Shown here in pieces: positions 1 through 64,000 of a stretch of DNA of 64,000 bases; within the stretch, counting starts at the first letter, position 1, and every line of letters begins with the position of its first letter. A program made the translations under genes and the position numbers. The stretch is from Lentzea tibetensis. Its GTDB lineage: Bacteria > Actinomycetota > Actinomycetes > Mycobacteriales > Pseudonocardiaceae. The notes under the pieces were generated by a model, which searched no databases, had not been told where the DNA came from, and saw nothing but the letters and a program-made list of their open reading frames with translations. The stretch is from positions 62,001 through 126,000 of the forward strand of contig NZ_VOBR01000015.1 of NCBI RefSeq assembly GCF_007845675.1. Reading direction: 5' to 3'.

Positions 1-101
1 GGTCGTTGATGGACTCGTCGAGGAGGACGGTCCATGCTGCGATCAGGTCGCACGCCGCAGCACCTGTAACACCACCAACTGCATGGCGGATCAACCCGGT
101 T

Positions 102-971
102 ATGACCTCGCCCTCGTCTGGTCCCGCGCCCAGTTCTGGTCCAGCCAGATGGATCTTGTTGGCGTTGGGTGTTGTCGCCGATGTGTCCGCTGTGGTGGCT
201 CTGCTGGGACAGGGCATCAAGCCCGTGCTGGTGGTTGCGCTGGCCGTCGCGCTGTTGGCGGGCATCGGGGCCTTGCTGCTGCCGAACAAGCTGTTCAAGG
301 CGGGAGGGGTGCTCCTCATCGTGGCCAGCCTGGTGGTGGGTGTGTTCGTAGTCGGCACACCGCTCGGCGATGCGGCGAGTGGACGCAGCGGAGGGACCAC
401 GGCGTCGTCGGCACCGGACTCGAGCCAGCAGCCCACAACGACTGTGACTACGACAGCAGAGCCCATTTCGAGCAGCACATCGACCCTTGGGACCACCCAG
501 TCAGCAGCTGGTCAGCCGACGTCCAAGGCCTCAGGCCCCACTTGGTACGTCTTGACCGCCCACCAGCCCGTGGCGTTCGGAAACGGGCACAACTCGGTCA
601 ACACGATCACGATTGGCGCCCAGTCCTACCCGGACAGCATCCGTGCCACGTACCCGTCGTCAGCCGCAGACCCGAACAATCGCCGCACCTGGCTCACCGG
701 CGGCAACTGCACGAAGTTGTCCGCGTGGGTTGGTAAGGACGCCGGTTCACCGCGTACTAGCGGCACCGGAAGGTTCGTCGTCCAGGCGGAGGAGGCCGAA
801 ATGGCGGCGGTAGAAGCGACTATCAGCACCCCGGCGCAGCATATGGATGTCGACATCACCGGCGTCGTGCGTCTGACACTCTTCGACACGCGCGGTGGCA
901 GCGCCGATGCGTACAACGCGTGGGGCACCCCGCGGGTCTTTTGCAGCACACCGCCGGGGAAATCGCGCTGA
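102..971 (+). CDS. Hypothetical membrane protein with Ser/Thr-rich linker
   Basis: I do not recognise the family. The 289-residue product starts at the ATG at 102 (an in-frame ATG at 6 gives a poorly conserved-looking extension). It has two closely spaced hydrophobic segments at about residues 16-65, then a Ser/Thr/Gln-rich stretch (about 90-140), which is typical of an exported linker, then a folded C-terminal domain of about 145 residues containing two cysteines. The layout suggests a membrane-anchored protein with an extracytoplasmic domain. It converges on the aldo/keto reductase, with only three bases between the two stop codons. The start could be a little further upstream. Confidence 0.6.
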   Translation: MTSPSSGPAPSSGPARWILLALGVVADVSAVVALLGQGIKPVLVVALAVALLAGIGALLLPNKLFKAGGVLLIVASLVVGVFVVGTPLGDAASGRSGGTTASSAPDSSQQPTTTVTTTAEPISSSTSTLGTTQSAAGQPTSKASGPTWYVLTAHQPVAFGNGHNSVNTITIGAQSYPDSIRATYPSSAADPNNRRTWLTGGNCTKLSAWVGKDAGSPRTSGTGRFVVQAEEAEMAAVEATISTPAQHMDVDITGVVRLTLFDTRGGSADAYNAWGTPRVFCSTPPGKSR

Positions 972-974
972 CCG

Positions 975-1940
975 TCAGCCCATCGGGCGCTCGGGATAGC
1001 CGAGCTCGAGTGCGCTGACGTCGTCCAGAGCAGCGCGGATCGCCGGTGGCAGGGTGAGTTGCTCGGCGTCGAGGGACCCGAGCAGCTGGTTGGTGTCGCG
1101 GGCCCCGACGACGGGTGCGACGACGCCGGGGCGGTCGCGGACCCAGGCGAGTGCGACGCACAGCGGTGAGGTGCCGAGGCCGTCGGCGGCGGTGGTGACG
1201 GCCTGGACGATGCGCGCGGCGCGTTCGGTGCGGTGTTGCTCGACGTATCCGGCGAAGTGCGCGGAGGCGCCGCGTGAGTCGGGTGGGGTGCCGTTGCGGT
1301 ACTTGCCGGTCAGGACGCCGCGGCCGAGTGGTGCCCAGGGCAGGAGTCCGATGCCGTGGTGGGTGGCGGCGGGGGCGACTTCGCGTTCGATGCCGCGTTC
1401 GAGCAGGGAGTACTCGACCTGGGTGGAGATGATGGGGTGCTGGGTGGGCAGGGTGGCGGCGGTGGCGAGTTGCCAGCCCGAGTAGTTGGAGATGCCGGCG
1501 TAGCGGACTTTTCCGCTGGTCACGGCGGTGTCGAGTGCGGTGAGGGTTTCTTCGAGCGGGACGTTGGCGTCCCAGGCGTGGAGCTGCCAGAGGTCGATGT
1601 GGTCGACGTCGAGGCGGCGCAGTGAGCCGTCGAGTGCGGTGAGCAGGGCGCCGCGGGAGGCGCCGCCGCCGAAGGGGCCGTCGGAGCGGCGTGCGACGGC
1701 TTTGGTGGCGATGACCAGCTCTTCGCGGGGGACTACTTCCTTGAGGAGTCCGCCGAGGATGCGTTCGCTCTCGCCTTCGACGTAGACGTCGGCGGTGTCG
1801 ACGAGGGTGCCGCCGGCGTCGGCGAAGGCCATGAGTTGGGTGGCGGCCTCGTCCGCGTCGGTGTCGCGGCCCCACGTCATCGTGCCCAGTGCCGTTCGGG
1901 ACACGCGGAGGCCGCTGCGGCCGAGGTATCGCTGTTCCAC
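975..1940 (-). CDS. Aldo/keto reductase
   Basis: NADPH-dependent oxidoreductase of the aldo/keto reductase superfamily, 321 residues, full length for the family. The start is GTG at 1940. The catalytic tetrad is visible: Asp in DTADVY, Tyr in the same motif, Lys in VIATKA and His in WQLHAW. A cofactor-binding C-terminal segment follows. The physiological substrate cannot be told from sequence. It is divergent from the F420-type oxidoreductase gene with about 70 bases between the starts, so the two may share a control region. Confidence 0.9.
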   Translation of the reverse strand: MEQRYLGRSGLRVSRTALGTMTWGRDTDADEAATQLMAFADAGGTLVDTADVYVEGESERILGGLLKEVVPREELVIATKAVARRSDGPFGGGASRGALLTALDGSLRRLDVDHIDLWQLHAWDANVPLEETLTALDTAVTSGKVRYAGISNYSGWQLATAATLPTQHPIISTQVEYSLLERGIEREVAPAATHHGIGLLPWAPLGRGVLTGKYRNGTPPDSRGASAHFAGYVEQHRTERAARIVQAVTTAADGLGTSPLCVALAWVRDRPGVVAPVVGARDTNQLLGSLDAEQLTLPPAIRAALDDVSALELGYPERPMG

Positions 1941-2011
1941 GTCGGCGATGCTAAGGGGTGATCACCACACAGGCCTGGCAATCGGGGTTACCTGCCAGTA
2001 GGGTCTCGCCC

Positions 2012-3061
2012 GTGCGACTGGGACTCAACCTCGGATATTGGGGCGCCGGCAATGACGCCGCCAACCTTGAGCTGGCCAAGGAGGCCGACCGGCTCGGCTT
2101 CTCGGTGGTGTGGGCCGCGGAAGCCTACGGCTCCGATGTGCCATCGGTGCTCGCTTGGGTGGCTGCGCAGACCGAGCGCATCGACGTGGGCAGTGCGATC
2201 TTCCAGATCCCTGCCCGGACGCCCGCCATGGCGGCGATGACAGCGGCGACGCTGGACACGTTGTCCGGTGGCCGGTTCCGGATGGGGCTCGGCGTGTCGG
2301 GCCCGCAGGTGTCCGAGGGCTGGCACGGCGTGCGCTTCGACAAGCCGCTGGCGCGGACGCGTGAGTACGTGGAGATCGTGAAGCTGGCGTTGTCGCGGCA
2401 GAAGCTGCGTTACGAGGGCGAGCACTACACGTTGCCGCTGCCGGACGGTCCTGGCAAGGCGTTGCAGCTGACGGTGCACCCGGTGCGGGAGCAGATCCCG
2501 ATCTACCTGGCGGCGGTGGGCCCGAAGAACCTGGAGCTCGCGGGTGAGATCGCGGACGGGTGGCTGGCGGTGTTCTTCTCGCCGGAGCACTCGGGTGAGT
2601 CGCTCGCGTCGGTGAAGGCCGGTCGGGAGAAGGCCGGTAAGACGATGGACGGGTTCGACGTCGTGCCGACGGCGCCGTTGATCGTCGGTGACGACTGGAA
2701 GGCGTGTGCGGACCCGGTGCGGGCGTACGCGGCGCTGTACGTGGGCGGCATGGGGTCGCGCAAGCAGAACTTCTACAACAACCTGATGGTGCGGATGGGT
2801 TTCCCGGACCAGGCGGAGGAGATCCAGAACAAGTACCTGGCGCGGGACTACGAGGGTGCGATGGCGGCGATTCCGCTGGAGTTCCTCGACGCGACGTCGC
2901 TGCTCGGGCCGAAGGAGCGGATCGCGGACAAGATGAAGGCTCTCGCGGCGGCGGGGGTCACCACGCTGTCCGTTTCGCCGATGCTGCAAGATCTGGAGCA
3001 GGGGATCGCGGGCCTTCGCACCGCGGCCGAAGCTCTGGATCTGGCAGGAGTGGGTAGTTGA
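2012..3061 (+). CDS. LLM class F420-dependent oxidoreductase
   Basis: Luciferase-like (TIM-barrel) oxidoreductase expected to use reduced F420, 349 residues. The GTG at 2012 is preferred because the family begins almost at once with the LGLNLGYWG strand; the reading frame opens earlier at 1958 without homology-like sequence. Typical family stretches follow, such as [20 protein letters not shown] and a [15 protein letters not shown] region. The stop overlaps the TTG start of uppP by four bases, so the two are probably translated together. The substrate is unknown. Confidence 0.88.
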
Positions 3062-3882
3062 GCTGGTTGCAGGCTCTGGTTCTCGGACTCGTCCAAGGAC
3101 TGACGGAATTCCTGCCCATTTCTTCCTCGGCGCACGTTCGCATCGTGTCGACGTTGTTCTTCGGCAAGGATGCGGGTGCGTCGTTCACGGCGGTCATCCA
3201 GCTCGGGACCGAGGTCGCGGTGCTGATCTACTTCGCGAAGGACATCGGGCGGTTCGTCTCCTCCTGGTTTCGCGGGTTGTTCAGCGCCGCGGCCCGGCGC
3301 GAGCCGGATTACAAGCTGGCCTGGTACGTGATCATCGGGTCGATCCCGATCAGCGTGCTGGGGTATCTGTTGAAGGACGAGATCCGCACGTCGGCGCGGA
3401 ATCTGTGGATCACGGCGACGATGCTGGTGGTGTTCGGTCTGCTGCTGGGTCTGGCGGACCAGTTGGCGAAGCACGCGCGTGATCAGCTGACGATGCGGGA
3501 CGCGATCGGGATGGGTCTGGCGCAGGCGATGGCGCTGATTCCCGGTGTGTCGCGGTCGGGTGGCACGTTGACGGCGGGTCTGGCGCTGGGGCTGACGCGT
3601 GAGTCGGCGGCGCGGTACTCGTTCCTGCTGGCGATTCCGGCGGTGTTCGGTGCGGGGTTGTTCAGCATTCCCGATGTGCTGGACCGGTCCGGGGCGAACA
3701 CGGCGTCGGTGCCGCAGATGGTGGTGGCGACGATCGTGGCGTTCGCGGTCGGGTACGCCACGATCGCGTGGTTGTTGAAGTACGTGTCGAAGCACAGCTA
3801 CTCGGCTTTCGTCTGGTACCGGCTGCTCCTGGGCATCGTCCTGATGGGGCTTCTGTCGATGGGTCTGCTGCCCGCCACCTAA
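3058..3882 (+). CDS. uppP: Undecaprenyl-diphosphatase (UppP/BacA)
   Basis: Integral-membrane phosphatase that dephosphorylates undecaprenyl diphosphate, recycling the lipid carrier for peptidoglycan and other wall polymers. Its 274 residues match the family. The family signatures are the N-terminal [15 protein letters not shown] and the second motif [15 protein letters not shown], with the catalytic Glu, Ser and Arg in place. Several hydrophobic helices run the length of the protein. It starts at a TTG that overlaps the stop of the upstream oxidoreductase (TTGA). The next gene follows after nine bases, indicating one transcript. Confidence 0.95.
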
Positions 3883-3891
3883 GGTGGGGTC

Positions 3892-4578
3892 ATGGCCACT
3901 GTCATCCTGTTGCGTCACGCCCGGTCGACCGCGAACGGCTCGGGTGTGCTCGCCGGGCGTTCGCTCGGGGTGGGTCTGGACGAGCGGGGGCAGGCGCAGG
4001 CGGCTGCTCTGGTGGATCGGTTGAAGGGTGTGCCGGTCGCTGCGGTCGTGTCGTCGCCGTTGCAGCGGTGTGAGGAGACCTTGGCGCCGTTGCTGGCCGA
4101 TCAGCAGCTCGCGGCGGTGTCCGAACCGGACTTGTCCGAAGTGGACTACGGGGCGTGGACGGGTCGTGCGTTGTCCGAGCTCGGTGGTGAGCCGCTGTGG
4201 AAGGTGGTGCAGCAGCACCCGTCCGCGGCCGTGTTCCCCGAGGGTGAGGGGCTGGCGAACGTGCAGGCGCGTGCTGTCGCGGCGGTGCGGGCGCATGATG
4301 CGCGGATCGCGGCGGAGTTCGGGCCGGGTGCGATCTGGTTGTTGTGCAGCCACGGTGATGTGATCAAGTCGGTGCTGGCGGACGCGCTCGGGGTGCACCT
4401 GGACGGGTTCCAGCGGATCGTGGTGGATCCGTGTTCGGTGTCGGTGGTGCAGTACACCGAGACGAGGCCGTTCGTGTTGCGGGTCAACGACAACGGCGGT
4501 GATCTGTCCGGTGTGGTGCCTCCGCGGGAGGAGAAGAAGCCGACGTCGGATGCGACCGTGGGTGGCGCGACCGGCTGA
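3892..4578 (+). CDS. Histidine phosphatase family protein (MSMEG_4193-like)
   Basis: Cytoplasmic phosphoglycerate-mutase-like phosphatase, 228 residues. The phosphate-accepting RHARST motif (family RHGxx) is at residues 8-13, and the second catalytic histidine is in LCSHGDVIK. It lies nine bases after uppP, an arrangement widely conserved in actinobacteria, where this protein is called the MSMEG_4193 family phosphomutase. In many relatives a DUF3090 gene and mshC follow; here a secreted protease on the other strand follows instead. The C-terminal 20 residues are charged and probably disordered. Confidence 0.88.
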   Translation: MATVILLRHARSTANGSGVLAGRSLGVGLDERGQAQAAALVDRLKGVPVAAVVSSPLQRCEETLAPLLADQQLAAVSEPDLSEVDYGAWTGRALSELGGEPLWKVVQQHPSAAVFPEGEGLANVQARAVAAVRAHDARIAAEFGPGAIWLLCSHGDVIKSVLADALGVHLDGFQRIVVDPCSVSVVQYTETRPFVLRVNDNGGDLSGVVPPREEKKPTSDATVGGATG

Positions 4579-4598
4579 GGCCGGCCGCGCCGGGGTTC

Positions 4599-6191
4599 CT
4601 ACGGGCTGACGAGCTGGATCTCTCTGTGCAGTGCGGTGTCGACGGCCGGGTAGAGGCTGACCTCGCCGTCGCTCCAGCGCACGATGAGGTCGTTGGCGCG
4701 TTGGTTGGCGGCGAACGCCCCGCCGGAGACGACGGTGGCGTGGGTCCACAGGTCGTCGGGTGCGCGCACCTGGTGTTCGGTGCCGAAACCGCCGGTGCTG
4801 ACGTCGGAGTAGATGGTGAGTTCGCCGTCGCTCCAGCGGACGAGCAGGTCGCTGGTGGCTGAGCCGGTGAAGTCGCCGCCGCTGATGGTCTGGGCGTGGG
4901 TCCAGGTGCTGTTGGGTGCGGCGAGCCGGGTCTCGCGGCCGAGGCTGTTGGCGGCGATGTCGGCGTAGAGGGTGACCTCGCCGTCGGTCCACACGACGAT
5001 CAGGTCGTCGCGCTGGCCGTTGCCGGTGTAGCGGCCGGCGGCGATGTGGGAGGCGTGGTCGCGCCACAGGTCGTTGGGGGCGGTGAGCGTGGTTTCGCCG
5101 TGGAATCCGCCCTGGTCCACGGTCTGGTACAGGGTGACTTCGCCGTCGGTCCAGCGCACGACCAGGCCGTCGCGGCCCGCACCGGTGTTGACGGCGGCGA
5201 TGCTCTTGGCGTGGGTCCAGATGCTGTCGGGGGCGGCGAGCCGGGTTTCGCCGGCGAACGGCTTCTGCGGGTCGGTGCTGGTGCTGCCCTGGTAGAGGGT
5301 GACCTCGCCGTCGCTCCACTTGACGATCATGTCCATGTGCCTGCTGCCGCCCGCTGATCCGCCGGTGTAGTAGCCGGAGGTGATCAGGTCGGCGTGCTTC
5401 CAGGTGGCGCCGGAGCCGAGCGGGTAGCCGAGGTTGCCGTCGCCGGGTGGGACGGGGCTGGTGACGGCCTTGTCGTAGAGGGCCTTGACCTTCGCGTCGA
5501 AGCGGACGCTGTAGTTGCGGGCGTCGGTCGGCGGGAGCTTCTGGCCGCGGCCGCCGATCACGCCGATGACGTCGGTGGTGCCTTTGGCGACCCAGGGGCC
5601 GCCGCTGAAGCCGCTGGGGATGCCGAGGCACTGCAGGGTTTCCCAGTGCTGGTCGTTGCGGCTCGCGGTGGCGTCGCAGGAGTACGGCTTGTCCTTGGCG
5701 GACGGGTAGCCGGTCACGGTGGCGTCGGCGGGGAGTGCGGCGTCGATCTTGAGCCGCAGTGCGGAGCCGGTGGCTTCGGCGACGTTCTTGCCGTTGCGCT
5801 TCTCCAGCACGACGAACGCGAAGTCGTAGGGCGATCCGCCGGTGCCTTCGGTTCCGTTGATGTCGTTGTCGGTCTTCCAGCCGTCGTCGACGTAGGTGGC
5901 GAGGCCGCGCCAGGTGCCGTGGGGGGCTTGGCCGTCGTGGTAGCCGGGGGTGAAGTAGATGTTGCGCTCGCCGTACACGCAGTGCGCGGCGGTGACGATG
6001 ATGTTGGGGCCGACGATGCTGGCGGAGCAGCCGTGGTCGTTCGGGTTGCTGCTGCCCGAGAGCGAGCCGATCGCCGGGTGCGGTGCGGTCTCGTGGGCTT
6101 GGGGGGTGGCCGCCGACGCGGTCGCGACCGGGAGGCACGCGACGGTCAGGGCCAGAGCGGTCGCCCAGCGGGCGACGGTTCTGTTGGACAC
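4599..6191 (-). CDS. Secreted trypsin-like serine protease with five C-terminal repeats
   Basis: Exported S1-family protease, 530 residues from the GTG at 6191 (a TTG at 6221 is an alternative). A signal peptide covers about residues 1-27. The catalytic triad is visible as His70 (TAAHC), Asp123 (YDFAF) and Ser196 (GFSGGPW), with cysteine pairs around His70 and before the serine. From about residue 255 to the end are five tandem repeats of about 52 residues. Each repeat carries W-[ST]-DGE-[VL]-[TS]-[LI]-Y and ends in a [LV]-x-[AS]-P step. These look like a beta-propeller or lectin-type binding module. The target of the binding module is unknown. Confidence 0.88.
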   Translation of the reverse strand: MSNRTVARWATALALTVACLPVATASAATPQAHETAPHPAIGSLSGSSNPNDHGCSASIVGPNIIVTAAHCVYGERNIYFTPGYHDGQAPHGTWRGLATYVDDGWKTDNDINGTEGTGGSPYDFAFVVLEKRNGKNVAEATGSALRLKIDAALPADATVTGYPSAKDKPYSCDATASRNDQHWETLQCLGIPSGFSGGPWVAKGTTDVIGVIGGRGQKLPPTDARNYSVRFDAKVKALYDKAVTSPVPPGDGNLGYPLGSGATWKHADLITSGYYTGGSAGGSRHMDMIVKWSDGEVTLYQGSTSTDPQKPFAGETRLAAPDSIWTHAKSIAAVNTGAGRDGLVVRWTDGEVTLYQTVDQGGFHGETTLTAPNDLWRDHASHIAAGRYTGNGQRDDLIVVWTDGEVTLYADIAANSLGRETRLAAPNSTWTHAQTISGGDFTGSATSDLLVRWSDGELTIYSDVSTGGFGTEHQVRAPDDLWTHATVVSGGAFAANQRANDLIVRWSDGEVSLYPAVDTALHREIQLVSP

Positions 6192-6244
6192 GGGTTCGAC
6201 GTTAGGGAGAGCCGCTGACAAGTTGATGACGCGTGCTGAGGTCG

Positions 6245-6637
6245 CTACCGGGTGACGCTCGGCGGGTAGTCGTCGAGCACCAGGTAGTCGGATTCGGGGT
6301 CGGGTTCGTCTTTGGTGTCGTAGTCGAACTCGCCGGTGGCCCAGCGCGCGTGGGTGATCACGTCGTTCTCGATGAAGATGTCAAACTGGTTCGGGGTGTG
6401 GACCGCGGGCGGGGCGTGGGGTCCGCCGCAGCCGGGGCACGGGGAGCCGAGTCCGTCGGTGACGACGAGGCGGTGGCCGGGTTCGCCGCGGCCGTCGGGG
6501 CCCCAGCTGAGGGTGTGGCCGATCTCGAGGTGGTCGTCGTTGCAGCCGCCGAAGAAGAACTGCACGCAGTGGTCGCTGATCGTGTGGCATTTCGGGCACT
6601 CGATGCGGCGCACGTTCAGGTGGCTCCACAACCCCAT
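6245..6637 (-). CDS. Hypothetical protein with zinc-ribbon cysteines
   Basis: A 130-residue soluble protein I cannot assign to a named family. It carries CPKC near residue 14 and CPGC near residue 67, plus single Cys residues between them. This spacing fits one zinc-binding ribbon or two half-sites. The C-terminal third is acidic. The ATG at 6637 is the only sensible start. It stands alone between the trypsin-like and thermolysin-like protease genes on the same strand. A nucleic-acid or protein-binding role would be guesswork. Confidence 0.65.
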   Translation of the reverse strand: MGLWSHLNVRRIECPKCHTISDHCVQFFFGGCNDDHLEIGHTLSWGPDGRGEPGHRLVVTDGLGSPCPGCGGPHAPPAVHTPNQFDIFIENDVITHARWATGEFDYDTKDEPDPESDYLVLDDYPPSVTR

Positions 6638-6684
6638 GGCGTCATGGATACACGGCCGGAGTTGGTGCGGCGAGGCGGTTGCAT

Positions 6685-6726
6685 GCCGAGGCCCGGACCG
6701 TGCAGGGGGGCGGTCCGGGCCTCGGC
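6685..6726. terminator. Perfect 16-bp hairpin downstream of the M4 protease gene
   Basis: Positions 6685-6700 and 6711-6726 are exact reverse complements (16 bp, very GC-rich) around a 10-base loop. The hairpin lies 26 bases past the stop of the minus-strand M4 protease gene, so it probably ends that transcript. The T-rich run (TTCTTTTTC, 6727-6735) is on the plus-strand side, where it would act on plus-strand transcription. It may therefore work in both directions or insulate against antisense reading. Confidence 0.75.
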
Positions 6727-6751
6727 TTCTTTTTCAGGTGGAGCTAGTGGG

Positions 6752-8326
6752 TCACTTGACGTTGACCGCTGCCCACGCGCGGTTCACCGCCGCGTACTCG
6801 GCGCTGGTGGCGCCGTAGAGGTCGGCCGCGGCGGCGAGGGTGCCGGTGCGGGCGGCCGCGTACTTGGTGCTGGAGGTGAACTTGGTGGTCAGTGCGCGGT
6901 ACCAGATCTTCTCGGCCTTGGCGCGGGTGATGCCGGTGACGGGCTGGCCGTCGACGGTCGGGCTGTTGTAGGCGACGCCGTTGATCGTCTTCGGGGTGCT
7001 GCCCTCGGACAGCAGGTAGAAGAAGTGGTTGGCGATGCCGGAGGAGTAGTGCACGTCGACGCTGCCCGCGCTGGTGGACCAGTAGTCGAGCGAGCGGGCG
7101 TCCTTGGACGGCTTGTCCATGTAGCGCAACGGCTTGCCGTCGCCGCGGATGTTGATCTTCTCGCCGATCAGGTAGTCGCCGACGTCCGCGCTGGTGTTCG
7201 CGTAGAACTCGACGGTGCTGCCGAAGATGTCGCTGGTGGCCTCGTTGAGGCCGCCGGACTCACCGGAGTAGATCAGGCCGGCGGTCGCCGAGGTGACGCC
7301 GTGCGACATCTCGTGCGCGGCCACGTCGATCGACGTGAGCGGGTTGCGGTTCTGCGCGCCGTCGCCGTAGGTCATGCAGAAGCAGCCGTCGCTCCAGAAG
7401 GCGTTGACGTAGTTGTTGCCGTAGTGCACCTTGCTGAGCGCGCCGACGCCGTTGTTCTTGATGCCGCTGCGGCCGTGGACGTTCTTGTAGTAGTCCCAGG
7501 TCTTCGCGGCGCCGAACGCGGCGTCCACGCCCGCGGTCGCCTTGTCGGTGTAGGTGCCGTTGCCCCACTTGTTGTCGGCGTCGGTGAACAGGGTGCCGGT
7601 GCCGGAGCCGTTGTTCAGGTTGTTGACCTGCTGGTTGCCGCGCACCGGGTCCTTGAGCTGGAAGCTGCTGCCGGACTGGGTGGTCTCGAGGCTGACGGTG
7701 CCGCTGTAGGTGCTGGCGCCGGTGCCCGAGGCGTGGTGCGTGTCGTCGTAGGTCAGCAGGACCTTGCCGGACTTGGCGTCGGTGAACACGTGCACGTCGC
7801 TGGGCGTCTGGTCGGCCTTGATACCGCTCAGCACGGTCTCCCAGGCGAGGACGGGCGCGGTGTCCAGCGCGTACACGACGAGCTTGGGCGCGGCCTGCGT
7901 CCACTGGACGCCCGGCTGGCCTGCGACGGCTGCGTTGGCCGCGGCGGGTGCCGCGATGTCCGGGGTGACCGACAGGTTGGTCAGCTGGGCCTTGCTGGCC
8001 TTCTCCACCGAACGGATCTCGCCGGATCCGGTCTGGCGGACGACCATGTCGCCGCCGATGACGCGCAGTCCGTTGTAGGTGCGGTCGTAGCGCAGGTGGC
8101 GGGTGCCGTCGGCGTCGGTGACGACGTCCTTCGGGACGAGCTGCTCCTGGCCGCTCAGTCCGATCGCCGATCCGATCGCGGACGCCTGCTGCTCGGCGAA
8201 CCTCAAGGCGGTGGCCTTGGTCTCGAGCGGGCTGACCGCTTGTTCTGGCGCGGCGTGTGCGCTGTTGACGCTCACCAGTGCCACCGACGCCAGAGCCACG
8301 CAGTAGCCGAGGGCTTTGCGCTTCAT
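6752..8326 (-). CDS. Secreted M4 (thermolysin-like) neutral metalloprotease
   Basis: Exported zinc endopeptidase, 524 residues. A Sec signal peptide occupies about residues 1-26. It is followed by a propeptide (FTP and PepSY-like) to about residue 190, which is normally removed by self-cleavage. The zinc and catalytic motif HEMSH sits near residue 337, with the third ligand in the downstream GGLNEATSD segment. The C-terminal all-helical domain is complete, including the His of DVHYSSGIANHFFY. Start ATG at 8326 with a GGAACGGAG-type ribosome site. An inverted repeat lies 30 bases upstream. Confidence 0.95.
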   Translation of the reverse strand: MKRKALGYCVALASVALVSVNSAHAAPEQAVSPLETKATALRFAEQQASAIGSAIGLSGQEQLVPKDVVTDADGTRHLRYDRTYNGLRVIGGDMVVRQTGSGEIRSVEKASKAQLTNLSVTPDIAAPAAANAAVAGQPGVQWTQAAPKLVVYALDTAPVLAWETVLSGIKADQTPSDVHVFTDAKSGKVLLTYDDTHHASGTGASTYSGTVSLETTQSGSSFQLKDPVRGNQQVNNLNNGSGTGTLFTDADNKWGNGTYTDKATAGVDAAFGAAKTWDYYKNVHGRSGIKNNGVGALSKVHYGNNYVNAFWSDGCFCMTYGDGAQNRNPLTSIDVAAHEMSHGVTSATAGLIYSGESGGLNEATSDIFGSTVEFYANTSADVGDYLIGEKINIRGDGKPLRYMDKPSKDARSLDYWSTSAGSVDVHYSSGIANHFFYLLSEGSTPKTINGVAYNSPTVDGQPVTGITRAKAEKIWYRALTTKFTSSTKYAAARTGTLAAAADLYGATSAEYAAVNRAWAAVNVK

Positions 8327-8355
8327 GGACGCTCCGTTCCAATGCAGGGGACTCC

Positions 8356-8384
8356 TGGTCCGGCGTTACAGGGAAACCGGACCA
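8356..8384. promoter_or_regulatory. Inverted repeat upstream of the M4 protease gene
   Basis: TGGTCCGG at 8356-8363 and its exact complement CCGGACCA at 8377-8384, separated by 13 bases. It lies 30-58 bases before the protease ATG on the minus strand. This fits an operator or a 5'-leader hairpin. No regulator gene is adjacent, so the binding protein is unknown. Confidence 0.45.
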
Positions 8385-8655
8385 AGTGCCGAGGAACACC
8401 CGACCATCGTTCGATGACCGGGCGTAGTGATCGTATTGCGGGCAGTGCATGTTTGACCCTCCTCCCAGAATCCGAGATCGCTTCACAAAACGAGCTACTT
8501 CGCTGGTCAGGAGATCGGGATTTGCCCGAATAGTGGAACAAAAGGGCAGCTCAACCGGGGTGGAAACAACTCGGAAACAAACAGCGACGTACCCGCCTAC
8601 GGGCTATTCGGCTGCACCGTTCAGCGCAGCCCGCCCGGCGGGGGTCATGTTTAGT

Positions 8656-8680
8656 GTTAACGGCGTGAACGAGCGTTAAC
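8656..8680. repeat. GTTAACG/CGTTAAC inverted repeat beside the recombinase gene
   Basis: GTTAACG at 8656-8662 and CGTTAAC at 8674-8680 flank an 11-base spacer, ending 21 bases from the recombinase stop codon. The A/T-rich arms stand out in this GC-rich sequence. Two short arms around a central spacer resemble a tyrosine-recombinase core or a repressor site, but this is inference from position and symmetry only. Confidence 0.4.
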
Positions 8681-8701
8681 GTGCGCCGTTCGGTCTATCC
8701 A

Positions 8702-9841
8702 CTACAGGCCCAGACGGGTGACCGCGTTGTCCTCGAGAGGGTTCGCGGTGCGGATGTAGCGGTGCACGGTGCGCGGGTTCGTCCACCGCCCCTGCCGCAT
8801 GATCTCCCGGTCGCTCGCCCCGCCCAGCGCCGCCTGCGTCGCGAAACCCGCCCGCAGCGAATGCCCGCCGAACAGCGCCGGATCCAGGCCAGCGCGCTCG
8901 GCGTAGCGCTTCACCAGCTCCGCCACCGCGCGCCCCGACATCGCCGCCGCCTTCGGCTGGCCGTGCCGGTTGATCGACGGGAACAACGAGCCAGTCAGGT
9001 CCGTGCCCCGGAAGCTGTGGCACCGGTGCAGCTCGGACTCCTCCGCCACCGGACGCGTCTCACCCGCGCGGTGCCGGGTCAGCAGGTCCGCCCAGTCCGC
9101 GAACGCGCACACCGGGCACGTCCGCCTGCGCGACCCGCGCGGCAGCACCACCCGCTGCTGGTGCTGACCCGTCTGATCGGTCTTCGTCACCCCGAGGTGC
9201 ACCAGCAGCAGCGGCTCGTGGCTGCGCGCGTCGACGTCCGCCGTGACGTCCTCGAACGACAACGCCGCCAGCTCGCTGCGCCGCAACGCCCCCGCGAACC
9301 CCACCAGCAGCAGCAAGGTGTCCCGCGCCCGCGTCAGACCCGGCTCTGGCCGTTCGGCCAGCAACGCCTCCAGCGTGTCCAGCAGCACCGGCCGCTTGCG
9401 CTGGGGCTGCGTCTTGCGCGTGCGGCGGATACCTCGCAACGTCATCCGCACCACGTCACTGCGCGTCGGGCTCGGCAGCCCGTTCGCGGCGTGCACCGCG
9501 GCGATCGCCGCCGACTTGCGATCCAAAGTGGACGCACCGAAGGCCCGCGAGCCATCAGGCCGCACCGCGTCCGCCGCCGCGGCCAGGTACACCGCCACGT
9601 CCAGCGGGTTCGCCGGCAACGCCTGCCGGTTCTCCGACGCGCACCACGCCGCCCATGCGATCCAGTCCGACCGGTAGGCGCGGATCGTGTTGGGGGACTG
9701 CGCCGCGTGCAGGTACGTCGCCAGCGACGCGGCCTGCTCGTCGTCGAACCGCTGCCGCACCGACTCCAGCTCGGCGAAGTCCACCAGAACGGTGTGACTC
9801 ACTCGGCCGAGTGCGGCCCGGACGGGCTCGGGCAGGCTCAC
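8702..9841 (-). CDS. Tyrosine recombinase/integrase (XerC-like)
   Basis: DNA-breaking-rejoining enzyme, 379 residues from the GTG at 9841. The N-terminal SAM-like core-binding domain (about 30-125) contains SPNTIRAYRSDWIAW. The catalytic domain follows with Arg187 (GALRRSEL), Lys220 (VTKTDQ), His327 and Arg330 (GGHSLRAGFA), Trp353 (GRWTNP) and the nucleophile Tyr362 (HRYIR). All active-site positions are filled, so it should be active. The start overlaps the stop of the upstream aldolase-like gene by four bases (GTGA), an unusual coupling for an integrase. I saw no tRNA or obvious att pair. Confidence 0.9.
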   Translation of the reverse strand: MSLPEPVRAALGRVSHTVLVDFAELESVRQRFDDEQAASLATYLHAAQSPNTIRAYRSDWIAWAAWCASENRQALPANPLDVAVYLAAAADAVRPDGSRAFGASTLDRKSAAIAAVHAANGLPSPTRSDVVRMTLRGIRRTRKTQPQRKRPVLLDTLEALLAERPEPGLTRARDTLLLLVGFAGALRRSELAALSFEDVTADVDARSHEPLLLVHLGVTKTDQTGQHQQRVVLPRGSRRRTCPVCAFADWADLLTRHRAGETRPVAEESELHRCHSFRGTDLTGSLFPSINRHGQPKAAAMSGRAVAELVKRYAERAGLDPALFGGHSLRAGFATQAALGGASDREIMRQGRWTNPRTVHRYIRTANPLEDNAVTRLGL

Positions 9842-10893
9842 ACCGGTGATCGTATCGCCAGCAGCCCGATGAGCGCGGCAACCTCGTCCGGCGTGAAGTC
9901 CACCGCGTTGACGCCGACCACCACCTCGAAGCTGCAGCGGCGCGGATCCGGGTTCGACCGGGTGCGGTGGAACAGCTGGATCCCCTCCCGCTCGAGCAAC
10001 TTCCGCGCGGCCTCCTCCACCTCGTGCCGCGGCGCGGGGACGTGCACGTGGAAGAGCGGTGTGCACGGCACCTCGGGAACCGTGTGCGCCGGTGTGCCCG
10101 CGTTGATCGCGCGGGCCAGCGCCTGGGCGTGGTCGCGGAACTCGGCCATCCGCGGCAGCGTCTCCTCCAGCCCCACCAGCGCGATCGCCGCCATCGGCCA
10201 CGCGTCCGGCATCGAGCCGCCCAACCGCTGCCGCCACACCCTCGCGTGCGCGATCGTGGCCTCGTCACCCGCGAGCACGGCGCCCGCGGTGCCCTCCAGT
10301 CCTTTGTAGAGCGACACGTAGACCGTGTCGAACAGCGCCGCGATCTCCGCGTGCGTCTTGTCGTACGCCGTCTGCGCCTCCCACAGCCGGGCGCCGTCGA
10401 GGTGCGCTCGGGCACCGCCGTCCTTCGCCCAGCGGGTGTGCGCTTCGAGCTCCTCCCACGACGGGACCTGGCCGCCGATGTCGCGCTGCGGCAGCTCGAC
10501 CAGCAACGCGGCGAGCGGTTCGGCCACGCCGTCCAGGTCCTCGGCGGTGAACAGCCTGTTGGGATCACCGAGCGGATGCAGCCGCAGACCGTGCACGACG
10601 CTGTAACCGTTCGCCTCGTGCACCGCGAGATGGGACTGCGGGTGGGCGGCGAAGGTGTGCCTGCCGGTGGTCTCGGCGTGGATGCGCAGTGCGACCTGCT
10701 GGGCCATCGTGCCGGTGGGGAACAACAGCGCCGCCTGCTTGCCGAGCAGGGTGGCGACGCGTTCTTCCAGGCGGCGCACGGGTTCTTCGGCCGTGGTGTC
10801 CTCGGGGAGGTGTGCGAGCAGCGTGCGCAGCACGTGGTGTGGTGTGCGGCGCAGCGGAGCGTGCAGGTTGAGCGATCGGCGGATCTGCGTCAT
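9838..10893 (-). CDS. Threonine aldolase/beta-eliminating lyase family PLP enzyme
   Basis: Fold-type I PLP enzyme, 351 residues, of the low-specificity threonine aldolase family, which cleaves threonine to glycine and acetaldehyde. Supporting features are the FPTGTMAQQ phosphate-binding region, the cofactor-contacting Asp in AHLDGARLW and the probable PLP lysine in YVSLYKG. The C-terminal part is somewhat diverged, so another beta-hydroxy-amino-acid lyase activity is possible. ATG at 10893. Its stop overlaps the recombinase start, so the two are probably co-translated. Confidence 0.82.
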   Translation of the reverse strand: MTQIRRSLNLHAPLRRTPHHVLRTLLAHLPEDTTAEEPVRRLEERVATLLGKQAALLFPTGTMAQQVALRIHAETTGRHTFAAHPQSHLAVHEANGYSVVHGLRLHPLGDPNRLFTAEDLDGVAEPLAALLVELPQRDIGGQVPSWEELEAHTRWAKDGGARAHLDGARLWEAQTAYDKTHAEIAALFDTVYVSLYKGLEGTAGAVLAGDEATIAHARVWRQRLGGSMPDAWPMAAIALVGLEETLPRMAEFRDHAQALARAINAGTPAHTVPEVPCTPLFHVHVPAPRHEVEEAARKLLEREGIQLFHRTRSNPDPRRCSFEVVVGVNAVDFTPDEVAALIGLLAIRSPV

Positions 10894-10960
10894 CTCGTGA
10901 GGCTACGTTGCCGCCAGTGACTTGCAATAGAGCGGAGAAGAGGCGGACCGTGCCGACAAC

Positions 10961-11059
10961 TCCAGGCGGGCGTTGGAGCGGGCAAGGCTCGCGATCGCCG
11001 CGACAGCCGCGGTGTGCGACCTCGCGGTGATCGGCGGTGGCGTGGCGCGGGCTGGTGAC
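10961..11059 (+). pseudogene. Remnant of a ROK-family sugar kinase/regulator
   Basis: The plus-strand frame at 10961-11059 reads ALERARLAIAATAAVCD followed by LAVIGGGVARAGD. This is the pattern of the ROK family near the end of the ATP/sugar fold (typically VVIGGGVAQAGD). The rest of a ROK protein of about 300 residues is missing on both sides. The match stops exactly where the oppositely oriented DUF4180 gene ends. It is therefore a probable relic of a deleted gene. The stretch is short, so confidence is moderate. Confidence 0.45.
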
Positions 11060-11419
11060 TCAGGCGTTCGCGAGGCGCTCGTGCAGCTCGGCCTCGTCGC
11101 GCACGAACCACAGCTGCGTGCGGCGGTTCGACTCGTGCACGAAGTCCCGCAACGACGTGCTCGCCTCGACGTGGCCGCTGATGTCGCCGACGACCGCGAC
11201 CCGCAGGCCGTAGTTCACGAACTTCTGCACGATCGCGCCCGCGACCCCGGTGCGCAGCCGGAAGAAGTCGTCGGTCAGTCGCTCCGCCGGCACCACGACC
11301 AGGTCGACGTCCTGCCCCCACAGCTGACCGATCAGGTCGACGACGGCCTGCTCGCCGTCGAGCTTCGCGCTGTCGGCCGGGACGACGTAGGTGCTGACAC
11401 CGTGCAAGGTCTGGAGCAT
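11060..11419 (-). CDS. DUF4180 domain-containing protein
   Basis: 119-residue soluble protein of the DUF4180 family, function unknown. The ATG at 11419 starts MLQTLHGVSTYVV. Family-like stretches include DLVVVPAERLTDDFFRL and GLRVAVVGDISGHVEAS, and the strand-helix alternation suggests a small alpha/beta domain similar to STAS-like folds. The reading frame is open for another 110 codons upstream, but that part is antisense to the adenosine deaminase region and does not look coding. It is divergent from the deaminase gene. Confidence 0.75.
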   Translation of the reverse strand: MLQTLHGVSTYVVPADSAKLDGEQAVVDLIGQLWGQDVDLVVVPAERLTDDFFRLRTGVAGAIVQKFVNYGLRVAVVGDISGHVEASTSLRDFVHESNRRTQLWFVRDEAELHERLANA

Positions 11420-11549
11420 GCCGATCAAGCTACCGGCGCCCCAGCGATCTCCCGGCCAGGTTTTCCACCATCCGGAACGGGACGGTCGCGGCGCGCCCGT
11501 CGCCGATATTCCGGCGAAACCACAGCCGGGAATACCTAGGCTCGTGGCC

Positions 11550-12521
11550 ATGCCCGACCTCGCGACGCTGCCCAAGGCACACCTGCACGTGCACCTCGAG
11601 AGCACGGTCCGCCCCGGCACCCTCGCCGAGCTCGCCGACAGCCACGGCGTCACGCTGCCGCGGAAACCGGACGCGTTCGAAGGCTTCACGCAGTTCGCCG
11701 CCCACAACGGAGCCGTGCGCGACTGCCTGCGCCGCCCCGAGGACTTCACCCGCGTCGCCCGCGAGTTCTGCGCGTCCCAGGCCGCCGACGGCGTCCGCTA
11801 CGCCGAGGTCACCTTCACCGCCGCCGCCCACGGCGAACGCCTCGGCGACCCGGACATGCCGCTGCAGGCGGTGCTCGCCGGACTGAAGGAAGGCCAGGCG
11901 CTCACCGGCGTCGAGTGTCGCGTGCTGCTCGACCACCCGCGCCGCCGTCCCGCCGCACGGCTGAAGCGCACCCTCGACCTGGCCCGCCGGCACCCCGAGG
12001 TCGTGGGAATCGGCGTCGCGGGGGAGGAGAACCACCCCCTCGCGCCGTTCGCCGACCTGTTCGGCGAAGCCGCGGACGCCGGCATCGGCTTGGTGCACCA
12101 CGCGGGCGAGACCTGCGGCGCCGACAGCGTCCGCGACGCGCTCACCACCGGGCGCGCCGACCGGATCGGGCACGGCATCCGCGCACTCGAAGACCCCTCG
12201 GTGATCGCCGAGCTGCGCGACCGGCGCATCCCGCTCGAGGTGTGCCCCTCGTCCAACGCCGCACTCGGGCTCGTCGAGTCGTTCTCCTCTCATCCGCTGC
12301 CGCACCTGCTCGACGCCGGCCTCGTCGTCACGCTCAACACCGACATCCCCGACTCGACCGGCACCACCCTCACCGACGAGTACATCCGCGTGCGGGAGAC
12401 GTTCGGCTACGACGACACCGTCCTCGCCACGTTCGCCCGCAACGCCGTCGACGCCTCATACGCGTCCGAAGCCACCAAGACGCTGCTGCACAAGGACATC
12501 GATGCCTGGCTCACCACCTGA
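11550..12521 (+). CDS. Adenosine deaminase family protein
   Basis: Zinc-dependent purine deaminase of the adenosine deaminase family, 323 residues from the ATG at 11550. The zinc site is visible: HLHVHLEST near residue 11, the His in VHHAGET, and NTD near residue 267. Catalytic Glu and His lie in HAGET and DRIGHG. The usual NTDDP is NTDIP here, which changes the second aspartate. The substrate may therefore be a modified adenosine or another aminopurine nucleoside rather than adenosine itself. It overlaps the next gene by 20 bases. Confidence 0.82.
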   Translation: MPDLATLPKAHLHVHLESTVRPGTLAELADSHGVTLPRKPDAFEGFTQFAAHNGAVRDCLRRPEDFTRVAREFCASQAADGVRYAEVTFTAAAHGERLGDPDMPLQAVLAGLKEGQALTGVECRVLLDHPRRRPAARLKRTLDLARRHPEVVGIGVAGEENHPLAPFADLFGEAADAGIGLVHHAGETCGADSVRDALTTGRADRIGHGIRALEDPSVIAELRDRRIPLEVCPSSNAALGLVESFSSHPLPHLLDAGLVVTLNTDIPDSTGTTLTDEYIRVRETFGYDDTVLATFARNAVDASYASEATKTLLHKDIDAWLTT

Positions 12522-13005
12522 CCTCACCCTGCGCCCGTGGGGCGAGGACGACCTGTGGGTGCTGCGCGCGCAGAACACTCCTGAGGCCCTCGTCCACCTC
12601 GGCGGCCCCGAACCCGACGACGCGGTGATCGACCGCCACCGCCGGTACGTCGAGTTGACCTCCACCGGCCGCATGTACGTGATCGAGGACGGCGGCGAGG
12701 TCGCGGGATCCATCGGGTACTGGGAGAAGGAGTGGGACGGCCAGACCGTCTTCGAGACCGGCTGGCACGTGCTGCCCCACGCCCAGGGCCGCGGCATCGC
12801 CACCCGAGCCGCCGTCCAGATCGCCCGCATCGCCGCCGCCACCGGCACCCACCGCGAGCTCCACGCCTTCCCGCCCGTCACCAACGTCGCGTCCATCGGC
12901 GTCTGCCGCAAGGCCGGTTTCACACTCCGCCGCGAATGCGACTTCGAGTACCCCGAGGGCAGCTGGCTGCGCTGCCAGGACTGGTGGCTCCCGCTCACGT
13001 CATGA
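12502..13005 (+). CDS. GNAT family N-acetyltransferase
   Basis: 167-residue acetyl-CoA-dependent acetyltransferase. The acetyl-CoA loop is QGRGIATRA near residue 95 (family Q/RxxGxG/A), preceded by the beta4 strand ETGWHVLP. The late conserved segment NVASIGVCRKAGF is typical of the branch acting on small molecules or protein N-termini. The start at 12502 lies inside the end of the deaminase gene; a later start cannot be excluded. The substrate is unknown. Confidence 0.85.
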   Translation: MPGSPPDLTLRPWGEDDLWVLRAQNTPEALVHLGGPEPDDAVIDRHRRYVELTSTGRMYVIEDGGEVAGSIGYWEKEWDGQTVFETGWHVLPHAQGRGIATRAAVQIARIAAATGTHRELHAFPPVTNVASIGVCRKAGFTLRRECDFEYPEGSWLRCQDWWLPLTS

Positions 13006-13294
13006 CCTCCTGACGCGACGGCACGTAACAGGCGAGGCCGTGCTTCAACGCCAGCAGCGTCACGAGATCCATCAGCCGCTGCGACTCCGGCTCCACGTGC
13101 ACGATCACCGCGTCCGCACCCGCCGTCAGGTCCCACGGCACCGGCGCACCCGGATCGGGACACGTCTCCAGCAGCTCCCGGTGGAACGCCACCACCGCCG
13201 GATCCTCCACCGGCGAGGACCGCAGCTCCGCGTACCGCGCGGCCGCCTCCGCGTACGACGACGGACCAGGAGCCGGCCACACCACGACGTCCAT
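12995..13294 (-). CDS. Small hypothetical protein paired with DUF4240
   Basis: 99 residues, mostly helical, no recognised domain. It starts at the ATG 13294 (or the GTG just before it), overlapping the stop of the DUF4240 gene, so both are surely on one message. The central part reads VIVHVEPESQRLMDLVTLLA, suggesting a compact alpha/beta domain. Its 3' end overlaps the GNAT gene by 11 bases on the other strand. It may partner with the DUF4240 protein; that is inferred only from the tight coupling. Confidence 0.55.
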   Translation of the reverse strand: MDVVVWPAPGPSSYAEAAARYAELRSSPVEDPAVVAFHRELLETCPDPGAPVPWDLTAGADAVIVHVEPESQRLMDLVTLLALKHGLACYVPSRQEVMT

Positions 13295-13878
13295 CACGCC
13301 ACCTTCTCCCCGAGGAACAGTTCACTCAGACGTGGCAACCGGCCGCGGACCTCGGCCGGATCGTCGAAGTCCCACGACACCCCCACCGGATCCGGCGACG
13401 ACCGCGACGAGTGGCCACGCGCCTCCAGCAGCCGCTCCAGCCCCTCCTCCTGGCCGGTCGCCCGCCGGAACGCCTCACCCGCCACGTAGTCCAGCGACTC
13501 CCAGTCCGGCCAGTCCGCGTCCTCCCACGCGTCCACCTCGCCCAGCCCGGCCAGCCGCACCACCGCGGGCACGGCCGCGAGCGCGTCGGCCGAGGCCGCC
13601 ACCCGCTCGAACACCTCCGGCCCCAGACCCACCAGCCACGCCTGGAAGTAGAAGAACCCGTCGTCCGAGCACAGGCCATCGCACACCACCGCGGCCGCCG
13701 CCCAGTGATCCCATGTGTCCACGCGAGATCTCAGCCGATCGAAGTGCACCTGGAAGTCGGCGATGTCACCCGGCGGCAGACCGGCCAGCGCATCGGTCAG
13801 CCACTCCAAGCGTTCGTCCTGGTCAGGGGTCTCGTCGCGGGAGCGCTCCACGAGGCCCCAGAAAGCGCTCATGTCCAT
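13294..13878 (-). CDS. DUF4240 domain-containing protein
   Basis: 194-residue cytoplasmic protein of the DUF4240 family, function unknown. The family hallmark is visible: an N-terminal FWGLVERSRDE helix, a F-x-x-H-F-D-R-L segment near residue 43, and the CDDGFFYFQAWLVGLG-like stretch near residue 70. It is acidic overall. The ATG at 13878 gives MDMSAFW, and an internal ATG six bases later is equally possible. It is divergent from hrpA, with about 67 bases between the starts. Confidence 0.8.
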   Translation of the reverse strand: MDMSAFWGLVERSRDETPDQDERLEWLTDALAGLPPGDIADFQVHFDRLRSRVDTWDHWAAAAVVCDGLCSDDGFFYFQAWLVGLGPEVFERVAASADALAAVPAVVRLAGLGEVDAWEDADWPDWESLDYVAGEAFRRATGQEEGLERLLEARGHSSRSSPDPVGVSWDFDDPAEVRGRLPRLSELFLGEKVA

Positions 13879-13945
13879 GCCGCGACCATAGGACCGAGCA
13901 CCGACAATTTATTGGCGCGAGCCCTCCGCGAGGACTGACTATCCT

Positions 13946-16900
13946 GTGCACCAAATGGACACCCCGCTCGCTGAACTGCACAAACGCCTACCCGAGCTGA
14001 TGCTGCGTGATCAACGCAGGCTCGGGCGCCGGATCGACGGCGCACGCAAGGTGAAGGACCCGATGGCCCGGCGCAAGATCGCCGAGGAGATCGCGGGCCT
14101 GATCGACGAGGCGCGGCTCCGGCTCGACCTCAAGCGGGAGTCCGTCCCGGTCATCCGCTATCCCGAAGAGCTCCCGGTCAGCCAGAACAAGGGCGACATC
14201 AAAGAGCTCATCGCGAACCACCAGGTCGTGATCGTCGCCGGCGAGACCGGCTCCGGGAAGACCACCCAGCTCCCCAAGATCTGCCTCGAGCTCGGCCGCG
14301 GCATCAAGGGCCAGATCGGCCACACCCAGCCCCGCCGCCTCGCCGCCCGCACCGTCGCCGAACGCGTCGCCGAGGAACTGGGCACCCCGCTCGGCAGCAC
14401 CGTCGGCTACAAGGTCCGCTTCACCGACCAGTCCGGCGACAACACCCTCGTCAAGCTCATGACCGACGGCATCCTGCTCGCCGAGATCCAAACCGACCGC
14501 GAGCTGAGCCGGTACGACACGATCATCATCGACGAGGCGCACGAACGCAGCCTCAACGTCGACTTCCTCCTCGGCTACCTCAAGCAGCTGCTGCCGCGGC
14601 GCCCCGACCTCAAGGTCGTCATCACCAGCGCCACCATCGACCCTCAGCGGTTCTCCCGGCACTTCCGCGACGCGCCGATCATCGAGGTCTCCGGCCGCAC
14701 CTACCCGGTCGAGGTCCGCTACCGGCCGCTCGGCGAGGATGACGACCAGACCCAGGGCATCATCGACGCCGTCCACGAGCTCCAGCACGAAGGCCCAGGC
14801 GACATCCTCGTGTTCCTCTCCGGCGAACGCGAGATCCGCGACACCGCCGACGCGCTCAAGCAGGAGGACATCCGCAACACCGAGATCCTCCCGCTCTACG
14901 CGCGGCTCTCGGTGGGGGAGCAGCACCTCGTCTTCCAGCGCCACACCGGACGCCGCGTCGTGCTCGCCACCAACGTCGCCGAAACCTCGCTGACGGTGCC
15001 GGGCATCAAGTACGTCATCGACCCCGGCAACGCCCGCATCTCCCGCTACAGCCACCGCCTCAAGGTCCAGCGGCTGCCCATCGAACCCGTCTCCCAGGCC
15101 AGCGCCAACCAGCGCAAGGGCCGCTGCGGCCGGGTCAGCGAAGGCATCTGCATCCGGCTCTACTCCGAGGACGACTTCGAGGCGCGCCCGGAGTACACCG
15201 ACCCGGAGATCCTGCGCACCAACCTCGCCAGCGTCATCCTCCAGATGACCGCCATCGGCCTCGGCGACATCGCCGCGTTCCCGTTCATCGACGGACCCGA
15301 CAGCCGCAACATCAACGACGGCATCGGCCTGCTCCAGGAACTGGGCGCGATCAACGCCGCCGAGAAGAAGCTCACCCCGGTCGGCCGCAAGCTCGCCCAG
15401 CTGCCCGTCGACCCGCGCCTGGGCCGCATGGTCCTGGAAGCCGACACCAACGGCTGTCTGCGCGAAGTCATGATCATCGCCGCCGCGCTGTCCATTCAGG
15501 ACCCCCGCGAACGCCCCGCGGACAAGCAGCAGGCGGCCACCGAGCAGCACGCCAGGTTCGTCCACGCCGAGTCAGACTTCCTGACCTACCTGAACCTGTG
15601 GCAGTACCTCAAGGACCAGCAGAAGGCGCTGTCGTCCAACCAGTTCCGCAAGCTGTGCCGCAACGAGTTCCTCAACTACCTGCGCGTGCGCGAGTGGCAG
15701 GACATCTACCTGCAGCTCCGGCAGGTCGCCAAGCAGCTCGGCATGACGCTCGACGAGCAGCCGGGCGACCCGCGCAACATCCACATCTCGCTGCTGTCCG
15801 GGCTGCTGTCGCACATCGGCCTCAAGGACGTCCTCAAGAAGGACACGCAGAAGAAGGAACGGCGGCCGATGACCGAGTTCATCGGCGCCCGCAACGCCAA
15901 GTTCGCGATCTTCCCCGGCTCCGCGGTGTTCAAGAAGCCACCCCAGTGGGTCATGGCCGCCGAGCTCGTCGAGACGACCAGGCTCTGGGGCCGCATCGTC
16001 GCCAAGATCGAACCCGAGTGGGCCGAACGGCTCGGCGAGCACGTCGTCAAGCGCAACTACAGCGAACCGCACTGGGAAGCCAAGCGCGGATCCGTTGTCG
16101 CACTGGAGAAAGTCACCCTCTACGGCGTTCCCATCGTCACCGGCCGCAAGGTCGGCTACGGGAGCATCGACCCCGAGCTCAGCCGCGACCTGTTCATCCG
16201 CCACGCGCTCGTGCAGGGCGAGTGGACCACCCACCACAAGTTCTTCCACGCCAACCGCGCCCTGCTCGACGAGGTCGAGGAGCTCGAGAACCGCGCCCGC
16301 CGCCGCGACATCATCGTCGACGACGAGACCCTCTACGAGTTCTACGACCAGCGCGTCGGCAAGGACGTCGTGTCCGCGCGGCACTTCGACACGTGGTGGA
16401 AGAAGTGCCCGGACAAGAACCTCCTCACCTTCACCCGCGAGATGCTCGTCAACGACCGCGCGGACGTCAGCGAGCACCAGTACCCCGACGAGTGGCGCCA
16501 GGGTGAGCTGACCCTGCCGCTCAGCTACCACTTCGAGCCCGGCGCCGAGCAGGACGGCGTCACCGTCCAGCTCCCGCTGCCCGCGCTCACCACGCTCGAG
16601 GACGACGCGTTCTCCTGGCAGATCCCCGGACTGCGCCACGAGCTCGTCGTCGCGCTCATCCGGTCGCTGCCCAAGCAGATCCGCCGCAACTTCGTGCCCG
16701 TCCCCGACGTCGCCACCGCCGTGCTCGCCCGCATCAACCCCGATGAGACCTCCCTGCTCGGCGGGCTCGAACGCGAGCTGCGGGCGCTCACCGGCGTCAC
16801 CGTGCCGCGCGAGGCGTGGCAGTTCGACCAGGTGCCCGACCACCTCAAGCTCACCTTCCAGATCGTCGACGCCGACAACCGCAAGCTCGCCGAGGGCAAG

Positions 16901-17821
16901 GACCTCGCCGCGCTGAAGGACCAGCTGCGCCAGGAGGTCCGCGAAACCCTCTCCGCCGCCGCCGGACACCTCGAACGCACCGGCATCACCACCTGGGACA
17001 TCGGGACGCTCCCGCGCACCATCGAGCAACGCCAGGCCGGCATCACCGTCACCGCCTACCCGACGCTCGTCGACCAGGGCGACAGCGTCGCCATCAAGGT
17101 CCTCGACACCCCCGGCCGCCAGGCGTACGCGATGCGCCGCGGCGTGCGCAGACTGCTGCTGCTCAACCTCAACTCCCCGGTGAAGATGTTGCAGCGCAAC
17201 CTCGACAACGCCGCCAAGCTCGTGCTCACCCGCAACCCGCACGGCGGCGTCGCGCAGCTGCTCGCCGACTGCATCTCCTGCGCCGTCGACCGGCTCATGG
17301 GCGAACCCGCGTGGGACGAGGCCGCCTACACCAAGCAGATCGCCAAGGTCCGCGCCGCGCTCAACGACACCACCTGGGTCGTCGTCCAGGAGGTCCGCAA
17401 GGTCCTCGAGATCGCGCAGGACGTCGAGCTGAAGCTCAATGCGCTCAAGGGCGCGGACGCGTCCAAACAGGACATTCGTGCGCAGTACAACGCGTTGGTG
17501 TACAACGGTTTCGTGACGGCCACCGGCTACGACCGGCTGCACGACCTCGGCCGCTACCTGCGCGGCATCGAACGGCGGATCGAGAAGCTGCCGCAGAACG
17601 CGGCGCGCGACCAGGAGTGGACCGACCGCGTCCACCAGGTGCACGCCGAGTACCGCGAACTGCGCTCCCAGAGCCCGGCCGACGAACCCGCGCCCGAGCT
17701 CGACGAGATCCGCTGGATGATCGAGGAACTGCGGCTGTCGTACTTCGCGCAGACCGTCGGCACCGCCTACACCGTCTCCGACAAGCGCATCTTCAAGGCG
17801 CTCGACGCGGTACCGCTGTAG
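13946..17821 (+). CDS. hrpA: ATP-dependent RNA helicase HrpA
   Basis: Large DEAH-box helicase of 1291 residues, the usual HrpA length. Motifs are GETGSGKTT (Walker A, near residue 97), DEAHERSLN (Walker B), TSATID (motif III) and QRKGRCGRV (motif VI). The HA2 and OB-fold regions and the long DUF3418 C-terminal domain specific to HrpA follow. It unwinds RNA; bacterial relatives act in mRNA processing and ribosome rescue. The start is GTG at 13946, or the ATG three codons on. The deacetylase gene starts four bases after the stop. Confidence 0.95.
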   Translation: MHQMDTPLAELHKRLPELMLRDQRRLGRRIDGARKVKDPMARRKIAEEIAGLIDEARLRLDLKRESVPVIRYPEELPVSQNKGDIKELIANHQVVIVAGETGSGKTTQLPKICLELGRGIKGQIGHTQPRRLAARTVAERVAEELGTPLGSTVGYKVRFTDQSGDNTLVKLMTDGILLAEIQTDRELSRYDTIIIDEAHERSLNVDFLLGYLKQLLPRRPDLKVVITSATIDPQRFSRHFRDAPIIEVSGRTYPVEVRYRPLGEDDDQTQGIIDAVHELQHEGPGDILVFLSGEREIRDTADALKQEDIRNTEILPLYARLSVGEQHLVFQRHTGRRVVLATNVAETSLTVPGIKYVIDPGNARISRYSHRLKVQRLPIEPVSQASANQRKGRCGRVSEGICIRLYSEDDFEARPEYTDPEILRTNLASVILQMTAIGLGDIAAFPFIDGPDSRNINDGIGLLQELGAINAAEKKLTPVGRKLAQLPVDPRLGRMVLEADTNGCLREVMIIAAALSIQDPRERPADKQQAATEQHARFVHAESDFLTYLNLWQYLKDQQKALSSNQFRKLCRNEFLNYLRVREWQDIYLQLRQVAKQLGMTLDEQPGDPRNIHISLLSGLLSHIGLKDVLKKDTQKKERRPMTEFIGARNAKFAIFPGSAVFKKPPQWVMAAELVETTRLWGRIVAKIEPEWAERLGEHVVKRNYSEPHWEAKRGSVVALEKVTLYGVPIVTGRKVGYGSIDPELSRDLFIRHALVQGEWTTHHKFFHANRALLDEVEELENRARRRDIIVDDETLYEFYDQRVGKDVVSARHFDTWWKKCPDKNLLTFTREMLVNDRADVSEHQYPDEWRQGELTLPLSYHFEPGAEQDGVTVQLPLPALTTLEDDAFSWQIPGLRHELVVALIRSLPKQIRRNFVPVPDVATAVLARINPDETSLLGGLERELRALTGVTVPREAWQFDQVPDHLKLTFQIVDADNRKLAEGKDLAALKDQLRQEVRETLSAAAGHLERTGITTWDIGTLPRTIEQRQAGITVTAYPTLVDQGDSVAIKVLDTPGRQAYAMRRGVRRLLLLNLNSPVKMLQRNLDNAAKLVLTRNPHGGVAQLLADCISCAVDRLMGEPAWDEAAYTKQIAKVRAALNDTTWVVVQEVRKVLEIAQDVELKLNALKGADASKQDIRAQYNALVYNGFVTATGYDRLHDLGRYLRGIERRIEKLPQNAARDQEWTDRVHQVHAEYRELRSQSPADEPAPELDEIRWMIEELRLSYFAQTVGTAYTVSDKRIFKALDAVPL

Positions 17822-17825
17822 TCCC

Positions 17826-18536
17826 GTGCGCAGACGACTCGTCGTGGCGCTGGTCGTCGTCCTGGTGCTCGCCTGCGCGGTCATCGGCGCCGACCGGCTG
17901 GTGAACGCCAGGACGTTCCAGCTCGGCGGCGACCTCGTGCACCGCGTCGAGACGGCGGAGAAGGTCGTCGCGCTCACCTTCGACGACGGCCCCAGCGACA
18001 AGACCGAGTCCGTGCTGGACGTCCTGCGCGAACAGCAGGTGCGGGCGACGTTCTTCCTCGTCGGCACGGACCTGCACGCACAGCCCGCGCTGGGCCGCAA
18101 GATCGTCGCCGACGGCCACCAGGTCGGCAACCACAGCTACACCCACTCCCGCATGGTGTTCACCGGATCCGGCACGGTCGCGTCCGAGATCGAACGCACC
18201 GACGCCGAGGTCCGCGCCGCCGGCTACCAGGGCGACATCCACTTCCGGCCGCCGTACGGCAAGAAGCTGTGGACCCTGCCGCGCTACCTCGCCGAACACC
18301 ACCGCACCACGATCATGTGGGACGTCGAGCCCGAGACCGACCCCGGCATCGCCGGTGACGCCGACGCCGTCGTCCGCGCCGTCGCCGAGACCGTGCGGCC
18401 GGGCTCCATCGTGCTGCTGCACCCGATGAACGAGTACAACAAGGCCACCGTGACCGCGTTGCCGCGCATCATCAGCGAACTGCGCGGCCAGGGCTACCGG
18501 TTCGTCACCGTGGACGAACTGCTGCGGCTGCGCTGA
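17826..18536 (+). CDS. Polysaccharide deacetylase (carbohydrate esterase 4)
   Basis: 236-residue exported or membrane-anchored NodB-type deacetylase, probably acting on peptidoglycan or another N-acetylated glycan. It has an N-terminal hydrophobic anchor (residues 5-22), motif 1 LTFDDGPSD with the metal Asp, motif 2 HSYTHS with both metal histidines, motif 3 RPPYG, and a late LHP motif (VLLHPM). All catalytic elements are present. It follows hrpA by four bases, and its 3' end overlaps the end of the caspase gene on the opposite strand by 32 bases. Confidence 0.93.
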   Translation: MRRRLVVALVVVLVLACAVIGADRLVNARTFQLGGDLVHRVETAEKVVALTFDDGPSDKTESVLDVLREQQVRATFFLVGTDLHAQPALGRKIVADGHQVGNHSYTHSRMVFTGSGTVASEIERTDAEVRAAGYQGDIHFRPPYGKKLWTLPRYLAEHHRTTIMWDVEPETDPGIAGDADAVVRAVAETVRPGSIVLLHPMNEYNKATVTALPRIISELRGQGYRFVTVDELLRLR

Positions 18537-20919
18537 GAGCCAGCGGCACCCACACCAGCCACGCCAGGCTGACGAAGCTGAAGTGGTACAACGCGGCGGT
18601 CGACGCCAGCAGCACCGCCCACGTGACCACCAACGCCATCGCGAACCCGTGCGGCCGCGCGCGAGCCGCCAGCACCGGCGTGACCGGTGTGGTCAGCGCG
18701 AGCAGCACCGGAGGCAACACGAGCACCAGCGACGGCAGGCTCTCCGCCGCCACGACCGTGCTCGCGGACGCGACCACCTGGCCCATCAGCACGAGGAACA
18801 ACACCGCCACGGCCACCCCGCACGCCATCAGCGCAGCGCCCCGCCAGTCGACTCGGCCGCCGCTGAACGTCAGCTGCGCGTCCCGCCGCACGACCACCCC
18901 GGCGACACCCGCCGCCACGCACAACCCCGCCCACCCGAGCGGCGCGGCCCAGAACCCCACGTTGTACGGGGCGAATCCGCCCGTGGCCAGCTCCCCGATG
19001 ACCACACCCCAGCCCCACGACGACACCGTCGCGGTCGCCACCAGCACGCCCAGCCCCGCCGCCCGCGCACCGGCCAGCAGGCAACCACCGGCCAGGAGCG
19101 CCGCCACCGCCATCGGCGTGAAGTACCACAGCACCACCGGACTCGTGACGAACAACGGATCGCCGTAGGTGTACGGCGCCAGCTGCGTCACCAGCAGCAA
19201 CGCCCCAGCGATCAACGACAGGGTCGCGCACCGCCGGACCAGCTGGTCCGGACGGGCCGATGGCCTGGAGGTCTCGCGCAGCGGCTGCGGAGCTGCCGAG
19301 TGCGATTGGCCGTGTGCCGGGGAATGCGGTGTCTCGCGAACCGGCTGCGAAACCGCCGCTTGCGATCGGCCAGGTACCGCGGACTGCGGTGCGTCGCGCG
19401 GTGGCTGCGGGGCCGCTGAGTGATCTGGTGGCGGCGCGGTCGCTGGTGGCCCGTCGACCGGCCGTTGCGCTCCCTGGGCCTCGCTCGCGGGCTGTCGGCG
19501 CTGCTGCTGCGGCGGCGTGCCGGCCAGGTTCTGCCGGGGTCGTGCCGTCGGACTGCCCCCGGCGTGCGGCACTCGCGCAGTCGGCGGGATCCCGGCCTCC
19601 GTGCGGGGCTCGGTCAACTCACCCGTCAGGTGTTCGGGAGCGGAGAGCCCCACGGCCTCGGGCCGCTGCTCCGGCACCTGGGGCACGTCGGCGCGCGCAG
19701 GCTCCGGGACCGGCGTCTCCACGGCGATCACAGCCACCGACGCGTCTCCGGTGGGCCCGGTGAACACGACCCGCCCGTGCGACACGCCGGGAGGCACCCG
19801 CCGCACCGACACCGACCACCCGTCACCCGCCTCCGCCACCACGATCCACGCCTCGGACGCGGCAACTGAGCACGCGCGAGCCAGCGGCGGCCCGCTCAAC
19901 GACACGACCTGCGGCGAGGCCTCGGAGAACCGCAGCTCCTCCACCGAAGGCCGCACCGCCACATCGCTCAACGCCTCCGAAGCGGCGGCGGCGACGTTCG
20001 CGATGTCCGTCCGGGCCATCCCGGTCAACGCCTCGAACGCCCCCGCGGCCACCTCCAGGTTGGGACTGCGCAACCGGGAGCGCAGCTCGGCCACCGCACC
20101 CAGGCGCGTGAACATGTTCGGATCGGACGTCGCGGCGGCCAGGTCGGCGGGCATCGGCAACGGCTTGATCCGCCGCCGCCCCGACCGCGCCAGGTACAGC
20201 TCGCCCTGCATCTCGATGTCACGACTGGGCGTCTGGTTCGGGTTGTTCTGCCGCACCTGCTCGAACACGTAGTCGTACAGCTCGTTGAGCGAGATCAGTC
20301 CGTCCTCGTCGCGGTCGGCCTCACCCGTCGACAACCCGCGCACCAGCGCGGAGGTGAACACCGACGGCGCGGCGTGCTCCTCGGCCAGCTGGTCGCCCTC
20401 GAACGCGTACTCCATCGAGTTCGACGCGGTGATCACCGCACGGCCCCGGCCGCCGGCGAGGCTGTCGAGCACCGCCACGTCACCGGCCGCCCGCACCGAC
20501 ACGCCCTCGCTGAACGCGCCGCCGTAACAGCAGTCGAGCAGCAGCACGATGCTGCGCGACCGGCTCACCCGCATGCAGCGCCGCACGAAGTCCGCGGGCA
20601 CCGCCGTCGAACCCAGCCGGTGCGGACGCGTGTTGCGCGCCGCGAAGTACAGCTCGCCGGACTCGCTCTTCACGCCGTGGCACGAGAAGTGCAGCAGCAG
20701 CACGTCGTCCGGCTCGCCCTCGAGGAACAGGTCCTCGATGCGTTCCTGCACGACGTTCGCCGTCTCGTTGCGCACGACCTCGACCTCGAAGTCGCTGACC
20801 CGGCGATCACCCAGCACCTCGGCCAGCGCGGCCGCGTCGGCGGCGGGGGAGCGCAGCGCGGAGAGCCCCGAGTGGTCGTACTCGGAGTTCGCGACGATCA
20901 GCGCCCGCCGCCTGCCCAT
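18505..20919 (-). CDS. Membrane-anchored caspase-family peptidase, EACC1-associated
   Basis: 804 residues. Residues 1-255 are a caspase/metacaspase (C14) domain with catalytic His81 (HFSCHG) and Cys131 (LLDCCYGG); an EF-hand-like loop DRDEDGLISLNE lies at 202-213. Residues about 255-320 look like HEAT-type helical repeats, and about 330-410 are beta-rich. A Pro-rich linker with three 20-residue repeats follows. From about 590 to the end lie roughly eight hydrophobic helices. The start (ATG 20919) overlaps the EACC1 stop. Caspases of this type are effectors of actinobacterial conflict and programmed-death modules. Here the protease would sit on the cytoplasmic side of the membrane. That topology and the trigger are inference. 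Confidence 0.88.
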   Translation of the reverse strand: MGRRRALIVANSEYDHSGLSALRSPAADAAALAEVLGDRRVSDFEVEVVRNETANVVQERIEDLFLEGEPDDVLLLHFSCHGVKSESGELYFAARNTRPHRLGSTAVPADFVRRCMRVSRSRSIVLLLDCCYGGAFSEGVSVRAAGDVAVLDSLAGGRGRAVITASNSMEYAFEGDQLAEEHAAPSVFTSALVRGLSTGEADRDEDGLISLNELYDYVFEQVRQNNPNQTPSRDIEMQGELYLARSGRRRIKPLPMPADLAAATSDPNMFTRLGAVAELRSRLRSPNLEVAAGAFEALTGMARTDIANVAAAASEALSDVAVRPSVEELRFSEASPQVVSLSGPPLARACSVAASEAWIVVAEAGDGWSVSVRRVPPGVSHGRVVFTGPTGDASVAVIAVETPVPEPARADVPQVPEQRPEAVGLSAPEHLTGELTEPRTEAGIPPTARVPHAGGSPTARPRQNLAGTPPQQQRRQPASEAQGAQRPVDGPPATAPPPDHSAAPQPPRDAPQSAVPGRSQAAVSQPVRETPHSPAHGQSHSAAPQPLRETSRPSARPDQLVRRCATLSLIAGALLLVTQLAPYTYGDPLFVTSPVVLWYFTPMAVAALLAGGCLLAGARAAGLGVLVATATVSSWGWGVVIGELATGGFAPYNVGFWAAPLGWAGLCVAAGVAGVVVRRDAQLTFSGGRVDWRGAALMACGVAVAVLFLVLMGQVVASASTVVAAESLPSLVLVLPPVLLALTTPVTPVLAARARPHGFAMALVVTWAVLLASTAALYHFSFVSLAWLVWVPLALSAAAAVRPR
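19271..19420. repeat. 60-bp tandem repeats in the caspase linker
   Basis: Units begin at 19271, 19331 and 19391 (the last is partial). The period is exactly 60 bases, so each unit encodes 20 residues of the Pro/Ser-rich linker (units read SAAPQPPRDAP..., AAVSQPVRETP..., SAAPQPLRETS). The units are diverged but clearly related at DNA level. Copy number could vary between strains without breaking the reading frame. Confidence 0.75.
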
Positions 20920-21287
20920 CAGGTGTGCCTGCCGACGAACAGCGCCACCAGCCGCTCCTGCTCCTCACCGGACGCGTCGGCGATCTCCAGCACGTCGCCG
21001 TCGATCTCGACGCGCACCGCCCGCTGCACCGGTCTGCCCCGGCCCAGCCACATCCGGACGGCCGTGACGATGGTCTGCAACGCGGTGGCGGACTGGCCGA
21101 GCGTCACCATCAGCCCGCCGACCGTGGCCACGTCCAACGCGCGTGACCCGGCGGGCGGCGGGCCCGCCGGGAGTGCGGTCACCGCGCGCACGTCCAGCTG
21201 AAGGAGTTCCTCACGCAGGTACCCGGTCACCTGGTCGAGGCGCTCGGCGTCCGCCCCGCGCTCGGCGAGGTGCAGTCTGAGGTTCAT
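20919..21287 (-). CDS. EACC1 (effector-associated constant component 1)
   Basis: 122 residues from the ATG at 21287, chosen because AGGAGG (21294-21299) lies at ideal distance; a TTG at 21326 would lengthen it by 13 residues. An N-terminal strand-helix part (MNLRLHLAERGADAERL) is followed by a glycine-rich hydrophobic helix (TVGGLMVTLGQSATALQTIVTAVRMW split over residues about 62-87) and a final beta hairpin with VEIDGDVLEIADASGEEQERLV. This is the layout of EACC1, the constant partner of diverse effectors in actinobacterial conflict systems. It overlaps the caspase start by one base, so production is coupled. Confidence 0.82.
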   Translation of the reverse strand: MNLRLHLAERGADAERLDQVTGYLREELLQLDVRAVTALPAGPPPAGSRALDVATVGGLMVTLGQSATALQTIVTAVRMWLGRGRPVQRAVRVEIDGDVLEIADASGEEQERLVALFVGRHT

Positions 21288-21355
21288 GTAGCGCCTCCTC
21301 ACCTGGATCTCGCGTGAGGAGGTCAATCCGTTTCAGGTGTGCCCGCCCAGGCGGC

Positions 21356-23134
21356 CTAACCGGCCGCCACCGCGTACAGGAACCAGGTCGAATGTGGCAG
21401 CCACTGCTCCAGCCACCGCCAGTCGGTGTTCGGTCCGGACGACGCCACACCCGGATCCCACTCGATGCCCCGGCCGTCCGCCGCGCGCCCGGTGATGCCG
21501 TTGACGATGCCGCCCGCCGCGCGGATCCACCGCCACGACCCGGTCGGCGAGCCGTCCGGGTACTCGAGGTACACCGGCGCCCGCCTGCCCTGGCCCTCCA
21601 GCATGCACACGTCGAACGGGTTCAGCCCGACGATCCAGTTCAGCTGGTCGGCCGCGTACCCGCGCAGGCGCGTCGCGAACGCCGCGTCGAACCGCGGAGC
21701 CGCGAGCCGGGCGGCGGTGGCCATGGACGCCAGCCGCGCGTTCTCGCCCTGCCACCACGAGCCCGCCGCGTCGTGCGGGAAGAAGAACCCGCTGAACCGC
21801 TGGCCCGAGGCGGTCTGCACGAGCTGGCGGCCGTAGCCGAACGGGTTCGCCACCTCACCGGTGATCGACAGCTCGAACTCCAGCGACCGCCGCACCACCG
21901 CCAGCACCGGCGCCGGGTCCGCGGCGATCGACGCGTACGCCAGCAGCGACACCACGGGCATGCCCGCGTCCGACGGGTGGAAGTACGGGCGGTCCTTGTC
22001 GTCGGCGCGCCAGTAGTCCCGATAGGACTGCCACGACACCAGCCGCGCCGTCAACGACGACGCCCGCGCGCTCGCTGCTTCCAGGTACGCGGCCTTCTTC
22101 GTGGCCTTGAACAGCTCGACGGCCGCGAGCAGCGCGTTGTAGTCGTCCTGGATGTTCTCCTTGCCGTCGTTGGTCAGCCGCAGGTTGTTGACCTGCAACC
22201 ACGCGAACGCCGACTCGGCCGCCGCCACGTGCGCGGGCCCGCCCGCCCGTGCCAGCGCGGCGATCGCCACGCCGCAGCCCTCGCGGAAGTTCAACGGCCC
22301 CTTGCGCAGGAAGCGCTTCTTCGGGTCGACGCTGATGTCGTCCTCCTGCGGCTGCCGCACCGACCCGTAGAACGAGGCGTCCGGCATCTTCACCCGCACG
22401 AGGTAGTCCGCCCCGTACATCGCCTCGTCGAGCAGCAGCTCCCGCAGGTGCACGAAGTTCGGGTCGCCGCGCCGCACCAGCTCGTCGTGCGCCGCGAACA
22501 GCACCCACGCCGTCAACGGCAGCTGCAGCGTGTTGCAGAACGAGTACCGCGACAGCTGCGTGAAGTGCTTCGACCAGTCCGCAGCCGCGTCGTACCAGCC
22601 GCCGTGCGCGTCCACCCGCACCGCCGGATCCGGCTCGTAGGGCAGGTTCCGGTCGACCTGGTCGTACTCGCCGAACGAGCGCGAGTCGCGGAAGAACCGC
22701 ACCACGTGGTGCAGCGTGTGCCGCTCCAGCACCAGCGCGTCGATCAGGAACGGCCGGGAGCCGAATCCGTCGGACCCAGCGCCATCGACCCGCAGCGCGT
22801 ACTCGCCCGGTTTCGTGAACGACGAGAAGTCCACCACCGAGTAGTGCGACGGGATCTCCGGGAAGTGGTTGGCCTGCCAGTCCGCGACCGGCCCCACCCG
22901 GCGCGCCGTGCCGCGGTGCACGACCGCGCCGCTGCCGTACTCGACCAGCTCGAACCGGTACGTTCCCGGCCGCTGGCCCGCGATCACCGCCCGCTTCGGC
23001 CCGGACGCCTCGTAGCCCACGTTGTTCGTGAACACCACAGCACGAGCCCCGCCTGCGGAGGCGGTGCCGGGAAACGCGAGCGCACCCGCCACCCCGGCCG
23101 ATCCCAGCAGAAAACCACGCCGCCCAGTACTCAC
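21356..23134 (-). CDS. Secreted glycoside hydrolase family 9 (cellulase-like)
   Basis: 592-residue exported enzyme. A Tat-type signal (GRRGFLLGSAG, residues 4-14) precedes an Ala-rich hydrophobic region and an ASA cleavage site near residue 27. Residues about 30-120 form the Ig-like CelD N-terminal domain. The (alpha/alpha)6 GH9 domain follows, with GGWYDAAADWSKH carrying the catalytic base Asp and LEQWLPHSTW supplying a candidate acid Glu near the end. Start GTG at 23134. Probably an endo-beta-glucanase or related glucanase. It lies between EACC1 and the PP2C gene on the same strand, with gaps over 45 bases, so it is probably its own unit. Confidence 0.85.
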   Translation of the reverse strand: MSTGRRGFLLGSAGVAGALAFPGTASAGGARAVVFTNNVGYEASGPKRAVIAGQRPGTYRFELVEYGSGAVVHRGTARRVGPVADWQANHFPEIPSHYSVVDFSSFTKPGEYALRVDGAGSDGFGSRPFLIDALVLERHTLHHVVRFFRDSRSFGEYDQVDRNLPYEPDPAVRVDAHGGWYDAAADWSKHFTQLSRYSFCNTLQLPLTAWVLFAAHDELVRRGDPNFVHLRELLLDEAMYGADYLVRVKMPDASFYGSVRQPQEDDISVDPKKRFLRKGPLNFREGCGVAIAALARAGGPAHVAAAESAFAWLQVNNLRLTNDGKENIQDDYNALLAAVELFKATKKAAYLEAASARASSLTARLVSWQSYRDYWRADDKDRPYFHPSDAGMPVVSLLAYASIAADPAPVLAVVRRSLEFELSITGEVANPFGYGRQLVQTASGQRFSGFFFPHDAAGSWWQGENARLASMATAARLAAPRFDAAFATRLRGYAADQLNWIVGLNPFDVCMLEGQGRRAPVYLEYPDGSPTGSWRWIRAAGGIVNGITGRAADGRGIEWDPGVASSGPNTDWRWLEQWLPHSTWFLYAVAAG

Positions 23135-23181
23135 CGCACACTCCCCATCACGCTAGGAGACGGCGGCGGCACTCAACCTAG

Positions 23182-24137
23182 TCAGGCTCGGGGCGTGAAA
23201 GGTACGACCACCACGGTGATGTTGTCGTGACCGCCTGCTTCCAGCGCGACCTTCACGTACTCGTCCGGCCCGCAGTCGGCCAGCGGCAGCAGGTCCTCGA
23301 CGTCCGGCCGGTAGTTGTGCAGACCGTCGCTGCACAGCAGGAACACGCCGCTCTCGGTGGGCTTGAACGTCGTCACCGACGGCACGACCTGACCGGCGTC
23401 GGCGCCGATCCACCGCGACAGCACGTGCGCGCGCCGGTCGGTCTTGGCCTCCTCCTCGGTCAGCACGCCCTCCGCGACGAGCTGCGCCGCCCACGTGTCG
23501 TCCTTGGTGAGCTGCGCCGACGTGTCGCCCGCGAGCCAGTAGACGCGGCTGTCGCCGACCCAGCCGACCGTGACGTCCTCCTCGGTGGTCACCACCGACA
23601 CGAACGTGCACGACGGCGCCACGCCGCCACCGTTCTCCGGCCCGTCGAGCTGCTCGACCGACAGGCACGCCGCCGACACCGCGTCGATCGTCGCCTGCTC
23701 CGGGTCCGAGCCGTCGATCAGCGCGTCCACCAGCACGTCGGTCGCCGCGTCCGCTGCGGCCTGGGAGGCCTGCTCGGCGCGTTCCGAGGACGCCACGCCG
23801 TCGCACACGACCGCCGCGATGCCCTTGCCCGCGACGACGCCGAACGCCATGGAGTCCTCGTTGCGGGCGCGTCTGCGGCCGCGGTCCGAGACACCGGACA
23901 CCTGCCCGAGCGTGTACTCCACCCGGTCACGCGCGGCCGGCTGGTGCCGTCCGCACTGGGTGCAGTAGTGCTCGTCGTCGATGTCGGGCGAGGCGCACAG
24001 GATGCACGTCGCCTCGGCCGGGCCGGTCGGACCACCGATCGGGGTCCGTCGCACGAGCAGGTTGCGCCCGCACGCCTCGCAGAACCGATCGTCCATCGAG
24101 ATCGGTTCCAGGCATTCGGGGCAGTTCGGGGTGTCCA

Positions 24138-24138
<1 letters not shown>
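23182..24138 (-). CDS. PP2C-family Ser/Thr protein phosphatase with zinc ribbons
   Basis: 318 residues. The first 60 contain two zinc-ribbon-like Cys clusters (CPEC/CEAC and CILC/CTQC). A full PP2C domain follows, with metal ligands in ARNEDSM, VVCDGVAS, WVGDSRVYW, LLCSDGLHN and GGHDNITVVVV. It should dephosphorylate Ser/Thr residues. Its ATG (24138) overlaps the pknG stop by one base, which makes it the fourth gene of the glnX-glnH-pknG operon and a likely antagonist of PknG. The pairing as enzyme and counter-enzyme is inference from coupling. Confidence 0.9.
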
Positions 24139-27239
<3,101 letters not shown>

Positions 27240-27243
<4 letters not shown>

Positions 27244-28490
27244 CGGTACTCCTTGAGCCGCTGCCACAACCCCATCGACGACCCGACCGCGCTCACCAGC
27301 GCGAGCGCCAGCACCCCGACGGCCGTGCCCACCAGCGCACCCCGTGCCGCCGCGATCTCACCGCTGAACCCCTGCCGCGCCAGCCCGATCGCCCGCACCA
27401 GATCCGCGTCCAGCTCGTCGAAGGACGGCTCCGCGATCAACGCGACCGCCTCGTTGTACTGCCCCGCGTCGTCGGCCTCCCTGATCCGCTGGTGCGTCGC
27501 CTGCCAGTCCATGAAATGCCGCGACGCCGAGTCGACCTCCGCGCTCGGCGCGATCTTCCTCGCCTGGCCCAGCAGCCCTTCGAGCTTCTCCGACACCTCG
27601 ACGTAGCTCTTCTCGTAGTTCTGCCCGCTGCCGCGCGCCACCAGCGTCAGCGTCTCGTCGCTGCGGGCGGTCAGCGTGGCGATCCGCGCGTCCACCAGCA
27701 CCCCGACCCGGCTCGACCCGCCGCTGCGGCTGTCGCCGACGTCGTTGATCACGATCACCGCGGACAACGTGACCCACACCAGCGACACGAACGCCGCGCC
27801 CGTCGCGACCAGCAGCCCGACGTTGAGCAGCCGGTTCGTCCGGCGCGTCAGGTACGCCTGCGCCAGCCCGAGCGCAACGAGCGCCAGCAGCCCGAGCAGC
27901 ACCTCCGACACGGGGAACCGCGCCGCCCGGTCCTGCGCCTGCGCCACCCCGTCCGACTCGGCCCGGTACAGCTCCTGCGCCGCGGGCAGCAGCTGGTTGC
28001 GCATCATCCCCGACGCTTCGCGCAGGTACGCCGCCCCGACCGGGAATCCCTGCCGGTTGTTCGTGCGCGCCGTCTCGATCAGTCCGGTGTAGACCGGCAG
28101 CTGACTGGCCAGCGTCGCGGTGAGCTCCGGGTGCGACGCCGTCGCACGGGAGAGCGCCGCCTGCGCCTGCGCGATGTCCGTCTCGTAGCGCGCCCGCAGG
28201 TCCACCGGCTCGAGCCCGCCGGAGAGGAACGCGCTCGCCGCCGCCGCGTCGGCGTCCTGCAGCGACCGGTACACCTCCTGCGCCGCGTGGGCCAGCGGCT
28301 CACTGCGCGTCGCCAGCTCCTCCAGCGCCGCCGCGCGGTTGATCACGCTCATCGCGGTGAGGCTGCCCGCGATGAAACTCGCGGCGATCAGGAGCAGCGC
28401 GATCAGGCTCAACCGGCCGGGCGTGGAGCGTGCCAGGCCGGTGACCCGCCGCAGCATCGCCTCACGAGGCTGCTCAGTCTCGATCACCAC
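27240..28490 (-). CDS. glnX: GlnX, membrane signal transmitter
   Basis: 416-residue integral membrane protein. It has one N-terminal helix (about 22-45), an extracytoplasmic helical domain of about 120 residues, two helices near the middle (about 195-245), a second helical sensor-like domain, and a last helix at about 385-408. This duplicated helix-bundle layout is that of GlnX, which passes the ligand state of GlnH to PknG. Tandem GTG codons at 28490 and 28487 are the likely starts. It is the first gene of the operon; downstream genes overlap or lie within 13 bases. Confidence 0.85.
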
Positions 28491-28553
28491 GGCGTAAGGG
28501 TAAGCACTCGAGTGACATCGCGGGGGCACGACGCGACTTGCATTGCCGCCCTA

Positions 28554-29309
28554 TCAGCCGCGCGTGGTGACCAGCTGTTCCACGCCGTCCAGAATCCGCT
28601 CCAGCCCGAACTCGAACGCGTGCTCGGGGGAGTAGGCGCTGCTGTGCAGCTCCCCGACGGCGTTCCCGACGCGAGCGGCCAGCGGATACCGGCCGGGGTC
28701 GAACACCTTCATCAGGAACGGCGCGGCGGCGTCCCACCACTGCTGGTCGGTCAGGCCGGTCTCGCGTTCCGTCTGCGACGCGCCGGCCAGGCCGCGGGCG
28801 GCGTTCTGCACGTGGCCGAGCACGAGGTTGACGACGGAGTCCATCTCGACGTCGGTCAGGCCGATGCCGTCGACGGCGCGCAGCTCGTAGTCGTACTTCG
28901 CCGCGACCTGCGGGCCCAGCACCGTCCGGTTGGGCGCGACCTGCATCAGCCACGGGTGCCGCCGGTACATCCCCAGGTTCTCCCGCGCGATGTACGTCAG
29001 GTGCGCACGCCAGCCGTCGAACTCCTCAGCGCGGCCCGTCTCGCCCGCCACCGTGTCGACCATGACGTCGACCAGCTCGCCCTTGCCGGGCACGTAGGTG
29101 TAGAGCGACATCGTCCCCACGCCCAGCGACTCGGCGACCCGGCGCATCGACAGGGCGCGCAGGCCCTCGCCGTCGGCGATCTCGATGCCCGCGCGCACGA
29201 TCCGGTCCACGCTCAGGTCCGGCTTGCCCTTGCGGCTCGTGCGCTCCTGGGTGCGCCACAGCAGGGCGAGCGTGCGGGCCGGGTCCCCGCTGCCGGTGTG
29301 TTCGATCAC
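28554..29309 (-). CDS. TetR/AcrR family regulator (TetR-C type)
   Basis: 251 residues from the GTG at 29309 (GTG at 29318 also possible). An N-terminal extension GSGDPARTLALLWR precedes the helix-turn-helix (about residues 36-80, ALSMRRVAESLGVGTMSLYTYVPGK), and a tetracycline-repressor-type C-terminal domain follows. It is closely similar in layout to the regulator at 47258. The gene starts 17 bases from a clean operator and is divergent from the SNF2 helicase gene, so it probably represses itself and the helicase operon. Confidence 0.9.
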   Translation of the reverse strand: MIEHTGSGDPARTLALLWRTQERTSRKGKPDLSVDRIVRAGIEIADGEGLRALSMRRVAESLGVGTMSLYTYVPGKGELVDVMVDTVAGETGRAEEFDGWRAHLTYIARENLGMYRRHPWLMQVAPNRTVLGPQVAAKYDYELRAVDGIGLTDVEMDSVVNLVLGHVQNAARGLAGASQTERETGLTDQQWWDAAAPFLMKVFDPGRYPLAARVGNAVGELHSSAYSPEHAFEFGLERILDGVEQLVTTRG

Positions 29310-29325
29310 GAGCGCCACCCTAGCG

Positions 29326-29344
29326 TACCGTATGGTGTACGGTA
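29326..29344. promoter_or_regulatory. Probable TetR operator between tetR and SNF2 genes
   Basis: TACCGTA-N5-TACGGTA, a perfect 7-bp inverted repeat, fills most of the 41 bases between the divergent starts. Its core CCGTATGGTGTACGG (29328-29342) matches the palindrome at 47228-47242 at 13 of 15 positions. That second site lies before a paralogous tetR gene. The short distance to both start codons suggests leaderless or nearly leaderless transcripts. Confidence 0.75.
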
Positions 29345-29350
29345 CAGAGT

Positions 29351-31666
29351 ATGGTCGACAGGTTCGAGGCGGCGGACCCGCCGCGTCTGGGGTGCATCGA
29401 CGGACGGCCGGTCGGGGAGGCGATACCCGCGCTGCTCGCCGACCACGGCTACTGGGGTGTGGCGACGGCGACCGCGTTGCAGCTGGTCGCGCGCGGGCGA
29501 ATCGTGCCGGGGGTGTCCCCGCGAGGGCATGACACGTGGCGGATCGGGCCGCTCGACCCGCAGGACGAAGCGCACCTGCGCGAGTTCGCCACCGACTACG
29601 AGGAGCTGCGCCGGTTCCTCGACGCGGTGGCCGACACGCTGCCCCGCGAACCCGGCGAAGGACCGTTCGCCGGCACCGAGGTGCACGACGTCGGCGAGCT
29701 GCGCGAGTGGGCCGACGACCAGCTCCGGATCTCGCTGCGCATCGAGACCGACGACCGGATGCGGTTCCGCGCGGTCGTCCAGCACCACCTGACCGAGTTC
29801 GAGGCGATGCTCGCCGTCCGCCGCGCCGCACGCGTGTGGCCACCCCTGGAGAGGCTGCTCGAACAGCAGCGCCTCGACCCGCTCGACCTCACCGACGACG
29901 AGGTGCTCGAACTGCTCACCGCGCCGAGCATCGAGGTGCATTGGCCCCGTGAGCTGCTCACCGACGTCAAAGCCCGCGCGGTCATCTCGGCGACCAGCGA
30001 GTTCCGGCTCGGTGAGCTGTTCCAGCTCGACTGGCAGATCGCGCTGCGGGGTGACCCGCTCACCGGCACCGAGCTGGACCAGCTCGCCGAAGCCACCCGC
30101 CCGGTCGTGCGGCTGCGCGACCAGTGGGTGCTCGTCGACCCGGCCATCGCCCGCAAGGCCCGCGAGAAGCTGCGGCCGATCACCGCCGTCGACGCGCTCG
30201 CCGCCGCCCTCACCGGCACCACCACCATCGACGGCGCCGAAGCGGAGGTCGCGCCGAGCGTGCTGCGCGACGTGCTGGCCGAGATCAAGCCCGTGCCCCA
30301 GCCGGACGGACTCGAGGCCACGCTGCGCGAGTACCAGCTGCACGGCCTGAGCTGGCTCGCCCACCTGACCGGCCTCGGGCTCGGCGCCTGCCTCGCCGAC
30401 GACATGGGACTCGGCAAGACGATCACCCTCATCGCACTGCACCTGCACCGCGACGACCAACACCCGACGCTCGTCGTCTGCCCGGCCTCACTGCTGGGCA
30501 ACTGGGAACGCGAGATCCGAAGGTTCGCGCCCGGCACACCGGTCAGCCGCTACCACGGTCCAGGAAGGACGGTCGCGCGCGAAGGCTTCGTCCTCACCAC
30601 CTACGGCACCATGCGCGTCGACGCCGAAGTCCTCGCCCGGCACCAGTGGGGCATGGTCGTCGCGGACGAGGCCCAGCACGTCAAGAACCCCACGTCCGGC
30701 ACCGCCCGAGCACTGCGCACGATCCCGGCGACCGCTCGGGTCGCGCTCTCCGGCACACCCGTCGAGAACAACCTCTCCGAGCTCTGGTCCATCCTGGACT
30801 GGACGACGCCGGGACTGCTCGGCCCGCTGCGCAGGTTCCGCGCCCGCTGGCCCGAACCCGACGCCACCCTCGCCCGCCTGATCAGGCCGTTCCTGCTGCG
30901 CCGCCGCAAGTCCGACCCCGGCATCGCGCCCGAGCTGCCCAGCAAGACCGAGACCGAGCAGCCCGTGCCGCTCAGCCAGGAACAGGCCGTCCTCTACGAG
31001 GCGCTGGTCCGCGAGATCCTCGACCAGATCGCCGCCACCACCGGCATCGCCAGGCGCGGGCTCGTGCTCAAGCTCCTCACCGGACTCAAGCAGATCTGCA
31101 ACCACCCGTCGCACTACCTCAAACGCGAGCTCACCGGCCGGTCCGGCAAGCTCGACCTGCTCGACGAACTGCTCGACACGATCCTCGCCGAGGACGGCTC
31201 GGTGCTCGTGTTCACCCAGTACGTCGACATGGCCCGCCTGCTCGAAACCCACCTCGGCAGGCGCGGCATCACCACCAGGTTCCTGCACGGCGGCACGCCC
31301 GTCGCCCGGCGCGAGGAGATGGTCCGCGAGTTCCAGAACGGCCACGTGCCCGTCTTCCTGCTGTCGCTCAAAGCCGCGGGCACCGGCCTCAACCTCACCC
31401 GCGCCGACCACGTCGTGCACTACGACCGCTGGTGGAACCCCGCCGTCGAGGACCAGGCCACCGACCGCGCCTACCGGATCGGCCAGACCAGGCCCGTCCA
31501 GGTGCACAAGCTCGTCGCCGAAGGCACCGTCGAGGACCGCATCTCCGAGATGCTCACCCGCAAACGCGACCTCGCCGACGCCGTCCTCACCAGCGGCGAG
31601 TCGGCGCTCACCGAACTCACCGACGCCGAACTGTCCGAACTGGTCGCACTCAGGAGCGAAGCATGA
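29351..31666 (+). CDS. SNF2/SWI2-family DEAD/DEAH helicase
   Basis: 771-residue superfamily-2 ATPase. The N-terminal 320 residues match the bacterial SNF2-associated region. The motor contains DDMGLGKTITL (motif I), VADEAQHVKN (motif II, DEAQ), LSGTPVENN (motif III), LLSLKAAGTGLNLT (motif V) and DRAYRIGQTRPV (motif VI). It is expected to translocate on double-stranded DNA or RNA and remodel bound proteins. Start ATG 29351, seven bases after the operator. Its stop overlaps the SWIM gene start (ATGA). The conserved pairing suggests DNA repair or recombination. Confidence 0.92.
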   Translation: MVDRFEAADPPRLGCIDGRPVGEAIPALLADHGYWGVATATALQLVARGRIVPGVSPRGHDTWRIGPLDPQDEAHLREFATDYEELRRFLDAVADTLPREPGEGPFAGTEVHDVGELREWADDQLRISLRIETDDRMRFRAVVQHHLTEFEAMLAVRRAARVWPPLERLLEQQRLDPLDLTDDEVLELLTAPSIEVHWPRELLTDVKARAVISATSEFRLGELFQLDWQIALRGDPLTGTELDQLAEATRPVVRLRDQWVLVDPAIARKAREKLRPITAVDALAAALTGTTTIDGAEAEVAPSVLRDVLAEIKPVPQPDGLEATLREYQLHGLSWLAHLTGLGLGACLADDMGLGKTITLIALHLHRDDQHPTLVVCPASLLGNWEREIRRFAPGTPVSRYHGPGRTVAREGFVLTTYGTMRVDAEVLARHQWGMVVADEAQHVKNPTSGTARALRTIPATARVALSGTPVENNLSELWSILDWTTPGLLGPLRRFRARWPEPDATLARLIRPFLLRRRKSDPGIAPELPSKTETEQPVPLSQEQAVLYEALVREILDQIAATTGIARRGLVLKLLTGLKQICNHPSHYLKRELTGRSGKLDLLDELLDTILAEDGSVLVFTQYVDMARLLETHLGRRGITTRFLHGGTPVARREEMVREFQNGHVPVFLLSLKAAGTGLNLTRADHVVHYDRWWNPAVEDQATDRAYRIGQTRPVQVHKLVAEGTVEDRISEMLTRKRDLADAVLTSGESALTELTDAELSELVALRSEA

Positions 31667-32379
31667 GCGCCCGCGGCTTCACCGCGTTCCCCAAGACGAC
31701 CCGGCGCGGCGCGAAGACGTGGTGGGGCAAGGCGTGGATCAAAGCACTCGAGGACACCTCGCTCGACCCCGCGCCGCTCAAGCTCGGCCGCCGCTACGCC
31801 CACGCGGGCGTCGTCGGACCCATCACCGTCTCACCGGGACGGATCGCCGCCGTCGTCCACGACGAGGACACCGTCTACAGCACCGCGGTGTTCGTCGAGG
31901 AGATGACCGACCTCCAGTGGAAGCGGTTCCTCGACCGCGTCGCCGCACAGGCCGGGCACATCGCCGCACTGCTGGACAACGACATGCCGCGCGACCTCGT
32001 CGCCTCCGCGGAGGACGCCGGCGTGCGACTGCTGCCCGGCATCGGCGACCTCGAACCCGAGTGCGACTGCCCCGGCTGGGAACTCCCGTGCCGGCACGCC
32101 GCCGCACTCGCGTTCCAGGTGTCGTGGCTGCTCGACGCCGACCCGTTCGTCCTGCTGCTCCTGCGCGGCCGCGGCGAGTCCGAACTGCTCGCCGAACTAC
32201 GCCAGCACACCAGAACACCTGTGGTGGTCGACCTCCTACCAGCGCGTCCACTGCTCCCGGCGACCACCACAGATGTGGTGCTGCACGGGGAAACGCCGCC
32301 CGGACACGACCCCGAACACCTCCGGCAGCTCGTCGAGCGCGCCGCGCGAAAGGCCCGCGCGCTGCTCGGGGCAACCTGA
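31663..32379 (+). CDS. SWIM zinc-finger protein, SNF2 partner
   Basis: 238 residues. The SWIM motif is CDCPGWELPCRH near residues 130-142 (CxC...CxH), a zinc site for DNA or protein contact. The N-terminus has a WWGKAWIKALED segment typical of the SWIM proteins encoded next to bacterial SNF2 helicases. The C-terminus is helical. The ATG at 31663 overlaps the helicase stop by four bases, so the two proteins are made together and probably form one complex. Confidence 0.9.
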   Translation: MSARGFTAFPKTTRRGAKTWWGKAWIKALEDTSLDPAPLKLGRRYAHAGVVGPITVSPGRIAAVVHDEDTVYSTAVFVEEMTDLQWKRFLDRVAAQAGHIAALLDNDMPRDLVASAEDAGVRLLPGIGDLEPECDCPGWELPCRHAAALAFQVSWLLDADPFVLLLLRGRGESELLAELRQHTRTPVVVDLLPARPLLPATTTDVVLHGETPPGHDPEHLRQLVERAARKARALLGAT

Positions 32380-32404
32380 TCGGCGGCTGATGCGTCGGCA
32401 GTAG

Positions 32405-32953
32405 GTGATCACCGAGAAGCAGAAGATGCTCAGCGGCCAGCTCTACCGGGACAGCTGCCCCGAGCTCATCGCCGAACGCCGCCGCGCCCAGTCCCTCGTG
32501 GACAGGTTCAACGCCTGCCCCGAGGACGAGCGCCACGGTGTGCTGGCCGAACTGTTCGGCCACATCGGGGACGGCTCGTGGGTCATGCCGCGGCTCCAGG
32601 TCGACTACGGCACCCAGATCAGCGTCGGCGCCAACAGCTTCCTCAACTACGACGCGATCCTCATGGACTGCGCCCCGATCACCATCGGCGACGACGTGTC
32701 GATCGGGCCGCGCGCGCAGCTGCTCACCGCGCTGCACCCGATCGAGGACCACGAGCTGCGCAGGCAGCGCTTCGAGACCGCCGCGCCGATCACGATCGGC
32801 GACAACGTGTGGCTCGGCGGCGGCGTCATTGTCTGCGCCGGCGTCACCCTCGGGGCCGACACGGTGATCGGCGCGGGCAGCGTCGTCACCCGCGACATCC
32901 CGGCCAAGGTGCTCGCCGCTGGATCGCCGTGTCGCGTGATTCGGGACCTCTGA
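32405..32953 (+). CDS. Maltose/galactoside O-acetyltransferase family (hexapeptide repeat)
   Basis: 182 residues from GTG 32405, beginning with the family-typical EKQKMLSGQLYRDSCPEL. The left-handed beta-helix part has hexapeptide repeats such as ITIGDDVSIGPRAQL, ITIGDNVWLGGGVIV and VTLGADTVIGAGSVV. The catalytic His is in LLTALHP. It transfers acetyl from acetyl-CoA to a sugar hydroxyl; Maa or LacA-like, exact acceptor unknown. Stand-alone gene. Confidence 0.9.
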   Translation: MITEKQKMLSGQLYRDSCPELIAERRRAQSLVDRFNACPEDERHGVLAELFGHIGDGSWVMPRLQVDYGTQISVGANSFLNYDAILMDCAPITIGDDVSIGPRAQLLTALHPIEDHELRRQRFETAAPITIGDNVWLGGGVIVCAGVTLGADTVIGAGSVVTRDIPAKVLAAGSPCRVIRDL

Positions 32954-33005
32954 CCAGCTGAGACGGTCGTTTCGTCGCAAAAGAAAATCATGCTACGCAT
33001 GGAGC

Positions 33006-34604
33006 GTGGTCAGTCGGAGACAGTTCCTCGCAGCCCCTGCCGCGGTGTGGCTCGCGCGTGGCGCCATCACCCCACCGGACTTCCCCGAGCACGTCGAGAT
33101 CCGGCCGGAGGCGTACGCCAACTGGGACGGCACCATCACCACCGGCCCGCTCTGGACGTGCGTCCCGCGCACCACCACCGACGTCGTCACGGTCGTCAAC
33201 TGGGCGCACCGGCACTCCTACACCGTCCGCGCCCAGGGCCTGCGGCGCGGCTGGTCGCCGCTCACCGTCGCACCCGGCCAGCGCGGCGACGTGCTGCTCG
33301 TCGACACCACCCAGCACCTCACGGCCATGAGCGTGTCAGGCGACCAGGTGCGCGTACAGGCGGGCGCGACCATGGAGAGCCTGCTCGAGCACCTCGCCGG
33401 GCACGGGCTCGGGCTCACCGCGGCACCCTCGCCCGGCAGCCTCACCGTCGGCGGCGTGCTCGCCGTCAACGGCCACGGCTCAGCGATCCCGGCACGCGGG
33501 GAGCGGGTCGCGGCCGGGCACACGTTCGGCTCGCTCGCCAACGCCGTGCTCGCACTCACCGCGGTCGTGTGGGACGGCGCGAAGTACGCGGAACGCACGT
33601 TCCGCCGCGACGAGGCCGACTGCGCCGCGTTCCTCACCCACCTCGGCCGCGCGTTCGTCACCGAGGTGACGCTGCGCGCTGGGCCCGACCAGAACCTGCA
33701 CTGCCGCAGCCACCTGGACGTACCCGCGGCCGAGCTGTTCTCCGCCACGCCGGGGCCGCGGTCGTACTCGACGCTGCTCGACCGGGCGGGCCGGGTCGGG
33801 GTCATCTGGTTCGCCTTCACCGACAAGCCGTGGGTGCAGGTCTGGGAGGTGTCGCCGACCCGCCCGGCGCTGTCCCGGCCGACGCAGGGTCCGTACAACT
33901 ACCCGTTCACCGACAACCTCCCACCGGACGTCGCCGACCTCGCGAAACGCATCGTGCAGGGCAAACCCGACCTCGCCCCGGCGTACGGCAACGTCCAGCG
34001 ACTGGCGATCGGCGCCGGGCTCACCGCCACGGCGGCCTGGGACCTGTGGGGCCCGTCGCGGCACGTGATGCTGTTCGTCAAGCCGACCACCGCCCGCATC
34101 ACCTCCAGCAGCTGCGCGGTGCTCACACCACGCGCGAAGCTGCAGGACGTCGTGCACCGCTTCACGACGTTCTACGCGAACCTGCTGGAGAGCTACCGGG
34201 CGCGCGGGCTGTACCCGATCAACGGTGCCGTCGAGATCAGGGTCAGCGGGCTCGACGACCCGGCCGACACGGGTGTTCCCGGCGCCGTCGCGCCCGCGTT
34301 GTCGCCGGTGCGCCCGCACCCCGGCTGCGACGTGGCCGTCTGGCTCGACGTCATCACGTTCCCCGGCACACCCGGCGCGCACGAGTTCTACCGCGACCTC
34401 GAGGACTTCGCGCACGCCACCTGGCCCGGCCGGGTGCGCGCGGAGTGGTCCAAGCGCTGGGGCCACACCTCACGCGGCCCGTGGACCGACCTCCGGCGCA
34501 TCCCCGCCGCCTACCCGGACTGGGACGGCGCCGTGCGCACGCTCCACCGCTACGACCCGCACCGCGTGTTCACCTCGCCGCTGCTGGACGAGCTGCTCGA
34601 GTAG
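33006..34604 (+). CDS. Exported FAD-binding oxidase (cholesterol-oxidase-like, VAO type)
   Basis: 532 residues. A Tat-like signal (SRRQFLAAP) starts the protein. The N-terminal half is a PCMH/VAO-type FAD domain (TTTDVVTVVNWAHRH, PSPGSLTVGGVLAVNGHGS). The C-terminal half matches the substrate-binding domain of BCO-type cholesterol oxidases, ending in LHRYDPHRVFTSPLL. The stretch that carries the flavin-linked His in related enzymes reads QGLRRGWSPLT here, which may mean non-covalent FAD. A sterol or other bulky alcohol is the likely substrate. The 3' end overlaps the WYL regulator gene by 55 bases antisense. Confidence 0.85.
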   Translation: MVSRRQFLAAPAAVWLARGAITPPDFPEHVEIRPEAYANWDGTITTGPLWTCVPRTTTDVVTVVNWAHRHSYTVRAQGLRRGWSPLTVAPGQRGDVLLVDTTQHLTAMSVSGDQVRVQAGATMESLLEHLAGHGLGLTAAPSPGSLTVGGVLAVNGHGSAIPARGERVAAGHTFGSLANAVLALTAVVWDGAKYAERTFRRDEADCAAFLTHLGRAFVTEVTLRAGPDQNLHCRSHLDVPAAELFSATPGPRSYSTLLDRAGRVGVIWFAFTDKPWVQVWEVSPTRPALSRPTQGPYNYPFTDNLPPDVADLAKRIVQGKPDLAPAYGNVQRLAIGAGLTATAAWDLWGPSRHVMLFVKPTTARITSSSCAVLTPRAKLQDVVHRFTTFYANLLESYRARGLYPINGAVEIRVSGLDDPADTGVPGAVAPALSPVRPHPGCDVAVWLDVITFPGTPGAHEFYRDLEDFAHATWPGRVRAEWSKRWGHTSRGPWTDLRRIPAAYPDWDGAVRTLHRYDPHRVFTSPLLDELLE

Positions 34605-35560
34605 ATCTCCGTCAGTCCGCGCGCCGTCGCGACGAACCGTTCGCGCAGCTCAGGTGGTTCGAGGACCTCGACGTCGGTGCCGAGCCGCAGGAACTCGACC
34701 AGCGCGTGGTCGATCGACTCGATCGGCACCGTCACCCGCGTCCACCCGCCATCGGGCAGAGCCGTGTCCCGCGCCGCCTGTGCGACGCGGGGGAGCACCA
34801 TGTTCGGGAACCGCTCCACGCCGCGCGGCGACAACCTGATCAGCGCCTCACCGGTGTGCCTGCGCGACTCGAAGTCCGCCAGCGACCGCTCCCAGTACCC
34901 GGCCAGGTCGAAGTCGGCGGGCCGATCGAACTTCTCGTCGAGAACTCGCAGGCCGAGGATCTGCGCCACCCGGTAGGTCGCCACACCGCGCCGGGCCTGG
35001 GCGACCAGGTACCAGCGGCCACCCTTCAGGACGAGCCCGTACGGGCTGAGCGTGCGGGTGACCTCCTCGGGCGCCTTCCACCGCCGGTAGACGACCTCGA
35101 CGACCTGGGAGTCCCACACCGCCGCGGCCACCTCCGCGAGCAACGGGGTGTCGTCGGCGTCGTTGTGCCAGCCCGGCGCGTCCAGGTGGAAGCGAGAGGC
35201 GATCCGCGAGGCGCGGCTGCGCATGTCCTCCGGCAGCGCGGCCATCAGCTTGAGGTTCGCCGCCGTCACCGCGTTCGCGAGCCCCAGCTCCTTCGCCGGA
35301 CCGGGCAGGCCCGCGAGGAACAACGACTCCGCCTCCGACTCGGTGAGCCCGGTCAGCCTCGTGCGGTAGCCGTCGAGCAGCTGGTAGCCGCCCTGCGGGC
35401 CCGCGTCGCCGTAGAGCGGAACGCCCGCGGCGTGCAGCGAGTCGACGTCGCGGTAGATCGTGCGGACCGACACCTCCAGCTCATCGGCCAGCGCGGCGGC
35501 GGTCATCCGGCCGCGCGTCTGCAGCAGCAGGAGCAGTGAGACGAGCCGGCTCGCACGCAC
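34550..35560 (-). CDS. YafY-type HTH and WYL domain transcriptional regulator
   Basis: 336 residues from GTG 35560. An N-terminal winged helix (residues 1-60, ALADELEVSVRTIYRDVDSL) is followed by the WYL domain (about 140-220, SPYGLVLKGGRWYLVAQ) and a WCX C-terminal extension that ends in a Ser run. Such regulators bind DNA in response to nucleotides or other ligands. A perfect palindrome lies eight bases before its start, and a small gene diverges on the other side, so it probably controls both. Confidence 0.92.
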   Translation of the reverse strand: MRASRLVSLLLLLQTRGRMTAAALADELEVSVRTIYRDVDSLHAAGVPLYGDAGPQGGYQLLDGYRTRLTGLTESEAESLFLAGLPGPAKELGLANAVTAANLKLMAALPEDMRSRASRIASRFHLDAPGWHNDADDTPLLAEVAAAVWDSQVVEVVYRRWKAPEEVTRTLSPYGLVLKGGRWYLVAQARRGVATYRVAQILGLRVLDEKFDRPADFDLAGYWERSLADFESRRHTGEALIRLSPRGVERFPNMVLPRVAQAARDTALPDGGWTRVTVPIESIDHALVEFLRLGTDVEVLEPPELRERFVATARGLTEIYSSSSSSSGEVNTRCGS

Positions 35561-35567
35561 GTTCTAA

Positions 35568-35588
35568 CACTGACACAAGATGTCAGTG
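35568..35588. promoter_or_regulatory. Operator palindrome of the WYL regulator
   Basis: CACTGACA at 35568-35575 and TGTCAGTG at 35581-35588, exact complements around the 5-base spacer CAAGA. It lies 7 bases from the regulator's GTG and 22 bases from the ATG of the divergent gene. Position and symmetry make it the likely autoregulatory site. Confidence 0.75.
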
Positions 35589-35610
35589 ACCCCCAAATAG
35601 GGTTCCTGAC

Positions 35611-36087
35611 ATGGGCTTTTCCGAGAAGGACCTGCGGGTTCTCGACCCCGTTGTCGTCAACGGCAGACACGTGAAGCGGTACGAGGTCACCACTCCGGGA
35701 CTGGTGATCGACCCCTCCGTGCGCGACGCGGCGTTCGAGTTCCTGCCGAAGCTGTACCCGGACTTCGCCGACCCGACGCCGCCGGTCACCGTGACGGTGC
35801 TGCACAAGGGCGCGGCGGGGATGTACCTCAACGCCTACAACTGGGTGTGGGACAACGTGCTGCACTGCCGCACCGCGGCGTCCGGCGACCAGCCGTTCCT
35901 CGGCAGCCACGGCGACGACCTCACGTCGTTCACGGTGATCGCCAAGGACCTGATCGGCTGCGTGTGGGAGCTGCCGCCGCTCGAGCACGAGCGCTCCGCG
36001 TGGGTGCGGCACATGCTCGCGCCGGACGAACCGGACCTCGCCGGGTACCTCGCGGACACCTTTCCCGAGGGGACGGTCGGGCGGTGA
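35611..36087 (+). CDS. Hypothetical protein, probable target of the WYL regulator
   Basis: 158 residues, soluble, no family I can name. It is rich in aromatic residues (YLNAYNWVWDNVLHC, IGCVWELPPLEHERSAWVRHML). There is no signal peptide. It is divergent from the YafY/WYL regulator with a palindrome between the two starts, the classic layout for a regulator and its main target; these targets are often small enzymes of unknown function. The DUF1579-type pseudogene follows after 28 bases. Confidence 0.7.
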   Translation: MGFSEKDLRVLDPVVVNGRHVKRYEVTTPGLVIDPSVRDAAFEFLPKLYPDFADPTPPVTVTVLHKGAAGMYLNAYNWVWDNVLHCRTAASGDQPFLGSHGDDLTSFTVIAKDLIGCVWELPPLEHERSAWVRHMLAPDEPDLAGYLADTFPEGTVGR

Positions 36088-36115
36088 GGAACGACTGGAC
36101 GGGGAGTCCGGCCCG

Positions 36116-36575
36116 ATGAGCGCGACCGACTTCGACTTCCTGCACGGCCGGTGGCACGTGCACCACCGCAAGATCGCCGACATCGCCGGCCGCGGCACCG
36201 AATGGGTGGAGTTCCCCGCGACGACCGAGGTGTGGCCGGTGCTCGGCGGGATCGGCACCGTGGAGAACATGGTCGCCCTGGACTTCGAGGGGATGCCACT
36301 GCGGCTGTACGACACCGAGCGCGACGTCTGGCGGATCTGGTGGGCGTCGACCCGGCAGCCCGGCCACCTCGACCCGCCGGTGGAGGGCGGATTCGCCGAC
36401 GGGCACGGGGTCTTCCTCGGCGAGGACGTCGTCGGCGGGCAGCCGGTGCGGGTCCGGTTCGACTGGACGCCGGGGGAGACGCCGGTCTGGGGAGCAGTCC
36501 TTCTCCTACGACGGCGGCGTCACCTGGGCGAAGAACTGGATCATGACGTTCACCCGGCGCTCCACGATCGAGTAA
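36116..36575 (+). pseudogene. DUF1579-family gene broken by a +1 frameshift
   Basis: The first 125 codons (36116-36490) encode FDFLHGRWHVHHRKI and later RIWWASTRQPG, typical of DUF1579. The family normally ends W-x-QSFSYDGGVTW-x-KNW. Here that ending is in another frame: from 36492 the sequence reads EQSFSYDGGVTWAKNWIM and stops at TAA 36573-36575. One extra G in the GGGG run at 36489-36492 accounts for this. As read, translation instead runs on into the next gene to 36868. It is either a true recent mutation or a base-calling error in the run. Confidence 0.85.
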
Positions 36576-36643
36576 TTGCCGGGAGTGTCCGGTGTGGAGT
36601 ACTTACTTGTGCACAGTCACCGCCGGACCAGTACGGAGTTGTC

Positions 36644-36868
36644 GTGGAGTGCGAAGAGGACCCCTGCACGCTGTGCCAGGGGTCCGGAACGATGTACTGG
36701 AAGCAACCGGTGCCCGGCCCGGAGGGCCTTGTGCTGCACGAGATGTCGCATCCGTGCCCGCGCGGGTGTTCTGGGTGGTGGAGGTTGCCCGCCGCCGAAC
36801 GCGCTGGCGTCGTGGCGGGCAACTGCGCCCAGGCGAATGAACTCGAACACCCGGCCGGATCAGTTTGA
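36644..36868 (+). CDS. Small CxxCxGxG (DnaJ zinc-finger-like) protein
   Basis: About 74 residues from GTG 36644 (start uncertain, since the frame is continuous with the read-through of the broken DUF1579 gene). It contains CTLCQGSGTMYW and CPRGCSGWW, a half-match to the DnaJ cysteine-rich repeat CxxCxGxG. A small metal-binding protein is likely. The stop overlaps the TTG of the next small gene (TTGA), which has the same type of motif. Confidence 0.45.
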   Translation: MECEEDPCTLCQGSGTMYWKQPVPGPEGLVLHEMSHPCPRGCSGWWRLPAAERAGVVAGNCAQANELEHPAGSV

Positions 36869-37059
36869 TCACTCTGGGTCAACCATGGGGATCACCCATA
36901 ATTGCGGGCGCGTTCCCCGCTCGGCGGCTGCACACCGGCCACTGTGGACCGGACACTGGGTGGGTGAAAGAGTGCAGCCGTTGCCTTGGTTCTGGACTCA
37001 ACGAGGACCGGACCGCCTGCCGTGTGTGCGGCGGGATCGGCCAGGTCCCCGACCGGTAG
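36865..37059 (+). CDS. Small CxxCxGxG (DnaJ zinc-finger-like) protein
   Basis: Up to 64 residues from TTG 36865, or only 31 from GTG 36964. The C-terminal part reads CSRCLGSG...CRVCGGIG, a complete pair of CxxCxGxG repeats as in the DnaJ zinc domain. A CATAAT hexamer at 36897-36902 stands out in this GC-rich DNA and could be a -10 element, which would favour the shorter form. The role is unknown; small zinc ribbons of this kind often bind proteins. Confidence 0.45.
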   Translation: MITLGQPWGSPIIAGAFPARRLHTGHCGPDTGWVKECSRCLGSGLNEDRTACRVCGGIGQVPDR

Positions 37060-37064
37060 CGAGT

Positions 37065-37232
37065 TCAGTCCTTCCTGAGGAACAGCGTCGGACCTAGGAT
37101 CCGGCGCGCGATGCGGCGTGGAATCGACTTCTGCGGGCGTGGTGTCGGCGTCGCCTGCGCGGACTGAACGGCCTGCAGGGGCATCGTGGCTGCGTTCTCC
37201 GGCTCGGCGCCGGGAGGGGGAGTCGTCGGCAC
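37065..37232 (-). CDS. Possible 55-residue basic small protein
   Basis: GTG 37232 to TGA 37065 encodes a Pro-rich N-terminus (PTTPPPGAEPENAAT) and a basic C-terminus (KSIPRRIARRILGPTLFLRK). About 80 percent of third codon positions are G or C, as in real genes here, while the competing frame on the same strand is lower. It follows the SRPBCC stop by 25 bases on the same strand. No homologue is recognised, and it could be chance. Confidence 0.35.
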   Translation of the reverse strand: MPTTPPPGAEPENAATMPLQAVQSAQATPTPRPQKSIPRRIARRILGPTLFLRKD

Positions 37233-37257
37233 GCAGTGATCTTGCCATCACGCCTCG

Positions 37258-37665
37258 CTACGCCTGCGCGAGGGCTTCCACGGACGCCGTCATCACCCGC
37301 TGCCAGTGCGAACGCTGCCGTTCCCGCTCGTCCGCGTCGGCGAGCCACTCCTGGTGGAACCGCAGCAGTGTCCGCCCGGCCTGCGCGACGACCGCCACCT
37401 GCATCGTCGTGTCGTGGTCCCAGTCCGCCGGACGCCAGGTGAGCCGCATCCGGTCGTGCGGGCGGTTGCTGCGGATCTCGCCCTTCGTGCCGGACGTCGT
37501 CTCGTAGCGGTCGCCCTTCCCGCCGATCGACGCGACACCGTCGCCGAGCCAGATCGCGATGCCTTCGGGGCTGGTCAGCAGCTCCCACACCGCCTCGATC
37601 GGGTATGGCACGGTCTTCGACACCCCGATGTTCCAGCCGACGTCCTTCGTCTGCCCTGTCACCAT
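37258..37665 (-). CDS. SRPBCC (AHSA1/START-like) domain protein
   Basis: 135 residues from ATG 37665. It has the helix-grip fold sequence pattern: SKTVPYPIEAVWELLTSPEGIAIWLGD at the N-terminus (split over residues 16-42), a central sheet RLTWRPADWDH, and the long C-terminal helix HWQRVMTASVEALAQ. Such proteins bind hydrophobic ligands in a cavity, or act as Hsp90-activator-like factors. It is divergent from the sigma-factor operon. Confidence 0.87.
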   Translation of the reverse strand: MVTGQTKDVGWNIGVSKTVPYPIEAVWELLTSPEGIAIWLGDGVASIGGKGDRYETTSGTKGEIRSNRPHDRMRLTWRPADWDHDTTMQVAVVAQAGRTLLRFHQEWLADADERERQRSHWQRVMTASVEALAQA

Positions 37666-37774
37666 GGGGCCGACTGTAGGCCGCACTGCGGACATCTTCG
37701 GTCCTGATCTGCAACACGCGGGTCCGACCGGCACCAGACCGGGTGTGACAACGAGAACGAGCTACTGCACGGGG

Positions 37775-38344
37775 GTGACGACGCTGGACGCGTCACCGTC
37801 CGACGCCGAGTTGTGGCAGCTCATCGCACAGGGGGATCACGGCGCCTTCACCACGCTGTTCGAGCGGCACGCCGAGGCGGTGTGGAACTACGTCTACCGG
37901 CTCACCGCGAGCTGGACGGCGGCCGAGGACATGCTCTCGGCGACGTTCCTCACCGCGTGGCGCAAGCGCGGCGACGGGGTGCTGGTGCGCGAGTCCGCGC
38001 TGCCTTGGCTGTACACCGTGGCGGCCAACCTGGCCCGCACCGAGTGGCGCGCGGGCAAGCGGAGACTGCGGATGCTGTCCCGGCTGAGCACCGAGCACGA
38101 ACGCGACCACGCCGAGGACGTCACCGACCGGATGGACGCGCGGGAACGCCTGCGCGAGGTCGTCGCCGCCGTCGACCAGCTGCCCAGAGCCGAACGCGAG
38201 GTCGCCCAGCTGTGCCTGCTGGGCGAGCTGTCGACGTCCGACGCCGCGACCGCGCTCGGCATCGCAGAGGTGAGCGTCCGCTCCCGCGTCTCCCGTGCCC
38301 GCTCCCGCCTGCGTGAACTGACCGCGAGGACCACCCATGACTGA
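37775..38344 (+). CDS. ECF-type RNA polymerase sigma factor
   Basis: 189 residues from GTG 37775 (GTG 37745 in frame gives ten more). Sigma region 2 is at about 15-85 (FTTLFERHAEAVWNYVYRLT, AEDMLSATFLTAW) and region 4 at about 125-180 (LPRAEREVAQLCLLGELSTSDAATALG with the helix-turn-helix VSVRSRVSRARSRL). It should direct polymerase to a stress or differentiation regulon. The stop overlaps the next gene by eight bases, forming a three-gene operon. Confidence 0.9.
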   Translation: MTTLDASPSDAELWQLIAQGDHGAFTTLFERHAEAVWNYVYRLTASWTAAEDMLSATFLTAWRKRGDGVLVRESALPWLYTVAANLARTEWRAGKRRLRMLSRLSTEHERDHAEDVTDRMDARERLREVVAAVDQLPRAEREVAQLCLLGELSTSDAATALGIAEVSVRSRVSRARSRLRELTARTTHD

Positions 38345-39587
38345 CCTGCCGCCGTTCCAGCCGCTACCCGACCACGTGCGGGACAAGGCCCGCCAGGAGC
38401 TCGTCGAAGGGCTCGACCGCAAGCCGCCCGCGTGGCGCGGGCCGCTCACCATCGCGGCCACCGTCGCCGCGCTCGCCGCGGGCGCCGTCGTGACGGGCCA
38501 GGCCATCTGGTCGCCCGGCACCACGCCGCTCGCCACCCCGCCCACCTCGGGCCCGCCCCAGTTCCAGGGGCTCGACATGACCGAGCTGTACGACATCAAG
38601 CGCAGCTTCGCGCCACCGGGCATGGCCGAACGCTGCGCCGCTGCGAAGCCGGAGAACCCGCCGGTGGCGCAGTGGCGGCCGGTCCTGTCCGTGTTCTCGA
38701 ACGGCGTCACGATCGCCGCGTTCGAGGTCCCGGCAGGCCGGATCTTCTGCACGACCACCGCCACCACCGCCGCGGTCTCCGCGCCTGTGCGGCAGGAGCT
38801 CGGCGGAGCGCCCGCCCGCATCCTGTTCGCCGCGCCCAACGGCGCGATCGCGGGTCTCGTGCCACCCGGTGTGCGCCACCTGGGGGTCAACCGCAGCCTG
38901 CCCGTCGGCAACCACACCATCGTCTCCGGTGGCCACGCCGCGGTGGTCGACTCGCTGTTCCTGGTGCCGGGCGGGTTCAGCCGGGCGGGCGACCCGAGTT
39001 CGTTCCTGATCGACGGGGACGAGGTGCCCATCGCCGACGTCCCCGCCGTCACCCCGCCGGTCGTCGACCGGCCGCAGCCACCGGCGGAACGCACGTCGGA
39101 GGCCGGTCAGCGGCTGCAGGCCTGCCTCGCGGACCAGCAGTTCGCGGTTCCCGACCGGGACCAGTTCGTCGCGGGCGCCCACGTGAAGTTCAGCGAGCAG
39201 AGCGAGGTGCAGCTGGGCCGCTTCGGCGACCTCCTGCTCCAGTGCCGCTACCAGGCCGGTCAGGAGCTGATGATGCTCGTGCAGGACCACGTGGGTGCCG
39301 GTGAGGGCCAGCGGTACAACACGATCAGCGCCGAGTGGTACTACTTCGACTTCAGGGCCGATGAGAACGGCAGCTCCAGCAGCGACAAGCGGGCGATCGT
39401 CGGGCAGGTGCTCGACCAGCGGGCCACGTCGATCACGGCCACCGCACCCGGCCTGCCCGAGCAGTCGGCGGTGATCTCGAACGGCACGTACGTGCTGCCG
39501 GGACCGGTACCGCCCGACACCACGGCGAAGATCACCGTGAAGGACGCGTCCGGTGCGGTGCTGGAGGAAATTAGTCTGCGGGAGTGA
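38337..39587 (+). CDS. Single-pass membrane protein, possible anti-sigma factor
   Basis: 416 residues. A 38-residue cytoplasmic start is followed by one hydrophobic helix (about 38-60) and a long extracytoplasmic part. No zinc-type anti-sigma motif (HxxxCxxC) is present. The coupling to the sigma gene (eight-base overlap) and the topology fit a membrane regulator that holds or releases the sigma factor, but this is inference. The C-terminal 80 residues resemble a beta-sandwich. The stop overlaps the next start (GTGA). Confidence 0.7.
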   Translation: MTDLPPFQPLPDHVRDKARQELVEGLDRKPPAWRGPLTIAATVAALAAGAVVTGQAIWSPGTTPLATPPTSGPPQFQGLDMTELYDIKRSFAPPGMAERCAAAKPENPPVAQWRPVLSVFSNGVTIAAFEVPAGRIFCTTTATTAAVSAPVRQELGGAPARILFAAPNGAIAGLVPPGVRHLGVNRSLPVGNHTIVSGGHAAVVDSLFLVPGGFSRAGDPSSFLIDGDEVPIADVPAVTPPVVDRPQPPAERTSEAGQRLQACLADQQFAVPDRDQFVAGAHVKFSEQSEVQLGRFGDLLLQCRYQAGQELMMLVQDHVGAGEGQRYNTISAEWYYFDFRADENGSSSSDKRAIVGQVLDQRATSITATAPGLPEQSAVISNGTYVLPGPVPPDTTAKITVKDASGAVLEEISLRE

Positions 39588-41305
39588 CCTTCCGCGGCTT
39601 CGACGCCGAACTGCTCGGCCGGCTCGGCGAGCGCGGTGCCACCGATGCGCAGATCTACCTGCTGCAACGGGTGCTCCGCGCCGTCGAGCCTGCCAGTCTG
39701 CTCAGCCAGCACGTCGCGTCGATCGCGGGTGCGGCGTCGGAGGTGCCACGCGCGCACGCCGCGTTGCTCAGCCACGCCGCGCTCGGCCAGCCGATGCGCA
39801 ACCTGCTGTGGCGGCTGTGCGCCAACGCCGAGGCCGTCGCGCCGCCGGACTGCGCCGAGGTGCTGGCGGACGTCGCGGCGGACACCGCGTGCAACGACCG
39901 GCAGTTCCGGATCAACGCCGCCGATCACGCCGCACGGCTCGGCGCGCTGCTGCCGGGGCTGCGGCCGTCGGTGGTCGAACAGTTCCGGGCCGCCTGGAAG
40001 TCCGGTGACGACCTCGACCGGGCGGCCGACGAGATGGCGTGCCTGGTCGCGTCGACCGGGCGGGACGTCACCGCGCTCGAACGGGCGCTCGTGCGGGCGC
40101 CGCTGGACGACGTGGTGGACGTGCTGCTGCCGCCACCCCAGCGCTGCCAGGTCGCCTGCGTCGTGCAGGGTGTGCGCGAGCTGGTCGGACTGTCCACTCT
40201 GGAGCCGTCCGCCCGGCACCTGACGGCCGAGTCTCGGTGGGGCCCGTCGACCGTGCGGCTGCGGGAGTTCCTGGCCCAGGTCAGCGGGTGCGTCGTCGGC
40301 ATCGAGGTCGACGCGGTCGACAAGCCCAGCGCCGGGCGGCTCGCCAAGCGCCGCGTCACCGAGCTGCTCGACCAGTACGTCGCCGGGCACCGGCTGCTCA
40401 CGATCACGCTCGACCCGCGCGTGCTGGTGGCGCGGGTGGGCGCGCTGGACACCGAGGAGGTCGGTGCGCGGCGGGTGACCGTTCGCCGGGCGCATCCGCT
40501 GGTGCCGCACTGGCCGTCCGGCATGCGCGAGGGCCTGCGCATGGCGCACCTGGCGCGGGTGACCGAGTCGCCGCTGGCCGCCGCCGCGCTGTCCTGGTCC
40601 GCGCTGGAGGCGTGCGGCGTGCACCGCAAGCCCGAACGGCTGGCGGCCGCGTTGTCGTTGCAGGCCATGCGGCAGCAGATCGCCGAGACGCACCAGCTCG
40701 TGCACCAGTCCGTCACCGCGACGTCCAAGTTCACCGGCAGTCGCGCGTTCGACCCGGCGCTCGCGGTGATCGCCGGACACGCCGAGGTCGACGAGCACCG
40801 GCGGCTGTGCGACCTCAACGCGTGGGCCGACGTCCTGCTCCCGCACCGCGACCGCGACCCGCGAGCACTCGTCGACGCCCGTGCCGCGGTGGACGGGCTG
40901 CCGCTGGCTCCGCTCGCGGCGCGGCAGGTCGCCGAGTGGCGGGCCCGGCTCGCGTCGCCGGCGTCGTGCGCGGAGTGGCTGGGCGACACCGAGGTCCGGC
41001 TGCGCACGCTGCTCGAAGCGCTCTACGGCGCCCGCAACCTCACCCTGCACGCGGGCATGTTCTCCGCCGACGGCGACGACGTGCTCGGACAGGGCGGGCT
41101 GCTGGTGGTGGACTTCACGTTCGAGGTGCTCGGCAACTGGTACCGGCACGCGTCGACCGAGTCGTCACCGTTCGACGTCGTCGACGCGCTCGCGCTGCGG
41201 CAGCACCGGATCCGCGGCAGGCTCCGCAGCCGCCGCAACGCACTGCACCCGCTCGACATCGGCAGGCTGACCAGCCCCAACAGCCCCGACGGCTGGGGGC
41301 GCTGA
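39584..41305 (+). CDS. Hypothetical protein with C-terminal HEPN-like motif
   Basis: 573 residues, soluble, mostly helical. I do not recognise the family. Near residue 487 the sequence LYGARNLTLHAG matches the R-N-x3-H core of HEPN nucleases and lies between two long helices, as in Apea-like HEPN domains. The N-terminal two thirds have no clear domain. GTG 39584 overlaps the previous stop, so it belongs to the sigma operon. The last 141 bases are antisense to the MFS transporter gene. Confidence 0.7.
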   Translation: MTFRGFDAELLGRLGERGATDAQIYLLQRVLRAVEPASLLSQHVASIAGAASEVPRAHAALLSHAALGQPMRNLLWRLCANAEAVAPPDCAEVLADVAADTACNDRQFRINAADHAARLGALLPGLRPSVVEQFRAAWKSGDDLDRAADEMACLVASTGRDVTALERALVRAPLDDVVDVLLPPPQRCQVACVVQGVRELVGLSTLEPSARHLTAESRWGPSTVRLREFLAQVSGCVVGIEVDAVDKPSAGRLAKRRVTELLDQYVAGHRLLTITLDPRVLVARVGALDTEEVGARRVTVRRAHPLVPHWPSGMREGLRMAHLARVTESPLAAAALSWSALEACGVHRKPERLAAALSLQAMRQQIAETHQLVHQSVTATSKFTGSRAFDPALAVIAGHAEVDEHRRLCDLNAWADVLLPHRDRDPRALVDARAAVDGLPLAPLAARQVAEWRARLASPASCAEWLGDTEVRLRTLLEALYGARNLTLHAGMFSADGDDVLGQGGLLVVDFTFEVLGNWYRHASTESSPFDVVDALALRQHRIRGRLRSRRNALHPLDIGRLTSPNSPDGWGR

Positions 41306-42445
41306 CACCAGGCGGAACCGCGAGCAGGCGAACGTGACGGCGGTGAGCGCGAACCCGGCGACCGCCACCCAGAACGTCGTGCGGTGGCCGGTGTGGTCGG
41401 CGAGCCAGCCGCCGACCGGCGCGCCGATGGCGACCACACCCCAGTTGAACGACCGGATCGTCGCGTTCATCCGCCCCTGCAACCGGTCCGGCGTGACGGA
41501 CTGGCGATAGGCGATGGTGCTCGGGCTCTCGATGCCGATGCCCAGCCAGAACAGGAACTGCCCGGCCGCGGCGCCCGTCCAGTCGTGCGACAACGCGATG
41601 ATCGCGAACGCCACCAGCGGCAGGAACCGCGCGGTCACCGCGCTGCGGCCGAGCCCGAACCGGCGCGCCGCCCAGCCGGACACCGCACCGCCGAGCACCC
41701 CGCCCGCCCCGGCGAACGCCAGCGTGACGCCCAGCTCGAACGGGCTCAGGTGCAGGTCGAGCGTCGCGAACGGGACGTAGACCGCGCCCGCCGCGCTGGA
41801 GAACACCATCCACGCGTGGGTGTTGAGCGCGAGCGGCTTGAGCATCGGGTGCCGGTACACCCAGGCCAGGCCCTCGCGGATCGTGCCGCGCTTGGCCGGT
41901 GCGGGCGGCTCGTCCACCCGGACCGTCGCGGTGAGCAGGCCCGACACCAGGTAGGAGAACCCGTCGAGCACGATCGACAGCGGCGCGCCGAGCACGGTGA
42001 CCAGCGTGCCGCCGGCCAGTGGTCCGGTGGCGGCCGCCGCCGATCCGGTCTGGGCGAGCCGGGCGTTGGCGGTGGGCAGCCGGTCGGTGGGGACGAGGCG
42101 CGGCAGGAACGACTGGGTCGCCACGTCGTGGCCGAGCGACAGGAGGCCGACCACGAGCATGATCGCCAGCAGGAGCGTGAAGTCGCGGACGAACAGCGCG
42201 ACGACCGTCAGGAGCACCGCGCGGCCGATGTCCGAGGTCACCAGGACGGGCACCCGGCGCCAGCGGTCGACCAGCGCGCCCGCGAGCAGTCCGAAGAGGA
42301 GGTACGGCAGCCAGCGGGCGGCGTTGAGCAGGCCGACGTCGGTGGCGGAGCCGTGCAGCACGGTCAGCACGAACAGCGGCATGGCGAGCGTCGTGACGTG
42401 CGTGCCCAGCTCGGACACGATGGTCGCGGACCAGAAGCGGTTCAT
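41165..42445 (-). CDS. MFS transporter (drug-efflux type)
   Basis: 426 residues from ATG 42445 (GTG 42454 also possible). About twelve transmembrane helices are predicted by eye in two halves joined by a polar loop near residue 190 (DEPPAPAKRGTIREG). The motif after helix 2, GALVDRWRRVPVL, is the MFS motif A, and GGWLADHTGHRTT is its second-half copy. Proton-driven export of a small molecule is likely. The C-terminal 45 residues are coded antisense to the HEPN-like gene. It is divergent from the AfsR-like regulator, which may control it. Confidence 0.9.
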   Translation of the reverse strand: MNRFWSATIVSELGTHVTTLAMPLFVLTVLHGSATDVGLLNAARWLPYLLFGLLAGALVDRWRRVPVLVTSDIGRAVLLTVVALFVRDFTLLLAIMLVVGLLSLGHDVATQSFLPRLVPTDRLPTANARLAQTGSAAAATGPLAGGTLVTVLGAPLSIVLDGFSYLVSGLLTATVRVDEPPAPAKRGTIREGLAWVYRHPMLKPLALNTHAWMVFSSAAGAVYVPFATLDLHLSPFELGVTLAFAGAGGVLGGAVSGWAARRFGLGRSAVTARFLPLVAFAIIALSHDWTGAAAGQFLFWLGIGIESPSTIAYRQSVTPDRLQGRMNATIRSFNWGVVAIGAPVGGWLADHTGHRTTFWVAVAGFALTAVTFACSRFRLVSAPPAVGAVGAGQPADVERVQCVAAAAEPAADPVLPQRERVDDVER

Positions 42446-42487
42446 GGTCGACACGGTCGCCGTTCACGGATGTGCGAATGTTGTGCC

Positions 42488-44989
42488 GTGGAGTTCGCGC
42501 TGCTCGGGCCGGTGGAGGCGGGGGTCGATCTCGGACCGCTGCGCCAGCGCGCCGTGCTCGCGGCCGTCCTGCTCGACGCGCCGGTGCCGGTGGATCGGCT
42601 CGCCGAACGCGTGTGGGGCCCAGAGGTGCCGCGGACTGCGCGGCGCACCCTGTTCAGCTACCTCTCCCGGCTCAAGTCCGCCGGTGTGCCGATCGTGCGG
42701 CAGCCCGCCGGGTACGTGATCACTCCCTCCACTGTGGACGTCTCCCGGTTCCGGTCACTGGTGGCTTCGGGGCGATGGGAAGAGGCACTGGCGCTGTGGC
42801 GCGGCGAGCCGTTCGCCGAGCTGGACTCGCCGTGGTTCACCGAGGTGCGGGCCGCGCTGGTGCGCGAACGCGACGCCGCCGAGCTGGAGGTCGTCGACCA
42901 CGCCCTGCGCGACGGACGCCCGGTCGACCTGGCGCGACTGGCCGCGCGGTGCGCGCAGCGGCCGCTGGACGAACGGCTCGCCGCCCAGTACCTGGTCGCG
43001 CTGCACCTCGCCGGACGCACCGCCGACGCGCTGGAGCACTACGACCGGACCCGGCGGACGTTGATCGACGAGCTGGGCGTCGAGCCGGGACCACTGCTGC
43101 GGCAACGGCACCTCGAGGTGCTCGGACCCTCTCAGCACACCGTGCCGCGCCAGCTGCCCGCCCCGCCTCGAGCGTTCGCCGCGCGGGACGCGGACCTGGC
43201 GCGGATCACGCTCGGCGGCATCTCGGTGATCAGCGGGCCCGGAGGCGTCGGGAAGACGTGGCTCGCGCTCCACTGGGCTCATGCGCACGACTTCCCGGAC
43301 GGTGCGCTGCACGTCGACCTGCGCGGGTTCGACCCGGCGCGCCAGCCCGCCCCGGTCGAGGTCGCGCTGCGCGGGTTCCTGCGTGCTCTGGGCGTGGCCG
43401 AGCCGCCGGTCGAGCTGGACGACCAGGTCGCGCTGTACCGGACGATCACCGCCGGGCGGCGGATGCTGGTCGTGCTGGACAACGCCCGCGACGCGGCTCA
43501 GGTGGTGCCGCTGCTGCCCGGCGGTACCGCGACCGTGCTCGTGACCAGCAGAAATCGGCTGCACGGTCTGATCACCGCGCACGGCGCCCGACCGGTCCCG
43601 CTGACCGCGCTGAACACCGGTGACGCCCGCGAGGTCCTGCACGCACACCTGAGCGCGTTTCGCCGCCAGGACGACGACGAGCAGGCCTGGGGTGAGGTGG
43701 TCGAGCTGTGCGGCGGGCTGCCGCTGGCGCTGGGCATCGCCGCCGCGCGGGCGCACGCCGTGCCCGATCTCGTGCGGGAGCTGCGGGAGGATCGGCTCGG
43801 CGCACTGGACGGCGGTGATCTGAGCGCGAGCCTGCGCGCGGTGTTCTCGTGGTCGTTGCGCGCACTGGACGCGGAGACCGTCGAGGTGTTCGGCCTGCTC
43901 GGCCTGGCACCGGGGCCGGACGTGAGCCTGGACGCCGCGGGCGCGCTCGCCGGACGCCAGGTGCGCCACGAGCTGCGCAGGCTGGAGGACGCGCACCTGG
44001 TCGAGCAGCACGTTCCCGGCCGCTACCGGATGCACGACCTGGTGCGGCTCTTCGCCGCCGAGCAGCACGCCGATCCGGCGGCGACCCGCAGGCTCGTGGA
44101 CTTCTACCTCGGCACCGCGTTCGCGGCCGACCGGCGGCTCCAGCTCTACCGGCTGCCGATCGACGTCACGCCACTCGCCACGCCCGCCGACCCGCTGGCC
44201 TGGTTCGCCGCCGAGCACACCTGCCTGCGCGCGGTCCAGCGGCGGGCGATCGAGCTGGGCTGGGACGACGACGTGTGGCGGCTGGCGTGGGTGATGGACG
44301 GCTACCACCACTGGCGCGGCCTGCTCCTCGACCTCAGGGCCACGTGGACCGACGGGCTCGCCGCGGCCGAACGCATCGGCGACCGGCTCGCCCGTCACCT
44401 CGGCCACCGGGCGCTGGCCATCGCGAACTCCCAGCTCGGCGACACGGTGACGGCCATGGCTCAGCTCGACGAGGCGATGCGGTTCGCGGACGGCGTGAAC
44501 ATCACGCACACCGAGTTCTCCATGGCCCGCGTGCTGGCGCACCGGGGCGACTACGCGCGGGCGTTGGAGCTGGCCGAGCGCGGACTCGAGGCGTACGAGC
44601 GGATGGCGTCCGCCGACCTGTGGCTGGCGCTCGCCCACACCGCCGTCGGCTGGTACGGCCTGCAGCTCGGCTCACGCGACAGCACGCACATCGAGCGCGC
44701 ACTGGAGCTGTTCCGCGCGCACGGTGACCGCGTCGGTGAAGCCGAGAACCTGGCCAACCTCGGCTACCTGCGGGCGGTGGAAGGCCGCGAGGACGCCTCG
44801 CTCGACCTCTACCGGCGGTCGCTCGAGCTGATGCGCGCCGCCGACACCCCGTTCGGCGAGGCGATCACGCTGGAGGAGATGGGACACGCGCTCAAGCTGC
44901 TCGGCCGCGACCCCAGCGCCGCGTACGCCGAGGCCGTCGAGCTGTACCGGTCGCAATATCGGATGCACAAGGTGCTGGCACTCGGGTAG
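42488..44989 (+). CDS. AfsR/SARP-family STAND regulator (BTAD, NB-ARC, TPR)
   Basis: 833 residues from GTG 42488. Winged-helix OmpR-type DNA-binding domain (about 1-85), bacterial transcriptional activation domain (about 90-225, ending in DELGVEPGPLLRQRH), then an NB-ARC ATPase with P-loop GPGGVGKTW near residue 252 and a Walker-B-like RMLVVLDNAR. A C-terminal helical TPR region (about 600-830) ends the protein. Such proteins activate secondary metabolism or resistance genes after ATP-driven assembly. Divergent from the MFS gene, with about 40 bases between the starts. Confidence 0.93.
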   Translation: MEFALLGPVEAGVDLGPLRQRAVLAAVLLDAPVPVDRLAERVWGPEVPRTARRTLFSYLSRLKSAGVPIVRQPAGYVITPSTVDVSRFRSLVASGRWEEALALWRGEPFAELDSPWFTEVRAALVRERDAAELEVVDHALRDGRPVDLARLAARCAQRPLDERLAAQYLVALHLAGRTADALEHYDRTRRTLIDELGVEPGPLLRQRHLEVLGPSQHTVPRQLPAPPRAFAARDADLARITLGGISVISGPGGVGKTWLALHWAHAHDFPDGALHVDLRGFDPARQPAPVEVALRGFLRALGVAEPPVELDDQVALYRTITAGRRMLVVLDNARDAAQVVPLLPGGTATVLVTSRNRLHGLITAHGARPVPLTALNTGDAREVLHAHLSAFRRQDDDEQAWGEVVELCGGLPLALGIAAARAHAVPDLVRELREDRLGALDGGDLSASLRAVFSWSLRALDAETVEVFGLLGLAPGPDVSLDAAGALAGRQVRHELRRLEDAHLVEQHVPGRYRMHDLVRLFAAEQHADPAATRRLVDFYLGTAFAADRRLQLYRLPIDVTPLATPADPLAWFAAEHTCLRAVQRRAIELGWDDDVWRLAWVMDGYHHWRGLLLDLRATWTDGLAAAERIGDRLARHLGHRALAIANSQLGDTVTAMAQLDEAMRFADGVNITHTEFSMARVLAHRGDYARALELAERGLEAYERMASADLWLALAHTAVGWYGLQLGSRDSTHIERALELFRAHGDRVGEAENLANLGYLRAVEGREDASLDLYRRSLELMRAADTPFGEAITLEEMGHALKLLGRDPSAAYAEAVELYRSQYRMHKVLALG

Positions 44990-44999
44990 GAACCACCAG

Positions 45000-45518
45000 G
45001 TGGAGACCCAACGGATGGTGCTGCGGCGGTTCACCGAGTCCGATGTGGACGACCTGGTCGAGCTCAACGCCGACCCAGAGGTCCTGCGCTACCTGTTCGG
45101 CGGCGTGCCGATGTCCCGCGAGGCCGTCGTCGCCGAGTTCCCGCGCTACCTCACGCCGGACTTCCTGGTCGCCACCGAGAAGGCCACCGGCCGGTTCCTC
45201 GGCTGGTTCGAGTTCCGCGCCCTCGCCGACGACACCGTCGAGCTCGGGTACCGGCTGCACCGGTCCGCATGGGGGCGCGGCCTCGCCACCGAGGGCTCGC
45301 TCGCGCTCATCGAGCACGGGTTCGCCAACGGCGTGCGGCGGGTCGTCGCCGAGACGATGTTCGTCAACGCCGGGTCGCGGCGCGTCATGGAGAAGTGCGG
45401 GCTGCGGCACGTCCGCACGTTCTTCCAGGACTGGCCGGAGCCGATCCCCGGCTCCGAGCACGGCGAGGTCGCCTACGAGCTCACCCGCGAGAGCTGGCTC
45501 GAGTCCCGCCGGGCCTAA
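45000..45518 (+). CDS. GNAT family N-acetyltransferase (RimJ/RimL-like)
   Basis: 172 residues from GTG 45000. METQRMVLRRFTESDVDDL is the typical RimJ/RimL opening. The acetyl-CoA loop is HRSAWGRGLATEGSL near residues 85-98, and the late motif is NAGSRRVMEKCGLRHV. It probably acetylates a protein N-terminus or an amino-sugar antibiotic. The stop overlaps the ohr stop on the other strand by four bases. Confidence 0.9.
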   Translation: METQRMVLRRFTESDVDDLVELNADPEVLRYLFGGVPMSREAVVAEFPRYLTPDFLVATEKATGRFLGWFEFRALADDTVELGYRLHRSAWGRGLATEGSLALIEHGFANGVRRVVAETMFVNAGSRRVMEKCGLRHVRTFFQDWPEPIPGSEHGEVAYELTRESWLESRRA

Positions 45519-45940
45519 CGCGCCTTGAGCACTACCGGGATGTTGCCGCGCACGGCCTCGGAGTAGGGGCACGTCGCGTCGGCGGCGTGCAGCAGGTCCT
45601 GCAGCTTCTCGGCGGGCACACCGGGCACGGCGACCTCGATCCGCACGCCGAGGCCGTAGCCGCCGGGCGTGGACGTGGTGCCCAGGTCGACCTCGCAGGA
45701 CACCTCGGCCTGCGAGGCGTCGACGCCGTGCTCGGCCGCGACCTCGGCCAGTGCGGAGGTGAAGCAGGCCGCGAAGCCCGCGGCGAACAGCTGCTCGGGG
45801 TTGGTGGCGCCGGGCGTCTTCTTGCGCGGCGGGGCGAGCTGGACGTCGAGCCGCCCGTCGTCGGTCACCACGGTGCCGGAACGGCCGCCGACGGCGTTCG
45901 CCTTGGCCGTGTACAGGACTTTGTTCAGCTCGGTCGTCAC
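45515..45940 (-). CDS. ohr: Organic hydroperoxide resistance protein (Ohr/OsmC)
   Basis: 141-residue cytoplasmic thiol peroxidase that reduces organic hydroperoxides. The two catalytic cysteines are in FAACFTSAL and ATCPYSEAV. Family opening KVLYTAKANAVGGR. Full family length. The GTG at 45940 overlaps the stop of the LysR gene (GTGA), so it is translated with that regulator. Most ohr genes are paired with MarR-type OhrR instead. Confidence 0.94.
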   Translation of the reverse strand: MTTELNKVLYTAKANAVGGRSGTVVTDDGRLDVQLAPPRKKTPGATNPEQLFAAGFAACFTSALAEVAAEHGVDASQAEVSCEVDLGTTSTPGGYGLGVRIEVAVPGVPAEKLQDLLHAADATCPYSEAVRGNIPVVLKAR

Positions 45941-46824
45941 GGGCGGGAGTCTAGGCAGCAGCGCACGAAGTCGCCGACGACGGGGTTGGTGTCGGCGGGT
46001 GCCCACGCGACGGCGACCTGGCTGGGGCTGACGCCGGTCACCGGCCGGTAGACCACGCCCGGACGCGCGTAGAAGCGGACGTTGGACGCCGGCGCGAGCG
46101 CGACGCCGTACCCGTTGGCGATGGCGTTGAGCCAGTCGTCGGGCTGGTCGGTGACGGCGCCGATGCGGACCGGGTGGCCGTCGCGTTCGCCGGTGGCCAG
46201 CCAGTGGTCGCGCCACGCGCCCGTCTCCGGCGGTGCGGCGACGAACGGCTCGTCCCACAGCTCGTGGAACGCGATCACGTCACGCGAGGCCAGCGGGTGC
46301 GCGGACGGCAGCGCGACAAAGCGGGGTTCGGTGAGCAGCACCTCGACCCGCAGCGCGTCCTGGCCGGGGAACGGCAGCCGCACCAGTGCCACGTCCACGT
46401 CGCCGTCGGCGAGCCCGGCGGACGGGTTCGCCCACGACGCCTGCCGCATCTCGACCCGCCAGCCCGGCCTGCGGATGGTGAACGCGGCGATGATGTCCTG
46501 GGTCGCCTCGTTCGCGGCGCTGCCGATGAACCCGACCCGCAGCACCCGCGCCTCCCGGCTGGCCGCGTGCCTCGTCTCCCGCAGCACCTGGTTCCAGGTC
46601 GCCAGCAGCGACGGCACCCGCTCTGCCAGCAGCCGGCCCGGTCCGGTCAGCGCCATGCCTGTGCGCGAGCGGGTGAACAGCCGCACGCCGAGCTGCGACT
46701 CCAGCTGCTTCACCTGCTTGGTCAGCGCGGGCTGGGACACGAGCAGCCGCTCGGCGGCGCGGGTCAGGCTGCCCTCCTCCGCGACGATGGCGAAGTAGCG
46801 CAGCAGCCGCGTGTCCACGTCCAT
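45937..46824 (-). CDS. LysR-family transcriptional regulator
   Basis: 295 residues. N-terminal winged helix-turn-helix (LRYFAIVAEEGSLTRAAERLLVSQPALTKQVKQLE, split over residues 8-42), linker helix, and a two-lobe effector domain. ATG at 46824. It precedes ohr in one operon and is divergent from the DoxX gene. The gap contains ATAGATGCAGGTAT, an interrupted A/T palindrome of LysR type, so it likely controls both sides. Oxidative or aromatic signals are plausible. Confidence 0.92.
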   Translation of the reverse strand: MDVDTRLLRYFAIVAEEGSLTRAAERLLVSQPALTKQVKQLESQLGVRLFTRSRTGMALTGPGRLLAERVPSLLATWNQVLRETRHAASREARVLRVGFIGSAANEATQDIIAAFTIRRPGWRVEMRQASWANPSAGLADGDVDVALVRLPFPGQDALRVEVLLTEPRFVALPSAHPLASRDVIAFHELWDEPFVAAPPETGAWRDHWLATGERDGHPVRIGAVTDQPDDWLNAIANGYGVALAPASNVRFYARPGVVYRPVTGVSPSQVAVAWAPADTNPVVGDFVRCCLDSRP

Positions 46825-46876
46825 TCCGCAAGGTTATAGATGCAGGTATTGGACGCAAATCGGCGGGCGGAGCAAG

Positions 46877-47209
46877 GTGGGCAGGGTGATCATCACCATC
46901 CTCGCGATCGCCGCCAACGCGGGCGTCGCCGCCGCTGATTTCGCCCGCGCGAAGTTCGTGCTCGCCAACTCGTCCGCGGTCCACGTCGATCCGTCCTGGC
47001 TCCCGCTGCTCGGCGGGCTGAAGGCGGCCGGTGCGGCGGGTCTCCTGCTCGGGCTGCTGGGCGTCCCGTTCATCGGGGAGGCAGCGGCGATCGGGCTTGT
47101 GCTGTTCTTCACCGGAGCCACGGTCGTCCACGTCCGCGCACGGGCCTTCCGCACGATCGCCGGCCCGCTCGCGTTCCTCGCGCTCGCCGCACTGACCCTA
47201 TTTCCGTAG
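46877..47209 (+). CDS. DoxX-like small membrane protein
   Basis: 110 residues with four hydrophobic helices, the DoxX/DUF4267 type (FARAKFVLANS, LPLLGGLKAAGAAGLLLGL). Start GTG 46877 or 46886. It lies opposite the LysR gene with a short shared control region. Related proteins associate with membrane thiol and redox systems, which fits the neighbouring hydroperoxide gene. Exact function unknown. Confidence 0.82.
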   Translation: MGRVIITILAIAANAGVAAADFARAKFVLANSSAVHVDPSWLPLLGGLKAAGAAGLLLGLLGVPFIGEAAAIGLVLFFTGATVVHVRARAFRTIAGPLAFLALAALTLFP

Positions 47210-47227
47210 CACGTACGGTATTGTTGT

Positions 47228-47242
47228 CCGTATGGCATACGG
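47228..47242. promoter_or_regulatory. Probable TetR operator
   Basis: CCGTATGGCATACGG, a palindrome with 7-bp arms around one base, lies 15 bases before the GTG of the TetR gene. A further TACGGTA (47214-47220) upstream gives another half-site. It matches the operator core at 29328-29342 at 13 of 15 positions. Confidence 0.75.
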
Positions 47243-47257
47243 ATATGAGGGGGACGG

Positions 47258-48013
47258 GTGGAACGCACTGGTGGCGGAGACCCCGCGCGCACGGTCGCGC
47301 TGCTGTGGCGCGCGGAACCGGAGGCCAAGCGCGGACGCAAGCCGAAGGTGACCGTGGACCAGATCATCACCGCGGCCGTCGCCGCCGCGGACGCCGACGG
47401 GCTCGCCGCGATGTCCATGGCCCGCGTCGCCAAGGAGCTGGGCCTCGGAACGATGTCGCTGTACACGCACGTGCCGGGCAAGGCCGAGCTGGTCGACCTG
47501 ATGATCGACGCGGTGCTGCTGGAACGGGACCTGCCCGCGACCGGCGAGCCGCGTCCCGACGGCTGGCGCGCGCAGGTCGAGCTGTACGCGCAGCGGACCC
47601 GCGACGCCTACCAGCGGCACCCGTGGCTGCGCGACGTCTCGATGGTGCGGCCGCCACTCGGGCCGGGGCTGATGGCAGGCGAGGAGTTCCTGCTCGCCGC
47701 GCTGTCCGAGACCGCGCTCGCACCGCGCCAGGTCACGGCCGCGATGGGCGCGATCATCACGTTCGTCGACGGCGCGGTGGCGGCCGTCGCGGACACCGAG
47801 CAGCTCGAACGCGTCACCGGGCAGTCCAACGACGCCTGGTGGGACGCGCGGCAGGTGTTCTGGGACGAGTACTTCGACGTCGAGAAGTACCCCGCGATGA
47901 CCCGGCTGTGGCATCAGGGCGCGTTCAACGACAGCACGGCCGACCAGTCCGACACCGCGTTCGCGTTCGGGCTGCAGCGGCTGCTGGACGGCATCGAGGG
48001 GAGCTTCCGGTGA
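47258..48013 (+). CDS. TetR/AcrR family regulator, paralogue of the one at 28554
   Basis: 251 residues from GTG 47258. It has the same length and architecture as the regulator at 28554-29309: the extension TGGGDPARTVALLWR, the helix-turn-helix MSMARVAKELGLGTMSLYTHVPGK and a TetR-C ligand domain (YQRHPWLRDVSMVRPPLG). It reads into an NAD(P)-binding oxidoreductase by GTGA overlap. It probably represses this two-gene operon through the palindrome just upstream. The ligand is unknown. Confidence 0.92.
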   Translation: MERTGGGDPARTVALLWRAEPEAKRGRKPKVTVDQIITAAVAAADADGLAAMSMARVAKELGLGTMSLYTHVPGKAELVDLMIDAVLLERDLPATGEPRPDGWRAQVELYAQRTRDAYQRHPWLRDVSMVRPPLGPGLMAGEEFLLAALSETALAPRQVTAAMGAIITFVDGAVAAVADTEQLERVTGQSNDAWWDARQVFWDEYFDVEKYPAMTRLWHQGAFNDSTADQSDTAFAFGLQRLLDGIEGSFR

Positions 48014-48858
48014 CGATCCTGGTGACCGGCGCGACCGGGCACGTGGGCAGGCTCGTGGTGAACGAGCTGGTCGAGGCGGGGGAGCAGGTCAGGGCGCTGA
48101 CGCGCGATCCGGCGAAGGCGAACTTCCCGGCGCAGGTCGAGGTCGTGCGGGGCGACCTGACCGAGCCGGACTCGGTGCCGTTCGACGGCGTCGACCGGGT
48201 GTACCTCTTCCCCGTCGCGGAGACAGCGCACGAGGTCGTCGCGCGGGCGAAGGACGTGCGGCGGTTCGTCGTGCTGTCGTCCGGCGCGGTCACGTTCGGC
48301 ATGGACACCCAGTTCCACCTGCCGGTCGAGCAGGCCGTCGAGGCGTCCGGCGCCGAGTGGACGCACGTGCGCGCCGGTGAGTTCGCGCTGAACAGGCTGT
48401 TCATGTGGGGGCCGTCGGTGCGCGCGGACGGCACGGTGTGGGAACCGAACCCGGACGCGCAGAGCTACCCGATGCACGAGGCCGACATCGCGGCGGTGGC
48501 CGTGCGGGCGCTGCTCGACGACGGCCACGCCGGGCAGGCGTACACGCTCACCGGGCCGCAGGTGCTCACGACGCGCGAGCAGGTCGCGTGCGTCGGTCAG
48601 GCGATCGGCCGTGAGCTGCGGATCAGGGACGTCACGACGGCCGAGGCGCTCGAGTTCTACCGGCGTCAGGGCGGGTTCGCGGCGCAGGTCGCGCCGTTCC
48701 TGCTCGGCGAGGAGGGCTACGAAGGCGGCGAGGCGGAGACGGTGTGGGACCTGACGCCGTCGCCCGATGTCGAGCGCGTGCTGGGGCGTCCAGGACTGTC
48801 GTTCGCGCGCTGGGCCGACGATCATCGTGATGACTGGGCGGGGCAGCGTCCGGACTGA
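48010..48858 (+). CDS. NAD(P)H-binding NmrA-type oxidoreductase
   Basis: 282 residues from GTG 48010. The Rossmann motif TILVTGATGHVGRLV opens the protein (GxxGxxG), followed by VVRGDLTEPDS. It lacks a classical YxxxK pair at the expected place, as in NmrA-like atypical short-chain dehydrogenases, some of which are quinone reductases or redox sensors. It is co-translated with the TetR regulator, which makes it the natural target. A short relic similar to its C-terminus lies at 51003-51092. Confidence 0.88.
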   Translation: MTILVTGATGHVGRLVVNELVEAGEQVRALTRDPAKANFPAQVEVVRGDLTEPDSVPFDGVDRVYLFPVAETAHEVVARAKDVRRFVVLSSGAVTFGMDTQFHLPVEQAVEASGAEWTHVRAGEFALNRLFMWGPSVRADGTVWEPNPDAQSYPMHEADIAAVAVRALLDDGHAGQAYTLTGPQVLTTREQVACVGQAIGRELRIRDVTTAEALEFYRRQGGFAAQVAPFLLGEEGYEGGEAETVWDLTPSPDVERVLGRPGLSFARWADDHRDDWAGQRPD

Positions 48859-48930
48859 GTGTTTCGCGCGGCGCGGCGCCCCAGCGCCGTGCCGCGCGAA
48901 ATCACGAGGGAAGACAACACCCGCCGCAGG

Positions 48931-49458
48931 TCAGACGTTGCAGGTGAAGGCGAACTTCTCCCACGTGTCCAGCACGGTCCGGTTCGAGTCGAAGGCCCTG
49001 CTGCTGCGGCCCCCGCCGCCGACCGCGCTGAGCAGGTGGCCGTCGAAGGCGCGGAGCCCGTACTTGCCGTCACCGTCGACCGCGAAGGTGAACTTCTCCC
49101 AGTTTCGCAGGACCGTCGCGTCGGTGTGCAGGACGTCGGGGACGTTGTTGCTGCTCAGACCGCCGCTGTTGACCGCGGTCACGTAGTAGCCGAACGCGGT
49201 CCGCAGGCCGTAGTGGACGCCGTCGCCCGAGTACACGATGGTGAACCGCTCCCAGGTGGAGGGCACCGTGGCGTTGGTGTGCATGACGTCGCTCGACCGT
49301 CCACCGCCACCGACGGCCGTGACGTAGTGGCCGTCGTGGGTCCGGATGAAGCACGTGTTCGGATCGGTGGCGGCCTGTGCTGTCCCCGCGCCCACCAGGC
49401 TCGCGGCGGCGAACCCGCCTGCCGTGAGCATGCCCAGGATCTTGCTCCGAAGCTGCAC
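48931..49458 (-). CDS. Secreted fascin-like beta-trefoil protein
   Basis: 175 residues from GTG 49458, with AAGGAGAG as ribosome site. A signal peptide ends near residue 29 (AQAA). Three repeats of about 48 residues follow, each with DGHYVTAVGGGG-like text, a [TN]-A-T or NRTV step and a W-E-[RK]-F end. This is the fascin/RICIN-type beta-trefoil pattern, usually a carbohydrate- or actin-like ligand binder. There is no enzymatic domain. It is divergent from the FG-GAP protein gene, with mirrored promoter boxes between them. Confidence 0.82.
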   Translation of the reverse strand: MQLRSKILGMLTAGGFAAASLVGAGTAQAATDPNTCFIRTHDGHYVTAVGGGGRSSDVMHTNATVPSTWERFTIVYSGDGVHYGLRTAFGYYVTAVNSGGLSSNNVPDVLHTDATVLRNWEKFTFAVDGDGKYGLRAFDGHLLSAVGGGGRSSRAFDSNRTVLDTWEKFAFTCNV

Positions 49459-49506
49459 GATGACTCTCCTTCCGACGCGGTCCCCCTCTGGGACGCGCAT
49501 CCAGTC

Positions 49507-49672
49507 GGCGTTCCACGCCGTTCCAGCACGTGGCTGGAACGGCCGTGTCACGCCGTAGCGGGTGACCAAAGGGCACGCAGGCAACCGGGGTCCTGTGACC
49601 GGCGTGGTCGTTTCCGGAGACCTGCACAACCCGGCACGCCGACCGTCGCCCGCTGGAACGGGGTGGAACGCC
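49507..49672. promoter_or_regulatory. Mirrored GGAACG boxes between two secreted-protein genes
   Basis: The 21 bases at 49507-49527 and at 49652-49672 are reverse complements at 20 of 21 positions. Each has two TGGAACG words 11 bases apart, one DNA turn. They lie 49-69 bases before the fascin-like start and 41-61 bases before the FG-GAP start. A third copy in a local palindrome (CGTTCCAGC-N5-GCTGGAACG, 49519-49541) overlaps the left box. TGGAAC also resembles ECF sigma -35 elements. One regulator or sigma factor probably drives both genes. Confidence 0.7.
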
Positions 49673-49712
49673 GTACCTGGTGGAACACACCGCGACACAG
49701 GGGAGAAGGCAC

Positions 49713-50963
49713 ATGTCAGCGAAGCGCATCGTCACAGCACTGGCGGCGGTCGCGGCCAGCCTGCTGGCGGGCACCGCGGCCGCGCCAGCGGCCGACGGGC
49801 CCGCACCACCTACCACCGCCTCGGCGCCGTTCGTGCTGGCCGACTTCGGCTTCGACCAGGGCTGGCGCGTGGACCGGCACCCGCGCTTCCTGGCCGACAT
49901 CACCGGCGACGGGCGCGCGGACATCGTCGGGTTCGGCAACGCGGGCGTCTTCACCGCCGTGGCACGCGGCGACGGCGGGTTCGGCCCGGCGCAGTTCGTG
50001 CTGGCCGACTTCGGCTTCGACCAGGGTTGGCGAATCCCGCAGCACCCCCGTTTCGTCACCGACGTCAACGGTGACGGGCGCGCGGACATCGTCGGCATCG
50101 GCAACGCCGGTGTCTTCACGGCGATGTCGCTGGGCAACGGCGGCTTCGCCCCGCCCCAGTTCGTGCTCGCGGCGTTCGGCACGGGACGTCCGTTCAGCAG
50201 GTTCTTCGTCGCGGACGTCAACGCGGACGGCCGCAACGACCTGTACAGCTCGAGCCCCCGCGGGATCGACATCGCGATCGCACAGGCGGACGGCCGGTAC
50301 ACCGGCCCGGTCTTCGCGACCTCGGAGTTCAGCACGACGTTCAACGGCTTCCCGTTCGACGCGATCCGGGTCGCCGACGTGACCGGCGACCGACGCGCGG
50401 AGTTGCTGGCGTTCAGGACGAACGGGCCGATCCGCATCGTGACCGCCACGCCCCGGCGCGACGGCAGCGGCACGTACCCCGCGTCGATCCCGGCGCAGTC
50501 GAACACGACGTCGTCGCCCCAACTCATGGACGCGATCGCGGACATCACCGGCGACAGCCAGGCGGACCTCGTGGCGTTCGGCCAGGTCGAACCCGGTTCG
50601 CACTCCGCGGTGTCGCGCTTCGCGGGCACGTTCGCCGATTTCGCGCCCGCGTCCGAGACGTTCGGAGCGGGCTCGGGATGGCGCGCGGACCGGCCGAGGA
50701 CGGTCGTCGACATCACCGGTGACAAGCGCGCGGACATCGTCGGGTTCGGCGACGCCGGCGTCTTCACCGCCGTGGCACGCGGCGACGGCGGGTTCGCTCC
50801 GGCGGGCTTCGTGCTCGCCGACTTCGGGTTCAACTCGGGCTGGCGGGACGCTCTGCACGTGCGGCTCGCGACCGACATCACCGGTGACGGGCGCGCGGAC
50901 ATCGTCGGGTTCGGCAACGCGGGCGTCTTCACCGCCGTGGCACGCGGCGACGGCGGGTTCTGA
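49713..50963 (+). CDS. Secreted FG-GAP/VCBS repeat protein
   Basis: 416 residues from ATG 49713 (GGGAGAAGG ahead of it). Signal peptide about 1-28. The rest is seven or so blades of an FG-GAP/VCBS-like propeller. Each blade carries DITGDGRADIVGFGNAGVF-type text with a calcium-binding DxTGDGxAD loop and a W or F before it. The protein ends abruptly right after a repeat (GDGGF). A lectin-like or adhesive role outside the cell is likely. Several repeats are almost identical at DNA level. Confidence 0.85.
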   Translation: MSAKRIVTALAAVAASLLAGTAAAPAADGPAPPTTASAPFVLADFGFDQGWRVDRHPRFLADITGDGRADIVGFGNAGVFTAVARGDGGFGPAQFVLADFGFDQGWRIPQHPRFVTDVNGDGRADIVGIGNAGVFTAMSLGNGGFAPPQFVLAAFGTGRPFSRFFVADVNADGRNDLYSSSPRGIDIAIAQADGRYTGPVFATSEFSTTFNGFPFDAIRVADVTGDRRAELLAFRTNGPIRIVTATPRRDGSGTYPASIPAQSNTTSSPQLMDAIADITGDSQADLVAFGQVEPGSHSAVSRFAGTFADFAPASETFGAGSGWRADRPRTVVDITGDKRADIVGFGDAGVFTAVARGDGGFAPAGFVLADFGFNSGWRDALHVRLATDITGDGRADIVGFGNAGVFTAVARGDGGF

Positions 50964-51002
50964 CCCGCACTCGTCCGTTCCTGCAACTGAGGTCACCAAC
51001 CC

Positions 51003-51092
51003 TCGGGCGGCCGAACCCCCTGGACCGACGCCAGCGGGTTCGGCACCTCGTTCGCGCGCTGGGCCGCAGACCGCGGAAGCCACTGGATGTGA
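51003..51092 (+). pseudogene. C-terminal remnant of an NmrA-type oxidoreductase
   Basis: One plus-strand frame reads TDASGFGTSFARWAADRGSHW and stops at TGA 51090-51092. This resembles the end of NmrA-like proteins (SFARWADDH...DW in the gene at 48010). Nineteen bases at 51048-51066 are identical to 48799-48817. No upstream coding part remains. It is probably the tail of a deleted paralogue; the short length keeps confidence low. Confidence 0.35.
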
Positions 51093-51115
51093 CGCCGGTC
51101 ACATTCAAGGCGAAA

Positions 51116-51143
51116 TGTCGAAACCGGGTCGCGGCCGCTCGAC
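51116..51143 (+). promoter_or_regulatory. ECF42-type promoter of the YCII/sigma operon
   Basis: TGTCGA at 51116-51121 and TCGACG starting at 51139, 17 bases apart, 44 bases before the YCII start. ECF42 sigma factors are known to use TGTCGA at -35 and a CGA- or CGT-type -10. The same pair of words occurs before the VOC/YCII operon at 62578. This promoter would make the sigma factor autoregulated. Confidence 0.65.
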
Positions 51144-51186
51144 GCCTGAGTAGAACAACCGGAGACAACGACTCAGGGAGATCCAG

Positions 51187-51621
51187 ATGCGCTTCATGGT
51201 GATCGTCAAGGCCAACGCCGACACCGAGGCCGGCGTCATGCCCAGCACCGAGCTGCTGACCGCGATGGGCAACTTCAACGAGGAGCTCGTGAAGGCGGGC
51301 ATCATGCTCGACGGCGCTGGCCTGCACCCCAGCTCCCGTGGCGCGCGGGTCAAGTTCAACGGTGACAAGCGCACCGTCGTGGACGGCCCGTTCGCCGAGA
51401 CCAAGGAGCTCATCGCGGGTTTCTGGGTGCTCGACGTGAAGTCGCTCGAGGAGTGCGTCGAGTGGGTCAAGAAGGTGCCGAGCGACCCGGAGGGCACCGA
51501 GTCCGAGATCGAGATCCGGCAGATCTTCGAGGCCGAGGACTTCGGCGACGAGTACACCCCCGAGCTGCGCGCCCAGGAGGACTCGCAGCGCGAGCGCATC
51601 GAGTCGCAGCAGCAGAAGTGA
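51187..51621 (+). CDS. YCII-related (DGPF) protein
   Basis: 144 residues. MRFMVIVKANADTEAG opens a ferredoxin-like YCII domain, and the DGPF tetrad is in VVDGPFAETKELIAGFW. Ribosome site AGGGAG. Proteins of this group are the standard genomic partners and targets of ECF42 sigma factors; their chemical role is not established. The sigma gene follows after 32 bases. Confidence 0.92.
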   Translation: MRFMVIVKANADTEAGVMPSTELLTAMGNFNEELVKAGIMLDGAGLHPSSRGARVKFNGDKRTVVDGPFAETKELIAGFWVLDVKSLEECVEWVKKVPSDPEGTESEIEIRQIFEAEDFGDEYTPELRAQEDSQRERIESQQQK

Positions 51622-51653
51622 CACCTGCGGTGCACTGAGGTAGACAGTGGCCC

Positions 51654-52904
51654 GTGGGGGCGACTACAACCTCGGTGCACCGCACCATCGACGCGGTCTG
51701 GCGAATGGAGTCGGCGAAGGTCATCGCCGCACTCGCGCGATACGTGCGCGACGTCGGACTCGCGGAAGAGCTCGCGCAGGACGCACTCGTGGCCGCGCTG
51801 GAGCAGTGGCCGAACGACGGCGTGCCGAACAATCCGGGTGCGTGGCTCATGACCACCGCCAAGCGCCGCGCGATCGACACGATCCGGCGCAAGGAGAACT
51901 TCAACCGCAAGGTCGAGGAGATCGGCCGCGAGCTCACCGAGGTCACCCCCGACGCGAGCGAGGGCATCGAGGACGAGATCGGCGACGACCTGCTGAGCCT
52001 CATGTTCACCGCCTGCCACCCGGTGCTCACCACCGAGGCGCGCGTCGCGCTGACGTTGAAGATGCTCGGCGGGCTCAAGACCGAGGAGATCGCGCGGGCG
52101 TTCCTCGTGTCCGAGTCGACCGTCGCGCAACGCATCGTGCGGGCGAAGAAGACGCTGGCCGACGCCGGCGTGCCGTTCGAGGTGCCCGAAGGTCCCGAGC
52201 TCGCCGGACGGCTCTCGTCCGTGCTCGAGGCCATCTACCTGATCTTCAACGAGGGCTACTCGGCGACCGCGGGCGACGACTGGATGCGGCCCGAGCTGTG
52301 CCAGGACGCGTTGCGGCTCGGCCGCATCCTCGCCGAGCTGGCGCCGAAGGAGCCCGAGGTGCACGGGCTGGTCGCGCTGATGGAGATCCAGGCCTCCCGG
52401 TCCCGCGCGCGCACCGGCCCGAACGGCGAACCGGTGCTGCTGCTCGAACAGGACCGCAGCCGCTGGGACCAGCTGCTGATCCGCCGCGGCCTGGCCGCGC
52501 TCGAACGCGCCGAGACGCTCGGCCAGGAACCCGGCCCGTACCTCGTGCAGGCCGCGTTGGCGGCGTGCCACGCGCGGGCCCGCACACCGGAGGACACGGA
52601 CTGGCGGCGCATCGCGTTCCTCTACGCGGCGCTCGCCCAGATCACCCCGTCGCCGATCGTGGAGCTCAACCGCGCGGTCGCGATGTCGATGGCGTTCGGC
52701 CCTGAGGTGGGGCTGGAGCTGGTCGACCAGCTCCTCGGCGAGAAGGCGTTGAAGGACTACCACCTGCTGCCCAGCGTGCGCGGCGACCTGCTGCACAAGC
52801 TCGGCCGCACCGACGAGGCCCGCGCCGAGTTCGAACGGGCCGCGTCGCTCACCCGCAACGAACGCGAACGCGCCTTTCTACTCGGGCGCGCCGCCGACTG
52901 CTGA
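51654..52904 (+). CDS. ECF42-group RNA polymerase sigma factor
   Basis: 416 residues from GTG 51654. Sigma2 (about 10-80, YVRDVGLAEELAQDALVAALEQWP) and sigma4 (about 115-175, LGGLKTEEIARAFLVSESTVAQRIVRAKKTLA) are followed by a long C-terminal TPR-like extension (DUF6596, ending in LGRTDEARAEFERAASL). This extension is the hallmark of ECF42 and replaces an anti-sigma factor as control element. It lies with a DGPF protein gene and an ECF42-like promoter. The 3' end overlaps the AraC-type gene by 27 bases antisense. Confidence 0.93.
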   Translation: MGATTTSVHRTIDAVWRMESAKVIAALARYVRDVGLAEELAQDALVAALEQWPNDGVPNNPGAWLMTTAKRRAIDTIRRKENFNRKVEEIGRELTEVTPDASEGIEDEIGDDLLSLMFTACHPVLTTEARVALTLKMLGGLKTEEIARAFLVSESTVAQRIVRAKKTLADAGVPFEVPEGPELAGRLSSVLEAIYLIFNEGYSATAGDDWMRPELCQDALRLGRILAELAPKEPEVHGLVALMEIQASRSRARTGPNGEPVLLLEQDRSRWDQLLIRRGLAALERAETLGQEPGPYLVQAALAACHARARTPEDTDWRRIAFLYAALAQITPSPIVELNRAVAMSMAFGPEVGLELVDQLLGEKALKDYHLLPSVRGDLLHKLGRTDEARAEFERAASLTRNERERAFLLGRAADC

Positions 52905-53651
52905 CCTGGCGTACGCGCTGGGCGGCACCCCGATGGTCTGGGTGAAGTCCCGCACCAGGTGCGCCTGGTCGCTGTAGCCCAGCTCGGCGGCCAGCCGCGC
53001 CCAGTCGACGTTCGTCGCGGCCCGCTCCAGCGCCTCGTGGATGCGGTAGCGCAGGATCACCCACTTCGGGCTGACGCCGACGTGCGCGTTGAACAGCCGT
53101 TGCAGCGACCGCACCGGCAGGCCGAGGTCGGTGACCTTGCGGATCTCGCGGTCGGTGCGGATGTGCTGGACGACTTCCATCGCCTCGTCGACCTGCGGGT
53201 CCGGTTTCGGATCGCGCGCCAGCAGTGCGTCGTCGAGTGCCTGGACGCGGGCGTCCTCGTCATCCGGGCCGACGATCTGTTGCCACGGGATCTCGGTGAA
53301 CGGCACCCGCAGCCCGGTCCAGCGCGACACCGGGTGCTCCGGCAGGAACGGCCGGAACCCGCCCGGCCGGAACTGCACTCCGCAGATCCGCACGTCACCG
53401 AGCATCGTGTGGCTGAACAGGTCCAGCCCGACGCCGGCCAGTTCACCGCCGCCCGGCTGGAACACCAGGTTCACCGACGGGTGCGGCACCACGTGCGTGG
53501 TGTACGGCTCGGGCAGGTGGCCGTCGATCAGCCAGTAGTGCTCGAGGTAGCGGCGCAGCGGCTCGGCGGGCAGCCGCCGCCGGAACCGCACCCGCGAGAA
53601 CAACTCGGGCGCGTTGACGATGCCCCGCGTGTCACGGCGCGGTGCGGCCAA
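52878..53651 (-). CDS. AraC-family transcriptional regulator
   Basis: 257 residues from TTG 53651. N-terminal DUF6597-type sensor region (LPAEPLRRYLEHYWLIDG, HPSVNLVFQPGG) and C-terminal double helix-turn-helix (VRSLQRLFNAHVGVSPKWVILRYRIHEAL, split over residues about 175-205; then WARLAAELGYSDQAHLVRDF). The start lies 20 bases inside the end of the ECF41 gene, so the two are translated together. A TTG start is accepted for lack of a better one. Confidence 0.88.
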   Translation of the reverse strand: MAAPRRDTRGIVNAPELFSRVRFRRRLPAEPLRRYLEHYWLIDGHLPEPYTTHVVPHPSVNLVFQPGGGELAGVGLDLFSHTMLGDVRICGVQFRPGGFRPFLPEHPVSRWTGLRVPFTEIPWQQIVGPDDEDARVQALDDALLARDPKPDPQVDEAMEVVQHIRTDREIRKVTDLGLPVRSLQRLFNAHVGVSPKWVILRYRIHEALERAATNVDWARLAAELGYSDQAHLVRDFTQTIGVPPSAYARSAVGGAPE

Positions 53652-54474
53652 GGAACTCCACCTCCAGCTCCGCCAGGTACTCGGGATCGGCCACCAGCTC
53701 GATACCGGTGATCAAACCGTCCGCGATGGTGAACTCGAAGGCCACCTTCAGCTCGCCGCGGTGCGTCCACACCGCGCCGGGTGCGGAGTCCAGCAACGCC
53801 AGCCGCACGGCCTTCGCCTTTCCGCAGAGCGCCCCTGCCACGTCCCGCTGCCCCACGACCAGGGCCTCGGAGCCCATCGCGGCCGCCGCGGCGTCCGAGC
53901 GCAGCACGACGTCCGGGTCGAGCAGCTCGAGCAGCCTGCCCATGTCGCCGCCGCGCGCGGCGTCCATGAACGCCCTGACGATCTCCTTCTTCGCGGCCTG
54001 CTGGCCGGGCTGGGCGCCCTGCACGCGGCGGCGGGCCCGGCTCGCGAGCTGCCGCGTCGCCGCGGTCGACTTGCCGACGACCGGCGCGATCTCGTCGAAC
54101 GGCAGCGCGAAGAGGTCGTGCAGCACGAACGCGAGCCGTTCGGCGGGACTCAGCGCGTCGAGCACGACCAGCAGCGCGAGCCCGACGGAGTCGGCGATGA
54201 CCGCGTCCTGCTCCGGCCCCTCGACCGTCTCCGGGGTGTGCGTTTCGAGTGGCTCCTCGCGGCGCGTCTCCCGTGACCGGAGCATGTTGAGGCACACCCG
54301 CGCGACCACGGTGGTGAGCCAGCCAGCCGGGTTGTCCACGCCGCTGGTGTCGGCGGTGCTGATCCGCAGCCACGCCTCCTGGACGGCGTCCTCCGCCTCG
54401 ACCCGTGAACCCAGCATGCGCTGGGCGACCGCGGTCAGGTGCGTCCGGTGCTGCTCGAAGTCGTCGGTGTTCAT
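53632..54474 (-). CDS. sigJ: SigJ/ECF41-type RNA polymerase sigma factor
   Basis: 280 residues. Sigma2 (FEQHRTHLTAVAQRMLGSRVEAEDAVQEAWLR, split over residues 6-38), sigma4 (LSPAERLAFVLHDLFALPFDEIAPVVGKSTAATRQLASRARR region) and a C-terminal SnoaL-like domain from about residue 165 (ARGGDMGRLLELLDPDVVLRSD). This fusion defines ECF41, where the extra domain tunes activity. DPEYL near the end stands where NPDKL is usual. ATG at 54474. Divergent from a VOC-family gene, with an inverted repeat between. Confidence 0.92.
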   Translation of the reverse strand: MNTDDFEQHRTHLTAVAQRMLGSRVEAEDAVQEAWLRISTADTSGVDNPAGWLTTVVARVCLNMLRSRETRREEPLETHTPETVEGPEQDAVIADSVGLALLVVLDALSPAERLAFVLHDLFALPFDEIAPVVGKSTAATRQLASRARRRVQGAQPGQQAAKKEIVRAFMDAARGGDMGRLLELLDPDVVLRSDAAAAAMGSEALVVGQRDVAGALCGKAKAVRLALLDSAPGAVWTHRGELKVAFEFTIADGLITGIELVADPEYLAELEVEFLGRTAP

Positions 54475-54498
54475 CAGTCACATTCCTCCGTCGCCGCG

Positions 54499-54538
54499 TG
54501 TCATATCACTGACAGCCCGACAACGACATGATGTGACA
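54499..54538. promoter_or_regulatory. Inverted repeat between sigJ and the VOC gene
   Basis: TGTCATATCA (54499-54508) and TGATGTGACA (54529-54538) are reverse complements at 9 of 10 positions with 20 bases between. TGACA at 54510-54514 adds a third half-word. It fills the 74-base gap between divergent starts and could serve a regulator of both genes, for example the AraC protein. Confidence 0.45.
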
Positions 54539-54548
54539 GGAGACGGCC

Positions 54549-54890
54549 ATGGCGCTCAAGACGATCCTCTACCCGGTCCAGGACCTCGCGCAGGCGAAGA
54601 CGCTGTTCAGCACGCTGTTCGGCGTGGAGCCGTACGTGGACCAGCCGTACTACGTCGCCTTCAGCGCCGACGGCCAGGACGTGGGCCTCGTGCCGAACGG
54701 GCAGCAGCGGGGCCTGACCGGCGCCACCCCGTACTACTTCGTCGACGACATCGCGAAGTCGCTCGAGTCACTGGCCGGGGCGGGCGCCACGGTCGTCGAG
54801 GACGCGAAGGACGTGGGCGGAGGCTTGCTCGTCGCCGCTCTCAAGGACGCCGACGGCAACATGATCGGCATCGCCCAGCAGCCCGCGTGA
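54549..54890 (+). CDS. VOC-family (glyoxalase/bleomycin-resistance-like) protein
   Basis: 113 residues, one VOC domain. MALKTILYPVQDLAQAKTLFSTLFG is the usual opening, and KDADGNMIGIAQQ the usual end with a metal-type Glu/Asp pattern not fully preserved. Ribosome site GGAG before ATG 54549. It is divergent from sigJ, which may control it. The stop overlaps the trmO start. Substrate unknown. Confidence 0.88.
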   Translation: MALKTILYPVQDLAQAKTLFSTLFGVEPYVDQPYYVAFSADGQDVGLVPNGQQRGLTGATPYYFVDDIAKSLESLAGAGATVVEDAKDVGGGLLVAALKDADGNMIGIAQQPA

Positions 54891-55324
54891 CCGTGGACGT
54901 CAGGCCCGTCGGCCGCGTCGAGTCGCCGCTGACCGACCCCGCGTCCGCGCCGAAGCAGGGCGTCGAGGGCGCACCCGAGGCGTGGATCGCCTTCACCCCC
55001 GAAGTCGCCGACGCCCTCCGCGACATCCGGCCCGGCGCCGAGGTGTTCGTGCTGACCTGGCTGCACCTGGCCCGGCGCGACGTGCTCGCCGTCCATCCGC
55101 GTGACGACCCGCGCAACCCGGTGACCGGCGTGTTCAGCACCCGGTCCGCGGACCGGCCGAACCCGATCGGGCTGCACCGGGTGCGGGTCGTGGCGGTCGA
55201 CGGGCTCCGCGTGCTGGTCACGCCGCTGGAGGCGGTCGACGGGACGCCCGTGCTCGACGTGAAGCCGGTGCTGGACACCGAGCGTGTCGCGTTTGTTCAA
55301 GAGACCGGCGGCGCGACTTCGTAG
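54887..55324 (+). CDS. trmO: tRNA m6t6A37 methyltransferase TrmO family
   Basis: 145 residues from GTG 54887 (GTGA overlap with the VOC gene). It has the TrmO/VirR-like beta-barrel signature: VGRVESPLTDP, VLTWLHLARRD, GVFSTRSADRPNPIGLHRV. TrmO uses SAM to N6-methylate the threonylcarbamoyl-adenosine at tRNA position 37. The protein is near the minimal core length and lacks the C-terminal part of longer TrmO proteins, so substrate specificity may differ. Confidence 0.88.
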   Translation: MTVDVRPVGRVESPLTDPASAPKQGVEGAPEAWIAFTPEVADALRDIRPGAEVFVLTWLHLARRDVLAVHPRDDPRNPVTGVFSTRSADRPNPIGLHRVRVVAVDGLRVLVTPLEAVDGTPVLDVKPVLDTERVAFVQETGGATS

Positions 55325-55333
55325 CGTGGGGGC

Positions 55334-55885
55334 ATGAAGATCAGCTCGTTGCTCGACGGAGCCCGCAAGCAGGCCGAACCGGTGATCAGGAACATCACCG
55401 ACGACCAGCTCGACGCACGCACGCCGTGTGCCGAGTACACGGTCGGGGACCTGCTCAACCACCTGCTGCACGTCGTGATCAGCTTCCAGGAGCTGGCTGC
55501 GAAACGCATGGCGGACTTCAGCACCACGCCGGACCGCCTGACCGGCGACTGGCGCGCGCTGTTCGCCACCGAGGCGGAGGAGCTGGTCGCCGCGTGGGCC
55601 GCGCCCGGTGCCGACGAGGGCACGTCCGGCCAGATGGGACTGCCCGCGACCACGGTCGGCCGGATGGCGCTGCTCGACCTGACCGTCCACGCGTGGGACC
55701 TGGCGCACGCCACCGGCCAGGACTTCACGCCCGACCCGGACGCGGTGACCGCGCTGTTCGAGCTCGTCGACCAGATGGGCCCGACCGCGCGCGAGATGAA
55801 CGTGTTCGGCGCGCCCGTGGACGTGCCTGCGGACGCCGACCCGTTCCAGAAGCTCCTCGCGGCCACGGGACGCACACCCGTGTAA
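55334..55885 (+). CDS. TIGR03086/maleylpyruvate isomerase N-like metal-binding protein
   Basis: 183 residues of the DinB/MDMPI-like four-helix bundle. The metal-ligand histidines are in LLNHLLHVVIS near residue 40 and DLTVHAWDLAHATG near residue 117. TPCAEYTVGDLLNHL is the family opening. Possibly a mycothiol-dependent enzyme, since related isomerases use mycothiol; this is inference. A relative lies at 63168-63737. Confidence 0.88.
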   Translation: MKISSLLDGARKQAEPVIRNITDDQLDARTPCAEYTVGDLLNHLLHVVISFQELAAKRMADFSTTPDRLTGDWRALFATEAEELVAAWAAPGADEGTSGQMGLPATTVGRMALLDLTVHAWDLAHATGQDFTPDPDAVTALFELVDQMGPTAREMNVFGAPVDVPADADPFQKLLAATGRTPV

Positions 55886-55895
55886 AGCTGGGGGT

Positions 55896-56582
55896 GTGCT
55901 GACCATCGGAATGCTCGGCGGGATGAGCTGGGAGAGCAGCGCGGAGTACTACCGCCTCGTGAACGAGCTCGTCCGGGAACGGCTGGGCGGCCTGCACTCC
56001 GCGCACTGCGTGCTGTACTCGGTGGACTTCGCCGAGGTCGAGGAGATGCAGGTCGCCGGCCGCTGGGACGACGCGGGCAAGCTGCTCGCGGCGGCCGCGG
56101 CGAAGGTCGAGGCCGCGGGCGCGGATCTGCTCCTGCTCTGCACCAACACCATGCACAAGGTCGCGGACGAGGTGCAGCAGGCCATCGGCATCCCGCTCGT
56201 CCACCTCGGCGACACGACCGCGGACGCCGTGAAGAAGGCCGGGCTCAGCAGGGTCGGGCTGCTCGGCACCGGCTTCACCATGGAGCAGGACTTCTACCGC
56301 GGGCGGCTGGAGAGTCACGGGCTCACCGTGCTGGTGCCGAACGCCGAGGACCGGGCCACCGTGCACCGGATCATCTACGACGAGTTGTGCCTCGGGATCG
56401 TGCGGGACAGCTCGCGCGCCGCCTACCAGGAGGTCATCGGCCGGTTCGACGGGGCGGAGGGGATCATCCTCGGCTGCACCGAGATCGAGCTGCTGATCAA
56501 GCCCGACGACTGTCCACTGCCGACGTTCCCGACGACGCGGCTGCACGTCGAGGCGGCGGTGGAGCTGGCACTGCGCGGGTGA
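55896..56582 (+). CDS. Aspartate/glutamate racemase family protein
   Basis: 228 residues from GTG 55896. GMLGGMSWESSAEYY and the active-site cysteines in LLLCTNTMHKVAD (near residue 80) and GCTEIELLI (near residue 192) are present, so both acid/base residues exist. The closest type is the cofactor-independent aspartate racemase (RacX/YgeA-like), which supplies D-amino acids for the wall or for signalling. Ten bases after the preceding gene. Confidence 0.92.
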   Translation: MLTIGMLGGMSWESSAEYYRLVNELVRERLGGLHSAHCVLYSVDFAEVEEMQVAGRWDDAGKLLAAAAAKVEAAGADLLLLCTNTMHKVADEVQQAIGIPLVHLGDTTADAVKKAGLSRVGLLGTGFTMEQDFYRGRLESHGLTVLVPNAEDRATVHRIIYDELCLGIVRDSSRAAYQEVIGRFDGAEGIILGCTEIELLIKPDDCPLPTFPTTRLHVEAAVELALRG

Positions 56583-56654
56583 GTGAGGAAAGCGGGACGA
56601 CTGGATTCACTGGAGGAGAAGGAAGTCGCCCCATGGCCTCGTGATCACCCTAAC

Positions 56655-58667
56655 CTAGTCCGGCACCAGCGTCCCGAAGTTGGTCAGATCCACGCGCAGC
56701 GCCGGCCCCTCACCGGTCGTGCGCACCATGTCCACCAGGTACCGCATGGTCAGGTACTCGCGCCGCACCACCGACGCGGCCAGGTCGGACGTCGTGACCG
56801 CGTTGGTCTCCACCCGGTTGAAGCCGGGGCTGCCGCCCAGGTACAGGTGCAGCCACTTCGCGGACCAGCTCCCGTCGTCATCCCGCGCGAACACCAGCGG
56901 CAGCGCCACCCGGCCACGCCCGCGCAGGTCGGACTTCGCCCGCACGGTGCGCGGCTCGAACGGCTTGCCGCCGCGCAGCAGATCGCGGTCCATGAAGCCG
57001 AAGAACGATTCCTCCACCTCGTCGAACTTCTCGCCGCAGAACACGTTGACCTGCGGGACCACGTACCGGGCCGTCACCTCGGCGAGGTTGAGGTCGATGA
57101 ACTCGGACGCGCCGTCAGGCGCCTCGACGAAGTCTCCGGAGTGCGTGGCGCCGTTGCCGGACAGGTTCGTCCACGACACCTGTCCGTCGTACTGGAACGT
57201 GTCGTCGAGCAGCAGCACGGACAGGTCGTAGTCGGTCCGCTCGCCGCGCTCCTTCCAGTACGTGAAGAACCGCACCAGGTCACCGGACACGGGCACGACC
57301 GAACCGCGCGGCAGCACGCCGAACCCGCCGGACGACGTCTTGTCCGACAGCGGGACCGCGATCGACAGCACGTCCGGGTCCACCTCGAGCGACCCGACAG
57401 CCGGCATCCGCGACCGGATCTCGTCGTCCACCACGGACAGCACAGCCGAAACGGACAGCGGCGGACGCGTGTCGCGCACCACCACGCCACGCCCGTTCCG
57501 GTTCACGAACAACCGCCGCCAGCCGGGGGCGGCCCGGTTCTGCAGGTGCTCGCGCACGGACAGCAGCACCCGCCCGGACACCCGGCCCGCGACCGCGCGC
57601 ACCGCGTCCACGACGTGAGCGGCCTCGTCCTCGGTCGCCGTCGACATCAGGCGGTCGAGCCCGCGCAGCAACATGCCGGGCGCGGTCGTCAGCAGCTTGG
57701 TCACGGCGACCACGTCGCCGTCGGCGTAGGCGGCCTCGACCCGTGCCGCCAGGGTCGGCACCCGCCGGTCGCCCCGCGCCACCGCGAACACCTCGGCCGC
57801 GCCGGGGTACTTCGGGTACTCGTGCGGGTGCAGCCGCTCACCGAGTCGCTTCCAGCGCTCGCCGAAGCGCGCCACGTCGGCCAGCTTGGCCGGCTGGGCG
57901 CTCACGACGTCGTGCAGGGCGCCGAGCAGCGCACGCCGGTCGCGGCGGGCGAAGGTCCCGAACTTCGTCGGCTCCTCCAACGTCACGTCACCGCCGGACA
58001 CCGCGCACGCCAGCCGAAGCACGTCGGTCACCGTGTCGACGAGCAACGGCCTGCCGTGCGCGAGCCGCACCCGGTTGATCAGCGCGCGGTTCTCGCGCAC
58101 CGGGATCGCGGACGGCTGCGGCGCGTCGGCGCACCACACGGCGAGCAGACCGAGCAGGTCGCGGTCGGACTCCTCCAGCGGGATCGGGCTCGCCGCGAGC
58201 GTCAGGTAGTGCGCCCGCGCCTCCTCGTCGAGCGTGCCGCCGAGCTGCAGGACCTTGATCTTGTCCTTGGTGGACGCGAGCAGCTCGCCACGTCGCGCGA
58301 GCATGTCCTCGTAGCTGTGCTGCGCCCTTCCGTAGACCTGGAGGAACACGTCACCGGCCGCGAGCCGCAGGCACTCGAGCCAGAAGTCGAACGTGTCCGG
58401 CACCCCGGCGGGGAAGTCGCGGAAGTACGGGTTGTGCTGCACGTGGTCGCCGACCAGGCCGCGCACCGCGTCGAGGATCTGCAGGCCCGCGTTGATCGCG
58501 CCGAGCGGCCGCAGTCCGGACAGGTGCCGCAACAGTTCCGGTGAGCAGGCGAAGCCCGTCGACATGAGCACGACGTCGACCTGGCGGGCCACTGTGGATC
58601 CCTCACCCTGTTCAGCGGTTGACAGCGGCACACGCAGGGTCTTCTGGATCAGCAGCGGCACGAGCAC
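56655..58667 (-). CDS. Large TerD-like protein (MXAN_6230/SCO0854-related)
   Basis: 670 residues from GTG 58667; the frame stays open further up but loses coding character. The N-terminal 400 residues are helical. The C-terminal 200 (LVRFFTYWKERGERTDYDLSVLLLDD..., ..GDFVEAPDGASEFIDLNL) carry a TerD-type domain with acidic calcium-type residues. This matches the MXAN_6230/SCO0854 group, whose members often add an N-terminal RING-like domain; no such cysteines occur here. Its role is unknown, possibly linked to tellurite/stress-type signalling. Divergent from the subtilase gene. Confidence 0.8.
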   Translation of the reverse strand: MLVPLLIQKTLRVPLSTAEQGEGSTVARQVDVVLMSTGFACSPELLRHLSGLRPLGAINAGLQILDAVRGLVGDHVQHNPYFRDFPAGVPDTFDFWLECLRLAAGDVFLQVYGRAQHSYEDMLARRGELLASTKDKIKVLQLGGTLDEEARAHYLTLAASPIPLEESDRDLLGLLAVWCADAPQPSAIPVRENRALINRVRLAHGRPLLVDTVTDVLRLACAVSGGDVTLEEPTKFGTFARRDRRALLGALHDVVSAQPAKLADVARFGERWKRLGERLHPHEYPKYPGAAEVFAVARGDRRVPTLAARVEAAYADGDVVAVTKLLTTAPGMLLRGLDRLMSTATEDEAAHVVDAVRAVAGRVSGRVLLSVREHLQNRAAPGWRRLFVNRNGRGVVVRDTRPPLSVSAVLSVVDDEIRSRMPAVGSLEVDPDVLSIAVPLSDKTSSGGFGVLPRGSVVPVSGDLVRFFTYWKERGERTDYDLSVLLLDDTFQYDGQVSWTNLSGNGATHSGDFVEAPDGASEFIDLNLAEVTARYVVPQVNVFCGEKFDEVEESFFGFMDRDLLRGGKPFEPRTVRAKSDLRGRGRVALPLVFARDDDGSWSAKWLHLYLGGSPGFNRVETNAVTTSDLAASVVRREYLTMRYLVDMVRTTGEGPALRVDLTNFGTLVPD

Positions 58668-58759
58668 CGGAGGATTTTCACAGATTGCAACGCCGCCGCG
58701 AACTGAATTGTCTTTATCTGCGGAAAGAGAACGGAAACGCAACCGAACCGGGGGTTTGT

Positions 58760-61722
58760 GTGAGTAGACGTTCCTGGCTCGCGGCCGGACTGGCCACGGC
58801 GGCGGCGGTGGCCGCCGTGACGGTCCCGGCGCAGGCCGCACCCTCCGCACCGATCGGTGCCGGGGTCACCCTCCTGACCGGCGACCACGTGACGCTCGAC
58901 GGCGGCCGCGCGCGCATCAGGCCCGGCGACGGCCGAGAGCACGTGGCGTTCCGGCAGTACACCGACGAGCGAGGCGACCTGCACGTCGTGCCCACCGACG
59001 TGCAGCCGCTGCTGTCGGCGAAACGGCTCGACCCGCGGCTGTTCGACGTCACGGAGCTCCTGCGCTCCGGGTACGACGACGCGTCCAGCCCGGTGACCCC
59101 GCTGATCGTCCAGGGCGGCGTCACGGCGCAGGGCGTGGCGTTGAGCAGCATCGGCGCCGTCGCGGTGAAGGCGGACAAGGGCGCGAACTTCCTCGCCGGA
59201 CCGCGGGCCGCGGGAGACCAGCGGATCTGGCTGGATGGCAGGGTGACGGCGTCGCTCGACAAGAGCGTGCCGCAGATCGGCGCACCGCAGGCGTGGGACT
59301 CCGGGCACACCGGCAAGGACGCGGTGGTCGCGGTGCTCGACACCGGCATCGACGCCACGCACCCCGACCTCGCGGGTTCCGTCGTCGAGGCGAAGGACTT
59401 CAGCAACAGCCCGTCCGGAACCGACGACCGCGTATGTCGCAGGCCGTCAACCGGCTCACCGCGCAGCACGGCACGTTGTTCGTCGTCGCGGCGGGCAACT
59501 CGGGTCCGAGCGACGAGTCGATCGGCAGTCCCGCGGCCGCGGACAGCGCGCTCACCGTGGGCGCGGTGGACCGGCAGGACGGGCTCGCCGAGTTCTCCTC
59601 GCGCGGCCCGCGCTGGGTGAACGGCGCGATCAAACCGGACATCACCGCACCGGGCGTCGGCATCGTCGCGGCCCGCGCGGCGAACTCGAGCGCGGGCAAG
59701 CCGGGGGAGACGCACTTCGCGGCGTCCGGCACGTCCATGGCCACCCCGCACGTGGCAGGCGCGGCGGCGATCCTGGCCGCGCAGCACCCGGACTGGACGC
59801 CGGAACAGCTCAAGTCCGCGCTGATGGCCAGCTCCAAGCCGAACGACACGCTCACCGCGTACCAGCAGGGCGCGGGCCGGGTGGACGTCGCCCGCGCCAC
59901 GACGCTGCGGGTGACGCCGTCGGCCGGGTCGCTCAGCCTCGGCACGGCGTTGTGGCCGCACCACGACGACGCGCCGATCGAGAAGACGGTGACCTACCGC
60001 AACACCGGCGCCACCCCGGTCACGTTCGCACTGACCACCGCGCTGACCGACCAGTCGGGAAAGCCCGCGGTCGCGGGCATCGCGACGGTCGAGCCCAGCA
60101 CGATCACCGTGCCCGCGGGTGGTGAGGCGTCGGCGAAGCTCACCGTCAGGACCTCGGTCGAGTCACCGGACGGCCGGTACAGCGGCGCGCTCGTCGCGTC
60201 CGACGGCACCACGGCCGTGCGCACGCCGATCGGCTTCACCAAGGAGGTCGAGAGCTACGACGTGAACCTCAGCTTCCTCGACTTCGACGGCAAGCCCACC
60301 GACCAGTACTTCTACCGGTTCGTCTCGCACGCCCAGCCCAAGGCGTTCCTGCGGTACGACCCGTCGGGCACGCTCACGCAGCGCATCCCGAAGGGCGAGT
60401 ACTACTACGAGGCCTACGTCCAGACGACCGGCAGGCGGGGGCTGACGCAGATCGTCGAGCCCGCGTTCGAGGTCTCCGGGAACTCGTCGTTCGTCAACGA
60501 TGCGCGCGTCGGCGAGCAACCGGGCTTCACCACGGAGCAGCCGAACGCGAAGATCGGCTCGGCCGACCTCCAGTTCGGCATGAGGCTGAAGTGGGGCGAC
60601 ACCGGCCTCAGCATGTACCTGAGGGACTTCGAGGGCTTCCTCGTGCGGCCCGCGACCACGTCCGCGCCGGGCGCGTTCACCTACGGGCAGTCCGCGGTGC
60701 TGGCCGAGCCGGACGGCAGCGGCGGGTTCGCCGGCAGCCCGTACCTCTACCACCTGACCTTCCAGCACGACAGCACGGTGCCGAAGGGCCTGGTGCGCAA
60801 GGTGTCCGACCGGTCTCTGGCGGTCGTGCACTCGGAGGTCGCGTCGCACACGAAGGGCGCGACGGCCGAGCGCGACGGTGTCGCCCGCGGCGCGGTGCCG
60901 TTGAAGATCAAGGAGTTCTACACGCCCAACACCCCGTGGTACGGCTCGGTGCTGGAGCTCGACAACGGCGAGCCGTTCCCGCCGCTGACCAGCCAGCAGT
61001 CCGCGACGCCCCGGTCGTTCAAGCTCGGCAGGCCGGTCACCGAGCGGTGGAACCAGGCCGTGTTCGGGCCCGCGTTCCCGAAGTTCCCGCTCCGGCTGGA
61101 CCGGTGGGCGGGGCGCGGCGGTGACCAGATCAGCATCAGCCTGCCGATGTTCGCCGACCAGAGCGCCACGCACTTCGGCACGTCGAAGATCAGCCGTGCG
61201 CGCACGGTGCTGTACCGGGGCGACACCGTGGTGTCCGAATCCCCTTACCAGGGCTACATCTACACCCCGGTGCCCGCGGAGCGGACCGCGTACCGCCTGC
61301 ACGCCGAGGCGGCCCGCGACGGCATCTCGGAGCTGTCCACGAAGATCACCGCGGACTGGGGCTTCACGTCCGGTCACGCGGCGGGGGACCAGCGCGCGGT
61401 GCTGCCGCTGCTGGCCGTGCGGTTCGCGCCGACGCTCGACATCGAGAACCGCGCGCGGGCCGGCAACGCGTTCACGTTCCCGATGTACGTGCAGCGCAAC
61501 GGTTCCGACCAGGTCACCGACGTCAAGGCACCGGTCGTGCAGGTGTCCTACGACGACGGCGCGAAGTGGCAGCCCGCGCATCTCGTGCGGATCGGCGACC
61601 GCTGGCTCGTCACCGTGAAGCATCCGAAGGACGCGAAGTTCGTGTCGCTGAAGGCGCAGGCGCGTGACGCGTCGGGCAACACCGTCGACCAGACGATCAT
61701 CCGAGCCTACGGGCTGAAGTAG
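58760..61722 (+). pseudogene. Subtilisin-like (S8) protease broken by deletion and frameshift
   Basis: From GTG 58760 there is a signal peptide, a propeptide and the catalytic Asp segment VVAVLDTGIDATHPDL near residue 195, ending in DFSNSPSGTDDR. In intact relatives VGHGTH (catalytic His) comes next. Here the DNA at about 59431-59437 jumps to text that normally lies about 70 residues later (QAVNRLTAQHGTLFVVAAGNSG), and in another frame. From there the frame stays open to 61722, including GTSMATPHVAG (catalytic Ser) and about 600 residues of beta-rich C-terminal domain. Without the His and in two frames, no active protease can be made. Confidence 0.85.
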
Positions 61723-61725
61723 AGC

Positions 61726-61756
61726 CGTGGGGGCCACCGTCGAGGTGGCCCCCACG
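61726..61756. terminator. Bidirectional terminator hairpin
   Basis: CGTGGGGGCCACC (61726-61738) and GGTGGCCCCCACG (61744-61756) form a perfect 13-bp stem with a 5-base loop, between the convergent stops of the subtilase remnant and the YCII gene. There is only a weak T tract (CATTTCT). It probably ends transcripts from both sides. Confidence 0.8.
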
Positions 61757-61760
61757 AGCC

Positions 61761-62180
61761 TCATTTCTGGTACGGCGCCAGGGTTTCCGGGTCCACGTCC
61801 GGCGCGCCCATGATCGGGTGCACCTCGACCGGCTGGTTGAGGATCCGCCCGCCGGGACCGGGTGTCGCCGAGCACTTGCGCGCGATCTCCAGCAGCCGCG
61901 CCTCGCTCTCCACGTCGACCACCCAGTAGCCGGCGATGACCTCCTTGGACTCGGCGTACGGCCCGTCCTTGACGATCGGCTGGTCGCCGTCGGCCGTCAC
62001 GACGAACGCCCGCGCGGGACCGCTGAGCCCCTCGCTCTGCAGCAGCTCACCGGAGGCGGCCAGCTCGTCGTTCAGGTCGCGCATGTACTTGATCATGCGC
62101 AGCATGTCCTCGTCGGTCCAGGCGGCCAGACCTTCCCAGTCCTCCTGGTTGCCGCCGTACGTGATCAGCATGTACTTCAC
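61761..62180 (-). CDS. YCII-related (DGPY) protein
   Basis: 139 residues from GTG 62180, overlapping the stop of the VOC gene (GTGA). VKYMLITYGGNQEDW opens the YCII domain, and the hallmark reads IVKDGPYAESKEVIAGYWVVD (split here as DGPY plus EVIAGYW). It is of the same family as the ECF42 partner at 51187. The C-terminal tail (HPIMGAPDVDPET) is typical of the DGPF subgroup. Confidence 0.9.
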   Translation of the reverse strand: MKYMLITYGGNQEDWEGLAAWTDEDMLRMIKYMRDLNDELAASGELLQSEGLSGPARAFVVTADGDQPIVKDGPYAESKEVIAGYWVVDVESEARLLEIARKCSATPGPGGRILNQPVEVHPIMGAPDVDPETLAPYQK

Positions 62181-62578
62181 TGCTTCCACTCCCCACCGGT
62201 CGCACGGGCACGGATCTCCTGCACAGCCCAGCTGTTGCCGTCCGGGTCGTCGAAGTAGACGAACCGGCCACCGTCCATGTCGTTGAACACCTGGATCTCG
62301 CTGACCTCGACGCCGCGTTCCAGCAGCTGTGCGCGAGCCTTGTCCAGATCGGACACCACGAGCTGGACGCCCTTCAGCGAGCCGGGCGTGTTCTTGATGA
62401 TCCCGGTGCCGATGACGATCGAGCAGCCGGAGCCGGGCGGCGTCAGCTGCACCACGCGCATCTCGTCGCTGATGGTGGTGTCGTGGTCGAGGGTGAACCC
62501 GAGCTGGTCGGCGTAGAAGTGCTTCGCGCGGTCCAGATCGGACACCGGTACCACCATGACCTCGAGTGTCCAGTCCAT
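62177..62578 (-). CDS. VOC-family (glyoxalase-like) protein
   Basis: 133 residues, one VOC domain (VMVVPVSDLDRAKHFYADQLGF at the start, split around residues 7-28; YFDDPDGNSWAVQEI at the end with the metal Glu). ATG 62578 with AAGGA ahead. First gene of a two-gene operon with the YCII protein. Its upstream region carries an ECF42-type promoter, suggesting membership in the regulon of the sigma factor at 51654. Confidence 0.9.
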   Translation of the reverse strand: MDWTLEVMVVPVSDLDRAKHFYADQLGFTLDHDTTISDEMRVVQLTPPGSGCSIVIGTGIIKNTPGSLKGVQLVVSDLDKARAQLLERGVEVSEIQVFNDMDGGRFVYFDDPDGNSWAVQEIRARATGGEWKQ

Positions 62579-62614
62579 CGCATCGTCCTTTCGCAGTCAG
62601 GTGCTCACCAACGC

Positions 62615-62641
62615 GTCGAACGGCCGGGCCGCGATTCGACA
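62615..62641 (-). promoter_or_regulatory. ECF42-type promoter of the VOC/YCII operon
   Basis: Read on the minus strand: TGTCGA (62641-62636), then 16 bases, then TCGACG (from 62619 down), about 37 bases before the VOC ATG. The same two words, 17 bases apart, precede the YCII gene at 51187. The spacer sequences share only GC richness, which argues for selection on the two words. Confidence 0.65.
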
Positions 62642-62693
62642 GGACTCTATAAACAATTTGTAACGGCCACCGGGTGTTGCCATCCTGCGGTGC

Positions 62694-63212
62694 ATGACCT
62701 CAGCCTCCGTCGTCCGGCTGCTCGCCGAACCCGCCCGCCTCCGCGTGTTCGCCGCCGTCGCACTGGGCGCACGCACACCCGCGGACGTGGCCGCCGCGAC
62801 CGGGCTCTCGGCACGCGAGGTCGCCACGGCGCTGCAGAAGCTCATGGCCGGTGAGCTGATCGTCGACGGCCTGGCCGTGCGCGACTTCAAGGAGCTCATC
62901 GAGCGCGAGCCTGCTGCTCCCGCGGGCCCGCTGCACCCGTTCGTCGCCGGTGACCGGCTGGTCACCCTGCCCGTGTCGTTCGAGCGGCGCCGGGTGGTGC
63001 TGGCACACGTGGTGTCGCGGGCGTTCTCGCCGGACGTCGCGTACACCGAGCCCGAGGTCAACGAGGCGCTCCGGGCGTGGTGCGACGGCGGCGAGATCGA
63101 CCACGTGACCGTCCGCCGGTACCTGGTCGACCTGCGCCTGCTGACCCGCGCGGACGGCGTGTACCGGCTAGGCCGGGTCGCGGCCGATGAGACCCAGCAG
63201 CCGGTCCTGTAG
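62694..63212 (+). CDS. HTH and DUF2087 domain protein
   Basis: 172 residues. The N-terminal winged helix is ArsR-like (LLAEPARLRVFAAVALGARTPADVAAATGLS region, residues 9-60). The C-terminal DUF2087 domain reads YTEPEVNEALRAWC...RRYLVDLRLLTR, a helix-turn segment usual in such regulators. No metal cysteines of ArsR type. ATG 62694. Divergent from the VOC/YCII operon, with about 115 bases between the starts. The last 45 bases are antisense to the next gene. Confidence 0.87.
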   Translation: MTSASVVRLLAEPARLRVFAAVALGARTPADVAAATGLSAREVATALQKLMAGELIVDGLAVRDFKELIEREPAAPAGPLHPFVAGDRLVTLPVSFERRRVVLAHVVSRAFSPDVAYTEPEVNEALRAWCDGGEIDHVTVRRYLVDLRLLTRADGVYRLGRVAADETQQPVL

Positions 63213-63737
63213 CGACGCGTCACCGGGCACCTCCACCTCGGGGCCGTAGACCTCGACACCGGGTCCGAACGCGCCCGGCGTCCGGCACTTCTCCATCAGC
63301 TCGGGCGGGATCTTCGACGTGGCCGCCCACAGCCGTTCGACGTCGACCGGGTCCATGGTGTCGTCCTGGCCGGTGGCGCGGGCGAGATCCCAGCCGTGCA
63401 GCACCATGTCGTCGCTGACGACCTGGTCGATGTGGTCGGCGACGGTCATCCGGCCGGCCGGGGTGTCGCTCTCCTCGTGCGCCAGCTCGGATCCGAGCAC
63501 CGCCTCGACGTCCGCGCGCGCCGACCGGAACCTGCTCAGCGGGTCGTCCGGCGCCGGGCTGAGCGAGTGCCCGGCGGGCAGCATGTAGCCGTGCATCGCG
63601 ATGATGTGGTCGACGACGTCCTTCGCCGACCACCGCGCGCACGGCGACGGGTTGTCCCACTGGTCCGGTTGCACGGCCGCGACCTTCCGCTCGAACGCGT
63701 CCGCGTGCCTGCGGTACCGCTCAGCGATCTCGCCCAC
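63168..63737 (-). CDS. TIGR03086 family metal-binding protein
   Basis: 189 residues from GTG 63737, supported by AGGAGGAG just upstream. DinB/MDMPI-like helical bundle with metal histidines in DVVDHIIAMHGY and DDMVLHGWDLARATG; the opening NPSPCARWSAKDVVDHI is the family one. Same family as the gene at 55334. Possibly a mycothiol-dependent isomerase or transferase; substrate unknown. Divergent from the PIG-L gene. Confidence 0.88.
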   Translation of the reverse strand: MGEIAERYRRHADAFERKVAAVQPDQWDNPSPCARWSAKDVVDHIIAMHGYMLPAGHSLSPAPDDPLSRFRSARADVEAVLGSELAHEESDTPAGRMTVADHIDQVVSDDMVLHGWDLARATGQDDTMDPVDVERLWAATSKIPPELMEKCRTPGAFGPGVEVYGPEVEVPGDASLQDRLLGLIGRDPA

Positions 63738-63762
63738 GGCTCCTCCTGGTAGTAGTGGATCG

Positions 63763-64000
63763 ATGACGACCATCGTCGCTTTCCACGCCCATCCCGACGA
63801 CGAGGTGCTGATGACGGGCGGCACGCTCGCCCGCGCGTCCGCCGACGGTCACCGCGTGGTGATCGTGGTGGCCACCGACGGCATCATGGGCCCGAGCGAG
63901 CCGCGCCGCATGGACGAGCTCCGCGCGAGCGCGGCGATCCTCGGCGTGCACCGGGTCGTGCACCTCGGTTACGCGGACAGCGGGCACGGGCCGATCCTCT
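63763..64000 (+). CDS. PIG-L family deacetylase (cut by window edge)
   Basis: The first 79 codons from ATG 63763 are present. VAFHAHPDDEVLMTGGTLA carries the zinc motif HPDDE, and VVIVVATDGIMG follows as in LmbE/MshB-like N-deacetylases. Such enzymes remove acetyl groups from GlcNAc-type conjugates, for example in mycothiol synthesis or antibiotic maturation. The rest of the gene lies beyond the window. Confidence 0.88.
   Translation, partial: MTTIVAFHAHPDDEVLMTGGTLARASADGHRVVIVVATDGIMGPSEPRRMDELRASAAILGVHRVVHLGYADSGHGPIL

Follow-up and report, generated by a model that had tools for sequence, protein, structure and literature searches.

The region at positions 18505 to 21287 of the window, which is the whole 64,000-nucleotide stretch of Lentzea tibetensis DNA that was analysed, can be read as an EACC1-caspase module of System 4 of Kaur et al. 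that belongs to a branch whose caspases carry an EF-hand-type loop, and in which a receptor-like membrane sensor would be wired to a caspase with cell death or arrest as its outcome. The probability of this reading is put at about 0.5. The features on which it draws are as follows, residues being those of the protein concerned.

20919-21287, minus strand: EACC1-like gene, 122 aa (open reading frame list; PF19953 below cut-off)
21057-21113, minus strand: weakly hydrophobic, small-residue segment in the middle of EACC1, about residues 59-77
20917-20921, minus strand: TGATG stop/start overlap of the EACC1 and caspase genes, one shared base
18505-20919, minus strand: caspase gene, 804 aa (open reading frame list; NF047832 match)
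20185-20916, minus strand: caspase domain, residues 2-245
20677-20679, minus strand: catalytic His81
20527-20529, minus strand: catalytic Cys131
20281-20316, minus strand: EF-hand-type loop DRDEDGLISLNE, residues 202-213 (12-residue ligand pattern)
19966-20148, minus strand: four HEAT-like helices, residues about 258-318 (AlphaFold2 mean pLDDT 92)
19708-19962, minus strand: Ig-like / PapD-MSP-like beta sandwich, residues about 320-404 (structure model)
19252-19707, minus strand: Pro/Ala/Gln/Arg-rich linker, residues 405-556
19273-19409, minus strand: 60-bp repeat, 2.3 copies, within the linker
18508-19251, minus strand: predicted eight-helix membrane domain, residues 557-804 (hydropathy and positive-inside rule)

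The preliminary description of this DNA had proposed that EACC1 and a caspase are encoded with a one-base overlap. Both open reading frames are present and share one base in the TGATG junction, an arrangement that suggests translational coupling of the two genes. By itself, the EACC1-like product scored 13.9 bits against PF19953 (E 0.053; cut-off 23.6), while 21 of the 25 members of the alignment that contained it (A3, window included) matched this family at E<=1, the best at 1.1e-8. A same-genus relative with both parts in a single chain (L167) was above both Pfam cut-offs, with 31.0 bits for EACC1 and 61.6 bits for C14. Relatives were drawn from a non-random set of 146 aligned caspases (window included), in which 28 loci were chosen by similarity to the window protein and the others were hand-picked; L063, which duplicates the window, was left out, caspase domains that were identical entered the count a single time, and 2 rows lacked a known 5′ end and 6 a known 3′ end. 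Among the 144 caspases (that of the window counted) whose 5′ end is known, EACC1 was adjacent in 70 and fused in frame in 21, and was thus adjoining or fused in 91; it was not detected in 53, the profile used (threshold E<=0.01) having itself been trained iteratively on these candidates. A second clade of the genus comprises 19 loci, all labelled fused, in which EACC1 and the caspase form one chain; in one of these (L071) the in-frame part of EACC1 is limited to its C-terminal half. The sequences show the two partners going together: here the caspase gene is coupled to an EACC1-like gene, and in relatives a single chain holds both; a lack of pairing in relatives, which had been named beforehand as a reason to abandon the proposal, did not occur.

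The caspase profile matches begin at residue 2-4 of the 804-residue protein. The domain scored 170.4 bits against NCBIfam NF047832, the 'caspase, EACC1-associated type' (cut-off 140), and 67.6 bits against Pfam C14 (Peptidase_C14; cut-off 21.4). Retention of both catalytic residues, as described earlier, was borne out, with His81 kept in 146/146 and Cys131 in 145/146 of the aligned caspases, window included. The NF047832 score and the pairing with EACC1 in relatives agree with the earlier assignment to the EACC1-linked caspases of actinobacterial conflict systems.

An EF-hand-like loop had also been noted, and it is found within the caspase domain. Its pattern occurs in all 76 caspases of the window's branch and in 2 of the 70 outside it. 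The canonical 12-residue ligand positions are filled throughout the branch: position 202 is Asp in 76, position 204 is Asp in 67 and Asn in 9, position 206 is Asp in 76, position 209 is Ile or Val in 76, and position 213 is Glu in 70 and Asp in 6. The Pfam EF-hand cut-off was not reached (EF-hand_8, 12 bits versus 28), and for this reason it is called an EF-type loop and not an EF-hand domain. The idea that the loop is unique to this branch was rejected, as it was found in a Nostoc caspase and in a caspase on a Nonomuraea plasmid. Because of the sub-cut-off Pfam score and the occurrence in Nostoc, the loop may be structural.

Beyond the caspase, an Ig-like domain at about residues 320-404 had been overlooked in the earlier list of parts. 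The AlphaFold2 model shows four helices (pLDDT over 90) in the HEAT-like region, with the Ig-like sandwich after them; HEAT_2 itself matched weakly, in 2 of 18 relatives (best E 0.014). The repeat-bearing linker was found as described.

About eight transmembrane helices had been proposed for the C-terminus, and eight hydrophobic segments were predicted after the caspase by a simple hydropathy rule, which makes 2.0 calls on average (at most 5) in 200 shuffles of residues 246-804. Lys and Arg residues per loop (4,0,1,0,4,0,2,0,2) agree with the positive-inside rule, and both ends of the domain are predicted to be inside. The domain was said to have no family name, and a Pfam search with it indeed returned no family at E<=1. 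Its fusion by error to the caspase, which would have counted against the original proposal, is not what was seen, the region being in frame in relatives. When 13 candidates per genome were scored in 200 family genomes, 17 matches to the membrane domain were obtained, six strong and 11 weak, and 10 loci were inspected, the six strong ones and four of the weak. All six matches at E<1e-12 sit on caspases; only two of them are new because the other four (the window plus the L035, L036 and L059 genomes) were in the query alignment. No caspase was seen at the four weak matches inspected. An alignment was also obtained between the window's domain and the one in L093/L097 (probability 92.4, E 5.2e-7), a score that hydrophobic composition may inflate.

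Bacterial gasdermin-protease modules couple a caspase-like protease to membrane permeabilisation. One alternative resembles them and makes the membrane domain a weapon: the caspase would cleave the linker, and the freed eight-helix domain would rearrange or assemble and permeabilise the membrane, much as gasdermins are set free by caspases. Unlike in those modules, the protease itself carries the membrane part here, in the form of a multi-helix domain. Autoproteolytic release of C-terminal effectors is proposed for System 4 in the relevant passages of Kaur et al. (PMC7159879), the linker is rich in Arg (15) and Pro (31) over 151 residues, and the membrane domain diverges fast and has its six strong matches only on caspases. 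However, a set of eight hydrophobic helices whose loops follow the positive-inside rule so regularly resembles a constitutively inserted protein, the cleavage site is hypothetical, and most of the domains that 10 scanned relatives have in this place are of the binding type. This alternative is considered rather unlikely.

The relatives carry from 0 to 15 predicted transmembrane segments and unrelated C-terminal domains, so that the caspase is followed by a variable domain. The membrane domain had been called unusual for such caspases, a view that is not supported: according to the System 4 passages of Kaur et al. (PMC7159879), at least 33% of the caspase proteins have transmembrane helices and the system is membrane-associated, and at least 5 segments were predicted here in 31 of 140 caspases of the non-random sample, 18 of the 31 coming from one clade. 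The term effector, used in the earlier description, is likewise unproven, as what relatives carry in this position resembles sensors more. Ten of the 22 single-TM relatives that belong to the EF-loop branch were scanned for domains beyond the transmembrane segment; these comprised WD40 in 3, one each of periplasmic-binding protein (PBP; 147.7 bits), Kelch, cyclophilin and DUF1349/lectin-like domains, and one with weak propeller matches below the cut-off, with no domain found in 2 of the 10. That binding-type domains (WD40, PBP, Kelch) often lie in this position lends support to a sensor role.

The membrane domains of both clades diverge, by sequence comparison, much faster than their caspases. 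In three comparisons with the window, the caspase was 90% identical and the membrane domain 35-36%. The rates that follow are simple pairwise counts over non-independent pairs. For the close pair L035-L037, dN/dS was 0.13/0.19 in the membrane domain and 0.01/0.14 in the caspase. In the fused clade (18 loci; only pairs with 0.05<dS<0.6, by which 53 of 153 membrane-domain pairs were dropped), the median dN/dS was 0.49 for the membrane domain (100/153 pairs), 0.10 for the caspase (152) and 0.28 for EACC1 (129), and two permease genes nearby gave 0.15 (76 pairs) and 0.16 (74). These fused-clade rates concern a membrane domain with no homology to the window's detectable by sequence (hhalign probability 0.1). 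The rates do not establish positive selection: in the fused clade dN/dS stayed at or below 0.74 in all kept pairs, and in the window clade dN exceeded dS in 1 of 6 pairs (0.72/0.65, window versus L036), a poor estimate at 35% identity. Concentration of the divergence in the outside loops was rejected, as it is spread across helices and loops. One control speaks against fast change being unique to this domain: a neighbouring four-TM protein (27240-28529) gave dN 0.13 and dS 0.24 between the window and L165 (only 206/429 residues aligned). A sensor is not the only reading of such rapid change, which would be equally expected of an effector exposed to counter-attack or of an anchor with few constraints.

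The membrane domain may be a mere anchor that keeps the caspase at the membrane beside EACC1, with signal and killing elsewhere. The widely varying helix number in relatives (e.g. 1, 3, 6, 8, 15) and the absence of detectable homology between the two same-genus membrane domains would agree with this. The central small-residue segment of EACC1 is given as one transmembrane helix in the EACC1 passages of Kaur et al. 2020 (PMC7159879); in the window it contains Gly, Ser and Ala and has a Kyte-Doolittle hydropathy of only 1.31. It also speaks for an anchor that EACC1 is less hydrophobic where the caspase has at least 5 segments, with a median of 1.31 (n=11, fused clade left out; 1.31-1.40 for the EF-loop group of this kind). 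The median is 1.86 in caspases of the branch that lacks the loop (n=32; p 0.004) and 1.64 in the same EF-loop branch with fewer segments (n=25), where p is only 0.089; these p values take no account of relatedness. However, a single helix would suffice as an anchor, and several relatives have folded domains beyond the membrane, making a pure anchor improbable.

The organism that carries this two-gene module is a soil actinobacterium. Window-type modules were found in 4 of 25 same-genus genomes, two at the window's site and two away from these flanks, and the fused type in 19 of 25, a presence that makes the latter less like a fast-turnover defence gene. An operon with GH9 was rejected as not conserved: GH9 occurs without the module in L185, L186 and L196, and the module without GH9 in L164 and L166. 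A housekeeping or developmental protease in envelope or sporulation signalling, and not a conflict system, would account for the constant neighbours of the fused clade (a 296-aa membrane protein in 18/18 stretches and a transporter binding-protein gene in 16/18) and for the position of the window copy beside PknG and PP2C genes, PP2C being present in 25/25 genus genomes. Against this, the window-type copy is sporadic and occupies two kinds of place, no caspase or EACC1 match over 100 bits was seen at the PP2C locus in 20 other genus genomes, and the family is described as conflict-associated in the relevant passages of Kaur et al. (PMC7159879). Such a role is judged very unlikely.

Under the sensor reading, the sequence gives a predicted order of catalytic dyad, HEAT-like helices, Ig-like domain, linker and eight membrane helices, and the caspase would hang in the cytoplasm, tethered to the membrane. 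The fast-changing membrane domain would be the input end, a receptor-like sensor of a cell-envelope event such as phage entry, membrane damage or a foreign molecule; the odds of a receptor role are about even. Control of the caspase would lie with EACC1 and with Ca2+ bound by the EF-type loop, the Ca2+ part being tentative. Once activated, the caspase would cleave itself or cell proteins and stop or kill the cell, and death or arrest is a fairly probable outcome. A bolder version makes the module a bacterial counterpart of a death receptor: a private, fast-diverging multi-helix receptor would act by way of HEAT/Ig-like adaptors on a caspase in the cytoplasm, which EACC1 would keep ready and Ca2+ entry would set off on envelope breach. 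This version is a long shot.

This kind of system has already been described. What looks new is the membrane domain, how rapidly it diverges, and that the two genes are naturally fused in relatives. As in the System 4 passages of Kaur et al. (PMC7159879), a 5′ EACC1-like gene precedes a 3′ gene with an N-terminal caspase and a variable C-terminal domain, transmembrane helices are common, and the systems are prevalent in actinobacteria; the variable domains are read there as effectors. Section 33 of that paper has EACC1 standalone or fused to EAD1/EAD2, whereas here a whole clade fuses it to the caspase. The HEAT/Ig-like middle and the eight-helix domain are without mention in section 33 and related passages, and the words 'EF-hand' and 'calcium' are absent from its main text. 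The EACC2-caspase / TRADD-N systems, in the corresponding passages of PMC8195603, similarly combine a constant caspase module with a variable C-terminus that includes multi-TM domains, which might form pores according to the authors. Their constant partner is EACC2 in the same chain, accompanied by TRADD-N or ECF sigma factor genes.

What the open-access papers found say of EACC1-caspase systems is prediction and not experiment. For structural and activity studies, the naturally fused EACC1-caspase could serve as a construct as it stands, and the EF-type loop offers a simple biochemical Ca2+ test. In same-genus pairs with near-constant caspases and divergent membrane domains, domain swaps could separate sensor from effector.

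The two genes of the module lie on the minus strand of the window:

18505-20919, minus strand: caspase gene, 804 aa; NCBIfam EACC1-associated caspase, 170.4 bits against a cut-off of 140
20919-21287, minus strand: EACC1-like gene, 122 aa; Pfam EACC1 (PF19953) at 13.9 bits, under the 23.6 cut-off

As the preliminary description had stated, the genes overlap by one base, the common base of a TGATG junction on the minus strand, and both catalytic residues of the caspase are kept (His81 in 146/146 and Cys131 in 145/146 aligned caspases, window included). PF19953 was matched at E≤1 by 21 of the 25 members of the EACC1 alignment, with the window counted in. The closest named relatives are from Lentzea, at 75-78% in the best segment, and the match is nearly full length. 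At its 3′ end the caspase gene overlaps a convergent polysaccharide deacetylase gene by 32 bases (18505-18536), whereas in L036, a relative from the window's clade, it overlaps the helicase gene.

The module is a member of an already described system: Kaur et al. 2020 (PMC7159879) present EACC1-caspase as the two-gene System 4, which is prevalent in actinobacteria. At least 33% of its caspase proteins have TM helices, and their C-terminal domains are of up to 50 kinds. On these figures, and contrary to what had previously been supposed, a membrane domain on such a caspase is therefore not unusual. TM prediction on the 140 caspases whose 3′ end is known gave no segment in 36, one in 48, two to four in 25 and at least five in 31. 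This last class made up 31/74 of the EF-loop group, which keeps an EF-hand-type loop (residues 202-213 in the window), versus 0/66 without the loop, in a non-random sample to which a single same-genus clade contributed 18 of the 31; for whole genomes sampled outside the genus, the counts were 2/27 and 0/65. Many segments are predicted on single chains in relatives from Asanoa (15; L041:3929-6859) and Micromonospora (14; L043).

The loop pattern was found in 76/76 caspases of the EF-loop branch, in 2/70 others and in a Nostoc caspase; the window's copy falls below the Pfam EF-hand cut-off. Seven archaeal orthocaspases are reported with EF-hand motifs (PMC6426788). Calcium control of the caspase is hypothesized from the loop, and no paper on calcium in EACC1-caspase proteins stood out among open-access PMC papers, seen mostly as abstract starts, which is not proof of absence. 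On the Nonomuraea gerenzanensis plasmid p1 (L205, 2584-5557), next to an integrase, a 137-aa hypothetical gene and a short EF-type-loop caspase gene occur with a WD40 gene that overlaps the latter in a different frame; this set may represent the same architecture in split or frameshifted form.

Pairing with EACC1, whose absence from relatives had been named as a ground for refutation, was found to be common. Of the 144 caspases whose 5′ end is known, 70 have EACC1 as the neighbouring gene and 21 have it joined to them in frame; none was found for the other 53, seven of which have an EACC1-like ORF elsewhere in the stretch (opposite strand in five). A caspase relative (E≤1e-30) occurs in 24/25 genomes of the genus, the window type in 4/25 (caspase-domain identity 89-100%) and a second, fused type in 19/25 (56-59%). 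All 19 second-type loci were scored as fused, eight of them inspected in sequence; these eight include L071, located at the end of a contig, where EACC1 reads in frame only in its C-terminal half. The single chain of L167 passes both Pfam cut-offs (EACC1 31.0 bits, C14 caspase family 61.6 bits), L057 from Actinoplanes carries a fusion as well, and the start of L056, a Micromonosporaceae fragment, falls inside EACC1-like sequence. That the two occur naturally as one chain speaks for a direct partnership, and from it we infer that the C-terminal part of EACC1 shares its side of the membrane with the caspase. No paper on this fusion stood out in the same kind of search (open-access PMC, mostly abstract starts), which again does not prove absence.

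The module has an HrpA-type helicase on one side and GH9/PP2C/PknG on the other in the window and in one further genome of the genus (L036/L165); these flanks were absent within the 9-10 kb fetched around the module in L035/L166 and L037/L164, and the PP2C locus of 20 further genomes of the genus gave no caspase or EACC1 match above 100 bits. The window type is therefore accessory. PP2C itself is present in 25/25 same-genus genomes; the tight pair of PknG kinase and zinc-ribbon PP2C phosphatase (window 23182-26267) is kept in all 20 stretches fetched. Elsewhere in the window, ARAGORN placed a tRNA-Arg (gcg) at 52815-52888 on the minus strand, overlapping the ends of ORFs 51654-52904 and 52878-53651, so that one or both of these rough ORF calls probably extend too far. 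Fused-type stretches carry transporter-like genes, as read from their sequences, in 13 to 16 of 18 compared, and a membrane protein of 296 aa in 18/18. In two gene lists, the gene of this protein comes immediately before the fused EACC1-caspase gene:

L167:8066-8956, 296-aa membrane protein gene
L070:5470-6360, 296-aa membrane protein gene

It has no Pfam match above cut-off and is a candidate third component of the fused system.

Of 200 family genomes, 17 gave a match to the window's membrane-domain profile at E≤1e-3. Six matches reached E<1e-12; all of these lie on caspases, and four come from genomes that had contributed to the query alignment. The domain can be aligned with that of L093/L097, and alignment detected no homology to the membrane domain of the fused same-genus clade. 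In the caspase tree, L056, L057 and L059, which carry the window-type domain, are placed in the fused clade's group (97/92) rather than the window's, and other C-termini fall in between, which suggests that the membrane domain was exchanged or repeatedly replaced.

The domain also diverges rapidly: when the window is compared with three relatives from Lentzea, its identity is 35-36%, versus 90% for the caspase. Its dN/dS in six window-clade pairs ranged from 0.31/0.67 to 0.72/0.65, the latter for the window and L036, where the ratio is above 1 but identity is 35%. In the fused clade (pairs retained at 0.05<dS<0.6), the membrane domain had a median dN/dS of 0.49 over 100 pairs, with a maximum of 0.74; the median was 0.28 for EACC1 (129 pairs) and 0.10 for the caspase (152 pairs). 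Two permease genes nearby gave 0.15 (76 pairs) and 0.16 (74 pairs). Ratios of median dN and dS were 0.11-0.37 for other genes present in at least eight fused-clade loci and low (0.16-0.26) for helicase, GH9, PP2C and PknG at the window locus, but a neighbouring four-TM protein gave 0.13/0.24 over 206/429 aligned residues. Pairwise dN/dS, from mutually non-independent pairs, does not demonstrate positive selection on the membrane domain in either clade.

The domain might act as a released membrane-active effector; Kaur et al. (PMC7159879) propose that EACC1 is a membrane sensor and that auto-proteolysis deploys an effector. The post-TM stretch was scanned in 10 of 22 single-TM relatives of the EF-loop group, and gave WD40 in three, Kelch, cyclophilin, a DUF1349/lectin-like domain and a periplasmic-binding protein (147.7 bits) in one each, a weak propeller match below cut-off in one and no domain match in two. 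Most of these matches are binding domains, which places the membrane domain in the position of the relatives' input modules. Release as an effector is ranked lower and appears rather unlikely, and a sensor role for the membrane domain is favoured, at a probability of about one half.
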